Shown piece after piece: positions 1 to 64,000 of a stretch of 64,000 nucleotides of DNA; the first letter of the stretch is position 1, and the number at the start of each line of letters is the position of its first letter. Under the pieces are notes generated by a model, which did no database searches, was not told the origin of the DNA, and was given only the letters and a program-made list of their open reading frames with translations. Source of the stretch: Ilyobacter polytropus DSM 2926 (GTDB lineage Bacteria; Fusobacteriota; Fusobacteriia; Fusobacteriales; Fusobacteriaceae). The position numbers and the translations under genes are program-made. The stretch is taken from contig NC_014633.1 of NCBI RefSeq assembly GCF_000165505.1, positions 310,001-374,000 of the forward strand. Direction: 5' to 3'.

Positions 1-1
1 A

Positions 2-1354
2 GAACAAAATCCAGCAGAAAGAAGAAAAAATTTCAAAGAAGTATCTTTGGGATATTCTGAAGAGGAAGCGATAAATGAGGCAAAAAGATGTATACAGTGT
101 AAATCACCGGCATGTGTAAGTGGATGCCCGGTAAATGTCCATATACCACAGTTTATAAATAAGGTAGCAGAGGGAAACTTTGAAGAAGCTTATGATATCC
201 TGGTAGAACAGAATTCACTTCCTGCAATTTGTGGAAGAGTGTGTCCTCAGGAAAAACAGTGTGAGTCAAAGTGTGTAAGAGGTATGAAAGGCGAACCTGT
301 GGGGATAGGAAGACTTGAAAGATTTGTGGCTGACTGGTTTATTGAAAATGGTAAAACAAAAGAAAAAAAGGCAGAGAATAATAACATAAAAGTGGCTGTA
401 ACAGGAGCCGGACCTGCAGGTTTAGCATGTGCAGGAGAACTTGCAAAATACGGGTATGACGTCACAATATTTGAAGCCCTTCACACAGCAGGTGGAGTCC
501 TTATGTACGGTATCCCGGAATTCAGACTTCCTAAAGAAATAGTGAAAAAAGAGATCGAAAATGTTGCAGAGCAGGGAGTCAAAATACAGAAAAATGTAAT
601 AGTCGGAAGATCTATAACTGTAGACGAGCTTATGGAAGAGGGATATAAGTCTGTATTTATAGGAAGTGGAGCAGGGCTTCCAAATTTCATGGGAATCGAA
701 GGTGAAAATCTAAACGGAGTCTATTCTGCAAACGAGTTTCTGACTAGGGTAAATCTTATGAAAGCCTATGATAAAAACAGCCCAACTCCTGTCAGTGTAG
801 GAGAGAAGATAGCAGTAATCGGTGGAGGAAATGTGGCTATGGATGCTGCTAGAACAGCTGTAAGGCTAGGAGCAAAAGAAGTCTATGTTGTCTACAGAAG
901 AGGTGAAGAGGAACTCCCAGCAAGATTAGAAGAGGTACACCATGCAAAAGAAGAGGGAGTGATATTCAGACTTTTATCAAATCCTGTGGGAATAAAAGGA
1001 GACAACGGCTGGGTAGAAAAGCTCGAGTGTGTAGAGATGGAGCTTTCTGAACCTGATGAAAGTGGAAGAAGAAGGCCTGTAGCTATAGAGGGAAGTGAAT
1101 TTATGCTAGACGTAGACAGAGTTATAATCGCTATTGGACAGTCCCCGAATCCTCTGATAAGACAGACAACTAAGGGTCTAGAAACCCATAATTGGGGTGG
1201 AATAATAGTGGAAGTGGAAAGCATGGAGACAACAAAAGAGAGTGTTTATGCTGGTGGTGATGTTGTAACAGGTGCAGCTACTGTAATCCTTGCAATGGGA
1301 GCTGGTAAAAAAGCGGCTAAATCTATCCATGAAAAATTAAGAAAATCCATTTAA
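2..1354 (+). CDS. NfnB/GltA-like NADPH-dependent flavoprotein, 5' end outside window
   Basis: The open frame runs from the first bases of the window (reading EQNPAERRKNFKEV) with no start codon, so the true start lies upstream and only a few N-terminal residues are missing. It has the glutamate synthase small-subunit fold. Two N-terminal Cys clusters for 4Fe-4S centres are visible (CIQCKSPACVSGCPVN and CGRVCPQEKQCESKC), followed by an FAD GxGPAGL motif and an NADPH GGGNVAMD motif, then a C-terminal GGDVVTGAATV segment. In anaerobes this stand-alone form is either called GltA or is the large subunit of the electron-bifurcating NADH-dependent ferredoxin:NADP oxidoreductase, whose partner nfnA would lie just upstream. 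A separate gltBD lies at 39-45 kb, which favours the Nfn role. It is followed by a clear terminator. Confidence 0.85.
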   Translation, partial: EQNPAERRKNFKEVSLGYSEEEAINEAKRCIQCKSPACVSGCPVNVHIPQFINKVAEGNFEEAYDILVEQNSLPAICGRVCPQEKQCESKCVRGMKGEPVGIGRLERFVADWFIENGKTKEKKAENNNIKVAVTGAGPAGLACAGELAKYGYDVTIFEALHTAGGVLMYGIPEFRLPKEIVKKEIENVAEQGVKIQKNVIVGRSITVDELMEEGYKSVFIGSGAGLPNFMGIEGENLNGVYSANEFLTRVNLMKAYDKNSPTPVSVGEKIAVIGGGNVAMDAARTAVRLGAKEVYVVYRRGEEELPARLEEVHHAKEEGVIFRLLSNPVGIKGDNGWVEKLECVEMELSEPDESGRRRPVAIEGSEFMLDVDRVIIAIGQSPNPLIRQTTKGLETHNWGGIIVEVESMETTKESVYAGGDVVTGAATVILAMGAGKKAAKSIHEKLRKSI

Positions 1355-1369
1355 AAATTTACAGAGTTT

Positions 1370-1405
1370 AAAGGCAGTTTCTGATAAAGAAACTGCCTTT
1401 TTTAT
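1370..1405 (+). terminator. Rho-independent terminator after the NfnB-like gene
   Basis: An inverted repeat, AAGGCAGTTTC (1371-1381) with GAAACTGCCTT (1389-1399), has a 7-base loop and is followed by a T run. It lies 15 bases after the stop codon. Confidence 0.9.
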
Positions 1406-1484
1406 TTGAAGAAAGAAATCTATATTTTTCAATAAAAAACAACTTATGGTATTTTGATGACACCTTTTTTTTTGAAGGTTTAGG

Positions 1485-1493
1485 TGGTATAAT
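1485..1493 (+). promoter_or_regulatory. Possible extended -10 promoter upstream of the first GGDEF gene
   Basis: TGGTATAAT has a consensus TATAAT box (1488-1493) with the upstream TG of an extended -10. No good -35 is seen at 17 bases. It lies about 115 bases before the ATG at 1611, in a gap with no other feature. Confidence 0.35.
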
Positions 1494-1610
1494 CCATAAA
1501 AAGAAAGCTGTTAAAAAGATGGTTGAAAAAGATGTTGTTTTGTAACCAAATCAAATTTTATTTTTTACAAAACTATCAACTGTCAAAAAATATATTCAGG
1601 AGAAATTCTT

Positions 1611-3274
1611 ATGAAAAAAATTATCCATATATTTCTTTTTTTTCTGTTCATTACATTTTCGTATTCCTCAGAAAACGGCTCTTTAAATGACAGGAATATA
1701 TTGGTTATACATTCATATCATCACGGTTTAGGGTGGGAGGATAATATTTCTGAGGGCATTAAAGATACCTTTGATTCTGAAGAGTTTGAGATATTTTTTG
1801 AGTATCTTGACGGGAAAAGGAATTATGGAGAGGAATACTTTAAGAGCCTGGCACCTCTATACAAACAAAAAGCAAAGACAACAAATTTTGAGGCTATAAT
1901 AGTGTGTGACAATATAGCCTTAGATTTCATAATTAAATACGGTCCTGAATTTTTACCGGAAATTCCAGTTGTCTTCTGCGGGATAAACAATTTTGATAAA
2001 AATATGCTAAAAGGCAATAAAAATATAGCGGGTATTTTAGAAAATGTAGATCATAAAAAAAATATAGATCTGATTTTGAATCTTCACAGCAGCGTTAAAA
2101 ATATTCTGATAGTAAATGACAGTACCGAAACCGGAAAAAAAGTGAAGAAAGAGCTAGAAAAAATAATTCCCGAATATAATTCAAAAGTAAATATTGATGT
2201 ATATTCTGATTTTTCCATAAAAGAGCTTGAAAATAAGCTACAAAATACAGGTACAGATACTGTGATCTACCTGTTAGTTTTAAACAGAGACAAGACAGGG
2301 AAGTTTATTTCATATAATGACGGTTTAAAGCTTGTGTCTGATGTATCTGATAATCCTATTTACGGAGCCTGGGATTTTTATCTAGGGCACGGAATTGTTG
2401 GTGGAAATATCTTAAGTGGGTATACACAGGGATCAGAGGCAGGGCAACTTTTAAAAGAGATCATAAATAATAAAGATAAAGATTATTCCGGATATTATAA
2501 AAAAGGCGAGACGAAATACATGTTTGACTATGAAGAACTTAAAAAGTTTAACATAACGAAGTCGTCTCTTCCTAAATACAGTGTAATAGTAAATAAACCC
2601 GTAGGCTTATTTTATAAATATCACATTGAAATAATCTCTATTACCTATCTCATAATGGTAATTTTGATAATAAATATTTTATACAAGAAAAAAAATGAAA
2701 AAAAGCTTATGGAAATGGTCAAGGAAAAGACACTGCATTTGGAAAAAGCCAATCAAGAGTTAGAGTGGATTTCAAATATTGACGGCCTAACTCAGCTATA
2801 TAACCGAAGATACTTTGATAAAAATCTTGAGGATATCTGGAAAGAGTTACAGAGAATACAGTTACCTTTATCTATTTTGATGATTGATGTGGATTTTTTT
2901 AAAAGTACAATGACATTTACGGCCACATGGCTGGAGATGAGTGTCTCAAGACTCTTTCAAGGGTATTTTTCAAAAGCGTAGGTAGACCCTTTGATACAGT
3001 GGCTCGTTATGGTGGTGAAGAATTTACAGTCCTTGTAAGCTCTGATGCAGCTGGGGCGGAAAAAATAGCAAAATGGATTATAGAAGAGGTGGAAAATCTC
3101 AAAATACAACATGAAGGCTCACCCTCTGGGATAGTGACTGTGAGTGTAGGTATAGGGGTGGCAGTTCCTAGCCAAAAACTAAAGGCAGAAAAACTGTTAG
3201 ATACAGCAGATCAGGCTCTTTATGAGAGTAAAAATAAAGGACGAAATCAATATACATTGAGAAATTTGGAATAA
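1611..3274 (+). pseudogene. Membrane diguanylate cyclase with periplasmic sensor domain, broken by one frameshift
   Basis: The first frame (1611-2981) has an N-terminal signal/anchor and a periplasmic binding-protein-like sensor region (residues about 25-330, resembling ABC_sub_bind). A transmembrane helix near residues 340-362 and a coiled-coil linker follow, then the start of a GGDEF domain up to IDVDFFKS. The second frame (from about 2907 to 3274) continues the same domain: GDE, RPFD, ARYGGEEF, SVGIGVAV and ALYESKNKGRNQ. One extra A in the run at 2901-2904 would restore FFKKYND and the invariant GH...GDE segment in one 554-residue protein. An RxxD inhibitory-site motif (RPFD) stands five residues before GGEEF, so the intact protein should make cyclic di-GMP. 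The lesion may be real, phase-variable or a sequencing error in a homopolymer. Confidence 0.85.
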
Positions 3275-3312
3275 TAATAATTAAACTTTAAAGAATTGGA
3301 GGAGAACCTTAC

Positions 3313-5712
3313 ATGATTTTAATTACTACTAGAGACAATGAAGCTTTTTTAATAGAATCTAAAAAACTTCAAAAGGCCGGATACAAGACCATACATGCCA
3401 ATTCTTATGAAAAAACTCTCGAAATTCTGGGAGACTATAAAGATATAAAACTGATTATTTTAGATGTAGACAACTCCGATGATTTAGAAAAAATGACAAA
3501 TAAGATCATTTTGAATTCTGATCTTCCTATTCTTTATATGACCGATAATGAAAAAAAGTTCAGTTTTGATGACTATTATAATGATTTCTCCTATGGATTT
3601 GTACTAAAAGAAAGTAGAGATTTTATTTTGCAGTCATCAGTAAAAACCGCTTTAAATTTATTTGAAAAAAGTAGAAACCTTAAAGCAGGATATGATTATG
3701 CCAGTCATGCAGAGATAATCTCTGGTTTTGGATACTGGGAGTTTGATCTCGATAATAATACTGTTAAATCTTCAAAGGGTTCTAGAAAAATTTATGGTAT
3801 TACAGAAGAAACCCTTATGGTAGATAATATAAAAGAATACCCTCTCCCAGAATATAGAGAGAGGCTTGATAAAGCTTTTAAAGATTTGATAACTGGGCGA
3901 AAGAATTATAATGTGGAATTCAAGATTAAAAATAAAATAGATGGTGAGATAAGGGCTATACATTCTGTGGCAGAATATGACCCTAAAAGAAATATTGTAA
4001 TAGGAACCCTTTATGATATAACCAGGCAGAAATCGGCTGAAGAATCGGCCTTTAAAAAAGAAGAAGAATACAGAAAAATATTTCAAAATCATAATGCGGT
4101 TATGCTGATGATAGATGTACAAACCGGTGAAATAGTAGACGCAAATAACGCAGCAGTAAAATTTTATGGCTGGACAAGAAAAGAACTAACAAAGATGAAG
4201 ATAGCAGATATAAACATTCTCACAGAGAATGAGATATATAAAGAGATGGAGATGGCTAGAAGAAATAAAAAAAATTATTTTACCTTCAGACACAGATTGG
4301 CTGATGGTAGTATAAGGGATGTAGAGGCCTATTCCGGTGAAATAATATCTGGTAAAAGACCGAGACTTTTTTCAATAATACACGATATCACGAAACGAAG
4401 GGAAGCAGAAAAAAAGATAAAAAATCTGGCTTTTTACGACAGCCTAACCAATCTTCCCAACAGAAGGATGTTTTCTGATTATCTTGAAAAATCAATTGTT
4501 CAGGGTCAGCGGAATGATTTTCAAGTGGCACTTTTAAATATAGACTTAGACCACTTTAAACATGTCAATGACAGCTTTGGCCATCATATCGGGGATCTAC
4601 TATTGATAAGGGTGGCGGAACGTCTCAGAAGGAATTTACGTAAAAATAATATTATATGTCGTCTAGGTGGAGATGAGTTTGCTGTGATTATAGAAGAATT
4701 TTCCAGTAGACAGGAGATAAACTTTGTATCAGGAAGGATTTTAAAAGTTTTAGAAGCGCCATTTTTAATTGATGATAAAGAAATTTTTATATCTGCCAGT
4801 ATAGGGGTGGCTGTGTATCCAGAAGACGGGTCTGATGTCAACACTCTTCTTAAAAACTCTGACTTGGCAATGTATGGAGCCAAAGATCGAGGTAAAAACG
4901 GATATTATTTCTTTTCTGAAGATATGAAGCATGCCTCTAATAGTAAAATGGAAATAGACACTAATCTGCGTAAGTCTCTGATAAACGGAGAACTATGCCT
5001 TTATTATCAGCCAAAAATAGATATAGCTCAAAATAAGATCATAGGTACCGAGACTCTTTTACGTTGGTTCAAAAACGGAAAAATTTACAAGGCACCTTCA
5101 GAATTTATACCTATCGCAGAGTCAACAGGATTTATTCTAGAGATAGACAGATGGGTACTTTTAAGTGCATGCAGACAGATCGAAGAGTGGGAAAAAAATA
5201 ATATAAAAGGTCAAAAGATATCTGTCAATATTTCAGGGCTGCACTTTAAGCAGGGACTTATAATAAAAACAGTAACAGAAGTTCTGAAAAAAGTAAAAAT
5301 TCCTAAAGACTCTATAGAAATAGAGATAACAGAAGGGGTTTTTATGGAGAATATGGAAGAGGCTGTAGGTATTTTGAATCAGCTTCGATCCATGGGAATA
5401 GGAATATCTATAGATGATTTTGGTACAGGATATTCTTCTCTGAGTTATATAAAAAATCTTCCTATCAACAGAATAAAAATAGACAAGAGTTTTATTTTTA
5501 ATATGATAGACAGTAAAAAAGATACTGCAATAGCAAAAACTGTTATAACAATGGCAAAGCTTTTGGATTTATACGTAATTGCTGAAGGAGTTGAAACTTC
5601 AGAACAGTTAAAAATATTATCAGAAAATGGCTGTAATGAAATTCAGGGATTTTATTTCTCAAAACCACTATCTCCAGAAGAGTATGAAAAGTTTTTTAAA
5701 AAATGGGCCTGA
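3313..5712 (+). CDS. REC-PAS-PAS-GGDEF-EAL cyclic-di-GMP turnover protein
   Basis: A 799-residue soluble protein preceded by GGAGGAG and an ATG. Residues 1-115 look like a response-regulator receiver with an Asp in ILDVDN. Two PAS domains follow (about 130-245 and 250-370; DITKRREAEKK closes the second). The GGDEF domain (about 375-535) has a full RLGGDEF motif but RKNN where the RxxD inhibitory site would be, so product feedback is probably weak. The EAL domain (about 550-799) keeps ETLLRW, EIEITEG, IDDFGTGYSS, KIDKSFI, AEGVET and QGFYFSKP, so phosphodiesterase activity is likely. It sits 39 bases after the broken cyclase gene and may share its transcript. Which activity dominates cannot be read from sequence. 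Confidence 0.9.
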   Translation: MILITTRDNEAFLIESKKLQKAGYKTIHANSYEKTLEILGDYKDIKLIILDVDNSDDLEKMTNKIILNSDLPILYMTDNEKKFSFDDYYNDFSYGFVLKESRDFILQSSVKTALNLFEKSRNLKAGYDYASHAEIISGFGYWEFDLDNNTVKSSKGSRKIYGITEETLMVDNIKEYPLPEYRERLDKAFKDLITGRKNYNVEFKIKNKIDGEIRAIHSVAEYDPKRNIVIGTLYDITRQKSAEESAFKKEEEYRKIFQNHNAVMLMIDVQTGEIVDANNAAVKFYGWTRKELTKMKIADINILTENEIYKEMEMARRNKKNYFTFRHRLADGSIRDVEAYSGEIISGKRPRLFSIIHDITKRREAEKKIKNLAFYDSLTNLPNRRMFSDYLEKSIVQGQRNDFQVALLNIDLDHFKHVNDSFGHHIGDLLLIRVAERLRRNLRKNNIICRLGGDEFAVIIEEFSSRQEINFVSGRILKVLEAPFLIDDKEIFISASIGVAVYPEDGSDVNTLLKNSDLAMYGAKDRGKNGYYFFSEDMKHASNSKMEIDTNLRKSLINGELCLYYQPKIDIAQNKIIGTETLLRWFKNGKIYKAPSEFIPIAESTGFILEIDRWVLLSACRQIEEWEKNNIKGQKISVNISGLHFKQGLIIKTVTEVLKKVKIPKDSIEIEITEGVFMENMEEAVGILNQLRSMGIGISIDDFGTGYSSLSYIKNLPINRIKIDKSFIFNMIDSKKDTAIAKTVITMAKLLDLYVIAEGVETSEQLKILSENGCNEIQGFYFSKPLSPEEYEKFFKKWA

Positions 5713-5726
5713 TTAAAAAATAATAA

Positions 5727-5758
5727 AAAAGACCTCACTTGAGAGAGGTCTTTTTTTA
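5727..5758. terminator. Bidirectional terminator between the GGDEF-EAL gene and luxS
   Basis: GACCTC (5731-5736) pairs with GAGGTC (5745-5750), extended by flanking A and T runs on both sides. It therefore works for the plus-strand GGDEF-EAL gene and the converging luxS. Confidence 0.88.
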
Positions 5759-5762
5759 CTTG

Positions 5763-6245
5763 TTATTTGGGGTAAATCATATTTTCTTCTTTTATATTAG
5801 TTAAAACTTCTTCTAAAAACTTTTTTGCTTCAAATTTTGCCATGGGAAGATTCATATCCAAGTAATTTCCACAGTCTCTGGCAGTGGCTCCTGGGATATC
5901 CCCCTCAAAATCAGCTATAAACTGGAACATCTCAGTAATAATAGGAAGTACGTCTAAAGGGTTAAGATCACCCTTGAAAATAACATATACTCCTGTTCTG
6001 CAGCCCATTGGACCGAAGTAAACAGTTTTTTCATCCCAGACCTCGTGGTTTCTTAGGAATGTGGCAGCTAAGTGTTCTATAGTATGGAGTTCTCCGTTGT
6101 TGATAACGGGTTCTAAGTTTGGCCTTTTCATTCTTATATCAAAAGTTGTAAGTATATGTTCATTTGCAACGACATCTTTTCTAGAAACATAGACTCCTCT
6201 TAAGAGATCAATATGGTTTACTGTGAAACTTGCAATTTTTTTCAT
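5763..6245 (-). CDS. luxS: S-ribosylhomocysteine lyase LuxS
   Basis: LuxS splits S-ribosylhomocysteine into homocysteine and DPD, the AI-2 precursor, in the activated methyl cycle. The 160-residue length is typical. The metal ligands are visible as H54 and H58 in HTIEH and C125 in ARDCGN. The second conserved Cys is C82 in GPMGCRTG, and RPN lies upstream. The gene starts 7 bases after AAGGAGGTAG. It stands alone and converges on the GGDEF-EAL gene; no pfs gene is adjacent. Assignment is nearly certain. Whether AI-2 acts as a signal here cannot be judged. Confidence 0.97.
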   Translation of the reverse strand: MKKIASFTVNHIDLLRGVYVSRKDVVANEHILTTFDIRMKRPNLEPVINNGELHTIEHLAATFLRNHEVWDEKTVYFGPMGCRTGVYVIFKGDLNPLDVLPIITEMFQFIADFEGDIPGATARDCGNYLDMNLPMAKFEAKKFLEEVLTNIKEENMIYPK

Positions 6246-6416
6246 CGGCTACCTCCTTGAAAATATATGATGTTATTATATCACAGAAACAGTCATAAAG
6301 TAATATTAAAAGGAGAGCTAAGACATTCTTGATAGGAAGCTATTTTCTTTTCAAGATTTTTTCATTTTGATAGATTGATTTTATCAGAAAAATATCTACT
6401 ATAATATTATTACTAC

Positions 6417-6446
6417 TTGTTATAAATCTATTTTTATTGGTATAAT
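6417..6446 (+). promoter_or_regulatory. Sigma-70-type promoter upstream of the ABC ATPase gene
   Basis: TTGTTA (6417-6422) and TATAAT (6441-6446) are separated by 18 bases in an AT-rich stretch. The start codon lies about 100 bases downstream. Confidence 0.55.
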
Positions 6447-6545
6447 TATTTTTTAAAGTAATGACTGAATTATTGTAAAACCAAAGTATTAAAGATTAAA
6501 AAATAAGTACTGAGATAATATAGTGAAATTTAAATGGAGGTAGAA

Positions 6546-7652
6546 ATGGCAAAAGTTCATCTGAAAAAACTGGAAAAGATCTATCCAAATGGATTTAAGG
6601 CTGTTCATGGGATAGAACTTGAAATAAAAGACGGTGAGTTTATGGTCTTTGTGGGACCCTCTGGATGTGCTAAGTCCACTATACTTAGAATGGTAGCTGG
6701 ATTAGAGGAGGTCAGTGGTGGTGAGCTGTGGATAGGGGACAGAATAGTGAATAATATAGCTCCTAAAAACAGGGAAGTTGCAATGGTTTTTCAAAATTAT
6801 GCCCTTTATCCCCACATGACGGCATACGAAAATATGGCCTTTGGATTAAAATTGAAAAAAACTTCTAAAAAAGAGATAGATAACAGGGTGAGACAGGCAG
6901 CTGAAAAACTAGAGATAAGCTCTTTGTTAGAAAGAAAGCCTAAGGAGATGTCAGGGGGTCAGAGGCAAAGGGTAGCAGTAGGAAGAACCATAGTAAGAAA
7001 ACCCGAGGTGTTTCTTTTTGATGAGCCGTTATCAAATCTTGATGCTAAACTAAGAGTTTCTATGAGGTTAAAAATTACTCAACTTCATAAGCAACTCAAA
7101 GAAGAGGGACAGGCAGCAACTATGATTTATGTAACCCACGATCAAGTCGAGGCAATGACCATGGGAGACAGGATATGTGTTCTTGATTCTGGGAAGATAA
7201 TGCAGGTAGACACTCCTCTTAATCTTTACATCAGGCCTAAAAATAAATTTGTGGCTGGCTTTATCGGGTCCCCTGCAATGAATATAAAAAAGGCTACTCT
7301 AAAGGAAAAAAACGGGTATGTTATAGTAGAAATTACAAAGGATTTTAGCCTGAAGCTTCCTTATGATAAGGGCGATAAAGTCAGAAAATATATAGGGAAA
7401 AAAATTTGGTTTGGAATGAGACCTGAAAATATTAGTATAAAAAATAACGGAATACCAGGAGAAGTGACTGTAGTTGAGGAAATGGGGAATGAACAATACA
7501 TACATATTCTAATATCTGGAGAAAAATTTACAGCAAGAAGTTCTTCAGAAAATGCACTACTTGCCCGGCACGGAGGAAAGTACAATTTTATTTTTGATAT
7601 GAAAAAGTGTCATATATTTGATTTTGAAAGTGAAAAAAATATATCTTTGTAA
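6546..7652 (+). CDS. MsmK/UgpC/MalK-type sugar ABC transporter ATPase (orphan)
   Basis: This is the ATP-hydrolysing subunit of carbohydrate importers (CUT1 type). An upstream in-frame ATG at 6534 overlaps the GGAGG that serves the ATG at 6546, so MAKVHLKK is the better start. The Walker A reads GPSGCAKST (residues 37-45), with Ala at the usually invariant Gly before Lys. The signature is MSGGQRQR and Walker B is FLFDEPLSNLD. A C-terminal TOBE/OB regulatory region follows (FGMRPENI, PGEVTVVEEMG). No permease or binding-protein gene adjoins it, so it probably serves several remote sugar transporters, as MsmK does in streptococci. Confidence 0.9.
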   Translation: MAKVHLKKLEKIYPNGFKAVHGIELEIKDGEFMVFVGPSGCAKSTILRMVAGLEEVSGGELWIGDRIVNNIAPKNREVAMVFQNYALYPHMTAYENMAFGLKLKKTSKKEIDNRVRQAAEKLEISSLLERKPKEMSGGQRQRVAVGRTIVRKPEVFLFDEPLSNLDAKLRVSMRLKITQLHKQLKEEGQAATMIYVTHDQVEAMTMGDRICVLDSGKIMQVDTPLNLYIRPKNKFVAGFIGSPAMNIKKATLKEKNGYVIVEITKDFSLKLPYDKGDKVRKYIGKKIWFGMRPENISIKNNGIPGEVTVVEEMGNEQYIHILISGEKFTARSSSENALLARHGGKYNFIFDMKKCHIFDFESEKNISL

Positions 7653-7756
7653 AAATTATATATAAAAAATTTAAAGTAGAAGAGTAGTACGAACACAAGT
7701 TTTATGGTGTATTATAATTAGTCCATTGAAAATGTTGAATATTTATTAAAAAAATA

Positions 7757-7815
7757 GAACAAAAGTTTTTTTTAATTGTTGGCTAGAAAAAAACTTTATA
7801 AAAATGATATCATTT
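7757..7815 (+). promoter_or_regulatory. Promoter-operator module 1 of the tryptophan transport locus
   Basis: A T-rich tract precedes TTGTTG (7776-7781); a 17-base spacer then leads to TAAAAA (7799-7804). The -10 overlaps a perfect palindrome, AAATGATATCATTT (7802-7815). The whole block from GAACAAAA onward is repeated at 9600-9658 with the same spacing, so it is a conserved repressor-controlled promoter rather than a chance match. The binding protein is unknown. Confidence 0.7.
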
Positions 7816-8300
7816 ATTGTCAGATAAATTCTGTTTAATCTGACTTTATGAATATAAATTTTTTAAGTGCAAAAAAACTAGTGATAGTGTATAATAAGAG
7901 TGTACATACTTCTGAAAGTATTAAAAAATATAATAGAAATATTTATATTTACTTTAGTGAATAAATATTTATTAGACCCTATGGGTTTTGAAAGTGTTTT
8001 GATAATTCTTAACAGAAGTAAATGGCAAGTTTGATACAGACTCTGAATATTTGAAATGAATAAAAGATTTTTGAGATTAAAGGAAAAGGGTTTAAGATTT
8101 AAAGGGTCGGGGGGCTTTTTATATAGTATTTTATTTCAAAGTTCAGGGTTTTGTTGATATATATTTTGGGTAGATACCTGGGATTTGAATTTCAGGTATC
8201 GAAAATATTTTATTAGTATGATACTTATAAAAAAAGTTTGACAAAAGAAATTTTCTATAGTAATCTTTTGTAAAGAGTTGTGTTAGAGTTTATTATTAAA
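7816..8300 (+). other. Long untranslated leader with a hairpin
   Basis: About 485 bases with no convincing gene lie between promoter module 1 and the leader peptide. A perfect 8-base stem, GATACCTG (8173-8180) with CAGGTATC (8193-8200), has a 12-base loop and no T run after it. An ATG frame at 7848-7964 (38 codons) lacks a ribosome binding site and was not called. No T-box signature was found. Confidence 0.4.
8238..8266 (+). promoter_or_regulatory. Possible second promoter just before the leader peptide
   Basis: A perfect TTGACA (8238-8243) is followed after 17 bases by TAATCT (8261-8266), a poor -10. It would give a short leader of about 45 bases before the leader-peptide start, as expected for an attenuator. 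The weak -10 keeps this tentative. Confidence 0.35.
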
Positions 8301-8315
8301 AAAGGGGATGCAGAG

Positions 8316-8405
8316 ATGATGGCTAAATTTACTTGGTGGTGGCAAAACAAAATTGACCAATACAATAAAAGTCAAGTGAACCAGGTTTTGTCAAAGTCTG
8401 CATAA
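8316..8405 (+). CDS. Trp-rich leader peptide of a transcription attenuator
   Basis: A 29-codon frame starts ATG ATG, eight bases after AAAGGGG, and encodes MMAKFTWWWQNKIDQY and a short tail. Three consecutive TGG codons (8334-8342) are the hallmark of a ribosome-stalling Trp sensor. The stop codon at 8403 is 28 bases before the first of two terminator hairpins, and the next gene encodes a TrpX-like binding protein. Ribosome stalling at the Trp codons under Trp starvation should favour an antiterminator. CAGGT near the end of the frame (8382-8386) can pair with the 5' arm of the first hairpin, which allows the classic alternating pairings. It is too short for usual gene callers. Confidence 0.82.
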   Translation: MMAKFTWWWQNKIDQYNKSQVNQVLSKSA

Positions 8406-8433
8406 AAAAATTATCTTAGAAATTGATTTTTAC

Positions 8434-8462
8434 GACCTGTTCTCAAAGGACAGGTCTTTTTA
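8434..8462 (+). terminator. Attenuator hairpin 1
   Basis: GACCTGT (8434-8440) pairs with ACAGGTC (8450-8456) and is followed by TTTTTATT. Its 3' arm can also pair with GACCTGT at 8484-8490 in the next hairpin, giving a possible antiterminator form. Confidence 0.75.
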
Positions 8463-8479
8463 TTAGAAATTTTAATCTT

Positions 8480-8507
8480 AAAGGACCTGTGCACAGGTCC
8501 TTTTTTT
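8480..8507 (+). terminator. Attenuator hairpin 2
   Basis: The palindrome GGACCTGTGCACAGGTCC (8483-8500) is flanked by AA and a run of seven T. It is a strong terminator 92 bases before the first binding-protein gene, and it repeats the arm sequences of hairpin 1. Confidence 0.85.
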
Positions 8508-8598
8508 ATACCTTTATCAAAAAGGAGATAAGAACTCATACAACTTAATAGAAGTAAATCCAAAGAAAGTATTTAATAAAACTCGAGGGGGAAAAATC

Positions 8599-9531
8599 AT
8601 GAAAAAATTATTAATTATGTGTTTTGTAATACTAGCAGCAATAGGATGTGGAAAGAAAGAGGAGCTAAAACCTATAAAAGTAGGGATTACACAGATAGTA
8701 GAACATCCTTCACTAGATGAAGTCAGAAAAGGTGTAGAGGATGCTATTTCAAAAAGTGAATTTAAGGACAGAGTAGAACTCAACTATCAAAACGCACAGG
8801 GGGATTTTAATACTGCTCAGATGATAGCCACTTCATTTAAAGAGAGTGAAGATATGGTCGTTGCAATAACAACTCCTAGTGCCCAGGCTGCACAAAATCA
8901 AATTTCAGACAAGCCAGTTTTCTTTGCTGCAGTAACAAACCCCGATGTGGCAGGACTCACTGCTTCAAATGTAACCGGAGTAAGTGATCAGTCACCTGTT
9001 GAAAAACAGATAGAACTTATAATGGATCTTTTACCTGAGGCAGAAAAAGTGGGAATCGTATATAACACAAGTGAGCAGAATTCAGTTTATCTTACAGAAC
9101 TTTTTACTGATAAAGCTAAAGAAGCAGGACTAAAAGTAGTAGTAAGAGGAATAACTAATGTAAATGAAGTTGCTTCTGCCTTAGATACTATAATGCCAGA
9201 GATAGATGTACTTTATACATCGATAGACAACACAATAGCATCTGCCTATCCACTGGTTATACAAAAGGCCGATCAAGGAAAGGTGCCTGTAATCGGAGCA
9301 ACTAAGCCATATGTGTACCAGGGAGCCGTTGCTACAGAGGGTATAGAGGACTATCAGGTCGGTTACCAGACGGGAGAGATGCTTGTGAGATATCTTCAAG
9401 GGGAAAAAATAGAGGATATGCCGTATGAAACAGTAAAGAACTCTTCATTGTATATAAATAGAAAAAAATCCCAAGAGTATAATATAAAAATCTCAGAAAC
9501 TTTAAAAGAAAGAGCTGAAATGGTGGACTAA
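8599..9531 (+). CDS. TrpX-like ABC transporter substrate-binding lipoprotein, copy 1
   Basis: A lipoprotein of the ABC_sub_bind family (COG2984). The signal peptide ends in a lipobox, LAAIGC, with the acylated Cys at residue 17. Family marks include GITQIVEHPSLD, GDFNTAQMIATSF, TPSAQAAQN, VGIVYNTSEQNS and YTSIDNTIASAYPLV. It should bind an aromatic amino acid, probably tryptophan, outside the membrane. The specificity is inferred from the Trp-codon leader and attenuator just upstream, not from binding residues. It is closely similar to the next gene and ends at its own terminator, so it forms a separate transcription unit. GAGGGGG precedes the ATG. Confidence 0.88.
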   Translation: MKKLLIMCFVILAAIGCGKKEELKPIKVGITQIVEHPSLDEVRKGVEDAISKSEFKDRVELNYQNAQGDFNTAQMIATSFKESEDMVVAITTPSAQAAQNQISDKPVFFAAVTNPDVAGLTASNVTGVSDQSPVEKQIELIMDLLPEAEKVGIVYNTSEQNSVYLTELFTDKAKEAGLKVVVRGITNVNEVASALDTIMPEIDVLYTSIDNTIASAYPLVIQKADQGKVPVIGATKPYVYQGAVATEGIEDYQVGYQTGEMLVRYLQGEKIEDMPYETVKNSSLYINRKKSQEYNIKISETLKERAEMVD

Positions 9532-9545
9532 TACGAACAAAATTT

Positions 9546-9575
9546 ATAGGAGTATACCTGTATACTCCTATTTTT
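9546..9575 (+). terminator. Terminator after binding-protein copy 1
   Basis: AGGAGTATAC (9548-9557) and GTATACTCCT (9560-9569) form a long stem with a tight loop, followed by ATTTTT. Confidence 0.85.
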
Positions 9576-9599
9576 AATGCGATCCCATCTTAAAAAACC

Positions 9600-9658
9600 G
9601 AACAAAATGCTTTTTTTATTGTTGGATAGAAGCCTTTTAACTAAAATGATATCATTTT
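9600..9658 (+). promoter_or_regulatory. Promoter-operator module 2 of the tryptophan transport locus
   Basis: TTGTTG (9619-9624), a 17-base spacer and TAAAAT (9642-9647) overlap a perfect 16-base palindrome, AAAATGATATCATTTT (9643-9658). The block matches module 1 at 7757-7815 in order, spacing and much of its sequence. Here it is only 36 bases before the start codon, with no leader peptide. Confidence 0.78.
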
Positions 9659-9693
9659 ATACAGAGATTAAATTTTAGAGGGGTGAGGAGTTT

Positions 9694-10635
9694 ATGAAAA
9701 AAGGTTTATTTTTAGCTATCCTAACTTTAGTTATTTTAATTACAGGGTGCGGAAAAAAAGAAGAGAAGAAAACTAAGATAGGAATTACTCAGATAATAGA
9801 ACATCCGGCTTTAGATGCTTCTAAAGAAGGATTTTTACAGGCATTAGAAGATGCTGGATATGATGAAACAAAGGTAGAGATAGAATTCCAAAGTGCTCAG
9901 GGTGATTTTGGAACAGCTCAGACAATAGCTAACTCCTATGTACAGGATAAAAAAGACCTAATACTAGCCATAGCAACACCTAGTGCACAGGCTGCTTATA
10001 ACACGACTAAGGAGATACCTATTTTAATAACTGCAGTTACAGATCCAGAAACAGCTGGACTTACTGGAGACAATATAAGTGGAACAAGTGATATGTCACC
10101 AGTTAAGCAGCAGATGGAGCTTGTAAAAAAACTTCTTCCTGATGCTAAAAAAGTCGGAATAGTATATAATACAAGTGAACAGAATTCAGAATTTCTTGTA
10201 AAGAAAGCAATTGAGGAATGTGATAAGTTATCTTTAGAAGTAATTACTTCAGGTGTAACAAATGTTAATGAAGTATCTTCTGCCCTAGATGTTATTTTAG
10301 GAAAAGTGGATGTACTTTATGTTCCTACTGACAATCTTATGACAGCCGCTATACCACTTGTGCTCCAAAAGACAAATGAAGCAAAGGTTCCAGTAATAGG
10401 TTCTATAAAAGACATGGTAGAGCAGGGAGCAATAGCTACTGAGACTATAGACTATTATAAATTAGGTTATCAGACAGGAGAGATGGCAGTAGAGATATTA
10501 GAAGGTGCAAGCATTAAAGATATGCCTGTGGAGACATTAAAAGATACTCAACTTATTATAAACAAGAGAGCGGCTGAAGAGATGGGAATCTCACTTGATA
10601 ATATCGATGGTTTGGATAAAGCTGAAATATTTTAA
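9694..10635 (+). CDS. TrpX-like ABC transporter substrate-binding lipoprotein, copy 2
   Basis: A paralogue of the preceding lipoprotein with the same layout: signal peptide with lipobox LITGC, then GITQIIEHPALD, GDFGTAQTIANSY, TPSAQAAYN, VGIVYNTSEQNS and a C-terminal INKRAAEEMGI. It is read from its own promoter-operator and is followed at once by the permease and ATPase, so it is the binding protein of the complete transporter operon. A GGGGTGAGGAG lies before the ATG. Differences from copy 1, such as YVPTDNLMTAAIP in place of YTSIDNTIASAYP, could mark a different affinity or ligand. Confidence 0.9.
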   Translation: MKKGLFLAILTLVILITGCGKKEEKKTKIGITQIIEHPALDASKEGFLQALEDAGYDETKVEIEFQSAQGDFGTAQTIANSYVQDKKDLILAIATPSAQAAYNTTKEIPILITAVTDPETAGLTGDNISGTSDMSPVKQQMELVKKLLPDAKKVGIVYNTSEQNSEFLVKKAIEECDKLSLEVITSGVTNVNEVSSALDVILGKVDVLYVPTDNLMTAAIPLVLQKTNEAKVPVIGSIKDMVEQGAIATETIDYYKLGYQTGEMAVEILEGASIKDMPVETLKDTQLIINKRAAEEMGISLDNIDGLDKAEIF

Positions 10636-10675
10636 GATATAGTGCTGACTCTCTGCGGAAGGAGGAAGATACATC

Positions 10676-11530
10676 GTGATATTACTAGGAACACTGGAGC
10701 AGGGATTAATATTTTCAATAATGGTTTTGGGGGTCTATATCTCTTATAAGATATTAGACTTTCCTGACCTTTCAGTAGATGGAAGCTTTCCATTGGGAGC
10801 TGCAGTTGCTGCAGTGTGTGTCAGCAGAGGGATGAGTCCGGTTTTGGCACTTCTTCTAGCTGTGGTAGCAGGAGGAATGGCAGGTTTTGTAACAGGTTAT
10901 ATACATGTAAAATGGAATATAACAAACCTTTTGGCAGGGATAATAGTTATGACCGGTCTTTATAGTGTTAATCTCAGAGTCATGGGGAAATCCAATATAC
11001 CTTTGTTTGGAGTGGATCACTTATTTAACACTGGATTACCGTCTATAGTTGTTATTCTAGTGCTATTAACAGTTGTAAAAGGATCTCTTGACTATCTGTT
11101 AAAGACAAAGTTTGGTTTTGCCCTTAAGGCCTTAGGAGACAATGAAACTCTTGTAGTATCGCTAGGGATAAATGAAAAGCACCTAAAGATATATGGTCTG
11201 GCCATATCCAATGCTCTGGTTGCTTTATCTGGTGGAATTCTTGCACAGTATCAAGGATTTGCAGATGTAGGAATGGGAACAGGAACAATAGTAACAGGTC
11301 TTGCAGCTATAATAATAGGTGAAACTGTATTCAAAACAGGTAAGTTTATGAAAGCAACAACAGTAGCTTTACTAGGAACCCTTATATTTAAATATGTAGT
11401 AGCGGCTGCACTAAAAATGGGTATGAGAGCCAGTGACCTAAAGCTTGTAACTGCTGTTATAGTGGTAGGAATAATGGCCCTTAAGGAGAAGAAAAAAGGT
11501 CTGAAAAGAGGTGTTGCATCAAATGGTTAA
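10676..11530 (+). CDS. TrpY-like ABC transporter permease
   Basis: A hydrophobic 284-residue protein of COG4120 with about eight membrane segments. It includes the family marks DFPDLSVDGSFPLGAAV near the N-terminus and GFALKALGDNE, the cytoplasmic loop that contacts the ATPase. The start is a GTG eight bases after GGAGGAAG. It lies 40 bases after binding-protein copy 2 and overlaps the ATPase gene by 8 bases, so the three are translated from one message. It should form a homodimeric channel for tryptophan or a related solute. Confidence 0.9.
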   Translation: MILLGTLEQGLIFSIMVLGVYISYKILDFPDLSVDGSFPLGAAVAAVCVSRGMSPVLALLLAVVAGGMAGFVTGYIHVKWNITNLLAGIIVMTGLYSVNLRVMGKSNIPLFGVDHLFNTGLPSIVVILVLLTVVKGSLDYLLKTKFGFALKALGDNETLVVSLGINEKHLKIYGLAISNALVALSGGILAQYQGFADVGMGTGTIVTGLAAIIIGETVFKTGKFMKATTVALLGTLIFKYVVAAALKMGMRASDLKLVTAVIVVGIMALKEKKKGLKRGVASNG

Positions 11531-12314
11531 ATTGGAAAATATAAAGAAAACCTTTATTTCAGAACTTGGAACTAAGAAAGAGGTGTTTAAAAATCTCAAC
11601 TTTCATGTGAAAGAGGGAGATTTTATAACTATAATAGGAAGTAATGGAGCGGGTAAATCTACCCTTTTAAATGTAATCTTAGGAAATATAATCTCTGATT
11701 CAGGAAGGGTACTTGTAGGAAGCAGAGATGTGACATATATGGAAAAACATAAGAGAAACAGTTTTATGTCTAAAGTGTATCAAAATCCATCTTTAGGAAC
11801 TGCACCTTCGATGACAGTTTATGAAAATCTTTCTATGGCAGACAATAAAGGTAAAAAATTTGGACTTTCTATTGGACTTAACAAAAATAGGAGAGGTTAT
11901 TATATAGAGGCACTTTCTCAGTTGGGATTAGGTATAGAAAACCAGATGGATACCGAAGTGGGACTTTTATCAGGAGGACAGCGACAGTGCCTTGCACTAA
12001 TAATGGCAACTCTTAATAAACCAGAAGTTCTGATGCTCGACGAGCATACGGCGGCTTTAGATCCTAAGACATCTAAGATCATAATGAATAAAACAAAAGA
12101 GGTAGTAGAAGGAAATAACATATCTACTCTTATGATAACTCATAACCTCCAAGATGCAATAGATTATGGAAACAGAATGATCATGCTTCATCAAGGTGAA
12201 ATAATAATAGATATTAGTGGAAAAGATAAGCAGGAATTGACCGTAGAATCTCTTCTTGAAACATTTCATAAAAAAGAAGCCGGATTTAGAGGGGAAGAAC
12301 TCTTTTCAGTATAG
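11523..12314 (+). CDS. TrpZ-like ABC transporter ATP-binding protein
   Basis: The ATPase partner of the permease (COG1101). Walker A is GSNGAGKST, the signature is LSGGQRQCL, and Walker B reads LMLDEHTAALDP, with His after the catalytic Glu as is usual in this family. The frame can be extended to a GTG at 11511, but the ATG at 11523 gives MVKLENIKKTF, is nine bases after AGAGGTG and overlaps the permease stop by 8 bases. It is about 264 residues and ends the operon. Confidence 0.9.
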   Translation: MVKLENIKKTFISELGTKKEVFKNLNFHVKEGDFITIIGSNGAGKSTLLNVILGNIISDSGRVLVGSRDVTYMEKHKRNSFMSKVYQNPSLGTAPSMTVYENLSMADNKGKKFGLSIGLNKNRRGYYIEALSQLGLGIENQMDTEVGLLSGGQRQCLALIMATLNKPEVLMLDEHTAALDPKTSKIIMNKTKEVVEGNNISTLMITHNLQDAIDYGNRMIMLHQGEIIIDISGKDKQELTVESLLETFHKKEAGFRGEELFSV

Positions 12315-12326
12315 AATTCTCAAAGT

Positions 12327-12357
12327 CTTTATGATATAATCATATAAAGATTTTTTT
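12327..12357 (+). terminator. Weak AT-rich terminator after the transporter operon
   Basis: CTTTATGAT and ATCATATAAAG form an imperfect stem followed by seven T. It also contains a TATAAT (12335-12340) that may be the -10 of the next gene, so its role is uncertain. Confidence 0.4.
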
Positions 12358-12368
12358 GGGAGGGTTTT

Positions 12369-13214
12369 ATGAAGAAGATACGGGTGACAGTCCCGGAAGA
12401 TATCTGGCGTATGATGAGAAATGACGTAGAAGAGTTTGGTATAAACAACAATAAACTCTGCAATTATATACTGGATAAACTAAAATATAAAAAAGATATT
12501 AATGTGGAAAAGCTCCTGGAAACTCAAGGAAGACCTCTAAAGAAGATAATACAGTTTGACCTCAATGTGGCAAATAGAGAGATTTATTATGATGTATTGA
12601 AGGAAAATCATGTAGATATAGAGGCTGAGTTTTTCAGGGAGCTTTTTGAAGTGTATACATCTAAATTTAAATATCAAAGAGAGCTTTTTATATACGAAGA
12701 GAGACTAAAAAGTATATTAGAAGCCATAAAACTAAAAAGAAAACTTAAATTGAAATATATAAACAAAATCTACACTGTGGAACCTTTTTTTGTAAAAAGA
12801 GAGGAACAGGGAGATGAAAACTTTTTATTCTGTTTCTGTGAAGAAGCTAAAGGCTATAGAAACTATAAGCTAAAAGAATTAGAGATAATATCTATATTAG
12901 ATGACAAGATAAAAGGTAAGGATAAAAAGTACATAGAAAGTGTAAGAAAAAACTTTGATCCATTTTTGGGTAACGGGAACTTTGTGAAGGTAAGGCTTAC
13001 AGGAGAAGGGGTAAGTCTTATGAAGAGTTTGACAAACTACAGGCCTAAATTTTTAAAAAGATCAGGAGATGTCTACACCTTTGAGGCTTCAAATGAAAAT
13101 GCCAAGCTTTATTTTAGACAGTTTCTAAAAGAAGCAGTTATTCTTGAACCCAAAGAACTAAGAGAAGAGATGAAAAATGAATTTTTAGAAGCCTTTGAGA
13201 GTTACAACTCATAA
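12369..13214 (+). CDS. WYL-domain transcriptional regulator with RHH-like N-terminus
   Basis: A 281-residue protein. Residues 1-35 (MKKIRVTVPEDIWRMM and a following helix) look like a ribbon-helix-helix DNA-binding module. A helical linker follows. From about residue 118 there is a WYL-type domain: AIKLKRKLKLKYI, EPFFVKRE, YRNYKLKELEII, with a C-terminal KVRLTGEG extension. WYL domains sense small ligands or nucleic acids and often control nearby genes. It starts 54 bases after the transporter ATPase gene, behind GGGAGGG, which makes it a candidate for the factor that binds the TGATATCA palindromes. That link is inference only. Confidence 0.75.
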   Translation: MKKIRVTVPEDIWRMMRNDVEEFGINNNKLCNYILDKLKYKKDINVEKLLETQGRPLKKIIQFDLNVANREIYYDVLKENHVDIEAEFFRELFEVYTSKFKYQRELFIYEERLKSILEAIKLKRKLKLKYINKIYTVEPFFVKREEQGDENFLFCFCEEAKGYRNYKLKELEIISILDDKIKGKDKKYIESVRKNFDPFLGNGNFVKVRLTGEGVSLMKSLTNYRPKFLKRSGDVYTFEASNENAKLYFRQFLKEAVILEPKELREEMKNEFLEAFESYNS

Positions 13215-13291
13215 TAATTAAAATTTCTATTGAAATCCAGAGTTAAAAGTGATATTATTTTTTCTTTAGTGAATAATCTGGAGTGTGAAAC

Positions 13292-13795
13292 TTGGAAAAT
13301 ATTGTTATTAATCTTAGTAAAATTGCCTGGACAGTTGGGATATTGTTGACATTTTTTTTGGTTGGAAAGCTCTTTAACAGAGGCGTTGAAAAGTTTGGAA
13401 AAAAAAATAATTTCTCTACAGACAGGATAGTAAGGGCTAAAAGACTAATTGATAGTTTTTTTGCAATATGCTTTTTTACTCTTATGACACTTATATGGGG
13501 ATTCCATCTGAAAGAGTTTTTCGTAGTGGCGGCAACTATTTTCACTATTTTGGGAACTGCTCTTTTTGCTTCATGGTCAAATCTCAGTAACATATCTTCT
13601 GGCTTGATTCTTTTTTTTAGCTACAGGCTGAAAGTAGGGGACAGGGTGCTGATCAATATAGGAGATCACAAACTTGAAGGGATAATAAAAGAGATGAGAC
13701 TTTTTTATGTAGAGGTAGAAAATGATAATGGAAATCTAGTCATGTATCCAAATAATCTTATGATACACCAGATAGTGGTTGTTATGAAAAAATAA
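13292..13795 (+). CDS. Small MscS-family mechanosensitive channel protein
   Basis: A 167-residue protein with three hydrophobic segments (about 8-26, 50-68 and 75-105), then the start of an MscS beta domain (GLILFFSYRLKVGDRVLI, DHKLEGIIKEM, NLVMYPNNLM). This matches the minimal core of MscS: pore helix and Sm-like domain, without the large C-terminal cage domain. The start is a TTG about 10 bases after GGAG. The pore helix is less Gly/Ala-rich than E. coli MscS, so gating properties may differ. It ends at a shared terminator. Confidence 0.8.
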   Translation: MENIVINLSKIAWTVGILLTFFLVGKLFNRGVEKFGKKNNFSTDRIVRAKRLIDSFFAICFFTLMTLIWGFHLKEFFVVAATIFTILGTALFASWSNLSNISSGLILFFSYRLKVGDRVLINIGDHKLEGIIKEMRLFYVEVENDNGNLVMYPNNLMIHQIVVVMKK

Positions 13796-13824
13796 AACCA
13801 GTGGTCTAAGCACCACTGGTTTTT
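13796..13824. terminator. Bidirectional terminator
   Basis: CCAGTGGT (13798-13805) pairs with ACCACTGG (13812-13819), extended by A and T runs on both sides. It serves the MscS-like gene and the converging ThiD2-like gene; its distal arm overlaps the latter's stop region. Confidence 0.88.
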
Positions 13825-14228
13825 AAATACTCAGATATATCCTTTTCTAACGAGTAAGACTGGTATCTTATATTTTCCATATCTTTAGATAGGTTGTAAT
13901 GACCGACTACTTTTAGAACCTCCTCTATACACCGGACAGCTTCCTGTATCCTTTTGAAATTGGATACCAAGAGCTGGTCTATACTCTCCTTAGAGTCATT
14001 TTTGATTTTCTGGCTCACAGTGAGTCCTATGTCACCTCTGGCATCTCTGCTTTGGATAAGAATATTATCTATATTTTTCATGGTTTTTCTCAAGCTGTGC
14101 CTTATAATCCTGCATTCTTTTGTGAGAGCCTCATTTTCAAAATAAAATCTAAAGAGATCCTCGACAACTCTGATTCCCTCAGATGCCCTATTTACATTGA
14201 CATCAAGAATCCTGTAAAGTTTTTGCAT
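13806..14228 (-). CDS. Stand-alone ThiD2-like protein (thiamine synthesis domain)
   Basis: The 140-residue protein matches the domain found fused to the N-terminus of ThiE in cyanobacteria and others (ThiD2). Marks are YRILDVNVNRASEGIRVVEDLFRF, a central SRDARGDIG and a C-terminal RIQEAVRCIEEVLK. ThiD2 has been described as a monofunctional hydroxymethylpyrimidine phosphate kinase in thiamine synthesis. Here it is not fused to ThiE and no other thi gene is near. Its ATG lies 26 bases inside the 3' end of the preceding cyclase gene, so it is translationally coupled to a signalling gene, an odd pairing. The family call is good; the exact reaction is less sure. Confidence 0.65.
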   Translation of the reverse strand: MQKLYRILDVNVNRASEGIRVVEDLFRFYFENEALTKECRIIRHSLRKTMKNIDNILIQSRDARGDIGLTVSQKIKNDSKESIDQLLVSNFKRIQEAVRCIEEVLKVVGHYNLSKDMENIRYQSYSLEKDISEYLKTSGA

Positions 14229-15165
14229 TTTCCGATACCTCCACTCTGTTCCTACCGTTATTCTTGGCTTTATAGAGAGCCTTGTCGACTCTGTCTAGTA
14301 TGTCATCTAAGGTTTCTCCTATGGAATACTGGCCTACCCCTATACTTACTGTAACAGGATGCCCAACTTTTGGGAAAGTTATGCTCTCCACAGCTTTTCG
14401 AAGTCTTTCTGCACAGAGAAGAGCTAATTCTAAATCAGTTTCAGGTAGAAGCAAAATAAATTCCTCACCTCCAAATCTTCCAAAAAGATCCATATTTCTG
14501 ATATTATTTTTTATTTCAGAAGCTACGTTTTTTAATACCTCGTCTCCTCCTAAGTGGCCGCATAAGTCATTTACTTTTTTGAAAAAATCGATATCTATGA
14601 GCATAAGCGAATAAATTCCGCCGTTTCTCTCTGACCTGCTGATCTCTTTTTTTATGCTTTCAAAAATAAATCTCCTGTTATAAATACCTGTGAGTTCATC
14701 AGTTATAGAGAGTTCGTGAAGCTTTTTCCTACTTTTTTCGATTTCTGTAATATCATCAATTAGTACAAGAGACATGTCTTTATTGTTATAGGCTATCTTT
14801 TTAGAAGAGTATAAAAAGAACTTCTCTTCTTTTTTCCCGCAAACATAGTCCTCCCTGGAAAGGATTTTCTTATTTGTGTGGGAGTTCTTGGAAATAGAGT
14901 CATATACAGAGTTTCTGAGATGGCATTCGTGGCATTTACTGGTTTCTCCACAACCTTTGTTTTCTTCAAGGGCGTTGGCACATTGCAGTAGATCTCCACA
15001 TTTTTTCCCGTAAATATCATTGAGGTCAAGACTTATCATTTTTCCTGAGGATTTATTTAACTCCTGAATTTCCATATCTTCGTTAAAGACAAACATTTTT
15101 GTTTCTAAATTATCCATTAGTATTTCTAAGAATTCTTTCTGTGTTTTTAGTTTTTTTAATTTCAT
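14203..15165 (-). CDS. PAS-GGDEF diguanylate cyclase with Cys-rich sensor
   Basis: A 320-residue protein without membrane segments. The N-terminal PAS domain (about 12-140) carries five clustered Cys: C56, C62, C72, C78 and C81, in the pattern CxxxxxC, then GCG, then CxxC. This cluster suggests binding of a metal, haem or Fe-S group, or redox sensing. The GGDEF domain (about 150-310) is complete: DIDFFKKVND, GH..GDEV, FGGEEF at 231-236 and SIGVG. An RNMD inhibitory-site motif lies five residues before GGEEF. It should make cyclic di-GMP under redox or metal control, which is inference. Its 3' end overlaps the ThiD2-like gene. Confidence 0.88.
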   Translation of the reverse strand: MKLKKLKTQKEFLEILMDNLETKMFVFNEDMEIQELNKSSGKMISLDLNDIYGKKCGDLLQCANALEENKGCGETSKCHECHLRNSVYDSISKNSHTNKKILSREDYVCGKKEEKFFLYSSKKIAYNNKDMSLVLIDDITEIEKSRKKLHELSITDELTGIYNRRFIFESIKKEISRSERNGGIYSLMLIDIDFFKKVNDLCGHLGGDEVLKNVASEIKNNIRNMDLFGRFGGEEFILLLPETDLELALLCAERLRKAVESITFPKVGHPVTVSIGVGQYSIGETLDDILDRVDKALYKAKNNGRNRVEVSENAKTLQDS

Positions 15166-15230
15166 AGTATTCTCCTTTAAAACTTGTAAAGAACAAAAAT
15201 CTATATCAATTTAAAGAGCTAAAAATGCAA

Positions 15231-15260
15231 AAGTAACCGACATACAGCCGGTTACTTTTT
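15231..15260 (-). terminator. Terminator overlapping the stop of the membrane protein gene
   Basis: GTAACCG and CGGTTAC form the stem around 15233-15255. Read on the minus strand, it includes the TAA of the 15252 gene and is followed by TTTTGCATTTTT. Confidence 0.7.
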
Positions 15261-15659
15261 TTCATCTTCAAGGGCCGATCTCAGCCTTTGGTTTTCCTCT
15301 CGAAGCAGAGAGAGTTCCTTATGAATCTTTCTAGATCCTGTCTGCAGAGAGTTTAGTCTTATCTCCAAGGAATTTAGAATCCAAAACTGAAAGTGATTAA
15401 CCTTCTGCTGTTCATGGATCATCCAGGCGATTTTTAGAGATACAAGAAGTACTCCGAGCTCTAGAGAAAGTGTCACAGGGATATAGTGAAGGACTCCACC
15501 CATAAAGAATGATACCACCACAATAGTTAGAAACGCTGCATTAAGCATCTTATGTGTTCGAGACTGATGAGAACCACCGATACTTCCTACGATCTGTTTC
15601 ACTTTTTCCTGTTCTAGCCGATAGTGTTCCATTTCTTCTTGTAAAAATTCTTGGGACAT
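15252..15659 (-). CDS. Small membrane protein with C-terminal coiled coil, function unknown
   Basis: I do not recognise this family. The 135-residue protein has a charged N-terminus (about 1-38) and two hydrophobic segments (about 40-58 and 62-80). A C-terminal region (about 95-135) has heptad-like Leu spacing, including LSLLREENQRLRSAL, that predicts a coiled coil. It starts after CTAGGAGGTG and ends within a terminator, so it is monocistronic. The layout suggests a hairpin-anchored membrane protein whose cytoplasmic coil binds a partner. Confidence 0.75.
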   Translation of the reverse strand: MSQEFLQEEMEHYRLEQEKVKQIVGSIGGSHQSRTHKMLNAAFLTIVVVSFFMGGVLHYIPVTLSLELGVLLVSLKIAWMIHEQQKVNHFQFWILNSLEIRLNSLQTGSRKIHKELSLLREENQRLRSALEDEKK

Positions 15660-15906
15660 GCTACACCTCCTAGAGTTTTATATTAATATCCCTTTGATGC
15701 ACAACGTGCAAAGAGAAACTTTACTTTCTTTGAATGTGGTCTAGGTTAGTATAGATTATATCATCTTTTATATATAATGATAAGTTTTTTTAAGATATTT
15801 ATAAAAAAATCAAGAAAATTTTTATTTTTTTATGAGAACAAAAAAGACTTTTTGTTTAGAAGAGTCCGTGATAAAATACACGGATATTGGATTCGGAGGT
15901 AATATT

Positions 15907-17271
15907 ATGGAAAAAATTATGCATGGAGATGTGTCAAAGTTATTTTTAAGGTATCTTATACCTTCAGTTACAGGGACATTGTCCATAGGAATTTTGATTT
16001 TTATAGATACGATTTTTATAGGCAGAGGAATAGGAAGCCTAGGACTCGTGGCACTAAATACAGTTATACCCGCCTATACCTTGTATTCTTCTACTGGGAT
16101 GCTTCTCGGAATAGGTGGAGCTACAGCAGCTTCTGTAGATGCAGGAAGGGGAGATTACGATGGAAGAAATAAAATATTTACTCATTCTGTAATTTTGGCA
16201 CTTGTCCTCGGATGTTTATATATTATTGGTCAGACTGTACTTTTAAAGGAGATCACTTTTTTTCTAGGAGCAAGGGGTGGTGCCATTCCTATGACTGAGG
16301 ATTATCTGGGGATTCTTTCGAAGTTTACTCTTTTTTATCTGCTTCCACACTGTCTAAATGCTTTTATAAGAAATGACGGGAATCCCTCTATTTCTATGAT
16401 GGGAATGGTTTTATGCGGGATAGTAAATATTATTTTAGATTATACTTTTATTTTTCAATTTAACTGGGGAATGAAAGGTGCCGCTCTTGCTACGGGAATA
16501 GCCCAGATGAGTTACACTGCTGTCCTTTTGACTCACTTTATATCAAAGAAGAACTCACTTGTTCTACAAAGTCATAAACTTGAAATTTTGGTTATTCATA
16601 GAATGTTCAAGGTGGGACTTCCTAGTTTCATAAATGAGATGTCTTTCGGTGCAGTAATCTTTGCCTTCAACTATATATTTCTCCGTATAGGTGGCGAAAA
16701 TGCAGTTGCTGCATATAGCATAATCCTAAATATAAATATTCTTCTGTATCTTGTGTTTTTGGGAATATCCCAGGCATCACAGCCATTATTCAGCGTGAAT
16801 TATGGAGGGGGATTACACAGTAGGGTTTGGGAGACCCTAAAATTAAGCACTTTGGTCAGTGGTTTGCTAGGAGCAGTTACTATTCTTGTCACAATTTTAT
16901 ATACAAAGGAAATAATAGGGTTGTTTATAAGAGATGATATGGAACTTATGAAAATTACAGGAGATGGAATGCCTTTGTTCTTTAGTGCATCTATCTTTAT
17001 GGGTCTGAATATAATGATGTCGACTTTTTACCAGTCAATAGAAAGTTCTGCAGTATCTTCTTTTATAACGACTATGAGAAGTTGTGTACTCATGGTGGTC
17101 GGGCTGATTTTTCTTCCAGGAATGGCCGGTATAAAAGGTGTGTGGATGACACCGCTTTTTGCAGAGGGAATAGCTTTTGTAATCTCTTTGTTTTTTTTAA
17201 AGAATTATTTTGATAAAAATAAAGGGAGTTTTCAAAAATCAGTCAATATAACACCTATTTATAACAAATAA
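15907..17271 (+). CDS. MATE-family multidrug/cation exporter
   Basis: A polytopic membrane protein with about 12 hydrophobic helices. Marks include LFLRYLIPSVTGTLSIGILIFIDTIFIGRGIG near the start, with GNPSISM and GAALATGIAQ in the first half and GISQASQPLFSVNYGG opening the second. It exports drugs or metabolites in exchange for Na+ or H+. A longer frame begins at 15832, but GGAGGT at 15895-15900 sits seven bases before the ATG at 15907, which starts MEKIMHGDVSKLF as MATE proteins usually do. Length is then 454 residues. No neighbouring regulator is evident. Confidence 0.9.
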   Translation: MEKIMHGDVSKLFLRYLIPSVTGTLSIGILIFIDTIFIGRGIGSLGLVALNTVIPAYTLYSSTGMLLGIGGATAASVDAGRGDYDGRNKIFTHSVILALVLGCLYIIGQTVLLKEITFFLGARGGAIPMTEDYLGILSKFTLFYLLPHCLNAFIRNDGNPSISMMGMVLCGIVNIILDYTFIFQFNWGMKGAALATGIAQMSYTAVLLTHFISKKNSLVLQSHKLEILVIHRMFKVGLPSFINEMSFGAVIFAFNYIFLRIGGENAVAAYSIILNINILLYLVFLGISQASQPLFSVNYGGGLHSRVWETLKLSTLVSGLLGAVTILVTILYTKEIIGLFIRDDMELMKITGDGMPLFFSASIFMGLNIMMSTFYQSIESSAVSSFITTMRSCVLMVVGLIFLPGMAGIKGVWMTPLFAEGIAFVISLFFLKNYFDKNKGSFQKSVNITPIYNK

Positions 17272-17442
17272 TTTAAATTTTTTTATTTTTCCTTGCTTAA
17301 AATGACAGACTATGGAAAATTTACGTAAATTCTACAAGTGAAGATTAAAAATCTATTTAACGAAAATCTTAACCTTTTCTTTGAAGGAAAATTAATTAAT
17401 CAGAGAATAAAACCATATAGATTAAATATGGGAGGTAATAAG

Positions 17443-17691
17443 ATGGAGTATAGGATTGTGGCTATAAAGATGGAAGAAAGACAAAAAACTGCAGTTAAGG
17501 TGCAGGATATTTTGACTGAGTACGGATGCCTTATAAAGGTGAGACTTGGATTGCACAATGTGGCACCGGATCAGTGTAGCCCTACTGGGCTGATACTTTT
17601 GGAAGTTATAGCCCATGACCCTAAGGCTGGGGAGATGCTCGACTCATTGAACAATATAGAGGGAGTTCAGGCAAAGGAAATTTTGATTTAG
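17443..17691 (+). CDS. Small ACT-like protein of the TM1266/iron-only hydrogenase regulator family
   Basis: An 82-residue protein starting at the ATG eight bases after GGAGG; the longer upstream frame from 17338 has no such signal. The pattern YRIVAIKMEER, YGCLIKVRLGLH, GLILLEV and a final IEGVQAKEILI resembles the small ferredoxin-like (ACT/NikR C-terminal type) proteins annotated as putative iron-only hydrogenase system regulators. Two Cys (CLIKVRLG and DQCSPTG) could bind metal. No hydrogenase genes are adjacent. The family call is moderate and the function unproven. Confidence 0.6.
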   Translation: MEYRIVAIKMEERQKTAVKVQDILTEYGCLIKVRLGLHNVAPDQCSPTGLILLEVIAHDPKAGEMLDSLNNIEGVQAKEILI

Positions 17692-17695
17692 TAAA

Positions 17696-17718
17696 AAGGC
17701 AGCCAGGCTGCCTTTTTT
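17696..17718 (+). terminator. Terminator after the ACT-like gene
   Basis: AAGGCAGCC and GGCTGCCTT form a compact stem with a two-base centre, followed by a T run. It ends just before the ribosome binding site of pcm. Confidence 0.85.
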
Positions 17719-17734
17719 TTGTGAGGTGGAGTAG

Positions 17735-18358
17735 ATGTTTGAATCAGAAAAAAGCAAGATGATAAAAGATCACCTTATAGGCAGAGGAATAAGAGATGCA
17801 AGGGTTCTAAAAGCCATGAGCAGTGTTCCTAGAGAAAAGTTTGTAAGGGAGAGGGATAAGTTGATCTCATATGCAGATACACCTCTTTCCATAGGATGGG
17901 GTCAGACAATATCTCAGCCATACATAGTGGCGTATATGCTAGAAGTTTTAGACATAGAAAAAGAAAACAGGGTTTTAGAGATAGGGACGGGATCGGGATA
18001 TGAAGCTGCTATTTTGTCAAGACTGGCTAAAGAGGTTGTGACTGTAGAGATAGTGGAAGAACTCTATAAAGATGGCAAAAGAAAACTTGAAAATCTGGGG
18101 TATGAAAATATAGAAGTAGTAAGTGGTGACGGGTATAGAGGTTATAAAAAAAAGGCACCTTATGATAGGATAATATTATCAGCAGCTCCGACTGATATTC
18201 CTGAAAATCTTGTTGATCAGCTGGCTGCAAAGGGAAAATTAATAGCTCCTGTAGGGGGGATTTTTCAAGAGCTGATATTACTAGAAAAAGATGAATTTGG
18301 GAAGATATCAAAAAAAAGACTTTTACCTGTTAGATTTGTTCCGATGGTAAGAGAGTGA
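17735..18358 (+). CDS. pcm: Protein-L-isoaspartate O-methyltransferase
   Basis: Pcm methylates isoaspartyl residues in aged proteins to start their repair, using S-adenosylmethionine. The 207-residue length is typical. The family substrate-site segment reads PREKFVRE, LSIGWGQTISQPYIVA. The SAM-binding motif is VLEIGTGSGYEAAIL, followed by VVTVEI and a conserved RIILSAAPTDIPE. GAGGTGGAG precedes the ATG. It follows the ACT-like gene's terminator, so expression from the same message would need read-through. Confidence 0.95.
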   Translation: MFESEKSKMIKDHLIGRGIRDARVLKAMSSVPREKFVRERDKLISYADTPLSIGWGQTISQPYIVAYMLEVLDIEKENRVLEIGTGSGYEAAILSRLAKEVVTVEIVEELYKDGKRKLENLGYENIEVVSGDGYRGYKKKAPYDRIILSAAPTDIPENLVDQLAAKGKLIAPVGGIFQELILLEKDEFGKISKKRLLPVRFVPMVRE

Positions 18359-18362
18359 AGAC

Positions 18363-18391
18363 TTTACTTTATACTATCTCTGGTATATAAT
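18363..18391 (+). promoter_or_regulatory. Sigma-70-type promoter for ugd
   Basis: TTTACT (18363-18368) and TATAAT (18386-18391) are 17 bases apart and lie about 47 bases before the ugd start codon. Confidence 0.6.
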
Positions 18392-18437
18392 TTATGTGAC
18401 GTAAGGAAAAAAATGATAAAAAAGGAGAATTAATATC

Positions 18438-19604
18438 ATGAAAATATGTGTAGCAGGAACTGGATATGTAGGGCTATCAAATGCAATACTTCTAGCCCAG
18501 CATAATGAGGTAGTTGCCTTAGATGTCATACAGGAAAAGGTAGACATGATAAACCAAAGAAAATCACCTATCGCAGATGTCGAAATAGAGGATTTTTTGG
18601 AAAATAAAGATCTGAATCTGACTGCCACCACTGATGCCTATAAAGCTTACGAAGGTGCAGAATATGTAATAGTTTCAACTCCTACAAATTACGATCCGGA
18701 TAAGCATTACTTTAACACCAGGACAGTAGAGGCTGTTATAGCAAATGTATTGTCTATTAATCCAGAATCAACAATTGTTGTAAAATCAACTGTCCCTGTT
18801 GGATATACTAAAAAAGTAAGAGAGATGTTTGATACAGACAACATTATTTTTTCTCCAGAATTTTTGAGAGAGGGAAAAGCTCTTTATGACAATCTTTATC
18901 CATCTAGAATTGTAGTGGGAGAAAAATCTGAAAGAGCAAAAAAATTCGCAGAACTGCTAGCTCAGGGAGCAATCAAAGAAAACATAGATATTTTGTTTAC
19001 TGATTCTACAGAGGCAGAAGCAATAAAGCTATTTTCCAATACTTATTTAGCACTTAGAGTTGCTTATTTTAATGAATTAGATACCTATGCAGAAATTAGG
19101 GGATTAAATTCAAAAGAGATAATAGAAGGCGTAGGTCTAGACCCTAGAATAGGATCTCACTATAACAACCCATCATTTGGTTACGGAGGATACTGTCTTC
19201 CAAAAGATACAAAGCAACTTAGAGCAAATTATGAAGATGTTCCTAATAATATAATAGGTGCTATAGTAGATGCCAATACCACTAGAAAAGATCATGTAGC
19301 AGATATGATAATCTCAAAAAATCCTAAAATAGTGGGGGTATACAGATTGACTATGAAAACTGATTCAGACAACTTCAGAGCTTCTGCTATTCAGGGAATA
19401 ATGAAGAGAATAAAGGCAAAGGGAATAGAAGTTGTAATTTTCGAGCCGGCTTTAGAGGAAGAGAGCTTCTTTAATTCAAAAGTGATAAGAGACTTAGAAG
19501 AGTTTAAATCTATTTCAGATATTATAGTAACAAACAGGCTTTCAGATGATCTGCAAGATGTAGAGGAAAAAATATATACACGTGACCTTTATAAGAGAGA
19601 CTAA
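18438..19604 (+). CDS. ugd: UDP-glucose 6-dehydrogenase (short E. coli-type Ugd)
   Basis: Ugd oxidises UDP-glucose twice to UDP-glucuronate, a precursor for capsule or envelope polysaccharide. At 388 residues it matches the short E. coli-type enzyme. The NAD site is [14 protein letters not shown]. Other marks are [34 protein letters not shown] and the catalytic Cys in [21 protein letters not shown] precedes the ATG. No other polysaccharide gene adjoins, and it is bounded by its own promoter and terminator, so it is a stand-alone unit. Confidence 0.95.
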
Positions 19605-19611
19605 ATAATTT

Positions 19612-19640
19612 GGACCCCTATTCTATAGGGGTCCTTTACT
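19612..19640 (+). terminator. Terminator after ugd
   Basis: GGACCCCTA (19612-19620) and TAGGGGTCC (19626-19634) form a 9-base stem with a 5-base loop, followed by TTTACTTTTTC. Confidence 0.88.
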
Positions 19641-19732
19641 TTTTCATTTATCTGAGATATAATTTATTGTTTGGTATTTATATGATTTTTTTTAAAAATG
19701 AAATTAAAATTCAGATAAAGGGGCGAGTCGGT

Positions 19733-20203
19733 ATGATAGATAAAAAAGTTTTAGATAGAATATTTGAAATTCTTCCCAAGACTTCGCTTTTCGGAGGTAT
19801 CTCAGAGGAGGAGATAGAGTATTTTGCCATGTTAATGGAAGAGGTTAGATATAAAGAGGGAGACGTCATTTTTAGTGAGGGAGAACCCCCTGGAGACTCT
19901 TACCTTATTTTAGATGGCAAGGTGGATTTTTTAATGCTTGGAGAGAAATTGGGAACGGTAAAAGATGGGAAACTTTTTGGTGTAGTGGCTCCTCTTGGAA
20001 TACAAAAGCAGCTTTCGACGGCTATAGCTAAAACAGATATAACACTTGCGGTGATACCTAAAATGGCACTTCTTAAGATATCCGAAGAAAGACAGGAACT
20101 TTTTGGAAAAATAATGTTTAACATAGCACGAGATCTTGCAAGAAACCTAATTCTTGTAAAAAAGATCCTTATGGAACATATGGAATGGTGTAAAATAGAC
20201 TAA
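19733..20203 (+). CDS. Cyclic-nucleotide-binding-domain protein (CRP-like fold, no HTH)
   Basis: The 156-residue protein has a single cNMP-binding beta-roll: residues about 18-110, with GGISEEEIEYF, YKEGDVIFSEGEPPGDSYLILDGKV and TAIAKTDITLAVIP. A short helical tail follows. It lacks the C-terminal helix-turn-helix of CRP/FNR regulators, and the phosphate-binding cassette does not show the usual RTA motif, so cAMP binding is doubtful. The ATG at 19733 follows GGGGCGAG; the longer frame from 19610 runs through the ugd terminator and is rejected. Partner and ligand are unknown. Confidence 0.75.
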   Translation: MIDKKVLDRIFEILPKTSLFGGISEEEIEYFAMLMEEVRYKEGDVIFSEGEPPGDSYLILDGKVDFLMLGEKLGTVKDGKLFGVVAPLGIQKQLSTAIAKTDITLAVIPKMALLKISEERQELFGKIMFNIARDLARNLILVKKILMEHMEWCKID

Positions 20204-20220
20204 TTTTTTGAGATTTGTAA

Positions 20221-20257
20221 AGACTTTTGTGTAATCAATAGCAAAAGTCTTTTTTTA
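20221..20257 (+). terminator. Terminator after the cNMP-binding gene
   Basis: AGACTTTTG (20221-20229) pairs with CAAAAGTCT (20242-20250) and is followed by a run of T. Confidence 0.85.
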
Positions 20258-20369
20258 TTGTGAAAAATTAAATTTTATAGGAGGAATACTTGGATTAAGT
20301 TTGTAGATACTTAAAAAGATTTAAGTAATTAAAATATGCTATAAAGAAATTATTTTTGGGGTGGTTGTC

Positions 20370-20867
20370 ATGAAAAAGGGTTTTACTCTAATAGAACTAG
20401 TAGTAGTGGTAGCATTGATATTAATCTTATCAGCGACTATTATGGTGAAAGTAAGTAAAGTTATAAAAAATTCAAGAGATGCAAAAGCTTATTTTATAAC
20501 TGGAGAATATCGGACTGTGTATAAGATAGCTGCTGTTGAAAGCGAAGACGGGGGAAATGATATAGATTTTAATGATCTTGTAGAACGAGTTGACAGTCAT
20601 GCAGCCAATGAACTATATTCAAGCAGAATTTCAGATTCTAAGGGTGCCTATGCAAGCGGTAGTGTCGAAGATGGAGGTATAGGGGGATTCCTTGAGGTAG
20701 GTACCAACACCGGAGGCATTACTGTTGAAGGAAGTACGATGCCTCTGATTCTACTTATTATAGAAAAAGGAGTGGGAGTTTCAATAGCGGATAACTCTAC
20801 TTACTATTTTGATGATGGGGAGAATGGTAAGGATACAAGAGGAGAAGAGTGGGACGGAATAGAGTAA
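20370..20867 (+). CDS. Lone type IV pilin/pseudopilin-like protein
   Basis: The N-terminus MKKGFTLIELVVVVALILIL is a textbook class III signal: short basic leader, cleavage between Gly4 and Phe5, and Glu at mature position 5. A hydrophobic helix of about 20 residues then gives way to a hydrophilic, acidic, Gly-rich C-terminus ending in DGENGKDTRGEEWDGIE. The ATG at 20370 is preferred over the in-frame GTG at 20361, because that GTG overlaps the GGGGTGG ribosome site. No prepilin peptidase, assembly ATPase or secretin gene is in view, so assembly machinery must be elsewhere. It could be a minor pilin or a secretion pseudopilin. Confidence 0.8.
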   Translation: MKKGFTLIELVVVVALILILSATIMVKVSKVIKNSRDAKAYFITGEYRTVYKIAAVESEDGGNDIDFNDLVERVDSHAANELYSSRISDSKGAYASGSVEDGGIGGFLEVGTNTGGITVEGSTMPLILLIIEKGVGVSIADNSTYYFDDGENGKDTRGEEWDGIE

Positions 20868-20889
20868 GACTATACATATAATTTTTTTG

Positions 20890-20935
20890 AAAAAGGGAGC
20901 AATAGCTAGAAATAGCTTCTACTCCCTTTTATACA
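20890..20935. terminator. Two-stem terminator after the pilin-like gene
   Basis: AAAAGGGAG (20891-20899) pairs with CTCCCTTTT (20922-20930). Inside is a second stem, AGCTA and TAGCT, closed by a GAAA loop. Confidence 0.75.
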
Positions 20936-21003
20936 TTAGGTTCTCAATTTTAAAGTTGATAGTTTATATGAAAACAGAAACTGATTCTTTAATGCCCATT
21001 TTA

Positions 21004-24000
21004 CTACAAGTCAAGAAATAAAAAATGACATTCTATCTCATAAAGTTTTTCTAAATCATCTTTTTTTAATAGATTTCTTATGGAATTTTCATATATACTC
21101 ATCTGTTTCTCGTCTTTTTCTCCGGTTTTATAGTCCACGATAACTATTTTTCCTGGATTTTTATCCTTTGCTTCTTTTATCATAAGACGGTCTATTCTTC
21201 GCACAGAATTGTTTTCATCTAAGATTTTAAATTCCCTATGAATATGATCCCAATCTTTGCTGAATATCCAGCTATTGTCACGAAAGAATTTTTTTATCCC
21301 TGTTCCTTCAAAAATATTTGCCATCATTCTTTCGCCAAGCATATTTCCATATTTTGCCAGAGTGATTTTTTGGGATTTTTGAAGTTCTTCTGGAGTAAGG
21401 TATTTTATGTTTTCAAGAAAGTAGTGTACTGCACTTCCGGATTTTCGTTTAAATTCCTGGTCCAAACTCATATTATAAGAAAAGTTTTTCTTTTTCACAC
21501 TATTTTCCATTAGAATATCTGTATCTACAATGTAATTGTCAAGTTCCTGGTTAAAGGAAATTTTTTTATCTTGAGAAAAAACTGTTTCTATTGGGGACTC
21601 TCTGAAAAATCCGATACTTTTCATATCTAGGTTTTCGTTGTCCTCAGATCCCATGGCATTTTTCAGACCATTCAGAATCTTATTTTCCTTCTCGATAAGT
21701 TTTTTCCTCTCTATTCCAGCATCAATAAAAGTTATAAGATTCTTCTTTGGCCTGGTCATTGCAACATAGAGGTTGTTTATTTCCTCCATTTCGTCTTTCA
21801 CATTGTTTTCTTCTACAAAGTCCATGTTCAGGAAATTGAGTATAGATTTATATGAGGCATTAGTAAGAAGATAATCTTTTGTATTTTCATAAGTGTCGTC
21901 CATTTTTAGATAAAATTTTAGACCTGTGTCTGGAAATTTTCTAGTTGAAAGAGGATGGTAAAAAAATTCAGTCTCAAACTCAAGACCCTTTGATTTATGT
22001 ATGCTCATTATATTTACTGCATTTATTTCTTCTACAGCTACTTGTTTTAATTTATCTCCATCGGGATTTTCTTCAGCATAGGCGAGAAAATCCTCTATAC
22101 TCCTATATTCTTTGAGTATTTCATAAAATCTGAGAAGATTTTTCACATCAGAGTTTGTAGGGAATATCTCCAATATACCCAGATCCTTTATCAGGGAGAG
22201 AGCCAGGTTGTCTAGACGTCCCTTTTGATCTTTTGTATTGATTTGGAAAACCCCAAGGAATTTTTTTCTAAATCCCTTTATTAAACCAAGTTGAAGTTTG
22301 CAGATATCAGTCTTATCTCTGATGCCGTCTAAATATTCATTTATCTCTATACGTTTTACAATGAGTTCTTTCAACTCTGAGTCATCTATATTTATAATGT
22401 CACTCCTCATAAATTCTAATAAATATATATATTCGTTGTAGGCAAGGTATTTTAAAAGAGAGAATATTCCTTTCACAGCTCTGTGCTCTAGCAGAGTGCC
22501 ACTAGAGTTTATTATAAAGGGTATATGATTTTCAGCTAGTTTTTCTGATATAGCTATGAGATCCTTATTTCTTCTGGCAATAATTCCAACTTTATTGTAA
22601 TTATTGACATTTTGCTGTAAAATCTCAATCATGGCGTCAAAAGAGCTTTTATCATCGTCCTTACAGTTTATAACTGTCTGCACAAAGCCATTGTCCTTGG
22701 ACTGCAAATAATCTACATTTTCATAATTCCAAATCTTGTTTTCTTCGTCATACTGGTCTCTCAAAGAGGAGAAGAACTTATTTACAAAGTTGATTATTGT
22801 TTTTTCACTTCTATAGGATTTCTCCAAAGTTTCACTGGTACCGTTTATTATATTAGGAAGTTTATCAAAGAGATCTTTTTCTCCTCCACGCCATCCATAA
22901 ATACTCTGTTTTTCATCTCCTACACAGATAACCTTATTAGCTCTCTCTGTTATTGATCTAAGAATTTTCCACTGAAGTATGCTGGTATCTTGAAATTCAT
23001 CAATAAAAATGGTCTTAATTTCCCCTTCAGTTAGCTGATAAAAATAATCGGTTACCTTGTTATTTTCCACAAGAGAGAGTCTAGGGTCACTAAAATATTT
23101 AAAGGTAAAGGTAGATATATCTGTATGGGTAAACTTTTTTTCTCTAAACTTCATCTCATCGTATACTGAAAATATAAACTCTACAAAATCAAAGAGATTT
23201 TTTTCATAGGGGATAACCTTACTGTTAAAAATAAATCTGGAGAGCTCTATTTTAAAGAGAGAATAGGCTTCTATAATTCTTTCAACATGTTTTTCGGTGC
23301 CTTTTATCTTGGCTGTAGGATTAATAAAAGATTTTACCCAGAAGGTGTCCTCCTTTAGAAATAATTTAAAGTTTTCAGTTATAAATTTTAATTTTTCCGA
23401 CTGGGTGTTTTTTGACAGATACCCTTTAAAAGCTTTTTTAAATCCATCTATTAGAACTTTAGACGGACTTTTTATCTTACCAGCCTCTTCAATATCAGTT
23501 TTCATATTGTCAAGTAAGTCTACGAGGTTGCAGATGTCGTAGGCTTTTCTATCTTTTTTCTTGAAAAGCAGAAATTTCCATCGTTCGTTGAGTATGTTTT
23601 TTATAAGCTTTAGATAAGCTTCTATATCTTTTTCAGCGTTTTCATAGAGAAAGTCCTTGAAGCTTTCGAAATAGGTCTTTTTTTCTAATAGTTTTTCTAG
23701 GATTTTCAAATGAAAGTCTTTGTTTCTGTCATCGTCTATTATCTCATAAGAATATATACCAAGGCTTGGAGCGATGGACTTTTTGAAGATTATATTTGTG
23801 AAGCTGTCAATTGTATGGATTTTTAATCTGTCTTTATTTTTCATAATCTCAGAATAGACATCGACAAGTTTCTCAGTATCTACAACAAGATCCGGGTAAA
23901 GTTTTTTTATATTTTCTACTATTTCTTGTGCATCTTCTCCATCTGTTGTTATTTCTTTTAGAAAGGATAATATTCGCTCTCTTATCTCACCTGTGGCTTT

Positions 24001-24129
24001 TCTGGTAAAAGTCAGTACCATAATCTCTTGAAAATTTTCTCCTAGCAGAAGACTGGCTATATATTCTAATGAAAGACGGTAAGTTTTTCCTGTTCCTGCA
24101 CTTGCCTTTAAGATTTTTCTATTTTTCAT
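21004..24129 (-). CDS. addA: AddA-like helicase-nuclease subunit
   Basis: A 1041-residue UvrD/RecB-type helicase with a C-terminal nuclease domain. It processes double-strand DNA ends for recombination with the AddB-like partner. Walker A ASAGTGKT is near residues 9-16, helicase motif II is FIDEFQDTS (about 376), and GDEKQSIYGWRGGE follows near 403. MSIHKSKGLEFE (motif V) and VAMTRPKKNL (motif VI) come later. The PD-(D/E)XK nuclease near the end reads RRIDRLMI and IVIVDYKTGEKDEKQM. It overlaps addB by 11 bases on the minus strand, in the usual addB-addA order. Confidence 0.92.
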   Translation of the reverse strand: MKNRKILKASAGTGKTYRLSLEYIASLLLGENFQEIMVLTFTRKATGEIRERILSFLKEITTDGEDAQEIVENIKKLYPDLVVDTEKLVDVYSEIMKNKDRLKIHTIDSFTNIIFKKSIAPSLGIYSYEIIDDDRNKDFHLKILEKLLEKKTYFESFKDFLYENAEKDIEAYLKLIKNILNERWKFLLFKKKDRKAYDICNLVDLLDNMKTDIEEAGKIKSPSKVLIDGFKKAFKGYLSKNTQSEKLKFITENFKLFLKEDTFWVKSFINPTAKIKGTEKHVERIIEAYSLFKIELSRFIFNSKVIPYEKNLFDFVEFIFSVYDEMKFREKKFTHTDISTFTFKYFSDPRLSLVENNKVTDYFYQLTEGEIKTIFIDEFQDTSILQWKILRSITERANKVICVGDEKQSIYGWRGGEKDLFDKLPNIINGTSETLEKSYRSEKTIINFVNKFFSSLRDQYDEENKIWNYENVDYLQSKDNGFVQTVINCKDDDKSSFDAMIEILQQNVNNYNKVGIIARRNKDLIAISEKLAENHIPFIINSSGTLLEHRAVKGIFSLLKYLAYNEYIYLLEFMRSDIINIDDSELKELIVKRIEINEYLDGIRDKTDICKLQLGLIKGFRKKFLGVFQINTKDQKGRLDNLALSLIKDLGILEIFPTNSDVKNLLRFYEILKEYRSIEDFLAYAEENPDGDKLKQVAVEEINAVNIMSIHKSKGLEFETEFFYHPLSTRKFPDTGLKFYLKMDDTYENTKDYLLTNASYKSILNFLNMDFVEENNVKDEMEEINNLYVAMTRPKKNLITFIDAGIERKKLIEKENKILNGLKNAMGSEDNENLDMKSIGFFRESPIETVFSQDKKISFNQELDNYIVDTDILMENSVKKKNFSYNMSLDQEFKRKSGSAVHYFLENIKYLTPEELQKSQKITLAKYGNMLGERMMANIFEGTGIKKFFRDNSWIFSKDWDHIHREFKILDENNSVRRIDRLMIKEAKDKNPGKIVIVDYKTGEKDEKQMSIYENSIRNLLKKDDLEKLYEIECHFLFLDL

Positions 24130-26782
24130 CTTCCCACCTCATCCTGCATACTTGCTGATATTCACACCTGTTGCAGGTGCTGTGTTTTTCTGTTCTTTTA
24201 TATATGGGATTAGCGATAAATTCCTTTAGTTGATTTTTCATGTCATTATAAGTGAGGGTATTTTTCCTGCTGCTAAAGTCTTCTAATTTTCCATCCCAGG
24301 CATTAAAAATATATTTTTTTGCCTGGGATTCCTCACCATAGTATAAGATAGAATAAAAATCCAGTTGCCTTGGATCTCCTTGACCTGTCTTGTAATCTAA
24401 GATACAGTTGTCTCTGCTGCTTTCTATAATAAGATCTATTCTACCACTTAGAATGACCTTTAGATTTTCATCTATAAGTTTTTCTTTTTTACTTTTTTCT
24501 CCTGAAAAACTTATTATATTTTGGTCTCCAATAATTTTTTCAAGATTTTTATAAAATCCTTTTATTCCTTCAATAAAAACAGGAAACATTATCTCCCTAT
24601 AATAGTTATCTAGATGAAAAGGTATCTGGAGTCTCCTTTTATATAATGCTTTTCTCAGTAGCTCATCTATATTAACCTCAGCCAGGGAAAAGTTTTTATT
24701 TTTCACATCATCTTCTTTTATATTGGCAATCTCTTCTAATATCTCGTGTACAATTATACCTATGATTCTAGGGGAAAGTTTTGATTCCAATTTTCTGGTT
24801 TGATACTCTATGGATGCGATCTTTTGCAGATAAAACTTATATGGACAAATCGTCAAAAGAGAGTAATCATAACTTCCAAGTCTTATGGTTTTTTCATGAA
24901 AATCACTGTCATCTTTCTGAAGAGAGTTTACAGTGAGTTCTTTTTTTACAGGAGAGCTGCCTTTGAAAAAAGTTCTTGCCATGGACAACAGATCATTTTG
25001 ATCATATTTTGGATCTGTGATTTTCAGCTTGTAGTTTAGCATCAATTCCTCTATAAACGGAGAGCTGTCCAGATCATTTTCCTCATTTTTCATACTGAAA
25101 ACCAATGCTTTTTTGCAGTTAAATAGGCCCTGAAAAAATCTGTATTTTTCATAGAGCCTTTTTTCATCTGAGGATAAAAGATTGTTTTCTTCTCTTTGTA
25201 TCTCTGTTAAAAGAAAATCCCTTATGTTATTTTCAGGAAGAGTTTTTCCAGAAATGTCTATGTATACTCCGGTTTCTTTTAAACAAGAGTTTTCTTCTCT
25301 AGAAGATTTTATTTTTGTAGGGACAAGGTCATTTCGGCTAGATACCTTAATTTCTTTAAGTTGCATATATTTAAGAAGAAGTTTGTATAAAGGTTCTGCT
25401 AGGTTTTCACCAAAGTAATCCTCCCAAGTTTTGTGCATCTCTAACATCTCTAGGGACTTGACTTCTGAGAGTGATTCAAAATACTTGTTTATAGAATCAA
25501 TATAAATATCTTCATCTAGCTTAGTGAAATTGAAAAATTCTTTATTACCCATTAATTCTAACAGTTCTCCAGCATCAGAGACTTTTCTTATTTGACAAAT
25601 ATCTTCAATTATATGAGAAAGTTTCTCTATAAATCCAGATATATTATCTTCACTGTCTTTAGTTGTTTTTCTTCTGTCTAAAAGGATTCGAGTTAGTTCA
25701 CCTTTGTTTATAAGATCCTTTGTGATATATTGATATTCGTTTTCTATTATTTTCATAAAAAATTTTATCTCTTCATGATTAAATGAATAGTAATCAGAAA
25801 AAACTCTGTTCTCCAAGGCTTTCAAAATAGTCTGAGAAGAAAAGTATAAGATTTTACTTTTTTCATTTTCATTATAAAAAATTTTTTCTGTTATTCCAGA
25901 AAGAATCTCATACTGTAACTCCATAAAACGATAAAGATCTGTGTTTTTAAGGATATTTTTATGACCTGTAAAAATTCTAGGTGCAAATAATGGATATATA
26001 CTATTTTCTGGATTTTGAGAAAAAAGTTCTATTTTCTTTTCTTTCATAATATCCATGAGATTAATCAGCTGGTGCATCTCATCAGAAACTTCGATGACTT
26101 TAATGTTATCTGACTTTTCGGGGAATGTAAATTTCTTGATCTTCAGATCATCTTCACAAAAATCACCTTCTGTTATCTGCAAAATAAACTCTAACTCATA
26201 GGTTTCAGAGAGTTTTTCTATCATCTTTTTTTCAAAGGGAGTAAAAAAAGGTATGTCAACAAAGATAAAATTTTCATAATTTTCAAAAAAATCCAAGGAA
26301 TAATTATTCAGATTATTTGTCCAGTCCTGTGGGATATAATTATATCTGTCTAAAAGATCAAGGTAATTCTTTTTAATAATCTCTAAATCTTTAAGGTATT
26401 CTTCTTGCCAATTTTGGAGGTTTTTCACATCTTTTACAAGATATTCTTGAAGTTCTCTGTAGAACTTCAAGAAGTTTTCCCCCAGGTCGATTATGTCGTA
26501 GTATGAGTTTATATTATATTTTTTCCTTAAATCTTCAGGAATAGCCCTGTAAAACAGCAGAGTACGTTTTTCTTCTCTTATTACCAGTCGTTCTTCAGGA
26601 AGGAGATATTCCTTCATAGAACTCATGGTAGTATAGAGGCTGTTTCTTCTGAAAAAATTCTTTTCTGCTTTATCTTCTGCAAAGTTTTTCAGAGTGTTGT
26701 CTGAAAAAACAAATACTGATTTTCCATCATCTATTAGTTTTTCTAAAATATCCTTGCCATAATCCACATAGGTAAACTTCAT
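24119..26782 (-). CDS. addB: AddB-like nuclease subunit with Fe-S staple
   Basis: An 887-residue partner of AddA. The C-terminal nuclease domain shows SGRIDLIIES (about residue 780) and ILDYKTGQGDPRQLDFYS (about 800). Four Cys form the iron-sulfur staple of AddB nucleases: one in LLTICPYKFYLQ (about 645) and three in CNRCEYQQVC at the end. The N-terminal helicase-like region has no recognisable Walker A: where GxxGSGKT is expected near the start, the sequence is KSVFVFSDNTLKNF. So ATP binding by this subunit is probably lost and only AddA should act as motor. It is the first gene of the addBA operon. Confidence 0.88.
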   Translation of the reverse strand: MKFTYVDYGKDILEKLIDDGKSVFVFSDNTLKNFAEDKAEKNFFRRNSLYTTMSSMKEYLLPEERLVIREEKRTLLFYRAIPEDLRKKYNINSYYDIIDLGENFLKFYRELQEYLVKDVKNLQNWQEEYLKDLEIIKKNYLDLLDRYNYIPQDWTNNLNNYSLDFFENYENFIFVDIPFFTPFEKKMIEKLSETYELEFILQITEGDFCEDDLKIKKFTFPEKSDNIKVIEVSDEMHQLINLMDIMKEKKIELFSQNPENSIYPLFAPRIFTGHKNILKNTDLYRFMELQYEILSGITEKIFYNENEKSKILYFSSQTILKALENRVFSDYYSFNHEEIKFFMKIIENEYQYITKDLINKGELTRILLDRRKTTKDSEDNISGFIEKLSHIIEDICQIRKVSDAGELLELMGNKEFFNFTKLDEDIYIDSINKYFESLSEVKSLEMLEMHKTWEDYFGENLAEPLYKLLLKYMQLKEIKVSSRNDLVPTKIKSSREENSCLKETGVYIDISGKTLPENNIRDFLLTEIQREENNLLSSDEKRLYEKYRFFQGLFNCKKALVFSMKNEENDLDSSPFIEELMLNYKLKITDPKYDQNDLLSMARTFFKGSSPVKKELTVNSLQKDDSDFHEKTIRLGSYDYSLLTICPYKFYLQKIASIEYQTRKLESKLSPRIIGIIVHEILEEIANIKEDDVKNKNFSLAEVNIDELLRKALYKRRLQIPFHLDNYYREIMFPVFIEGIKGFYKNLEKIIGDQNIISFSGEKSKKEKLIDENLKVILSGRIDLIIESSRDNCILDYKTGQGDPRQLDFYSILYYGEESQAKKYIFNAWDGKLEDFSSRKNTLTYNDMKNQLKEFIANPIYKRTEKHSTCNRCEYQQVCRMRWEDEK

Positions 26783-26860
26783 ATTTTTACCACCTCAAAA
26801 ATAAATTTTTCATATAAATAATACCATATTCAAAGGCTATATAAAAGAACAGTAAAAATA

Positions 26861-26892
26861 ATCACCCCAGAGAGAACTCCAGGGCGATGTTT
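26861..26892 (-). terminator. Terminator after the ArsB/NhaD-like permease gene
   Basis: Read on the minus strand, ATCGCCC pairs imperfectly with GGGTGAT around an inner GAG/CTC step, and TTATTTTT follows. It lies between the permease stop and the addB promoter region. Confidence 0.6.
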
Positions 26893-26910
26893 TTTATTAT
26901 TCGATTTTTT

Positions 26911-28188
26911 TCAATATCTGAGGAGAATATATATAGTACTAAGTATCGCAGACTGAAGGACAACTAGAGATCCATATTTAAAGAACTCTTTAAATGTAAT
27001 GGGATTTCCACTTTTTGAAGCTATTCCGGCTCCTACAACGTTTGCTGCAGCTCCTACAATAGTCATGTTTCCTCCCAGGCATGCTCCTAGGGATAGGGAC
27101 CACCATAGTATATTGGTATTACCAGAAAAATTTGGAGATATCTCTGTGATTACCTTGGCAAATGATATGGTATAAGGTACAGCACCCATGAATGGCGATA
27201 AAAGTGATGAAAACCATAATGTCAGTATTGCAGTAAAGTTTAGGTTTCCATCAGTCATATTGACTACGTGCTCTCCTATTCTCTCAATCACACCTATATT
27301 TTCGATTCCATCTACCAGAACAAATAGACCAGAAAGAAAAAATATTGTAGGCCACTCGATGTGATTAAATATTTCTTCTGGACTTTTTTTAGATATCAAA
27401 ATCAACATTCCTGCTCCCATAATAGAGATTGTAGCAAGTCCAAGTCCTGTAGAGGTGTGAGTAAGAAAACCCGTTATAACCAATATGAAAACAACCATAG
27501 ATTTTATGAGAAGGTCTTTGTCTTTTATAACCCTCTCTGCTTCCATCTCCATTATTTTTGCCTTTGAAACTCTGGAGACATCCATCTGATCTTTGAAAAT
27601 AAATACCATTGTAAATATCAGTACAGCAAGGTTTATTATCACCAAAGGTGCAAGGTTATATATAAAATCATTAAATTTAAATCCTGCCATACTTCCGATA
27701 ATAAGATTTGGAGGATCTCCAATAAGTGTAGCCGCGCCACCTATATTAGCTGAAAAAATCTCCACTATAAGAAATGGAAGTGATTTTATTTTTAGCTGCT
27801 CTGCCAGAAGTATTGATATAGGAGCTACCAGCAGAACTGTGGTGACATTGTCTAAAAAAGCTGAGCAGATGGCGGTACCTAAACCCAAGAAAGCCATTAT
27901 TCTCACAGGGTCTCCCTTTGCTTTTTGTGCAACTTTTATAGATAAATATTGAAACATTCCAGTTTCAGACATTATACTGACTATCATCATCAGACCCATT
28001 AGTAGAAGTAAGATCTCTAAGTTTCTGCTTATCGCAAGAAGGGCCTCATGTTCGTCTATTATTCTCAAGATTATCATAGCTCCACCGCCGATAATGGCAG
28101 ATAAAGAGGGTGGAACTTTTTCTGATATTATCATGGAAAATGTCAGTATAAATATTATAATACCTGCAATAATTTTGAATGTAAGCAT
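26911..28188 (-). CDS. ArsB/NhaD-superfamily permease (SLC13-like ion transporter)
   Basis: A 425-residue protein with about 11 hydrophobic segments. The IT-superfamily marks are in place: FLDNVTTVLLVAPISI and SANIGGAATLIGDPPNLIIGS in the first half, and SPFMGAVPYTISF and LGACLGGNMTIVGAAANVV in the second. Proteins of this group export arsenite or exchange Na+/H+, or take up carboxylates. No arsR, arsC or antiporter partner is adjacent, so the substrate cannot be fixed. The inverted-repeat topology, with one TT/PPN-type motif per half, is visible. It starts after CAGGGGTG. Confidence 0.85.
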   Translation of the reverse strand: MLTFKIIAGIIIFILTFSMIISEKVPPSLSAIIGGGAMIILRIIDEHEALLAISRNLEILLLLMGLMMIVSIMSETGMFQYLSIKVAQKAKGDPVRIMAFLGLGTAICSAFLDNVTTVLLVAPISILLAEQLKIKSLPFLIVEIFSANIGGAATLIGDPPNLIIGSMAGFKFNDFIYNLAPLVIINLAVLIFTMVFIFKDQMDVSRVSKAKIMEMEAERVIKDKDLLIKSMVVFILVITGFLTHTSTGLGLATISIMGAGMLILISKKSPEEIFNHIEWPTIFFLSGLFVLVDGIENIGVIERIGEHVVNMTDGNLNFTAILTLWFSSLLSPFMGAVPYTISFAKVITEISPNFSGNTNILWWSLSLGACLGGNMTIVGAAANVVGAGIASKSGNPITFKEFFKYGSLVVLQSAILSTIYILLRY

Positions 28189-28250
28189 AAAATCACCCCT
28201 GCCACAGTAGTTTAAATAATCTTCTCTTTAATTAGGACTACGAATACTAT

Positions 28251-29090
28251 TTAGATTTCCTTTAAACTTTTGGCAGTATTTACCTTTGGATTTATATAGG
28301 TTTTTTCATAGACTCTTCCAAAACGCATCAGATCATTAATTGATTTGAAAATTTGATGTGAGTCATAAAATGCCATATTTTTGTCATGTATGCCGAGTAT
28401 ACTTGCGCTAAAACATGTCAGGTAATACTCATTGGCCAAAGGGACACAGTTTATTTTGCTTTTTATCCTAGATAAAACAAGTTCACCTTTTTTAAGAGTA
28501 GTATTTGGTAAAATAATTACAAATTCATCTGATTTTGTCTTTCCTGTATAATCTGTTTTTCTCAAGTCATTTATGATCGCATCGGCAAATTTATTAAGTA
28601 CATCGTCTTCAATATGATCTCCTAAAGGAAGAGCAATATCTTTGAAATTTTGAAAGTCTATCATTATGACAACTAGAGGCAGTCCCTCTGTTTTGGCCTT
28701 TACAATCTCAAGATCTAGTTTTTTCAGAATATTTTTTCCATCAAATAATTTTTCGTTTGGAATTCTGATAAGACTATCTCTTAATTTTTCTTTTATTTCT
28801 TTTCTTTTGATTATTTCTCTTTCGAAGACTTCGATTTTTTCCTCTCCTCTGTGATAAATATATTTTGAGTCAGTTTCACTGGGGAAAAACTTGCGATTCT
28901 TTTTTTTATTTAACTTAACAAAAAAATTAACCACATAAATTCCTGAAATAACTACTACAGAAAATAGGATAATATAAGAAAAGTAAAGGGTGCTATCTAA
29001 ACCGAGGTTTTGAAATAAATTTTTTAAATTGATATATATAATCGGAACTCCGATAAAGACTCCGACCATAAGGCTTTTGTTTATTTTCAT
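28251..29090 (-). CDS. Membrane protein with degenerate GGDEF domain (likely c-di-GMP receptor)
   Basis: A 279-residue protein with two N-terminal membrane segments (about 8-26 and 36-57), a charged linker, and a GGDEF-type domain from about residue 105. The catalytic motif reads TKSDEFVIIL, so the two Gly of GGDEF are replaced by Lys-Ser. The metal/substrate segment is altered as well (MIDFQNFKDIALPLGDHIEDD). An RKTD (RxxD) motif is kept exactly five residues before the motif, as in the inhibitory site that binds cyclic di-GMP. It is therefore probably a receptor rather than an enzyme. Downstream on the same strand is the ArsB/NhaD-like gene, 62 bases away. Confidence 0.75.
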   Translation of the reverse strand: MKINKSLMVGVFIGVPIIYINLKNLFQNLGLDSTLYFSYIILFSVVVISGIYVVNFFVKLNKKKNRKFFPSETDSKYIYHRGEEKIEVFEREIIKRKEIKEKLRDSLIRIPNEKLFDGKNILKKLDLEIVKAKTEGLPLVVIMIDFQNFKDIALPLGDHIEDDVLNKFADAIINDLRKTDYTGKTKSDEFVIILPNTTLKKGELVLSRIKSKINCVPLANEYYLTCFSASILGIHDKNMAFYDSHQIFKSINDLMRFGRVYEKTYINPKVNTAKSLKEI

Positions 29091-29180
29091 AACAGACCCC
29101 TCATGTAAAAAATTAGTAAAAATATACTCATTAATATTATCTACTGCTTAGAGGATAAAAAACCTTTTACTTTTGAAATT

Positions 29181-30440
29181 TTATCTAGTTTGCTGAAAAT
29201 ATGAATTATCAATTCCTAGAAGGCTATTTTTGAAATCATTTCCTGATGGATTTTGAAATACCTTTAGATCAAATTCGGGAAGTACAGCTAGAAGGTGGTC
29301 AAATATATCAGACTGTACTTTCTCATAGTTCTGCCAGACCACATCTTTTGAAAAGGCGTAGATTTCAATGGGTAATCCCTGGGGAGTTATCTCGAGCTGT
29401 CTCACTAAGAGTGTCATATTTTGATTGATTTCAGGATTATTTTTGAGATACGATAGGACATAGTGTCTAAAAGTACCTATATTTGTAAGTCTTCTACCAT
29501 TTGCTGTCTGAGATATATCAATATTTTTATTGTATTCATTTACTTCTAAACTTTTCTCCCCTATATATTCGGAAATATATGAAATTTTTTTATATTTTTC
29601 AAGCATTTCATCTGTACAGATTTTTATTGTAGTAGCATCTATATATATAGGTCTTTTTATCCTACGCCCTCCCGACTCAGACATTCCCCTCCAGTTTTTA
29701 AAGGAGTCTGATATAAAGGCATACACTGGTATTGTAGTGATTGTTTTGTCAAAGTTACGTACCTTGACAGTTGTCAAATTGATCTCTATTACATCTCCGT
29801 CGGCATTATATTTTGGCATCTCTATCCAGTCTCCGATTCTGATCATGTTATTGGCAGCGAGTTGTATACCAGCTACGAAGCCTAAAATAGAGTCTTTGAA
29901 AATAAGTAAAACGATGGCAGTTACAGCCCCTATACCACTCAGTAGCTTCCATGGAGACTTATTCATCAGGTTGGAGATAATCATTATACCCCCGATGATA
30001 GTTGCGATCATTTGAAATACCTGGATATATCCTTTTATTGGCCTCTCCTTTGATATATTTAATCCTGAATAAACTTCCTCTATGGATTCCATGAGTTTGA
30101 ATAAGACGATTATCGTTATTATAATAAGGTAAATAAGCGACAGTTTGTGAAGCCCGGTTTTGATGAGGGGAAACATACCTGCAGAGAGATAGATCACAAT
30201 TGCTGGTGCTATTTGGGATAGATAATGAAATCCCTTTTTGTCCATGAATATGTCATCAAATCTGTTTTTTGTTTTTTTCACAAGTTTTTCCACAGCTATA
30301 AGAATGACTTTTTTAGATATAAGGTCTGCCAATAGGGCGGCAATAAAGACTATGCAGATTAAAACAATATAGCTGATATACTGGCTCAGTTGTGAACCTA
30401 CACCGTTTTTTTGTAGTAGTTCTATTATTAGTTTTTTCAT
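29181..30440 (-). CDS. YbdG-like MscS-family mechanosensitive channel
   Basis: A 419-residue membrane protein close to the E. coli YbdG/MscM group. Several helices span the first 170 residues. The pore and beta-domain signature is LLSGIGAVTAIVLLIFKDSILGFVAGIQLAANNMIRIGDWIEMP. The YbdG-specific insert follows: NFDKTITTIPVYAFISDSFKNWRGMSESGGRRIKR. It releases small ions or solutes under osmotic downshock. It starts six bases after TCGGAGGGAAAT. No gene partner is obvious. This is the second MscS-type protein in the window, much longer than the one at 13292. Confidence 0.92.
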   Translation of the reverse strand: MKKLIIELLQKNGVGSQLSQYISYIVLICIVFIAALLADLISKKVILIAVEKLVKKTKNRFDDIFMDKKGFHYLSQIAPAIVIYLSAGMFPLIKTGLHKLSLIYLIIITIIVLFKLMESIEEVYSGLNISKERPIKGYIQVFQMIATIIGGIMIISNLMNKSPWKLLSGIGAVTAIVLLIFKDSILGFVAGIQLAANNMIRIGDWIEMPKYNADGDVIEINLTTVKVRNFDKTITTIPVYAFISDSFKNWRGMSESGGRRIKRPIYIDATTIKICTDEMLEKYKKISYISEYIGEKSLEVNEYNKNIDISQTANGRRLTNIGTFRHYVLSYLKNNPEINQNMTLLVRQLEITPQGLPIEIYAFSKDVVWQNYEKVQSDIFDHLLAVLPEFDLKVFQNPSGNDFKNSLLGIDNSYFQQTR

Positions 30441-30596
30441 ATTTCCCTCCGATTTTTCAGTCTGACTATTTTTAATATATTAATTTTACAACTCATTGGC
30501 AAAAAAATAAACCATAAAATTATGAAAAAGACTTTATGTGCAATGTAGTCAGGTGTATAATTAGTCTGAGTAAGTTTTTTATTTCTGGTTAAATGA

Positions 30597-30741
30597 TTGA
30601 ATTTATAAGGATTCATTACTTTTCTCTTGAAAGAAAAGTACCCCAAGGGAATTTCCTCCCTTATTAGTGCTAATTTTTTTGCCTTTCATCGACTTTTATT
30701 CGTGACAAAATCTTTTGACACTGATCTTTGGATAAATTCAG
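30597..30741 (-). repeat. MITE-like repeat, copy A (short form)
   Basis: About 145 bases with inverted ends: TTGAATTTATAAGGAT on the left and GATAAATTCAG on the right. Read on the minus strand it matches both ends of the longer copy at 46125-46616 (GTCAAAAGATTTTGTCACGAAT, shortened here, and GAGGAAAT.CCCTTGGGG) but lacks about 345 internal bases. It fills the gap between the YbdG-like gene and sbcD. Confidence 0.75.
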
Positions 30742-30868
30742 TAATTTATACGAATTTTTTTAACTAGCAAATTAATTTGTTTAACTTTTTATAACGAGAA
30801 AAGAATATAAATTTAAATAGATTTGATAATTTTGAAAAAACTAAAAACAATCTAGAAGGAGAATAATT

Positions 30869-32056
30869 ATGAAAATTTTACATACATCAGACTGGCATTT
30901 GGGTAAAAAACTTGAAGGTTACAGCAGAATATCTGAACAGGAAAAGTTTATGGAAAATCTTGTGAGAATAGCAGAAGGTGAAAAAGTGGATATTGTGCTG
31001 GTAGCGGGGGATATTTACGATGTGCCAAATCCACCTAGTGATGCAGAAAGACTCTTTTACAGAGGTGTAAAAAAGCTGTCTGATGGTGGGAAAAGGCCTG
31101 TTGTGATAATACCGGGAAATCATGATAGTGCAGACCGTCTTGCTGCTAGCAATCCCTTATCACGAGAAATGGGCATAATTATATTTGAAAAGCCATTTGA
31201 GAAGAAAGAAACTGGAATCTACGGTGAATACAAGGTGGTTTCCTCTGTAGAAGGGGGGATAGAGATAGATATCTCTGGTGAGAGGGTTTATATTTATGCT
31301 CTTCCCTATCCTGGGGAAAAGTCACTGGGAGAAAAGTTTACAGTAACAGGGGATTCTGAGGATCAGATTAGCTACAGCAAAAGAATCGGGAAAATACTGC
31401 AAGATGGAATAAATGAAAAACCTGAAAAAATCCCTGGAATAGTAATGTCACATATATTTCTGACTGGTTCCTCTGGAGACGGGGACGAGAGGTCTATAGA
31501 GCTAGGTGGCAGTATGGCGGTAAATTTATCTGATCTACCAGAAGCAGATTATATAGCCTTGGGGCATATACATAGACCTATGTGTTTTGAGAAAAAAAGA
31601 GCGGTATACTCTGGATCTCCTATAGAATATAGAGTCAGTGAAAACAGATATCCTAAAAAGGTGTATACTGCCGAACTAAATGGAAATTTAAATACAGAGA
31701 TAAAAAGTATAGAGGTAGAGAATTATAAACCTATAAAGAGGTATTTTATAGAGGGAATAGAAAATGCCATTGAAAAATCAGAGTCTCTTCAGGGAGAAGA
31801 GGAGTGGATCTATCTCGAAATAGATACAGACAGACCTCTTGATAGCAACGAAGTAAGGGCTATAAAGGCCAATAAAAACGTCATAGAGATAATCCCGAAA
31901 GTAAGATGGGAAGAAAACAACTCCTTTGAAATAAATGAATATACACCTGAAAATATAACAAAGGCATTTAAGAATTTTTACAAAAAAAGCAGAAACAGTG
32001 AACCTTCAAAAGAAATTATGGAAGTTTTTATGAGAATTACAGGAGAGGTGGAATAA
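30869..32056 (+). CDS. sbcD: Exonuclease subunit SbcD
   Basis: The Mre11-type nuclease subunit of SbcCD, which cleaves DNA hairpins and protein-blocked ends. Calcineurin-like metal motifs are visible: HTSDWHLGK at the start, VLVAGDIYDVPNPP, IPGNHDSADRL, a His in VMSHIFLTG and ALGHIHRP. The 395-residue length fits. AGAAGGAG precedes the ATG. Its TAA is followed directly by the ATG of sbcC, so the pair is translationally linked. Confidence 0.96.
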   Translation: MKILHTSDWHLGKKLEGYSRISEQEKFMENLVRIAEGEKVDIVLVAGDIYDVPNPPSDAERLFYRGVKKLSDGGKRPVVIIPGNHDSADRLAASNPLSREMGIIIFEKPFEKKETGIYGEYKVVSSVEGGIEIDISGERVYIYALPYPGEKSLGEKFTVTGDSEDQISYSKRIGKILQDGINEKPEKIPGIVMSHIFLTGSSGDGDERSIELGGSMAVNLSDLPEADYIALGHIHRPMCFEKKRAVYSGSPIEYRVSENRYPKKVYTAELNGNLNTEIKSIEVENYKPIKRYFIEGIENAIEKSESLQGEEEWIYLEIDTDRPLDSNEVRAIKANKNVIEIIPKVRWEENNSFEINEYTPENITKAFKNFYKKSRNSEPSKEIMEVFMRITGEVE

Positions 32057-35000
32057 ATGAGACCTATAAAACTTGAAATCCAAGGGCTTCAGAGTTTTAA
32101 CGAGAAACAGACTATAGATTTTGAGACTCTTACTGAGCACGGACTCTTTGGAATATTCGGAGAGACAGGAAGCGGTAAGTCCACTATATTAGACGCATTG
32201 ACTCTGGCTCTTTACGGAAATGTTGTCAGAATAAAGGATACAAAGGATGATAAGCTCATTGACCTTCTGAATATAAACTCTGAAAAAATAATGGTAGCTT
32301 ACGAGTTTTTCATAGGGGAGGATAGATATTATGTAGAGAGAACTTTTCCAAAAAAGAAAAATAAAGATGAATTCGGGCAGTCTAAGGCGAGTTTTATCGT
32401 AAATGGAGAGATAAGGGCTGACAAGGTAGGGGAGGTAAACAGCTGTATAGGGGAGATAATAGGTTTATCTATGGATGACTTTACAAGGTCTGTGGTACTT
32501 CCTCAGGGAAAATTCAGCGAGTTTCTAAAACTTACTGGGAAAGAGAAAAGGAATATGTTAGAAAGAGTATTTGGGCTTGAGGAATACGGAAAAAAACTAA
32601 TGATGAAACTTTCGGGAGAAAAAAATTCTAAGGAAAAGGAAGTAGCTGCACTAGATAACATTATTTTAGGTAAGGGAGATGTAAGTCTTGAAGAACTCCA
32701 AGAGAAAAAAGAAGAATTTGCTAAACTTCAAGATGAAAAGAAAGAACTTTTTGAAAAGTTTGAAATTTTTATGAAGGAGTATTCTGATAAAGAGGAAGTT
32801 TATAAGCTTCTAAAAGAAAAAAACACGCTTTTAGATGAAAAGAAATCTCTGGATTCTGAAAAAGAAATGTCAGAAAATATTGATGAAAAAATAAAAAAAG
32901 GTGAAAGATCAGCTCAGGTCATTAAATTTTTTGATAAACTTTCTCAGTGTGAAAAAAGTATAAGTGACTATAAAAATCAGGTTGAATTAAAGGAAAAAGA
33001 GCTTTTGGAAAAAGTAAATGAAAAGAAAGCTTTTTCAGATATTTTAGAAAAACTTCAAGAGTCTGAACAGAAATTAATAGAAAGAGATCAAGATATTAAT
33101 TTAGATTCTGAAGAATATGATGCTGTAAGTAATGGAGTTCATAATGGAAAAAGTTTTTTGGAATTAGAAAGTGAATTAACCAATCTTGGTGAAAATATCT
33201 CAGAAGAAAAAACTAATCTTGTGAAGCTTCAAAAGATCCAAGAAGAAAATATAGAAAATTTGTCAGAGGTTGATAAAAAATTAGAAGACTTAGAAGATAA
33301 AGATAATGATGCCCTTGAAGCTGTCAGAAAAAAAATAGAGATTCTTAATATTGAAAAAAAAGAGGTTGAGTTTTTAGAAGAAGATATAAAATTATTGGAA
33401 AAAGATCTGGATGAATCACAAAAGGAAAAAAGTTTCTTAGAGAAAACTCTTTTATCAAAAGATCAAGAACTGAAAAAGGCCTGTGAAGAAAAAGATGAGA
33501 AGATTGCGCAAAGACTAGCAAAAGACCTAAAGGAAGGAGAGCCTTGCCCAGTATGTGGTTCTAAGACTCATCCTAATTTAGCAATGGATTCTCAAAAAAA
33601 CTCAGATGAAAGTCTCATAGAGTCTATAGAAGCAGATAAAAAAAATCTTGAAAAAAAATTATACAGAATAAATTTGGAAAAAATATCTTCTGATCTTGAA
33701 AATAAAAGAATTCAGCTAAATAAAAGAAACACATCAGATATAAACTCTAAAATTGAAAAACTGAAAAAAGAGTTTGAAAAAATAGATGTTGAAAATCAGG
33801 AGATAGCTACAAAAAAAGAAAAACTTACAAGCTTAAAAAACCAACTTTCCACAGACAAAACAGTTTTGACCCAAAAAAAAGAAAACTGCCAAAAGTTTTT
33901 GAAAAACCACGAGGAGTTGGAAAAAAATAAAATCAAAAAAAGAGATTTTATAAAAAAGCAACTAATACAGACAGTTCCGTCATATATGTCTGATGGCTTG
34001 CGTATAGAAGATCTTGAAATACGTCTTTCTCAAATGAAAGAAATAAAAAAAGAACAGCTAGAAATAAAAAAAGATCTTACAAATCTGAGATCAGGTATAA
34101 AAGAAAACAGTAAACTTCAAGAAAATTTGAATGAAGTTATAAATAATACAAAGAACAGCCTGTGGGAAATAAACGGTTCTCTGAAAGAAAAAGAATCTCA
34201 AGCGGAACTGTACAGCAAAGAAGCAAAAGAAAAAATGGAATGTTTTGGGTTTATATCTAAAAACGAAGTCGAGGAATCTTTTATTCCAGAGAATGAGATG
34301 GAAAATCTGAAAAACTGGATTGAAGAATATAAGAGTAAATATGAAAAAAACAGAATCTCTTTGGATAACCTCCAGAATAAAATAAAAGATAAAATGGTTA
34401 CCGAATTACAATGGGAGAATTTGCAAAAGGATAAAAGCTACCTTGAAAATCAAAAGGAAAAATTAGATAGCAAAGTTCTTCTTCTTGAAAAAAATCTGTC
34501 AGATATGGAAAAACTTTTAAAAGAAGTGAGAGGTTTGAAAAATGAGCTGGCCATCAAGAAAAAAGAGCTCAGTCTTTTAGAAGACCTGTCAAAGCTTTTT
34601 CAGGGGAATACCTTTGTAGAGTACCTTGCTGTGAGCAGACTCAAAGGAATAGTTTCAAATGCTGCTTTAAGGCTTTCTAGAATAACCAATGGTAAATATA
34701 GTCTTACAATAGATGATTCGGCCAACTTTCTAGTAGTAGACAACTTCAACGGAGGGGCAAGAAGAAGGAGTTCCACACTTTCTGGAGGTGAAACTTTCCT
34801 TGTCTCTCTTTCTCTGGCCTTGGCCCTTTCCAATCAGATACAACTTAAAGGAAAATCACAGCTTGAATTTTTTTTCCTTGACGAAGGATTTGGAACTCTG
34901 GACTCTTCACTTCTTGACAGGGTGATAACCTCCCTTGAAACACTGAAGAATCAAGAAAAGCTAAAGGTGGGGATAATAACCCATGTAGAGGACATAAAGG

Positions 35001-35074
35001 AGCGTGTGCCTAGAAAACTAGAAGTTTATGCTGCTGTACCAGGAGAGAGTGGGACTGTGGTTAAGATGGTATAG
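32057..35074 (+). CDS. sbcC: Exonuclease subunit SbcC (Rad50-type ATPase)
   Basis: A 1005-residue SMC-like ATPase partner of SbcD. Walker A GETGSGKS is at residues 35-42. Two long Lys/Glu-rich coiled coils flank a zinc hook CPVCGSKTHP (about 497-500), where two molecules join. The ABC signature TLSGGETFLVSLSLALALS is near 908, and Walker B FFLDEGFGTLDSS near 941. The Q-loop region reads SVVLPQGKFSEFL. It begins directly after the sbcD stop codon. Nothing is missing. Confidence 0.96.
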   Translation: MRPIKLEIQGLQSFNEKQTIDFETLTEHGLFGIFGETGSGKSTILDALTLALYGNVVRIKDTKDDKLIDLLNINSEKIMVAYEFFIGEDRYYVERTFPKKKNKDEFGQSKASFIVNGEIRADKVGEVNSCIGEIIGLSMDDFTRSVVLPQGKFSEFLKLTGKEKRNMLERVFGLEEYGKKLMMKLSGEKNSKEKEVAALDNIILGKGDVSLEELQEKKEEFAKLQDEKKELFEKFEIFMKEYSDKEEVYKLLKEKNTLLDEKKSLDSEKEMSENIDEKIKKGERSAQVIKFFDKLSQCEKSISDYKNQVELKEKELLEKVNEKKAFSDILEKLQESEQKLIERDQDINLDSEEYDAVSNGVHNGKSFLELESELTNLGENISEEKTNLVKLQKIQEENIENLSEVDKKLEDLEDKDNDALEAVRKKIEILNIEKKEVEFLEEDIKLLEKDLDESQKEKSFLEKTLLSKDQELKKACEEKDEKIAQRLAKDLKEGEPCPVCGSKTHPNLAMDSQKNSDESLIESIEADKKNLEKKLYRINLEKISSDLENKRIQLNKRNTSDINSKIEKLKKEFEKIDVENQEIATKKEKLTSLKNQLSTDKTVLTQKKENCQKFLKNHEELEKNKIKKRDFIKKQLIQTVPSYMSDGLRIEDLEIRLSQMKEIKKEQLEIKKDLTNLRSGIKENSKLQENLNEVINNTKNSLWEINGSLKEKESQAELYSKEAKEKMECFGFISKNEVEESFIPENEMENLKNWIEEYKSKYEKNRISLDNLQNKIKDKMVTELQWENLQKDKSYLENQKEKLDSKVLLLEKNLSDMEKLLKEVRGLKNELAIKKKELSLLEDLSKLFQGNTFVEYLAVSRLKGIVSNAALRLSRITNGKYSLTIDDSANFLVVDNFNGGARRRSSTLSGGETFLVSLSLALALSNQIQLKGKSQLEFFFLDEGFGTLDSSLLDRVITSLETLKNQEKLKVGIITHVEDIKERVPRKLEVYAAVPGESGTVVKMV

Positions 35075-35194
35075 AGGAATCTTTCTGCAACTCTTTATAA
35101 AAATTTGAATACGTGATAGAATAAAGAGATTGAATATATTTGTTGATATGTTTCCTTGGGAAACTGTCATATATAAAGGTTGGAGATGATACAG

Positions 35195-36361
35195 ATGGAT
35201 AAATTAAAAAAATTACTGGAGAAAATAAGTTCAGACGGGTCTATGATATCGGCCACACTGAGTAATAAAAAAAAGGGATCTGATGTTAAGTTTAATAAGG
35301 TTTCCATAAAGCCTTTTTTATCAAAAGATAAACAACAGTATCAGTTTTCTTATATTTTTGATAAAAACACTACTCATGAAAATATGAGTTCTGAGGAAGC
35401 AATAGAAGAGATTTTAGTGCTCCTTAAAACATATTTTAAACAAGGAGTAATCTTTGCTTCAGATGGAGATTATCAGCTTTTGGTGAACAAGAAAAACCAG
35501 GTAAAAATCATTAAAAATAAGGCTACTAAAACTCAGGAAAAGAATCTTTCACATAACAGAAAGAAAAATTATTTGATAGAGGAAGATAAGCCTTGTAATT
35601 TTTTATATAAATTAGGAGTTATGGATGCTGAAGGCAGGGTCTATAAAAATAAATATGATAAATTCAGGCAGATAAATAAATATCTGGAAATTATAGAGGA
35701 CTCTATAAAAAACCTAGATATCCAAAGAAAACTCAAGATAGTTGATTTCGGATCAGGGAAGGCATACCTTACATTTGCGTTATACTGGTATCTCAGAGAG
35801 AAACTGGGTATAGAGGTTGAGATAATAGGTCTTGATCTAAAGGTTGACGTAATAAATTATTGTAACAAAGTTTCAGAAGAATTGGGTTATAAAAATCTTA
35901 GTTTTAAAATAGGTGATATAAAAGGTTTTGAAGATTATAATGACATAGATATAGTAATAACCCTCCATGCATGTGATACTGCCACAGATGATGCACTTAT
36001 AAAAGCTGTAAACTGGAATACAAAGCTACTGCTCTTAGTTCCTTGCTGTCAGCATGAGCTCTTTAGGCAGGTACGCAATAAAACAATGTCCCCTATACTA
36101 AAACACGGAATTCTTAAAGAGAGAATGTCCTCTATGATAACTGATTCTATAAGAGGTAATATTTTGGAGATATTAGGTTATTCTGTTGAGATTTTTGAGT
36201 TTATAGATACTGAACACACTCCAAAGAATATAGTTATAAGGGCTATAAATAAAAATTCTCCGAGCAAGAAAGCAAAATCTGAGTATTATGAATTTAAAAA
36301 GATGTGGAGTATAGATCCTTATTTAGAAAAATCCTTAAAGAATAAAATTGATCTTGTTTAA
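35195..36361 (+). CDS. SAM-dependent methyltransferase (METTL25/GSTCD-like)
   Basis: About 388 residues. An N-terminal region with little recognisable structure ends in a conserved SHNRKKNYLIEE. A class I methyltransferase domain follows: KLKIVDFGSGKAYLTFAL (SAM-binding motif I), IIGLDLK, and VITLHACDTATDDAL. A CCQHEL segment and SIRGNILEILGY come next. The DFGSGKAYLTF plus LHACDTATD and PCCQHEL pattern is that of the widespread Methyltransf_32 family, possibly acting on RNA; the substrate is unknown. The frame is open to a TTG at 35180, but the ATG at 35195 is nine bases after GGAG. Confidence 0.78.
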   Translation: MDKLKKLLEKISSDGSMISATLSNKKKGSDVKFNKVSIKPFLSKDKQQYQFSYIFDKNTTHENMSSEEAIEEILVLLKTYFKQGVIFASDGDYQLLVNKKNQVKIIKNKATKTQEKNLSHNRKKNYLIEEDKPCNFLYKLGVMDAEGRVYKNKYDKFRQINKYLEIIEDSIKNLDIQRKLKIVDFGSGKAYLTFALYWYLREKLGIEVEIIGLDLKVDVINYCNKVSEELGYKNLSFKIGDIKGFEDYNDIDIVITLHACDTATDDALIKAVNWNTKLLLLVPCCQHELFRQVRNKTMSPILKHGILKERMSSMITDSIRGNILEILGYSVEIFEFIDTEHTPKNIVIRAINKNSPSKKAKSEYYEFKKMWSIDPYLEKSLKNKIDLV

Positions 36362-36368
36362 AAAATAA

Positions 36369-36404
36369 AAGATGCCCTCTCAAATTTAAGAGGGCATCTT
36401 TTTA
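36369..36404. terminator. Bidirectional terminator
   Basis: AGATGCCCTCT (36370-36380) pairs with AGAGGGCATCT (36389-36399), flanked by A and T runs. It separates the converging methyltransferase and fabK genes. Confidence 0.92.
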
Positions 36405-36427
36405 ATGGTGCTTTTATTATAAAATTA

Positions 36428-37369
36428 TTAGTAACTTCCTTTGAAATGAGTAATTTTATTTTTTAAATCCTCCATCAAGTCCAAAATAATATCTTGACAG
36501 CTTTGCTTTTCACAGATCATAGATGCTACCTGACCGGCCATAACACTACCATTTACAATGTCGCCGTCCTGAACAGCTAATCTCAGACTTCCTTTACCCA
36601 TCTCTTCTAGCTTTTCAGCAGGGGCACCTTCTTTTTCAAGTTGGATTAGGTCTTTTGCAAGCTTATTATTTATTACTCTCACTGGATGTCCTGTATGGTT
36701 TCCAGTTGCAACTGTTGACCTGTCTTTTGCTTTTAAAATAGCATTCTTGTAATTGTCATGGACATTACACTCATGAGCCACTATAAACCTTGTCCCAACC
36801 TGCACACCGTTTGCTCCTAGTGCCAAGGCAGCCATAAATTGCCTTCCACTAGCTATTCCTCCAGCAGCTATTACAGGTATACTCACTGCGTCTACTACTT
36901 GAGGAACCAGTGTCATTGTAGTCAGCTGACCGATATGTCCTCCGGCTTCTGTCCCTTCTGCAATCAGGGCGTCTGCACCAATTTTTTCCATTCTCTTTGC
37001 AAGGGCCACAGAAGGTACCACAGGTACAACTTTTATCCCTGCAGATTTTAATTTTGCCATATAAGGAGCTGGATTACCTGCACCTGTTGTAACTACAGGA
37101 ACCCCTTCCTCTATACAGACCTCTACCTGAGCAGCCACCTCTTCCATCATAAGCATAAGGTTTACTGCAAAGGGTTTGTCAGTGATTGATTTTACTATTT
37201 TGATCTCTTCTCTTAGAATTTCAGCAGGCATTCCACCGCCTGCGATTATACCTAGTCCACCCGCTTTGGATACATGGCCTGCCAGGTGACCATCGGCAAT
37301 CCACGCCATGGCCCCCTGAAATATCGGGTACTCTATATTAAGAAGTTCACAAACACTATTTTTAATCAT
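36428..37369 (-). CDS. fabK: Enoyl-ACP reductase II FabK
   Basis: An FMN-dependent TIM-barrel enzyme that reduces enoyl-ACP in the last step of fatty acid elongation. Marks are [32 protein letters not shown] at the N-terminus, [25 protein letters not shown] and [14 protein letters not shown], with [17 protein letters not shown] for FMN phosphate binding. The 313-residue length and the His in AGGHIG fit FabK better than nitronate monooxygenase. It lies outside any fab cluster, upstream of a terminator, and follows a related gene on the same strand. Confidence 0.88.
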
Positions 37370-37439
37370 AAATTTCCTCCTAAGGTAAGATATATCAAGT
37401 TAGATTATAAACAAATCTTCAAGAAAAGTTAAGAAAAAT

Positions 37440-38375
37440 TTAGAAAACTTCTCTGAATTTTTTCATAATATCTTCTACAGAAAGAATTTCCTCGATTTTC
37501 CAAGCATCTTTTCCGGCAAAGAATATACCCTCTTCATGGTCTCCTTCATGTCCTTTGACAAGTCTTTCATTTACACAAAATGTCATGGTACATTTTTTTA
37601 GACAACCACTACATTTTGTAGGTCTTTCAGTTTCTTCATTTAGAATTTTTTCTACATATGGTGAGATTATAGCGTTTGCAGGTAGTCCGGCAGAACTCAT
37701 TATCTCTACAACGTCACCTTCTTTTGCATTGATATACATATTTTTGAACTCATCACTGACTTCACACTCGTCACTGGCAATGAATCTAGATCCCATCTGT
37801 ATACCGTCGACTCCTAGAGCTAACATTCTTCTGGCATCATCAGGAGTTATCACTCCACCTGCACCGAAAACAGGGACAGAGATCTTTTCAGCTATCTCTC
37901 CAACGATATCCCAAGAGTCTAAATCAGTTCCTAGGTGTCCTCCTGCATTACCGCCCTCTACTATGATTGCAGATGCTCCTAATCTTTCTGAGATTTTAGC
38001 TAGCTTCAGTGAAGAAACTATAGGAACTATAGGTACACCTGATTCTTTACCTAGTTCAAATACATCTCTTGAAAAACCCGCTCCAAAAACGATAAGGTCT
38101 GCCCCGGCATTTATAGATGCCTTTACAAGATCAATAAAGTTATTTGCAGCGAACATTATGTTTACCCCTAATGCTCCACCTTTTTTCTTTATGAGTGATC
38201 TGGCTTTTTCGATTTCTGATTTTAGCTCTTCTGGAGAAAGGGCTGTTCCGGCGATAAGGCCGATTCCACCTTCAGTGGCCACAGCAGCGGCAAGTCTTGC
38301 CATGGATGCTCTGATAGCCATACCTCCTTGTATAATAGGAAGTTCTACCTGAAGATTACCTATTTTAATAGACAT
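37440..38375 (-). CDS. Nitronate monooxygenase-like FMN enzyme with C-terminal Cys cluster
   Basis: About 311 residues in the same TIM-barrel family as FabK: LPIIQGGMAIRASMARLAAAVATEGGIGLIAG, VFGAGFS, ASAIIVEGGNAGGHLG, VPVFGAGGVITPDDA and GVDGIQMGSRFIASDEC. Near the C-terminus CSGCLKKCTMTFC holds four Cys that may bind a metal or Fe-S group, which FabK lacks. The ATG at 38375 is preceded by AAGGAGG; the longer frame from 38399 includes that site. The true substrate may be a nitronate or an enoyl thioester. It is probably a tandem relative rather than a recent copy of fabK. Confidence 0.8.
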   Translation of the reverse strand: MSIKIGNLQVELPIIQGGMAIRASMARLAAAVATEGGIGLIAGTALSPEELKSEIEKARSLIKKKGGALGVNIMFAANNFIDLVKASINAGADLIVFGAGFSRDVFELGKESGVPIVPIVSSLKLAKISERLGASAIIVEGGNAGGHLGTDLDSWDIVGEIAEKISVPVFGAGGVITPDDARRMLALGVDGIQMGSRFIASDECEVSDEFKNMYINAKEGDVVEIMSSAGLPANAIISPYVEKILNEETERPTKCSGCLKKCTMTFCVNERLVKGHEGDHEEGIFFAGKDAWKIEEILSVEDIMKKFREVF

Positions 38376-38499
38376 TATAAATTCCTCCTTAAATAACACA
38401 CGTAATTAATCACATTAACTTATATCATAAATAAGCTAAAAAGTAAATGGCTTTATGGGAGGATAGACTCGTGTAATCCTACGTTAACCATCATAAAAC

Positions 38500-39249
38500 T
38501 TAAACATTATCTGGTATTTCTTTTGGTTTTAATTTTTTTCTCAAATTCAAAAAAGAGTTTAAAATTTCCGTATCTGAATTTAAAATTAGTTCTTTAGGGT
38601 ATTCAATTTTCTCAAGTAATCCACCAACTATATCTAGATCCCCTACAGACTGAGAGAAGTGAGCATCACTTCCTAAAGAGAGATAACATCCGTGTTTTTT
38701 AGCAATAGACATTATTGATTTACAGTTTTCTTCAGATCCCTCTCTTGAACCTTTAAAGGATGAATTATTTAGTTCTATTGCGACATTATACTCCTTAGCA
38801 GTTTTGATAACTTTTTCGTAATCCATTAAAAATTTTGGATTTCCCGGGTGGGCTATTATGTCTGCCTTTTGACTTTTTATAAGATTAATCATGGTTCTGG
38901 TATTTTTTTCTTTGTCTTTTCCATCGGGGTATCCTCTTACCGGATGAAATCCAACAAGTATTACATCCATTATTTCATAAATATACTGATTGAGGTCAAT
39001 ACTTCCATCTTCATCTATAACATTGGCTTCCACACCTTTTAATACCCTTATGCCGTCTATCTCATTGGGAAGAGCCCTTAAATTTCTAAGAGACCACCAG
39101 TGAGGCGAGTCTGGGAGGGCGGGGCCGTGGTTTGTTATTGCAATAACCTTCATCCCCTTTTTCTTAGCTTCCAGGATATTTTCACCTAGAGTACTATATG
39201 CATGAGGATTTACGTTTGTATGGGTATGTAAATCTATGAGGTATTTCAT
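38500..39249 (-). CDS. YcdX-like PHP-domain phosphatase
   Basis: A 249-residue PHP-family hydrolase. The trinuclear-metal motifs are visible: DLHTHTNVNPHAYSTLGEN, AITNHGPALP, VLKGVEANVID, VGFHPV, IIAHPGNPKF, AIELNNSSF and LGSDAHF. The HTHTNV...HAYSTLGEN opening is typical of YcdX-type phosphatases rather than polymerase PHP domains. The substrate is probably a small phosphate monoester. It is a single gene with AGGAGG seven bases before its start, and about 125 bases of quiet sequence lie on its 3' side. Confidence 0.88.
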   Translation of the reverse strand: MKYLIDLHTHTNVNPHAYSTLGENILEAKKKGMKVIAITNHGPALPDSPHWWSLRNLRALPNEIDGIRVLKGVEANVIDEDGSIDLNQYIYEIMDVILVGFHPVRGYPDGKDKEKNTRTMINLIKSQKADIIAHPGNPKFLMDYEKVIKTAKEYNVAIELNNSSFKGSREGSEENCKSIMSIAKKHGCYLSLGSDAHFSQSVGDLDIVGGLLEKIEYPKELILNSDTEILNSFLNLRKKLKPKEIPDNV

Positions 39250-39369
39250 ATTATAACCTCCTAAAAATTATTTATAAATTATATATATTATATCATAGAT
39301 TACTAAAAAAGTCATGAATATAGACCCCAATGAATTCTTGAAATTATTATTAAAAATATTTTCATAAAA

Positions 39370-39400
39370 AATCCCGGAATTAACTCCGGGATTTTTTTTG
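39370..39400 (-). terminator. Terminator after gltD
   Basis: ATCCCGGA (39371-39378) pairs with TCCGGGAT (39385-39392). Read on the minus strand it is followed by TTTTTTATG. Confidence 0.9.
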
Positions 39401-39416
39401 TTTGATTTAAGTTTTT

Positions 39417-40874
39417 TTAATTTGATTTTAAAAACTCGTCTACAACTTCAGCTGCCTTTCTTCCTTCATTTATAGCCCAGACAATAAGAGATTGACCTCT
39501 TCTCATATCTCCTGCTGCAAATATACCGCTTTTGCTAGTCATATAATTTTCATCTGTTTTTACATTACCTCTTCCGTCTAATTCTACACCGAGATTGCTA
39601 ATTAGACCTTCATGCTCTGGATGTACAAAACCTATAGCTAGTAGGACAAGGTCAGCATCGAGGGTAAATTCAGTTCCTGGAACTTCTTCCATATACTTTC
39701 TTCCGTTCTCTCCATCTTTCCACTCTACTCTTACAGCATGGAAAGTGGTTACATTTCCTTTTTCATCCCCTGTAAATTCCTTTGTAAGGATATTCCACTG
39801 TCTTATATCGGTGTTGCATACCCCTCCTAGACACAGCTCAGCTTCCTCGTGGGCGGTATTAACTTTTAATACCTGAGGAAAGTTTGGCCACGGATTTGAC
39901 TGTGGCCTGTCAAGAGGTGGTTTTTCTAAAAGTTCAATCTGATAGATCTCTTTAGCACCCTGTCTAAGGGCTGTACCTATACAGTCAGCACCAGTGTCTC
40001 CACCACCTATTACGACTACAGATTTTCCATCTGCATTTATAAGCTCATCAGCAGGAATTTCTGTTCCTTCTAATTTTTTATTTTGCTGTACAAGGTAGTC
40101 CATAGCATAGTGAATACCTTTTAACTCTCTTCCGTAAACAGGAAGGTCTCTAGCAAGCTTTGATCCTCCAGCCAATACAACTGCATCATATTGTTTTTCC
40201 AGGTCATCTATACTTAGGTCCACTCCGACATTTGTATTATAGACAAATTTTATCTCTTCCTGTTCCAGTTGTTTTATCCTTCTGTCTACAGTCCACTTTT
40301 CTATTTTGTAGTCAGGGATACCATAGGTCATTATCCCTCCAGCCTTTGAATCTCTTTCGTAAACTGTGACACTGTGTCCAGCCCTATTTAGCTGCTGAGC
40401 GGCAGCCAGTCCAGCAGGGCCACTTCCAATAACAGCAACTTTTTTATTAGTTCTATTTTTGGGAAGGATTGGTTTAATCCAACCTTTTTCCCAACCTTTT
40501 TCTACTATGTTAAGCTCTATATTCTTTATAGTGATAGGCTCCTGATTGATTCCTAAGACACATCCCCCTTCACATGGAGCAGGACATACCCTTCCTGTGA
40601 ATTCAGGGAAATTATTTGTACTGTGGAGTACTTCAAGAGCTTCTTCCCATTTGGCCTTGTGAGCAAAGTCATTCCATTCTGGGCACACATTTCCAACTGG
40701 ACATGAAAAGTGGCAGAAAGGAATACCACAATCCATACATCTAGAAGCTTGTTGTATTAAATATTCGTCAGTAAATGGTTTATATAACTCTTTATAATCT
40801 TTTATTCTCTCGTCAACAGGTCTTTTTTGAGCCTCTTCTCTTGGTATTTCTAAAAATCCACCTAATTTACCCAT
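39417..40874 (-). CDS. gltD: Glutamate synthase small subunit GltD
   Basis: GltD passes electrons from NADPH through FAD and 4Fe-4S centres to GltB. Cys clusters are seen at the N-terminus (CMDCGIPFCHFSCPVGNVCPEWND and CPAPCEGGC). The FAD site is GSGPAGLAAAQQLNRAG, the NADPH site GGGDTGADC, and the C-terminus carries GDMRRGQSLIVWAINEGR. The 485-residue length is normal. It begins one base after the gltB stop, so the two are one operon, and a terminator follows. It is clearly distinct from the NfnB-like protein at the left edge of the window. Confidence 0.96.
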   Translation of the reverse strand: MGKLGGFLEIPREEAQKRPVDERIKDYKELYKPFTDEYLIQQASRCMDCGIPFCHFSCPVGNVCPEWNDFAHKAKWEEALEVLHSTNNFPEFTGRVCPAPCEGGCVLGINQEPITIKNIELNIVEKGWEKGWIKPILPKNRTNKKVAVIGSGPAGLAAAQQLNRAGHSVTVYERDSKAGGIMTYGIPDYKIEKWTVDRRIKQLEQEEIKFVYNTNVGVDLSIDDLEKQYDAVVLAGGSKLARDLPVYGRELKGIHYAMDYLVQQNKKLEGTEIPADELINADGKSVVVIGGGDTGADCIGTALRQGAKEIYQIELLEKPPLDRPQSNPWPNFPQVLKVNTAHEEAELCLGGVCNTDIRQWNILTKEFTGDEKGNVTTFHAVRVEWKDGENGRKYMEEVPGTEFTLDADLVLLAIGFVHPEHEGLISNLGVELDGRGNVKTDENYMTSKSGIFAAGDMRRGQSLIVWAINEGRKAAEVVDEFLKSN

Positions 40875-40875
40875 T

Positions 40876-43800
40876 TTATTTCACCTTCCCTTGTGCAAGA
40901 AGTTCCTTGTATTTTGGAGCTATTACTCTTACAAATTTACCTAAGTTCTCTTCCCAAGAATCTAGAATCTCTTTACCTCTTGAACTGTTTGTATATTCTA
41001 CATGTTTTTCTATCATTAATTTTAATTTTTCTTCTTCAGCATTGTCCTCTATTTTTTCTGCCAATACCATTAGTTGGTTGACTTTTTCTTTAAAGTCTCC
41101 CTGCTGATCATAGACATAGGCGATACCTCCGCTCATACCTGCAGCAAAGTTTTTACCTGTAGGGCCTAAAACGGCTACTCTTCCTCCGGTCATGTATTCA
41201 CATCCATGGTCTCCTACACCTTCTACAACAGCTTCGGCACCAGAGTTTCTTACACAGAATCTCTCTCCAACCATTCCATTGATATATACCTGTCCTTTGA
41301 TGGCACCATATAGAATAGTATTACCACCAATAATGTTGTTTTCAGCTTCAAATCCTTCAATCTCTGGAGTTTTTACGATGATTTTTCCTCCAAAAAGTCC
41401 TTTACCAATATAGTCATTAGACTGTCCAACTAGATTTAGGGTAAGTCCTGACATGCCAAAGGCACCGAAACTCTGACCAGAATATCCTTTGAAGTTAAAT
41501 TTAATAGTGTCTTCAGGAAGTCCTTCAGCTCCATAACGTTTTGCTATATCACCGCTCAGCATGGTTCCTGTAGATCTGTTTAAGTTAAATATATCCATGT
41601 TAAATTCTACTTTTTCACCTTTTTCAAGGGCTGGTTTAGCTAAGTCGATAAGTTTTCTGTCTAGTACATCGTCGATTCCGTGATCTTGTGCCTGTACACA
41701 TTTGGTGGAAATATTTTCACCTACTTCAGGCTTATAGAGTATTTTACTGATATCAATTCCGCTGGCTTTCCAGTGGGAAATTGCTTCATTCATCTCTATA
41801 AGATCAGTTCTTCCTATCATCTCATCGATATTTTTAAATCCAAGTTCAGCCATGATCTCTCTTACATCTTGTGCAATAAACCTAAAGAAGTTTATGAGAT
41901 ACTCAGATCTTCCCATGAATTTTTTACGAAGTTCAGGACTTTGTGTAGCTACTCCTACAGGACACATATTTGTATGACAAGCTCTCATCATTATACATCC
42001 TAATACAACAAGTGGTGCAGTTGCAAAACCAAATTCCTCTGCTCCAAGAAGTGCCGCAATGACAATATCTCTACCTGTCTTCATCTGACCATCAGCCTGA
42101 ATTCTTACTCTACCTCTGAGGTCGTTTAGAATAAGGACCTGATGTGCCTCAGACAGACCAAGTTCCCAAGGAAGACCTGCGTGTTTTATAGAGGATATAG
42201 GGGAAGCTCCAGTTCCACCGTCATAACCAGAAATGAGAATCATATCAGAGTGGGCCTTTGCTACTCCTGCGGCTACCGTTCCTACTCCGACCTCAGAAAC
42301 AAGCTTTACACTTATTCTAGATGTTGGGTTTACGTTTTTCAGGTCAAATATAAGCTGAGCCAGATCTTCGATAGAGTAAATATCATGATGTGGCGGAGGA
42401 GATATGAGATCTATCCCTGGGGATGTATATCTGGTAGCAGCAATCTCTTCTGTAACCTTGTGACCAGGGAGATGTCCACCTTCACCAGGCTTTGCTCCTT
42501 GAGCCATTTTTATCTGAAGTTCATCTGCATTTACAAGATAGTTTGTAGTAACTCCAAATCTTCCAGAAGCTACCTGTTTTATTGCACTTTTTCTATTGTC
42601 TGCAAATCTTTTAGGGTCTTCTCCACCTTCACCAGAGTTGGATTTACCTCCGATAGTGTTCATGGCTATGGCCATGGCCTCATGGGCTTCCCTAGATATT
42701 GAACCAAAGGACATTGCTCCAGTAACAAATCTTTTCATGATGCTTTCTACAGGTTCTACTTCCTCTAAAGGAATGCTGTTTGATCCTTTGAATTTGAAAA
42801 GCCCTCTAATTGTAGCTAGTTTTTCACCCTGCTCATTTATAAGTTTTGCAAATTTTTTGTATTCTTCATAGTCATTTGTACGGGTAGAGTGCTGGAGTGC
42901 TGCCACTGCCTCAGGACTGAATAGACGTCTTTCTCCACCTTTTCTCCATTTATAGTCACCTGTGTTAGGAAGCACTTGAGGACTAGGTTTGTAATTGTCT
43001 CTAGCTTTATCGACAGTTTGTCTAACACTTCTTTCTACTCCCTCTATACCGATCCCTTCGATCCTAGAGGTAGTTCCAGTGAAGTACTTGTCCACAAGTT
43101 CCTTTTTAAGTCCCACAGCTTCAAATATTTGTGCCCCTCTGTAACTTTGTACAGTAGAGATACCCATTTTTGACATTATTTTAACTAGACCTTTACCGAT
43201 AGCCTTTAGATATTTTAATTTTTTCTTTTCGGCATTTTTAGAGGTCATATACAGTTCATTTTCTACCATGTAGTCTATAGACTCTAGTGCAAGATAAGGA
43301 TTTACCGCAAGGGCACCATAACCTATTAGAAGAGCGAAGTCCATAACCTCTCTGGCATCTCCAGTTTCAACTATTATATCTACACCATTTCTCTTCTCAG
43401 TTCTGATAAGGTGGTGATGAAGCCCAGCAGTTGCCAAGAGACTAGGGATAGGATATTCATTTTCTCCCATCTCTCTGTCACTTAAAATAAGAATATTATG
43501 TCCGTCTTTTATGGCAGATTCAGCCTTTTCAAATAATTTTTCCATTCCCTTTTCTAATCCACTCTCAAGGTTGAACATCATAGGGATTACAGCCGACTTA
43601 AAGTTATCTTCATTTAATGAAGCAATCTTATCTAAATCTTCATTTGATATAAAAGGTGAGTCCATTTTTATGAGTTTTGCCTTATCAGCAGTTTCTTCCA
43701 AGATATTACCTTTTCTACCAATATTAGTAGTTATTGACATTACCACATCTTCTCTGATAGGGTCAATTGGAGGATTTGTAACCTGAGCGAAAAGCTGTTG

Positions 43801-45345
43801 GAAATAATTGAAAAGTTTCTTATCGTTTCCAGACAATACTGCTAAGGCGGCATCATTCCCCATAGATCCTGTAGGCTCTTTTTCATCTTTGGCCATAGGT
43901 GTAATAACTTCATGGAGGTCTTCTCTAGAATATCCAAAGGTCATTAATCTATTAAAAAGTGTGTCAAAGTCTATTTTATATCTTGAATCTGTTTCTGGAA
44001 GATTTGTGATACACTTTTTATTTTCAGATAGCCACTGACCAAAAGGTTTGTCTTCGACTATTTTTTCAATAATCTCTTCTTGAGAATAGATTTTACCTTT
44101 TTCAAGGTCTATCATAAGAACCATTCCAGGCTTAATTCTGAAATTTTCTTTTATGTCTTCTGGTTTTGTCTCAAGGGTACCAGCTTCTGACGCAAGAATA
44201 ATGGTATCATCTTTTGTTATTGTATATCTAGCAGGTCTAAGACCATTTCTATCTAATTTTGTTACAATCTGTCTACCATTTGACATAACAAGTGCAGCCG
44301 GACCGTCCCACGGTTCCATAAGTCCTGAGTAATATTCATAAAAATCCTTAAGTTCTTTTTTTATACTTGGATCCTTTTCCCATGCAGGAGGAACTAAAAT
44401 TGAAGCCGCCTGAAGTAGGGATTTTCCTGATGCAACTAAAAACTCAAGGGCTCTATCTAGATTTGAAGAGTCACTTCCCACAGGTTTGTTTATAGGGAAT
44501 ATTTTACTGATATTTTTTCCAAGTACATCGTTATATAATTCAGGCTGTCTCGCAGTCATCCAGTTTACATTACCTTTGATGGTATTGATTTCACCATTGT
44601 GTGCTACATATCTGAATGGATGTGCCAGGTCCCAAGACGGGAAAGTATTTGTACTATATCTTTGGTGAACTATTGCAAGGGCACTTAGAGTTCTGTCATC
44701 ACTTAGATCTTTATAAAATCCTGAGATTTGATCAGGCTTCAAAAGACCCTTGTAAACTATCGTTCTGCTAGACATCGATGGAATATAGAAAAACTCTTCA
44801 TTTTCAAGATCAAGTTTTGGAATCTCATTCTCGATTGCTTTCCTTATAATATATAATTTCAATTCGAAATTTTCAGTGTCTGAAGATTTTTTAATAAAAA
44901 GTTGCTTTATACATGGAGTTGTTTTAGATGCAGTTTTTCCAACTTTAGTTGGATCTACAGGAACATCTCTCCAGGCTAAAAATTCCTGTCCTTCATCTTT
45001 TATTATCTTTTCAATAAGTTTTTTACATTTTTCTCTTTCAGAATTCTCCTGAGGAAAGAAAATCATACCCACTCCGTAATCTCCAAATTCTGGAAGCTCT
45101 TTTATTTCAGACCTAAATAGTTTGTCAGGTATCTGGATAAGAATCCCGGCTCCGTCTCCAGTATCAGGATCTGCTCCTACAGCACCTCTATGTTCCATCT
45201 TTTCCAGAATCTCAATACCTTTTTTGACAATATCATGAGTTTTCTGACCTTTAATCTGTGCTATAAGTCCTATTCCGCAGTTATCCTTTTCAAACTCGGG
45301 AACATATAACCCCTGTTGTTTTGGAACCCCTATTCCTCTTTTCAT
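40876..45345 (-). CDS. gltB: Glutamate synthase large subunit GltB
   Basis: GltB makes two glutamates from glutamine and 2-oxoglutarate. The frame is open to 45369, but the ATG at 45345 is behind GAGGGGG and gives a short propeptide ending before the catalytic Cys of the class II glutaminase, [10 protein letters not shown] (Cys23). Later marks are [25 protein letters not shown], the FMN barrel ([40 protein letters not shown]) and the 3Fe-4S cysteines in [19 protein letters not shown] (about residue 1118). The C-terminal domain is Gly-rich (beta helix). It is full length at about 1489 residues. Confidence 0.97.
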
Positions 45346-45464
45346 GCTAAACCCCCTCGTATCTTCCATATTAAATTAGTTATTAAACTTAAATCTTAAA
45401 AAAACACCTGTAATTTATACCTTGAAATTTTTTTGACCTAAAAAAGTCACAATTAAAAGATCTT

Positions 45465-45508
45465 GATAAAAAAAGCCTTACTTTCTCCCTTAATGAGAGA
45501 AGTAAAGC
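45465..45508 (-). terminator. Terminator-like hairpin in the gltB leader
   Basis: Read on the minus strand, GCTTTACTTCTCTC pairs with a GAGAAAGTAAGGC arm with one bulge, followed by TTTTTTT. It is about 120 bases upstream of the gltB start on the same strand, and no minus-strand gene ends there. It may be an attenuator rather than the end of another gene. Confidence 0.6.
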
Positions 45509-46124
45509 AATGCAATACCTGTAAAAGTCAAATTGTTGAAAGTTTTATTAGACATTATGACAAGATACCACATCAAAATATAACTTAACCAAATTATTTT
45601 TTTTGACAAAATAATTTAGTAAATTTATACCATTAAATAATACATTATTTGAAATGGGTGTCTTATCAGACTACACAATTTCAGAATATATTTCAAATAT
45701 ATTATTTCAAACCATAGAATATATATAACTTATGATTGGGAAAAACCTACCATCAGAACCCTGATTTAAAGTCAAAAAAACTTAAAACAAACTAAAATAT
45801 CTAAAACAGAACACGATGTAGGGTCTGAAATTATGGATATATAAATTGGTTTTTAAAATTTTTATTTGAAGCAGTTAAGGAAAATTAATATTAAATTAAT
45901 ATTAAATTAATAAAATTGCATGTAAATATTATACTTGATTTTTTTCTGAATCCTGTATTTATTTTAAAATATATTACTAATTGCTTAAATTGTATCTATT
46001 TATAAAATATAGGATTTACTGTAGAGACCTAAAATCTTATTTATTTTCAAATTCTAAAATTAGATAAAAAAATCCAAATTTTTGTCACAAGGTTGCATAG
46101 AAAAAATTTTTTTAAATAAAATAC
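45509..46124. other. AT-rich gap upstream of gltB, no gene seen
   Basis: About 615 bases with stops in every frame. It should hold the gltB promoter on the minus strand. ATTAATATTAA is tandemly repeated near 45885-45912. No RNA gene motif was recognised. Confidence 0.5.
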
Positions 46125-46616
46125 TGAATTTACAAGAATATTAAAGTCAAAAGATTTTGTCACGAATTAAAACTGATAAAAGGCAAAAAAAAATTAGCAC
46201 GAATAAAGAAAAACCTTTTGACCATAGAGCATCATAAAAGTGTATGTTGCACAGAGAAAAAGAGAGAGTTTCACAGATTTAAAACTGAAACTATAAACCC
46301 TCTCTTTAGCGAAGGGTTTTTTATCCTTTTTCCCTTGCCATTGACAAAATAAGCGTTAAGAATAACCGCATTGAAATCCTTAGAAAAAATCCACTGTCTG
46401 AGCGTAGCGAGTAGCCAAAAAATAACGAGTTATACGAGTATATTTTCTGGTTCTCAGAAACTTGTTTTCTGAGTCTCATTACTTTTCTTGGATTTTCAAG
46501 GTTATTTAGTTGATTTTTCACAGGCTTGAACTTTTGGTTATGCCCTGACCGAAAGGAGGAAATGCCCTTGGGGTGCTTTTCTTTCAAGAGAAAAGTAACG
46601 AATCCTTATAAATTCA
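46125..46616 (+). repeat. MITE-like repeat, copy B (long form)
   Basis: About 490 bases bounded by TGAATTTACAAGAAT and, in inverse, CTTATAAATTCA. Its right 280 bases, from GCCATTGA onward, match copy C at 54823-55102 nearly base for base. Its outer parts match copy A at 30597-30741. Inside are hairpins AGTTTCA/TGAAACT (46267-46292), AACCCT/AGGGTT followed by T (46296-46322) and CTCAGAAA/TTTTCTGAG. The minus-strand frame at 46321-46587 recurs in copy C but has no gene-like support. Confidence 0.78.
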
Positions 46617-46681
46617 ACACTTTAATTCAAAACAAAAGAGCAACTTAGGTTAATATTTACAATAGACGCAAAGAAATAAAA

Positions 46682-46709
46682 AAGGATAGCTTTAGAAAGC
46701 TATCCTTAG
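46682..46709 (-). terminator. Terminator after serC
   Basis: GGATAGCTTT (46684-46693) pairs with AAAGCTATCC (46696-46705). Read on the minus strand it ends in TTTTTTATT. Confidence 0.9.
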
Positions 46710-46714
46710 AAAAA

Positions 46715-47836
46715 TTATTTATTTACCTCATTATAGGCCCACTCTAACCATAGTAACATAACATCTATATCTTGCTTTTCTACTGTTGCACCGCACCATA
46801 TTCTTATTCCTTCAGGAGCAGTTTTATAGGAATTTATGTCATAAGCAGCTTTTTCATTTTCCATGAGTTTTAACATTTTTTTACGCTTTTCAGTTGGGAG
46901 GTCAATTGTGAGACATACACTGGTGTTAGAACGAGTACAAGGGTCATTGGCCAAAAAATCAATCCATGAATGCTTTTCCACAAAAGTTTCTACAACTTTA
47001 AAATTATCCATACTTCTTTTGATGAGTCCTTGTAGCCCCCCTATAGACTCTGACCATCTCAGTGCATCTAGATAGTCCTCATTACAAAGCATTGAAGGAG
47101 TGTTTATGGTAGAACCTTCAAATATCTCTTTTGCAACTTTATCGTCTTTTTTCAACCTGAAAATTTTTGGAATAGGCCACTGTGGTGAGTAGCTTTCTAG
47201 ACGTTCTACAGCACGAGGGGAGATTATGAGCATACCATGCCCAGCTTCTCCTCCTAGAACTTTCTGCCATGAAAAAGTAACAACATCTAGCTTTTCCCAA
47301 GGGATATCCATAGCAAAAACTGCAGAGGTAGCATCACAGATAGTCAGTCCCTTTCTGTCATGGGATATGAAATCAGCTTTTGGAATTTTGACTCCACTGG
47401 TGGTACCATTCCATGTAAATACTATATCATTATCACAGTCAACTTGAGAAATATCAGGAAGCTTGCCGTAATCAGCTGAAAACTCTCTGACTTTTTCTAA
47501 TTTTAGTTCTTTTAAAATATCTGTAGCCCAAGATTTTCCAAAGGCATCAAAATGAATAACATCTATCTTCCTTTCCCCTAATAGGTTCCACATTGCCATC
47601 TCTATAGCCCCAGTATCAGACGCTGGTACTATTCCCACGAGATAGTTTTTTGGTATACCTAGAATTTCCTTTGTTTTTTCAATTGATTCCTGTAGTTTTG
47701 ATTTTCCTAGGACACTTCTGTGAGAACGCCCTAAGGGAGCATCCTTTAATGCACCTAACGTAAAGCCAGGATGTTTGGCACAGGGACCAGAAGAAAAATT
47801 AGGATTCTTCGGTTTTATATTTGGTTTTTTGATCAT
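46715..47836 (-). CDS. serC: Phosphoserine aminotransferase (SerC, archaeal-type subfamily)
   Basis: A PLP enzyme that makes phosphoserine from phosphohydroxypyruvate. Marks are [53 protein letters not shown] and [18 protein letters not shown], with the PLP lysine in [11 protein letters not shown]. This pattern belongs to the subfamily seen in Methanosarcina and some bacteria rather than to E. coli SerC. The ATG at 47836 follows AAAGGGGGAAA, so the 47860 extension is dropped. A HAD hydrolase gene lies 92 bases upstream. No serA or serB is in view. Confidence 0.88.
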
Positions 47837-47928
47837 GAAATTTTCCCCCTTTTGAAACACATGATGATTTAGTAAATATTACTATAATATAAAAAATTAC
47901 CCAAGTTATTTTTATATACTATTTTTTA

Positions 47929-48420
47929 TTATGGTTTTAAAATATCAAGAATTTGAATTATTTTATTTATTTTGTAATCTGCAGATAGAGTATCGGAAAA
48001 TAAGTTATTTTCATCAAACAATAAGGTAGACATACCTAGTGATTTTGAATTGACAATATCATTGTTATAGTCATTTCCAACCATGAGACATTCATTTGCA
48101 GAAAAATTTGTAGATTTCAGTATAGCTTTAAAAAATCTAATATCTGGTTTTTCAAAACCGAGATCTTTAGACGTGAAAAAATATGAAAAGAAATTATCTA
48201 TACCTACTCTTTTTAAAGCAGACTTCATAAGTCCTGAGTCTGACTCTCCTGCATTTGATGCCACACAAAGAGTGTAATTTTTTCCTAACTCTCTTAAAAC
48301 CTCTCTTACTCCAGGGATTATATCTACGTTTTTCCAGTGAGCCATAGGACCTGAATCATTATAGTCTCTCATGAGGGTATCTCCCCAGTCAAAAATTATG
48401 ATTTTAATGTTTTTAATCAT
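47929..48420 (-). CDS. HAD-superfamily hydrolase
   Basis: A 163-residue HAD protein with a small cap. Motif I reads IIFDWGDTLM, so the nucleophile Asp is present but the usual second Asp (acid/base at +2) is Gly. Motif II is VASNAGES, and motif III-IV is KPDIRFFKAIL and MVGNDYNNDIVNSKSLGM. FDWGDTLM is common in a HAD branch of uncertain substrate. It lies between the racemase-like gene and serC on the same strand, which raises but does not prove a role as a phosphoserine phosphatase. Confidence 0.8.
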   Translation of the reverse strand: MIKNIKIIIFDWGDTLMRDYNDSGPMAHWKNVDIIPGVREVLRELGKNYTLCVASNAGESDSGLMKSALKRVGIDNFFSYFFTSKDLGFEKPDIRFFKAILKSTNFSANECLMVGNDYNNDIVNSKSLGMSTLLFDENNLFSDTLSADYKINKIIQILDILKP

Positions 48421-48495
48421 ATAAATTCTCCCCTGTTTTGGAAATCGTTTAAATTATTGCTTTATAGATGAAATTAGATATGGTAAAAAATCAAC

Positions 48496-49563
48496 TTAAG
48501 AATCTGAGAAATCTTTGTAAACATATGGCGATGTCATAAGAGAGAGACAGCCTCCGTAGTTTACTCTAAACTTTATAGTATCACCAACTGATAGGCTTTT
48601 TTCTGAATCAGTAACGTCTAGTATAAGATGGTCACTGCTTCCTCCTAAAATATTTATTTTATCGTCAAGAGGCGAAACATCTTCAGGGTTTACATCCTGT
48701 CTTCCTATGGCACATATCGCCTTAGAACGTATACCCATATCTATAAAAGAAGGCTTGTTTCCAAAGGCGTCTAAACCTTGCTTTCCAATAGGTTTAGATG
48801 GTTTCTTTCTAAGTTCGATTATTTCAGCTTCTAAAATAAAAGTGTCTGCCGAGAGGCCGTTAATGGGAAGGTGGTCTATTCCTATACCTAGGATTATTGA
48901 GGCTCCAAGTCGAAGTTGGTTTATCCCATCTGGGATCTGGTTGTCCTCAAATAGTCTAATTGATCCAGAATTTCCTCCTGAAAGAATTTCTGTGTCTATA
49001 TTAAAAAGATTGCTTATTTTATTTTTTATAAGGACTAGTTTTTCTAAAATCTCTTTGCTGGGAATAACGGCACCATAACAGCTTAGATTTGTTCCCAATC
49101 CCAAAAGTTTTACATTTTTTAACTGTGCTATTTCAGCAACTGTCTCTAAGATCTCTTTTTCATAAAAAAGTCCCTCTCTCAAGTCTCCTAAATCAATCAT
49201 GAGGATCAAGTCAATTATTTTATTCTGATTACTAGCCTGCTCTGATAATTTTTTTATTGTGAAAATTTCAGACACCAGGACAATATCGGAATATCTCACA
49301 ACATCATCTGCCTGGCTTGGCATGGGGATTCGTAAAAGCATTTTTTTACACTTTATTTCTTTTAGTTTTTCTAAGTTTTCAACTCTTGAATCAGCGATTA
49401 TTTCTATGCCTGAGTCAACAAGAGACTGTGCAATATAAGGATTTCCACAAACAACCTTTGTCACCCCTGCTATTTTTATACCTTTTCTGGCAGATTCCTT
49501 CACTAGTCTAGAGCTGTTATACTTTATTTTTTTTATGTCTATTTTTAATTTTGGGTATGGCAT
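48496..49563 (-). CDS. Alanine/ornithine-racemase-family PLP enzyme
   Basis: A fold-type III PLP protein of about 355 residues. It opens with PYPKLKIDIKKIKYNS and carries the PLP lysine in AGVTKVVCGNP, then DSRVENLEKLK, LLRIPM, MIDLGDLREG, GLGTNLSCYGAV, SGGNSGSI and NQLRLGASIILG. This matches the family annotated as alanine/ornithine racemases. The product could be D-ornithine or D-alanine. The ATG at 49563 is seven bases after AAAGGAG and overlaps the upstream membrane-protein gene by 19 bases; the longer frame to 49602 lies wholly within that gene. Confidence 0.82.
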   Translation of the reverse strand: MPYPKLKIDIKKIKYNSSRLVKESARKGIKIAGVTKVVCGNPYIAQSLVDSGIEIIADSRVENLEKLKEIKCKKMLLRIPMPSQADDVVRYSDIVLVSEIFTIKKLSEQASNQNKIIDLILMIDLGDLREGLFYEKEILETVAEIAQLKNVKLLGLGTNLSCYGAVIPSKEILEKLVLIKNKISNLFNIDTEILSGGNSGSIRLFEDNQIPDGINQLRLGASIILGIGIDHLPINGLSADTFILEAEIIELRKKPSKPIGKQGLDAFGNKPSFIDMGIRSKAICAIGRQDVNPEDVSPLDDKINILGGSSDHLILDVTDSEKSLSVGDTIKFRVNYGGCLSLMTSPYVYKDFSDS

Positions 49564-50297
49564 TTTAACTCCTTTAGAGTATCTAGGAAAAATTTTAACC
49601 AACAGGGGTATATCCTCTGCCGTTTTAGTTTTCCCTCTTTGTATTTAAGTCTAAGAAAAAGCTGTATATTTTTTTGGTCAGGATGACTTGTACTATCCTC
49701 AATCTTTTGAGAAACCCCGATACTTCCGGAAGTTTTAAAAATTTTAAATCCCATTTTTCTGTAAAATTCAGGGGCTATATAAATATTTCCAGGCAGTCTT
49801 TTTACATAACCTTTAGAGTTTAGCCAGTCATCAGCCATTGCCATTATATTCTCTCTGGTGATATTTTGTCCAGTCTTATAATTGAAATTAAGGTCAAAAG
49901 TTTCGTCGATGACCTCAGTGTAATATAGAAATTTTTCTTCCCCAAGGTCTATCTCATTTAAAGGATTAACTTTTTCAATTTTATTCAGAGCTGCTGTTTT
50001 TTTATCATATTTATTTCTGACCAGACCGATAAAAGCCTCCTCTGTCATGAGCAGAGTATAACAAGAAAAAGAAAATACTATTATATATAGGAAAATTTGT
50101 GAACTAAATTTGAATATTAACTTTAAAATACCTCCAACAAGAAAACCAAAAATCAAGCCAAAGACAGGGACGGCAAAAAATATAAAAAGCCACATCATTT
50201 CAAGGTTTGAATCAGTGTAATAGACAGTTGAAGCTACTGCTGAAAAAAATATAATAATCGTTGCTAATATAATTCCCGTAATATTTTTCTTGTTCAT
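49545..50297 (-). CDS. Membrane protein of unknown function, coupled to the racemase-like gene
   Basis: I do not recognise this 250-residue protein. It has three hydrophobic segments (about 6-25, 34-58 and 66-88). A hydrophilic domain of about 160 residues follows, with DLGEEKFLYYTEVIDETFDLNFNYKTGQ, SKGYVKRLPGNIYIAPEFYRKMGF and a C-terminal CWLKFFLDTLKELKC. It starts after TAGGAGG. Its 3' end overlaps the racemase-like gene by 19 bases, so the two are co-translated. The domain's side of the membrane is uncertain. Confidence 0.7.
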   Translation of the reverse strand: MNKKNITGIILATIIIFFSAVASTVYYTDSNLEMMWLFIFFAVPVFGLIFGFLVGGILKLIFKFSSQIFLYIIVFSFSCYTLLMTEEAFIGLVRNKYDKKTAALNKIEKVNPLNEIDLGEEKFLYYTEVIDETFDLNFNYKTGQNITRENIMAMADDWLNSKGYVKRLPGNIYIAPEFYRKMGFKIFKTSGSIGVSQKIEDSTSHPDQKNIQLFLRLKYKEGKLKRQRIYPCWLKFFLDTLKELKCHTQN

Positions 50298-50461
50298 AAA
50301 GCCTCCTAAAATAAGGGTTTTGTCGTAATTATATTGGTAATGTATTGTGTTTTCCTTTATAAAATGAATATAAATTTAATTTATCTTAATTAATATGACA
50401 TGAAAATGACATTTTTTTAAGTTATTGTGCCCAAGTATTTGGTCTTCTGTCAATATAGTAG

Positions 50462-51358
50462 TCAACCTAACACCAATTTTTTCTGTATTTTTTCAAACTC
50501 AACAGGGGAGACATTTCCTAAGAAACTGTGTCTCCTCTCTTTATTATAAAATTCTATGTAATCAAATACCATTGCCTTCATATACCTTTTAGTTACTAAA
50601 CCTTCTACATAAATCATCTCTTTCTTCAAAGAAGCATGAAAGGATTCTATTACTGCATTATCATAACAGTTCCCACGTCTACTCATAGATTGGATTAATC
50701 CTAGCTTCTTTACAAGGTTAGAGTACTCCCTACTCGAATATTGCGATCCTTGATCACTATGAATTATCAGTTCTTCCTCTGGTTCCTCCAGTAAAAATGA
50801 CCTTGTTAAAGTATCTATTACTAACTCACTAGTCATGCGCTTACCTATATCGTAGGCGATAATCCTTCTAGAAAAAAGATCCATAATTGTGCTTAAATAT
50901 AGCCAACCTTCGCTTGTCCAAATATATGTGATATCTGTAACCCAGACCTCATTTTTTCTACCTACTTTGAATTTTCTTTTTACAATATTTCCTGTGATAT
51001 TTTCTCTTTTACTCTTTTCATTTCCTGTTTTAAACTTCTTGGTAGAATTAACTGATATATCATTTTCTTTCATTATTCTATTTATTCGTCTTTCGCTTGT
51101 TATTATGCCATATTCATCTTTGAGCTCAACCTTTAGTCTAGGGGCTCCATAGCTCCTCTTATGTCTGTTCTTTCTGACCTCTAGAATACTATCTAGAATC
51201 CCTTGATCCTTTTTCTTTCTCTCAGTAGTTTTGTTATTCTGAAACTTATTAAAACCACTTCGAGAGACTTCTAGGGCTCTACATATCTGAGATATAGAAT
51301 GAACATTTCTGTGTATTTCAACGAAGATAAAGAGTTCCCTCTTAGTTATCTTTTTTTC
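50462..51358 (-). CDS. IS3-family transposase OrfB (DDE domain), copy 1
   Basis: The reading frame is open from within the 3' end of orfA, without its own start codon, so it is made as an OrfAB fusion by -1 frameshifting at the A7G run. From its start it reads ELFIFVEIHRNVHSISQICRALEVSRSGF. The integrase core has DDE residues in WVTDITYI, IHSDQGSQY and NAVIESFHASLKKE. The part after the internal ATG at 51073 (203 residues) holds the whole catalytic core. No stops or shifts, so it looks active. Confidence 0.9.
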   Translation of the reverse strand, partial: EKKITKRELFIFVEIHRNVHSISQICRALEVSRSGFNKFQNNKTTERKKKDQGILDSILEVRKNRHKRSYGAPRLKVELKDEYGIITSERRINRIMKENDISVNSTKKFKTGNEKSKRENITGNIVKRKFKVGRKNEVWVTDITYIWTSEGWLYLSTIMDLFSRRIIAYDIGKRMTSELVIDTLTRSFLLEEPEEELIIHSDQGSQYSSREYSNLVKKLGLIQSMSRRGNCYDNAVIESFHASLKKEMIYVEGLVTKRYMKAMVFDYIEFYNKERRHSFLGNVSPVEFEKIQKKLVLG

Positions 51359-51639
51359 CTTGAGAATATGGCTGTAGCCTTTTTTAAGATCTCTATATCC
51401 TCTTCTTTTTCCTTAAGTAGATTTTTCAACCTGATAATTTCTTTGTCTTGAGCGCTTAACTCCATGTCCTTCTTAGGACCTCCAAAGTATTTCTTTTCCC
51501 AGGCAGCAACAGTATTAGTGGTAATACCGTATTCATTTGATAGCTCTACCTTTGTTTTTATTTTAAGGAAAGAAAGCTCAGCGATTTGCTTCTGTTTCTC
51601 CTCTGAAAATCTTGCATATCTTCTTTTTTCTTCCATCAT
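51346..51639 (-). CDS. IS3-family transposase OrfA, copy 1
   Basis: A helix-turn-helix protein of about 97 residues that binds the IS ends: RYARFSEEKQKQIAEL, LSNEYGITTNTVAAWEKKYFGG, then a leucine-zipper-like LKNLLKEKEEDIEIL. It ends in FSRKKR at the A7G run where the ribosome shifts into orfB. The ATG at 51639 or the next one at 51636 lies five or eight bases after AGGAG; the GTG at 51645 overlaps that site. Confidence 0.9.
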   Translation of the reverse strand: MMEEKRRYARFSEEKQKQIAELSFLKIKTKVELSNEYGITTNTVAAWEKKYFGGPKKDMELSAQDKEIIRLKNLLKEKEEDIEILKKATAIFSRKKR

Positions 51640-51866
51640 AGCCACTCCTAAATATGTTTATTTTTTATTATATATTTTTGAGTGCTAAACTGTCTACTAA
51701 ACCATCATAACACCATATTTTTAAAATAAAGAAGTAAAAAATATTGTAAAAATATTGTAAAAATGTTAAAAATTAAAAAAAAGTAATAAAACTTATAAAA
51801 AAGTCAGTCAAAAATGACTTTTAGAGGTATTATTTAATAGAGAAATAATTAATTGTGAGGTGTAGC

Positions 51867-52928
51867 ATGAAGGAAAGAAATAGTGATACTGAAATTAAAA
51901 AGCTGCATCTGGATTTTGAAAATCTGGATAAGCTGAATTATCTGACAAAAAGACTCCAGAGTGTTATAATGGCGGCAGAAAATGAAATTGAATTTTTTGC
52001 AAATATATCCAATCTGTTTATGGATGAGTGTGGATATAAATTTGCAAATATAAAAATTATTGGGGAAGAATCTAAAAAAGAAGGCAAAGAATCAGCAAAA
52101 ATAGAAAACTTTCAGCTTAAGAAAAATTTTGAATCAAACTTTTCTGTACCTATTTTATATGGTTCTTCTAGGATGGGGACTTTGAATCTTTACTCTGATA
52201 GAAAAAATGCATTTAAGAAAGATGAAAGAAATATTTTGGAAAAATTAGCTGGAGATATAGCATATGGTTTTTATATTCTTCGTTTAAAAAAAGAGAGAGA
52301 CAAAGCATTAAAATCTCATGAAGAAGCACTTTTGAATACAATAAAGGCTTTTGTAACGACAATGAGGAAAAGAGACCCCTATACTGCAGGACACCAGCAA
52401 AGAGTCACAGAGTTAGCATTGGCCATAGGTGATAAGATGGGGCTAGATAAAAACTGTATAGAGGGACTCCGTATAGGGGCTATGATACACGACATAGGAA
52501 AGATAAATATACCCGGCGAAATATTAAACAGACCTGGCAAAATAACAAGGCATGAATTTGAAATAATAAAACCTCACTCACAACTAGGGCATGAAATAAT
52601 AGAAGGATTAAATTTCCCGTGGCCTGTTGGCAAAATGATACTGCAGCATCATGAAAGGATAGACGGCACAGGATATCCAAAGGGATTAAAAGGCGACGAG
52701 ATAATCACTGAAGCCAAAATAATAGCTGTGGCAGATGTTGTAGAGGCTATCAGTTCTCACAGACCTTACAGAGTGGCTCTAGGAATACAGGCTGCTCTAA
52801 CAGAGATAAAAAACAGAAAAGGAAGTTCTTTTGACAGCCAGATAGTGGATATCTGTGTTGAACTCTTTGAAAAACAGGAGTTTCACTGGGAAAACAGTCA
52901 CAGTTTCTTGGAAAATATAACTGCCTGA
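51867..52928 (+). CDS. GAF-HD-GYP cyclic-di-GMP phosphodiesterase
   Basis: A 353-residue soluble protein with an N-terminal GAF-like sensor (about 15-150; FSVPILYGSSRMGTLNLYS) and a complete HD-GYP domain. The metal and active-site marks are all present: HQQRV, MIHDIGKINIPGEIL, IKPHSQLGHEIIEG, LQHHERIDGTGYPKGLKGDEI and VADVVEAISSHRPYR. It should hydrolyse cyclic di-GMP. The ATG at 51867 follows GTGAGGTG. A terminator follows, then a diguanylate cyclase gene carrying a stop, so a synthesis/breakdown pair once stood here. Confidence 0.92.
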   Translation: MKERNSDTEIKKLHLDFENLDKLNYLTKRLQSVIMAAENEIEFFANISNLFMDECGYKFANIKIIGEESKKEGKESAKIENFQLKKNFESNFSVPILYGSSRMGTLNLYSDRKNAFKKDERNILEKLAGDIAYGFYILRLKKERDKALKSHEEALLNTIKAFVTTMRKRDPYTAGHQQRVTELALAIGDKMGLDKNCIEGLRIGAMIHDIGKINIPGEILNRPGKITRHEFEIIKPHSQLGHEIIEGLNFPWPVGKMILQHHERIDGTGYPKGLKGDEIITEAKIIAVADVVEAISSHRPYRVALGIQAALTEIKNRKGSSFDSQIVDICVELFEKQEFHWENSHSFLENITA

Positions 52929-52954
52929 TTAGACATTGTTAATTAGATTATATA

Positions 52955-52982
52955 TAACCGACTGAAAAAGTCGGTTTTTTTG
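52955..52982 (+). terminator. Terminator after the HD-GYP gene
   Basis: AACCGAC (52956-52962) pairs with GTCGGTT (52970-52976) and is followed by T7. Confidence 0.85.
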
Positions 52983-53036
52983 GTGGGAATATGATAGAAT
53001 ATTTGAAATTAATCTTGAAAATCGGAGGGCTGTTTA

Positions 53037-54530
53037 GTGGAAAAATTAAAAAATAAGTATGCACTTATTATAAATCTAATTCTAGTAGTGGGTTTTTTAA
53101 GTGTAAGTTTGACCAGTTATTTTGTTTCTTTGAGTTCACTTAGAAAAGAAATCCGTGAAAATCAGCTTCCCTTGACCAGTGACAACATATACTCAGAGAT
53201 ACAGAGAGATTTTTTACAGCCTGTTTATACTTCATCTCTCATGGCTATGGATACTTTTCTCAGAGACTGGGTAATATCAGGTGAAAAAGATGAAACTAAA
53301 ATTGTAAAATATCTGAGAGAGATAAAAATGAAGTATAATACCTTTACCAGTTTTTTTGTCTCAGATCGAAGTTATAAGTACTATCATACTGATGGGATAT
53401 TAAAAAAAGTCAGCAGAAACAGTTCTCGTGACGAATGGTATTTTCGAGTACAGAATATGAAAAATGATTATGAGATAAATGTGGACCCTGACATGGCAAA
53501 TAATGATACCATGACAATTTTTGTAAATTATAAGGTCTATGGATACAATGGTTAATATATAGGGGCTACAGGAGTTGGTCTAAAGGTAGATGCCGTAAAA
53601 AATTTAATAGAAAGATACCAGAAAGATTACGGAAGTCAGATATATTTTACCGACAAAGACGGAAACATAGTTCTCCATGGTTCAAATTTTAAAATGGAAT
53701 CAAACAATATCCATACAATAAAAGGCTTATCTGAAATTTCAGATGGAATTTTGAAAAATAAAAATGAAACTCAAAAATATAAAAAAAATGGGGAGTTTAT
53801 CCATGTAAACAGCCGTTATATACCTGAACTTAAATGGCATCTTGTAGTTGAAAAAAGTGAAAAAAAAGCCATCAAAAATATTCACAAGGCCCTCTATATG
53901 AATCTAGGGATATGCGCAGTTATGGTTATAATCATCTTTGTTCTTATAAATATATTGACCTCTCCCTATGAAAAACAGCTTCACCAAATGGCCACCACTG
54001 ATAAACTAACCAGGGCGTATAACCGACAGGCTTTTGACCTTATGATGATGCAAACTATAAAAGATTCTGAGAGAAACAGCAGCAGATTCTCAATTATTAT
54101 TTTTGACATAGATTTTTTGAAAGAGGTCAATGATGAATATGGGCATCTGGCAGGTGACGAAGTATTAAAGAATGTGGCCACCTTAACAAAGACATTCCTT
54201 AGAAAATCGGATGTTTTTTCACGATGGGGAGGGGATGAGTTTATCCTACTTCTAAAAGACTGCGGTATAGAGGATGCATATAAGCTTGCTGAGGAAATCC
54301 GTAATAAAATAAAAATTAATAAGGTAATATGGAAAAACAATCATATCTCTAGTAGTGTGAGTATAGGGGTTGCAGAATATTACCTAAAAGAGGATGCTGA
54401 TAAGCTTATAAGCAGGGCTGACAAGGCCTTGTATATTTCAAAAATAAATGGAAGAGACCGAGTTGAGAAGGGGTATTTAGAAGATAACTTTTCTGAAAAA
54501 TCTAAACAGAAAAAAGCTATAACTGTCTGA
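53037..54530 (+). pseudogene. Sensor diguanylate cyclase gene with an in-frame stop codon
   Basis: One frame runs from a GTG behind CGGAGGG to 54530, broken only by TAA at 53553-53555. The part before the stop has a membrane helix and a dCache-like periplasmic domain (WVISGEKDETKIVKYL, FVSDRSYKYYHTDG, WYFRVQ). The part after it continues the same domain in the same frame: YIGATGVGLKVDAVKNLIERYQ, FTDKDGNIVLHG. A second membrane helix and a full GGDEF domain follow (DKLTRAYNRQAF, FDIDFLKEVND, RWGGDEF, with an RKSD inhibitory site). The intact protein would be about 497 residues. A single base change (for example AAA to TAA) explains the break. The C-terminal piece has no evident start signal. 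Confidence 0.85.
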
Positions 54531-54587
54531 TCTTTGAAGGTTATTTAACAGTCTCGTTCTTACTAGAAGTAAATTCTTATAAATTAC

Positions 54588-55102
54588 TGAATTTATCCAA
54601 AAGCTGTGTTACTTTCTTTGCTTGCCCAAAGAAAGTAACCAAAGAAAAGGCACCCCTAAAAAATACCTAAAATCACTTCTGAACTAACTTTCTATTGAAA
54701 TATAGTTGGTAAACCTCCTTATTTCAATGAAAGTGGATTTCACAAGATGATTTCTTAACGGTATTTTTTAAAGGGGAATTTAAAATCTTAAATGATTTTT
54801 TTAAATCTTTTGAAATTTTTTTGGCCATTGATAAAATAAGCGTTAAGAATGACTGAGAGAAATCTCTAGAAAAAATCGACTGTCTGAGCGAAGCGAGTAT
54901 CCAAAAAATAACGAGGGATACGAGTATATTTTCTGGTTCTCAGAAACTTGTTTTCTGAGTCTCATTACTTTTCTTGGATTTTCAAGGTTATTTAGCTGAT
55001 TTTTCACAGGCTTGAACTTTTGGTTATGCCCTGACCGAAGGGAGGAAATGCCCTTGGGGTGCTTTTCTTTCAAGAGAAAAGTAACGAATTCCGATAAATT
55101 CA
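54588..55102 (+). repeat. MITE-like repeat, copy C (long form)
   Basis: About 515 bases bounded by TGAATTTATCC and, in inverse, GATAAATTCA. Near the left end is a perfect 13-base stem, GTTACTTTCTTTG (54608-54620) with CAAAGAAAGTAAC (54627-54639). The outer 60-70 bases form a longer imperfect inverted repeat with the right end (GTTACTTT, AAAGAAAAG and CACCCC are shared). The right 280 bases match copy B. The left interior has no match in the window. Confidence 0.78.
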
Positions 55103-55151
55103 ATACCTTGACTTAAAATAAAAGATTAGCTGAATATAATCTAGCAAAATA

Positions 55152-55191
55152 AAAAAACTTCCAGGTAATTTTTCATACTTGGAAGTTTTTT
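55152..55191 (-). terminator. Terminator after the PEP-utilising enzyme gene
   Basis: AACTTCCA (55156-55163) pairs with TGGAAGTT (55180-55187) with long A/T extensions on both sides. Confidence 0.82.
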
Positions 55192-55216
55192 AAGTTAAAT
55201 CTTATTAACTTAATTT

Positions 55217-57379
55217 TTACGTCTCCTTTATTGTGACGGTTCCTGTATAACCGTCTACCACGAGGGTCACACCTGTTTCGATAATTTCAGTGGCATTGTC
55301 TATTCCTGTGACACAGGGGATCCCGTATTCTCTTGCAATTATTGCACCGTGTATAAGCATACCACCTCTTCGCTCTACTATGGCAGAGGCGAATTGGACA
55401 ATGAATGTCATGTTGGGATCGATGGCGTCACACACGAGAACTTCACCTTTTTTAAACAAGAAAATGTCTTTTTGGCTCTGGATTACCCTACTTTTACCGA
55501 TTCCTATTCCAGGGCCTGCAGGCTGACCTGTAAACTTTCTCATTCTCATTTCCGAATTTTTGTCTATGGTTGCTATTTTTATAAGTTTATTTCTTTTTTG
55601 TTTGTCATTTGAAGGGAGAGGACTTGATTTTGTATCGACAGAAACTCTTGGTGAATAATCTGGATCTGCTAGCATCATAGCCACGGTATAGGGGGTGACT
55701 TTTTCATTGATTGAAAGCCTAATTTTCCCTTGATTTACAGAATCTAATAGGGCTGATTCTAGCTTTCCCAGATAGATGTTATCGTCATCTCTGATACGCC
55801 AGCTTATTCTTGCTAAATTTAAAATATCTTTTGCAAAATCTTGCTGATCTATTTTAAATGCCGATAGAAATTTATTTTCGAGATCAGATATATCTTTATA
55901 TTCTTCTTCAAAATCAATATCGATATCTGCCATATTTAAGATTAGCCTGAGTACGTCTTTTTTATTTGCTAAAAGAGAATCTCCTCTATATGAAGAATTT
56001 CCATGGTGATGCATAAAAAAATCTAGAGCTTCAAAAAAATCTAGTGACGTATCATCAAAAATTTTATTTTTTAATTTTTCGTAAAGAACCGGATCATCCT
56101 TAATTTTTTTGATAAGAGATAAGAAAGATCTGTTTCTAGTAACACTTATCATATTGTCTGATTTTAAGAGTTCTGTAAATTCATAAGGATCGGTAGGTTT
56201 TACTGCATCATTGTATATTTTCCCAAAAAGTCTTACACCGTGGGCAAAGGGAATTAGCTCCTGCCAGTAGATGTTGTGCCATTTTTCGTATAATTCGATT
56301 CGTCTAAGGATTTCTTTTGATAAAGAAAGGTAGTCTATAGAAGAAATATCCATATTTTTCATATAAGCGGCAGCCTTTTCCATATCAGGGAGGATCTCTT
56401 CCTCTATACGCCTTTGCATATCCTTTAAAGTGTCAAAACTCTTTGTAAGGCTTCTATACCAGGGCCTCTTGTCCTCTTTTTCCCAGAGTTTTTCCTCTCC
56501 TCCTTCTCCTGTTAGTGTCGTTATAGGACGTACCTGGAGAAGATACACTTTATTGTCTTTTATGGTCCATTCCAAATCTATTGGAAATTTATATTCTTCA
56601 TGGAGGTTTTTTAGGGTATTGTAAAGAATATTCAGTTCTCTTTCATCTAGCAGGCTAGTCTTTTTATTGCTGTATCTTTCTTTTATGCTTCCGTTTTCTA
56701 TGTCGAGCATCCATCTTTCTGGTTCTATTTTGCCGTCTACGAGGTCCTGATTTAGGCCGGGAACAGCCTCTATCACCATCTGATACTTCTCTGTGGGATC
56801 TCGGCTGAAAGCTACTCCAGAGACCTGTCCTGTTATTAGCTCTTGTACGATAACCCCCATAGAGGATTTCCATGGATCTAGCCCTAATTCTTTTCTGTAA
56901 AGAAGAGCTCTGTCTGACCAGAGAGATGCCCATACCAGTTTTATATGGGTTATAATATTATCTATTCCTTTTATATCCACGTAAGATTCATGTAAGCCTG
57001 CGAAAGAAGAGTTGCTGCTGTCTTCTCCAGGGGCTGATGATCTAACGACCACAGGGATATCACTAAAGCCAGATAAACCTTGGCGAAGCTTTATGTAAAT
57101 ATTTTTTGGAATTTCTGTCCGCAGAAATAAATTTCTTATACGAAGAGACGTATCCCAGAGTTCTTCCCACCTCATTGCAGAAAGTTCTCTTCTTGCAAGT
57201 TCCATTCTAATTTTATCAATTAATCCTGTTTCATTTATGAAATTTCGGTATAGACCTTCAATGATAGAGATTCCATCAGGGATCAGGTAACCTGAAGATT
57301 TTAGCTTTGAAAGGTTGTATGCTTTTTCTCCTACTTTAGGGAGATCTTTTTTTCTTATTTCTTTTATTGGGATCATCAT
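55217..57379 (-). CDS. PEP synthase/rifampin phosphotransferase-like enzyme
   Basis: A 720-residue protein with an N-terminal ATP-grasp domain (VGEKAYNLSKLKSSG, VVVRSSAPGEDSSNSSFAGLHESY, GVIVQELITGQVSGVAFSRDP, LEWTIKDNKVYLLQVRPIT) and a long helical middle. A C-terminal swivelling phospho-His domain carries GQPAGPGIGIG and RRGGMLIHGAIIAREYGIPCV (His near residue 678). It has no PEP-binding TIM barrel, so it is not a true PEP synthase. It should move phosphate from ATP through the His to an unknown acceptor, as rifampin phosphotransferase does. GGAGG precedes the ATG by seven bases. It follows an FMN-binding gene by 12 bases in one operon. Confidence 0.85.
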   Translation of the reverse strand: MMIPIKEIRKKDLPKVGEKAYNLSKLKSSGYLIPDGISIIEGLYRNFINETGLIDKIRMELARRELSAMRWEELWDTSLRIRNLFLRTEIPKNIYIKLRQGLSGFSDIPVVVRSSAPGEDSSNSSFAGLHESYVDIKGIDNIITHIKLVWASLWSDRALLYRKELGLDPWKSSMGVIVQELITGQVSGVAFSRDPTEKYQMVIEAVPGLNQDLVDGKIEPERWMLDIENGSIKERYSNKKTSLLDERELNILYNTLKNLHEEYKFPIDLEWTIKDNKVYLLQVRPITTLTGEGGEEKLWEKEDKRPWYRSLTKSFDTLKDMQRRIEEEILPDMEKAAAYMKNMDISSIDYLSLSKEILRRIELYEKWHNIYWQELIPFAHGVRLFGKIYNDAVKPTDPYEFTELLKSDNMISVTRNRSFLSLIKKIKDDPVLYEKLKNKIFDDTSLDFFEALDFFMHHHGNSSYRGDSLLANKKDVLRLILNMADIDIDFEEEYKDISDLENKFLSAFKIDQQDFAKDILNLARISWRIRDDDNIYLGKLESALLDSVNQGKIRLSINEKVTPYTVAMMLADPDYSPRVSVDTKSSPLPSNDKQKRNKLIKIATIDKNSEMRMRKFTGQPAGPGIGIGKSRVIQSQKDIFLFKKGEVLVCDAIDPNMTFIVQFASAIVERRGGMLIHGAIIAREYGIPCVTGIDNATEIIETGVTLVVDGYTGTVTIKET

Positions 57380-57391
57380 ATCTATACCTCC

Positions 57392-57850
57392 CTAAGAGTT
57401 TTTACTGAACTCAAGTACAGAAACATTTTGAAATCTTTCAACTACATCATATCGGTTTATATCCACTGATACTACAGAACACCCTTTGGAAAAGGCAAAT
57501 TCATTCATCTGGGGGTGTTTTGTAATAAATAAATTTAATAAATTTTCTCTTTCTTCTCCTGAGCTGTCTCGGGATTTTCCGGTGATTGTTATTCCCACAG
57601 CCTTTGATATATCCACCTTTTGGTTTTCACTGTTATCTATCATCAGTGATACATTATTATTTTCAGACAAATATTGAAATTTTCTTGTATCTCTAGGTGT
57701 TATGAAAACAAGTTTTTTTAAATCCTCAGTGAGGGCAAAGGCCACAAGACTTGTATAAGGCTGGTTTTTATTGGAAGTTGCAAGAACTGCAAAAAGCTGT
57801 TTGGAACCGATTTTACTAATTAGATTTTTTAATTCTTTTATGCTTTTCAT
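57392..57850 (-). CDS. Pyridoxamine 5'-phosphate oxidase-like FMN-binding protein
   Basis: A 152-residue split-barrel flavin protein: LFAVLATSNKNQPYTSLVAFALTEDLKKLVFITP, RKFQYLSENNNVSLMIDN and VGITITGKSRD. It is shorter than true PdxH and lacks its C-terminal substrate segment, so it probably reduces another compound or binds F420/FMN. It starts after AAAGGAGGCC and is 12 bases ahead of the phosphotransferase-like gene. The two likely act together on one substrate, which is inference. Confidence 0.82.
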   Translation of the reverse strand: MKSIKELKNLISKIGSKQLFAVLATSNKNQPYTSLVAFALTEDLKKLVFITPRDTRKFQYLSENNNVSLMIDNSENQKVDISKAVGITITGKSRDSSGEERENLLNLFITKHPQMNEFAFSKGCSVVSVDINRYDVVERFQNVSVLEFSKNS

Positions 57851-57992
57851 ATTGGCCTCCTTTATTTAAAGCCAGATTATATATTTTTCATTAGATTAAA
57901 AACGAAAAAATACAGTTATAAATTAATTATAATATGTATTTTGAGATTTTCATATGCTGAAATATATAATATTTACTGCTGTTTATATAAAA

Positions 57993-58020
57993 AACTCCCT
58001 TTTTAGACAGGGAGTCTTTT
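57993..58020 (-). terminator. Terminator after the AraC-type gene
   Basis: ACTCCC (57995-58000) pairs with GGGAGT (58011-58016). Read on the minus strand, TTTTTTATA follows. Confidence 0.82.
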
Positions 58021-58025
58021 GGTTC

Positions 58026-58874
58026 TTACTGTTCTTCTGACTTTAAAACTGACATCTGATACTGCTTTGGAGTAAGGCTGTATTTTTTCTTGAAAAGTTT
58101 TATAAAATAAGAGATGTTGTCATATCCTAAGTCATAGGAGGTTTCAGTCACACTTTTTGTTTTTAAAAGTTCTTTCGAGTAATCTAGTTTTTTATCTCGG
58201 ATATATTCAATAGGATTGCATCCGGTATTTTTTTTAAACATATGAGAAAAATTGGATTCAGACATATAAAGGGATTCTGAAAGTTCTTTGACAGAAATAT
58301 TATTTGTTATATTTTCATCTATAAACTTTATAGATTTGGAGACAGGGTGAGAATCATTTGGATAAAGAAGATCGTGGGTAGATTCATCTTGTATAAGGTC
58401 ATATACTAATTTTTGAACATAAAGGTCTATAAGAAATTTTTTATTATTGTTTTTTTCCCTGCTGGTGACAAAAAGATTCCATATATCCTCAGCAATTTCA
58501 TTTCTCTTGCTTCCGAGCATATAATTTTTATGTTCTAAAGATTTTCTTGAGGATTTAAGTATATCTGTTTTTTTGAGAACTGTTTCTATGAGATTGTTGC
58601 TGAATTCAAAAGCCAGAGCCTTGGTGTTCTTTGTAATATCCATGTGGACATTAGAGTCAGAAGGTAGAAGAAGGAAGTTGTCCCTGTTATAGATTAGAAT
58701 CTTACCATTTTCTAAAGTTACCTTTATCTCTCCATCTACAATAGTACAAAATCTTGGGAAATTAAAAGTTTTGTATTCTCCTGAGTAGTCTTTATCTAAA
58801 TGATAGTAGAGTATTTTTACAAATTCGGTTTCTAGTCCTCCATTACCTTTTAGATCGTTTTTAAATGGCACCAT
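58026..58874 (-). CDS. AraC-family transcriptional regulator
   Basis: A 282-residue regulator. The N-terminal half is a cupin-like ligand-binding domain (FPRFCTIVDGEIKVTLENGKILIYNRDNFLLLPS). The C-terminal 100 residues hold two helix-turn-helix motifs with the family signature: ISVKELSESLYMSESNFSHMFKKNTGCNPIEYIRDKKLDYSKELL and TETSYDLGYDNISYFIKLFKKKYSLTPKQY. The neighbouring PEP-utilising/FMN-binding gene pair on the same strand, downstream after the terminator, is the closest candidate target. The inducer is unknown. Confidence 0.92.
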   Translation of the reverse strand: MVPFKNDLKGNGGLETEFVKILYYHLDKDYSGEYKTFNFPRFCTIVDGEIKVTLENGKILIYNRDNFLLLPSDSNVHMDITKNTKALAFEFSNNLIETVLKKTDILKSSRKSLEHKNYMLGSKRNEIAEDIWNLFVTSREKNNNKKFLIDLYVQKLVYDLIQDESTHDLLYPNDSHPVSKSIKFIDENITNNISVKELSESLYMSESNFSHMFKKNTGCNPIEYIRDKKLDYSKELLKTKSVTETSYDLGYDNISYFIKLFKKKYSLTPKQYQMSVLKSEEQ

Positions 58875-59485
58875 GTTATCACCTGCTTAATTTGTTAAAA
58901 TTATAACTATATTTTCAAAATAAGAGTAGTTTTTTCAAAAATATGTTAGTTTTTAAATTGATAATTTAATATAATTATTGAGTAAAATATACTTTATATT
59001 TGATATTGTGTCAATGAGAAAACATTAACCAAGTAAAAATAAAGTTATTTTTATCACCAACACTCCTAAAGTGAATTAAGAATAAGTAGGGTAAATAATG
59101 CTGGTTACACTTGTTAACCGGTCCCTAAAGCTTTTATCTTACTTATTCTGTCAAAGGCACAGAGTTGTAGAAAATTGATTTTTTTAGCTGTTGTGTTTAA
59201 AATAAATTTAGAGAAATATGTAGGCATGTTTTATCGTAAGGAATATGGAAACGGATACCTCTTAGCAGGTTAAATAATTTTAAACCCTTCCAATAATGTT
59301 GATAATGTTTGTGTTAGTATAGGCCATAATCCTTCGGTAGACAATTATTTCTTGATTTAAATTTTAAACACCACTTAATCAGCCGTAATGAAATTAATCA
59401 GTTCTTCTTAGAAAATTACTCGATAAAAATTAGACGTGCTAAATTGTTTTTATAGTGACATTAAAAATCTGACATCAACAAAAAA
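58875..59485. other. Gap without a recognisable gene
   Basis: About 610 bases of AT-rich sequence with frequent stops in all frames. A short GAAAACGG-like coding trace (YRKEYGNGYLLAG on the plus strand near 59233-59270) ends quickly and was not called. No RNA motif was recognised. It should contain the promoter of the AraC-type gene. Confidence 0.45.
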
Positions 59486-59512
59486 AACAGCTAATAAAGC
59501 TGTTTTTTTGTT
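59486..59512. terminator. Terminator after the interrupted GGDEF-like gene
   Basis: AACAGC (59486-59491) pairs with GCTGTT (59499-59504) with A and T runs on both sides. Confidence 0.8.
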
Positions 59513-60081
59513 TTGTATAATTTTATTCAACTTTAAAGATAAGTTTTTTAATCTGAAAACATATTCAAAAGAGCAAAATCTTTTTCTTCTATTACCTTTA
59601 TATTGAAGCTGTCAGATATTTTTTGAAATTGATATGAATCAATAAGTCTTTTTTTTATTATAAATGCACTTTCCTTGGATGTGTTAAACAAAAGTAATAT
59701 AAACCCTACAGAAGGAATATAACCTAGTATATCTTCATACCTAATATTTTCTAGCATAAGACCACCTAAATTTTCTATATTCTCTATTTTCATACAAGGA
59801 GTAAGTTTTTCAAAAAAAATATAGTTTAGGGGAAGAGAGTGTCTCTCAGCTTTAAACCGTTCTTTTAAAACAAGATCTTTTAAAATTTCTCCTTCATAAA
59901 TCCGCCTGTCCCCTATAAAGGAATCATTGGGATTTTCTAATAGTTTGAATATCTCCTCCTTTACTTTTAATTTCATCTTGTGGTAAACCTTATCGTCAGA
60001 TGCAATGGTGTTATGATGGTTTAGTAGACAGTTTAGCACTCAAAAATATATAATAAAAAATAAACATATTTAGGAGTGGCT

Positions 60082-60375
60082 ATGATGGAAGAAAAAAGAA
60101 GATATGCAAGATTTTCAGAGGAGAAACAGAAGCAAATCGCTGAGCTTTCTTTCCTTAAAATAAAAACAAAGGTAGAGCTATCAAATGAATACGGTATTAC
60201 CACTAATACTGTTGCTGCCTGGGAAAAGAAATACTTTGGAGGTCCTAAGAAGGACATGGAGTTAAGCGCTCAAGACAAAGAAATTATCAGGTTGAAAAAT
60301 CTACTTAAGGAAAAAGAAGAGGATATAGAGATCTTAAAAAAGGCTACAGCCATATTCTCAAGGAAAAAAAGATAA
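60082..60375 (+). CDS. IS3-family transposase OrfA, copy 2
   Basis: The same protein as OrfA of copy 1: N-terminal helix-turn-helix and C-terminal leucine-zipper-like segment, ending in FSRKKR at AAAAAAAG (60364-60371). A P-site slip on the A run moves ribosomes into the -1 frame that carries orfB. AGGAG (60072-60076) serves the ATG at 60082 or 60085. Confidence 0.9.
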   Translation: MMEEKRRYARFSEEKQKQIAELSFLKIKTKVELSNEYGITTNTVAAWEKKYFGGPKKDMELSAQDKEIIRLKNLLKEKEEDIEILKKATAIFSRKKR

Positions 60376-61259
60376 CTAAGAGGGAACTCTTTATCTTCGT
60401 TGAAATACACAGAAATGTTCATTCTATATCTCAGATATGTAGAGCCCTAGAAGTCTCTCGAAGTGGTTTTAATAAGTTTCAGAATAACAAAACTACTGAG
60501 AGAAAGAAAAAGGATCAAGGGATTCTAGATAGTATTCTAGAGGTCAGAAAGAACAGACATAAGAGGAGCTATGGAGCCCCTAGACTAAAGGTTGAGCTCA
60601 AAGATGAATATGGCATAATAACAAGCGAAAGACGAATAAATAGAATAATGAAAGAAAATGATATATCAGTTAATTCTACCAAGAAGTTTAAAACAGGAAA
60701 TGAAAAGAGTAAAAGAGAAAATATCACAGGAAATATTGTAAAAAGAAAATTCAAAGTAGGTAGAAAAAATGAGGTCTGGGTTACAGATATCACATATATT
60801 TGGACAAGCGAAGGTTGGCTATATTTAAGCACAATTATGGATCTTTTTTCTAGAAGGATTATCGCCTACGATATAGGTAAGCGCATGACTAGTGAGTTAG
60901 TAATAGATACTTTAACAAGGTCATTTTTACTGGAGGAACCAGAGGAAGAACTGATAATTCATAGTGATCAAGGATCGCAATATTCGAGTAGGGAGTACTC
61001 TAACCTTGTAAAGAAGCTAGGATTAATCCAATCTATGAGTAGACGTGGGAACTGTTATGATAATGCAGTAATAGAATCCTTTCATGCTTCTTTGAAGAAA
61101 GAGATGATTTATGTAGAAGGTTTAGTAACTAAAAGGTATATGAAGGCAATGGTATTTGATTACATAGAATTTTATAATAAAGAGAGGAGACACAGTTTCT
61201 TAGGAAATGTCTCCCCTGTTGAGTTTGAAAAAATACAGAAAAAATTGGTGTTAGGTTGA
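60363..61259 (+). CDS. IS3-family transposase OrfB (DDE domain), copy 2
   Basis: Continues in the -1 frame from the orfA frameshift site, with no start codon of its own near the beginning. It contains an HTH-like region (HSISQICRALEVSRSGF), the HKRSYGAPRL segment typical of IS3 OrfB, and the DDE core (WVTDITYI, IHSDQGSQY, NAVIESF). The catalytic half also has an internal ATG at 60648. No disabling change is seen. Confidence 0.9.
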   Translation, partial: EKKITKRELFIFVEIHRNVHSISQICRALEVSRSGFNKFQNNKTTERKKKDQGILDSILEVRKNRHKRSYGAPRLKVELKDEYGIITSERRINRIMKENDISVNSTKKFKTGNEKSKRENITGNIVKRKFKVGRKNEVWVTDITYIWTSEGWLYLSTIMDLFSRRIIAYDIGKRMTSELVIDTLTRSFLLEEPEEELIIHSDQGSQYSSREYSNLVKKLGLIQSMSRRGNCYDNAVIESFHASLKKEMIYVEGLVTKRYMKAMVFDYIEFYNKERRHSFLGNVSPVEFEKIQKKLVLG

Positions 61260-61616
61260 CTACTATATTGACAGAAGACCAGCAATGATGCTCTCGTAAA
61301 GAGATAGTAGTTCGTCTGCTTTTTTCTTCATAAATTTTTCTCCAAGGTAAAATATTCTTAAGAGACATTCTACCTTATTTTCCGTCAAAAATCCAATTTT
61401 TATAAGGGATTCAACCTACCATGTATACCAGTATCTATGGCATTTTATCTACTAGCCTAAATTAAGAATAGTTTTTATGGTATCTTCAAAGAAATGATTA
61501 AAGGGCTGTATTTTTTTTAATATAAAAAAACAGGATATTTATTTATTGTGTTTTAATTTTTAACGGAATTCCCATATAAATATTTTTTATAAAAAAAGAA
61601 TTCACACAAAAAAATA

Positions 61617-61672
61617 TTGACAAGTTGTTCTAAAAGTGGTAGAAATGTATTAGAGTGTGGTACCGATACCAC
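61617..61672 (+). promoter_or_regulatory. Promoter and LacI-type operator of the PTS locus
   Basis: TTGACA (61617-61622) and TAGAAA (61640-61645) are 17 bases apart. A palindrome, GTGGTACCGATACCAC (61657-61672), lies over the likely transcript start. Its near twin stands between the regulator and crr genes. Position and symmetry fit autoregulation by the LacI-type protein encoded 15 bases downstream. Confidence 0.72.
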
Positions 61673-61687
61673 AAGAGGTGATGAAAG

Positions 61688-62674
61688 ATGACGATAAAAG
61701 AAATTGCAAGATTAGCAGAGGTATCTACTTCTACAGTATCAAGAGTATTAAATGATTCCGGTTACGTAAAGCATGAAGTCAGAGAAAGGGTAGAAAAAAT
61801 AATAGATGATACAGGATATCTGCCCAGTGATACGGCAAAAGATCTGAAGAAAAAAAATACAAAACTTATAGGTATTATAATACCAAAGCTGAGTTCTAGG
61901 ACTATAGGCCTTGTGGCAGATGGAATAACAAAAGTTCTTGATGAAAATGGATATAGTTCTATACTGGCAAATACCGGCTTGGATTTCAAAAAAGAGATTG
62001 AATTCATAAAGATATTTAAACAGAAGAGAGTCGACGGGATTATTTTTGTAGCGACTAATATAGCTGAGGAACACATAAAGTTATTGAAAAAGATGAAGAT
62101 ACCTACGGTTTTTATAGGACAGGATTCAAGTAGTTATGATTTTTCCTGTGTCGTTCACGATGATTATGGTGCTACAGTGGAGATGACAAACTATCTTTTG
62201 AATAAGGGACACCGAAAGATAGGATTTATAGGGGTAGATGAGATAGACAGAGCAGTAGGATATCAGAGAAGAAGAGGTTACGAAGCTGCCCTAAAGGAAC
62301 ACGGGATAGATGTAGACAGGAACCTTATCTCTATAGGTAACTTCGAAATTTCATCTGTGGATGCTTCTATGAGAAAACTTATGAAAGAAAATCCTACAGC
62401 AATATTTGCAGTTACTGATAACCTGGCTGTAGGTGCTATAAATTATCTCCTGAAAAATGGATACAGGGTTCCTGAGGATATATCAGTTGTGGGAGAGGGA
62501 GATTCTGGTATAGCGGAGATTTATAATCCTGGTTTGACGACTATAAAATATCAGTATTTAGAATCAGGAGAAGAGTCTGCCAGAGTTTTGATGAGAATTT
62601 TAAAAACCGATAAATCAGAAAAAAAAATAATGAATTATAGACTGGTGGAAAGAGAGAGTGCTAGGAAAATATAG
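61688..62674 (+). CDS. LacI-family sugar-responsive repressor
   Basis: A 328-residue regulator. The N-terminal helix-turn-helix and hinge read MTIKEIARLAEVSTSTVSRVLN and GYLPSDTAKDLKKKNTKLIG. The periplasmic-binding-like effector domain follows (GIIIPKLSSRTIGLVADGI, VDGIIFVA, GHRKIGFIGV, AIFAVTDNLAVGAI, VPEDISVVGEGDSG). The hinge has AKDLKKK rather than the Leu-containing ARxLR usual in LacI. It is followed by EIIA and EIIBC genes and flanked by two matching operators, so it should repress the PTS operon until a sugar or sugar phosphate binds. Confidence 0.92.
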   Translation: MTIKEIARLAEVSTSTVSRVLNDSGYVKHEVRERVEKIIDDTGYLPSDTAKDLKKKNTKLIGIIIPKLSSRTIGLVADGITKVLDENGYSSILANTGLDFKKEIEFIKIFKQKRVDGIIFVATNIAEEHIKLLKKMKIPTVFIGQDSSSYDFSCVVHDDYGATVEMTNYLLNKGHRKIGFIGVDEIDRAVGYQRRRGYEAALKEHGIDVDRNLISIGNFEISSVDASMRKLMKENPTAIFAVTDNLAVGAINYLLKNGYRVPEDISVVGEGDSGIAEIYNPGLTTIKYQYLESGEESARVLMRILKTDKSEKKIMNYRLVERESARKI

Positions 62675-62693
62675 CCTTCTCTTTTTTCCGGAT

Positions 62694-62711
62694 TGTGGTA
62701 TCGATACCATG
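62694..62711 (+). promoter_or_regulatory. Second LacI-type operator, upstream of the EIIA gene
   Basis: TGTGGTATCGATACCATG has a perfect 12-base core, GGTATCGATACC (62697-62708). It differs by one core base from the operator at 61657-61672 and sits in the regulator-EIIA gap. Confidence 0.72.
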
Positions 62712-62764
62712 TTTCGGAAAAATATTTTTATTGCTTTTATTTTAAAGTAAGGAGTGGATTTCAA

Positions 62765-63280
62765 ATGGGTATTCTGTCAAAAATTTTTGGAAGTAAAAAA
62801 GTAGTTGAAAAAGAAGTAGCTGAAAAAAAAGTATTGGAAATATATTCTCCAATTGACGGCGATGTTGTGAGTCTTTCAGAAGTCCCAGACGAAGCTTTTG
62901 CATGTAAGGCTATAGGAGACGGAGTCGCAATAATTCCTTCAGGAGAGATGATATACTCACCAATGGATACAGAAGATATGAGCATATTTGAAACAAATCA
63001 TGCAGTGTCTTTTGAGTCAAAAGAAGGTCTTGAGCTGATAGTTCATTTTGGGGTAGACACTGTGAATTTAAAAGGAAAGGGATTTGAAAGAATTGGAACA
63101 GAAGGATCGGCAAAGACAGGTGATAAACTTGTGAAATATGATCTTGAATATCTAAAAACCAATGCTAAATCTGTAAAAACACCGGTAATAATATCTAATA
63201 TGGAGCTTGTAGAGGAGATAGAGAGAGTATCAGGGAAAGTAAAGGCCGGAGATCTTCTCATGAGGGTAAAAATGAAGTAA
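62765..63280 (+). CDS. PTS glucose-type EIIA protein (Crr-like)
   Basis: A 171-residue EIIA-Glc family protein: EIYSPIDGDVVSLSEVPDEAFACKAIGDGVAIIPSG, then the phospho-accepting His in ELIVHFGVDTVNLKGKGF (about residue 97), and VKAGDLLMRVK at the end. It takes phosphate from HPr and hands it to EIIB. The ATG at 62765 follows AAGGAG by ten bases; the longer frame from 62693 begins in the operator. Here it is coded beside an EIIBC gene whose product starts directly with the EIIB domain, so it is probably its dedicated phosphodonor. Confidence 0.93.
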   Translation: MGILSKIFGSKKVVEKEVAEKKVLEIYSPIDGDVVSLSEVPDEAFACKAIGDGVAIIPSGEMIYSPMDTEDMSIFETNHAVSFESKEGLELIVHFGVDTVNLKGKGFERIGTEGSAKTGDKLVKYDLEYLKTNAKSVKTPVIISNMELVEEIERVSGKVKAGDLLMRVKMK

Positions 63281-63341
63281 AAAAAAGTTATTGGTCTAAA
63301 AATGGTAATGTTATTCTAAAGCTATATAAAGGAGGAATGAA

Positions 63342-64000
63342 ATGGATTATAAGAAAATTGCTCAGGAGATAATTATTGGTATAGGGGGAAGAGAGAATAT
63401 ATCAAGTGCAGCTCACTGTGCCACAAGACTAAGACTGGTACTAAATGACGAAACTAGTGTAAATAAAGAGAATATTGAAAAAATAGAGGGTGTAAAAGGA
63501 GCTTTTTCAACTGCAGGTCAGTATCAGATAATTCTGGGGCAGGGAGTTGTAAATAAGGTATATGCAGAGATGACAGGAGCGGGAGAGATAAAAGCCTCTT
63601 CTAAAAGTGAAGCAACCAAAGAAGCTATGAAAAATCTTAATATTGTTCAAAAAATTGCCAGAACATTATCAAATATATTTGTTCCTGTAATACCGGCAAT
63701 CGTAGCATCGGGTCTTTTGATGGGACTTTTAGGTATGGGTGCAAGATTCAACTGGTTTGATTCATCTAGTGATATGTTTGCCCTTCTGGACATGTTTTCC
63801 AATGCGGCTTTTGTATTTTTACCGGTACTGATTGCATTCTCAGCAGCCAGAGAATTTGACTGCAACCCTTATCTTGCAGCAGCTCTCGGAGGGATTTTGA
63901 TACATCCGGCACTTCAAAATGCCTGGACTGTGGGAGGAGGGATCACAGGATTCTTCCAAATTGGAGGACTTAAGGTAGCAAAGTTAGGTTATCAGGGAAC
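63342..64000 (+). CDS. PTS EIIBC permease, sucrose/trehalose type (3' end outside window)
   Basis: The frame is open to the window edge. The N-terminal EIIB domain holds the phosphocysteine in SSAAHCATRLRLVL, with GVKGAFSTAGQYQIILGQGVVNKVY after it. The EIIC domain begins near residue 100: IFVPVIPAIVASGLLMGLLGMG, FLPVLIAFSAAREF and PYLAAALGGILIHPALQNAW. This is the glucose-superfamily subgroup containing ScrA and TreB. Sucrose, trehalose or another glucoside is possible; the visible part does not decide. GGAGG precedes the ATG by six bases. Confidence 0.9.
   Translation, partial: MDYKKIAQEIIIGIGGRENISSAAHCATRLRLVLNDETSVNKENIEKIEGVKGAFSTAGQYQIILGQGVVNKVYAEMTGAGEIKASSKSEATKEAMKNLNIVQKIARTLSNIFVPVIPAIVASGLLMGLLGMGARFNWFDSSSDMFALLDMFSNAAFVFLPVLIAFSAAREFDCNPYLAAALGGILIHPALQNAWTVGGGITGFFQIGGLKVAKLGYQG

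Follow-up and report, generated by a model that had tools for sequence, protein, structure and literature searches.

A predicted trp-type attenuator with tandem, cross-pairing terminators before the trpX1 transporter gene of Ilyobacter polytropus

The region before trpX1 of Ilyobacter polytropus DSM 2926 is, with high confidence, a ribosome-mediated transcription attenuator of the trp type that answers charged tRNA-Trp; the response itself is inferred, there being no expression data. We found a leader that is conserved before three operon types, two terminators, and statistical support for both the 1:2 and the 2:3 pairing of the leader transcript. The region meets the criteria for an attenuator, i.e., an ORF with a run of Trp codons, a terminator before the gene, an exclusive 2:3 antiterminator, a 1:2 pair, and a gene of tryptophan metabolism downstream. 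The conserved Trp run and the alternative pairings support the ribosome-mediated attenuation that had been put forward in a sequence-only reading of this DNA, with the read-through response remaining an inference.

In the proposed mechanism a ribosome would translate the leader during its transcription by RNA polymerase. With charged tRNA-Trp in ample supply the ribosome would reach the stop codon and cover region 2, terminator T1 (and T2) would form, and transcription would end before trpX1. With charged tRNA-Trp scarce the ribosome would stall on the three Trp codons and cover region 1, and region 2 would then pair with the 5' arm of T1 and block it; the 3' arm of T1, now free, and its U-tract would pair with the 5' arm of T2, disarming this terminator as well, and trpX1 would be transcribed. 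Without translation, region 1 would pair with region 2 and the terminators would form. Translation of the leader, stalling, the kinetic order, the tryptophan response and the rise of read-through upon scarcity are each inferred.

Results

Leader ORF and terminators at the trpX1 locus

The window (the whole stretch of 64,000 nucleotides that was analysed) is part of a 961,624-base replicon within a 3.13 Mb genome of three contigs, and all features given here are on its forward strand. The leader ORF at 8316-8405 was read from the sequence as 29 codons (peptide MMAKFTWWWQNKIDQYNKSQVNQVLSKSA, stop TAA, conserved in relatives), and is preceded by a Shine-Dalgarno-like AGGGG at 8303-8307, inferred from its spacing. 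The presumed sensor, three consecutive Trp codons (TGG TGG TGG, 8334-8342), is conserved in the leaders of trpX, trpE and trpS. Region 1 (GGCAAAAC, 8341-8348) overlaps the last Trp codon and is the partner of GUUUUGUC in region 2 according to duplex shuffle tests; region 2 (CAGGUUUUGUC, 8382-8392), seen in two reading frames across relatives, can pair by its CAGGU with the first terminator arm and by GUUUUGUC with region 1. Folding and a terminator scan placed T1 at 8434-8456 (arms GACCTGTTCTCAAAGGACAGGTC and TTTTTATT; the 5' arm is region 3 and the 3' arm region 4) and T2, the stabler hairpin at this locus, at 8480-8503 (arms AAAGGACCTGTGCACAGGTCCTTT and TTTTATAC), the 5' arm of T2 being complementary to the 3' arm of T1 and its U-tract in a duplex test. 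The scan that recovered both hairpins returned 6 sites in 4.9 kb vs 1.7 by chance. The sequence-only reading had described the 29-codon frame with its three Trp codons, a gap of 28 bases between the leader stop and the first hairpin (8405 to 8434), the double use of GACCTGT/ACAGGTC in the hairpins, and a CAGGT (8382-8386) able to pair with ACCTG of the first arm; it was accurate on each of these and in all of its coordinates, and the folding of 8300-8520 that it had suggested gave a structure 4.4 sd below (stabler than) dinucleotide shuffles.

Conservation before three operon types

Profiles of the leader peptides detected RFTWWWQN-type leaders 5' of trpX in 19 genomes (7 genera) and RFTWWW(Q/K/R)N leaders 5' of trpE in nine genomes (four genera), and a profile search detected the same leader type 5' of trpS, the gene for tryptophanyl-tRNA synthetase, in a single genus (four genomes); the relatives that bear these leaders belong to what we take to be the Fusobacteriaceae. 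Every gene set found with a WWW-type leader is one of tryptophan metabolism. The run itself is WWW in most leaders, with WW, WWC or WWG in the remainder, over the three operon types; the absence of such conservation would have refuted the earlier reading, and this did not occur. An IUPAC pattern drawn around the Trp run gave 13 matches, which lay in 11 of 196 genomes and only in Fusobacteriaceae, and the reversed pattern, used as control on the 196 genomes, gave 0 matches. Two copies are in the I. polytropus genome, 5' of trpX and 5' of trpE; the latter (MMRFTWWWKNSISDQSNKLSGFAALS, from a peptide search) precedes a complete trpEGDCFBA operon and is followed by two terminators. Hairpin terminators follow all trpX and trpE leaders, normally two in tandem, with T2 between T1 and the gene in all of them, and a single one follows the trpS leaders; the trpX leaders of genus g13 have a weak, AU-rich hairpin in first place. 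The RFT residues before the Trp run are well conserved. The region-2 motif CAGGTTTTG encodes Q-V-L in most trpX leaders and S-G-F in g1 trpE and g5 trpX, and since it is kept in two reading frames, selection acts here on the RNA.

Alternative pairings

Pairing was assessed against dinucleotide shuffles, with p values combined by Fisher's method over 12 lineage/operon representatives (one per genus and operon). The 1:2 duplex exceeded shuffles with a combined p of 2e-8 (0.056 at the trpX locus alone), and the 2:3 antiterminator duplex with a combined p of 2e-6 (0.05 at the trpX locus alone); these combined values overstate independence because the lineages are related. The shuffle test did not support pair 1:2 in genus g13 trpE or in trpS, nor pair 2:3 in g13 trpX. 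The partners within regions 1 and 2 covary, being CAAAAC/GUUUUG in most trpX leaders, CAAAAAC/GUUUUUG in genus g13 trpX and GAAGAAGAG/CUCUUCUU in g5 trpE. The shuffle tests across lineages thus bear out the competition between terminator and antiterminator suggested from the sequence.

Switching was modelled with transcripts ending in the T1 loop, masking of the Trp codons representing the stalled ribosome. With the Trp codons masked, T1a:region 2 had P of 0.99 at the trpX locus and about 0.8-1.0 in most leaders, and with the leader wholly free, 1:2 was favoured in many leaders. At the trpX locus the 1:2 pair of the wholly free leader had P of only 0.36 and the 2:3 pair still 0.97, which leaves the no-translation state poorly resolved there. 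The gap between terminated and antiterminated forms at this locus was only 2.5 kcal/mol in the stalled state (shuffled leaders 3.9, p 0.01) and 4.5 kcal/mol with the ribosome at the stop. A switch working at equilibrium only was rejected, as the terminators stayed stabler at equilibrium in every leader; antitermination must then be kinetic, and the argument rests on co-transcriptional order.

Relay from T1 to T2

The unusual part of this uncommon layout is the pair of tandem terminators with cross-pairing arms. The T1b:T2a duplex reached -15.4 kcal/mol at the trpX locus (p 0.008) and -11.8 kcal/mol at trpE of the same genus (p 0.09); the strong pairing of the T1 3' arm and U-tract with the T2 5' arm in the Ilyobacter genus means that opening T1 can open T2. 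Combined over lineages, p was 0.001 for T1b:T2a and 2e-5 for region 2:T2a. The T1b and T2a arms pair only weakly in genera g5, g12, g13 trpX and g14, for which reason the relay as a universal rule was rejected. It could be that attenuation acts on T1 only, the two terminators being independent and T2 a leaky back-up without relay; the weak T1b:T2a in several genera and the greater stability of T2 at the trpX locus are in keeping with this variant, which we nevertheless regard as doubtful. In every trpX and trpE leader T2 separates T1 from the gene, and if T2 were not disarmed the control exerted at T1 would have little effect; moreover, T1b:T2a is strong in the genus itself in both operons. 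Region 2 of genus g14 also holds two CAGG copies (QVDQV) in nested order; the first can pair with T2a and the second with T1a, which gives this genus a second region 2 copy able to pair with T2a. The T1b:T2a complementarity could come in part from two terminators of similar sequence. We infer that the relay is well supported in the Ilyobacter genus and lineage-dependent elsewhere, this being the least certain part of the reading.

Arrest peptide or riboswitch

A short Trp-containing leader before a Trp-related gene, with a well conserved RFT before the Trp run, could also be a TnaC-like arrest peptide, where free tryptophan stalls the ribosome via the nascent chain and control has the opposite direction (induction by tryptophan). 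This was rejected as highly improbable, given that the C-terminal part shows no conservation at the protein level, relatives reading its bases in different frames, that three Trp codons in a row are the signature of starvation sensing, that two intrinsic terminators follow the leader directly, and that the same leader precedes trpE and trpS, for which induction by lack and not by excess of tryptophan is expected.

The least probable alternative is that the short ORF arose by chance and the leader acts as a riboswitch or binds a protein, in the manner of a T-box, a TRAP-like leader or the trpB motif. It has as precedents the T-box of streptococcal trpX (PMC9382623) and the RF04312 motif of other trpX genes, and is opposed by region 2 being conserved along with the Trp run and by the Rfam scan of the window, in which no family reached its cut-off. 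Neither RF04312 nor the T-box (RF00230) gave a match within 8150-8620 even at E 10, and T-box control of trpX1 and RF04312 membership of its leader were both rejected; as positive control, the T-box model matched 8 of the 14 streptococcal trpX loci scanned. The T-box matches in the own genome are weak and lie elsewhere, two close together (G000:C2:76647-76894 and 78580-78809) away from trp genes.

TrpX proteins and the reach of the control

trpX1 (8599-9531) encodes, by family match and alignment, a putative substrate-binding lipoprotein of the tryptophan type (PF04392, 258 bits; NF041285, 273 bits and so short of its cut-off of 390), with Asp at the position of Trp specificity. Published structures (PMC6816091) have Gln-284 at this position in pneumococcal SP1069, which binds Trp, and Tyr in CD0873 and VC_1101, which bind Tyr and Phe, respectively. 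In our alignment of fetched proteins it is Asp, Glu or Gln in all 19 TrpX proteins behind a WWW-type leader, and in 12 of 61 leaderless paralogues, the others having Tyr or Phe; two of these 12 carry other Trp-containing leaders (L121 and L109). The leader-bearing TrpX proteins are largely one orthologous group, so that the match of pocket residue and leader is an agreement and not many independent events. Tryptophan as ligand of TrpX1, which the earlier reading had drawn from the leader codons, gains independent support from the pocket residue, albeit without binding data.

The locus L121 (G090:C47:1307-1354) stands before trpX of a sister family, presumably the Leptotrichiaceae. Its Trp leader, MKRQNWLWWGNNFYTI, is of another kind and precedes two terminator-like hairpins; a wider search with this leader returned only its own genome.

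Downstream of trpX1, the terminator scan placed a terminator-like hairpin at 9546-9571, the probable end of the attenuator-controlled transcript; a hairpin like it is present in one of two congeners and degenerate in the other. Then follow the paralogous lipoprotein gene trpX2 (9694-10635; family match and alignment), without a leader directly upstream, and, by family match, genes for a trpY-like permease (BPD_transp_2, 10676-11530) and a trpZ-like ATPase (ABC_tran, 11511-12314). TrpX2, encoded beside trpY and trpZ, carries a Tyr at the specificity position, and its ligand is probably Tyr or Phe. The block GAACAAA...TTGTT...ATGATATCAT before trpX2 recurs in genera g1, g14 and g5, and the interval 9546-9693, with hairpin and conserved block, is likely a separate promoter/operator of trpX2-Y-Z. 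A WYL-domain-like protein, encoded at 12369-13214 after trpZ, perhaps acts on this operator-like block; a related gene follows trpX2 in G008. With the hairpin and the block between them, the attenuator probably controls TrpX1 alone and trpX2-Y-Z is controlled separately. The earlier claim that the attenuator controls the transporter therefore stands for the first lipoprotein gene, which it directly precedes, and not for the second lipoprotein, permease and ATPase, which are set apart.

Codon-run leaders beside RF04312

PMC11109978 presents RF04312 (the trpB motif) as a strong riboswitch candidate for which the authors could not exclude an attenuator. We examined RF04312-type loci L132-L161, L247-L264, L241-L244, L245 and L246; all matches in the family are below the Rfam cut-off (34-56 vs 59 bits). 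Almost throughout, the RF04312 matches in Fusobacteriaceae follow a short ORF that has a plausible ribosome-binding site and ends 10-36 bases upstream of the motif, and the leader codons match the gene: HHHHHR before amino-acid-binding lipoproteins (whose ligand is not settled by family matches) and hisZ; YYYYY before tyrS and an AGCS carrier; WYFYYYF before DAHP synthase; PIPPR before putP; TTTTDT before thrS; and WQSH(W) before trpX. The own-genome matches are at tyrS (G000:C1:1891235-1891340, L245) and DAHP synthase (G000:C2:513758-513874, L246). A weak RF04312 match precedes a Q-type TrpX of genus g9, and LWQSWRR leaders with RF04312 stand before trpX in two streptococci. For most of the His, Trp and Pro leaders, the sequence that follows the stop codon is complementary to the left arm of the first RF04312 hairpin (p 0.003-0.05), by which a stalled ribosome could free an antiterminator. 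At least six further RF04312 matches, without codon-run leader, look like chance, and at E 1e-6 no match was obtained in 389 genomes, an uninformative result since the positive controls failed at this threshold as well. These below-cut-off matches suggest that RF04312 is a leader-peptide attenuator and not a riboswitch.

In S. thoraltensis (L244) the leader MLKQTSAIMAQANSYYYFGFFR precedes another TrpX-like lipoprotein, which suggests a Tyr/Phe-type paralogue under Tyr/Phe codons.

Discussion

The trpX1 element resembles the E. coli trp attenuator (trpL; 1:2, 2:3, 3:4) in its tandem Trp codons, in a region 2 with alternating partners and in its place before trp genes; it differs in coming from the Fusobacteriaceae, in having no Rfam leader match at cut-off, in the two tandem cross-pairing terminators, and in that the leader also precedes a transporter lipoprotein gene and trpS besides trpE. 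The actinobacterial leaders of trp operons and of S. avermitilis trpS2 (PMC1262725) share 2-3 TGG codons with a terminator and antiterminator, but are from another phylum, and the words "transporter" and "tandem" are absent from that paper. The T-box of streptococcal trpXYZ (PMC9382623) serves the same transporter family, senses tRNA-Trp charging and has an intrinsic terminator; it is a tRNA-binding riboswitch without leader translation and was undetected in the window. RF04312 (PMC11109978) occurs in Firmicutes and Fusobacteria before amino-acid ABC transporters, and here follows a codon-rich short ORF; it differs by a codon run at the ORF end, an extra hairpin P1 and a single terminator, and its model does not match the trpX1 leader.

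A limited literature search, subscription papers being outside it, found no description of attenuation or a leader peptide for a Trp leader in Fusobacteria, and the accessible parts of PMC8632094, PMC4833913 and PMC11109978 describe none. On sequence evidence, then, the trpX1 element appears to be a genuine trp-type attenuator on a transporter gene in Fusobacteria, where we found none described.

It is likely, if less firmly held than the attenuator at trpX1, that codon-run attenuators are one of the main means by which Fusobacteriaceae exert amino-acid control. The Trp leader with tandem terminators would be one architecture, and RF04312 (> 900 members) another, the non-riboswitch structural half of a modular attenuator whose leader codons (His, Tyr, Pro, Thr, Trp or mixed aromatic) match the downstream gene.

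The finding would extend leader-peptide attenuation to a phylum without a described case in the literature accessible to our limited search, with paralogous leaders serving a transporter as well as an aminoacyl-tRNA synthetase. It bears on ligand assignment in PF04392 transporters, where Trp-, Tyr- and Phe-binders are hard to distinguish, in that leader codons agree with the pocket residue; and for the orphan candidate RF04312 the codon-run leader approach offers a direct, testable answer.
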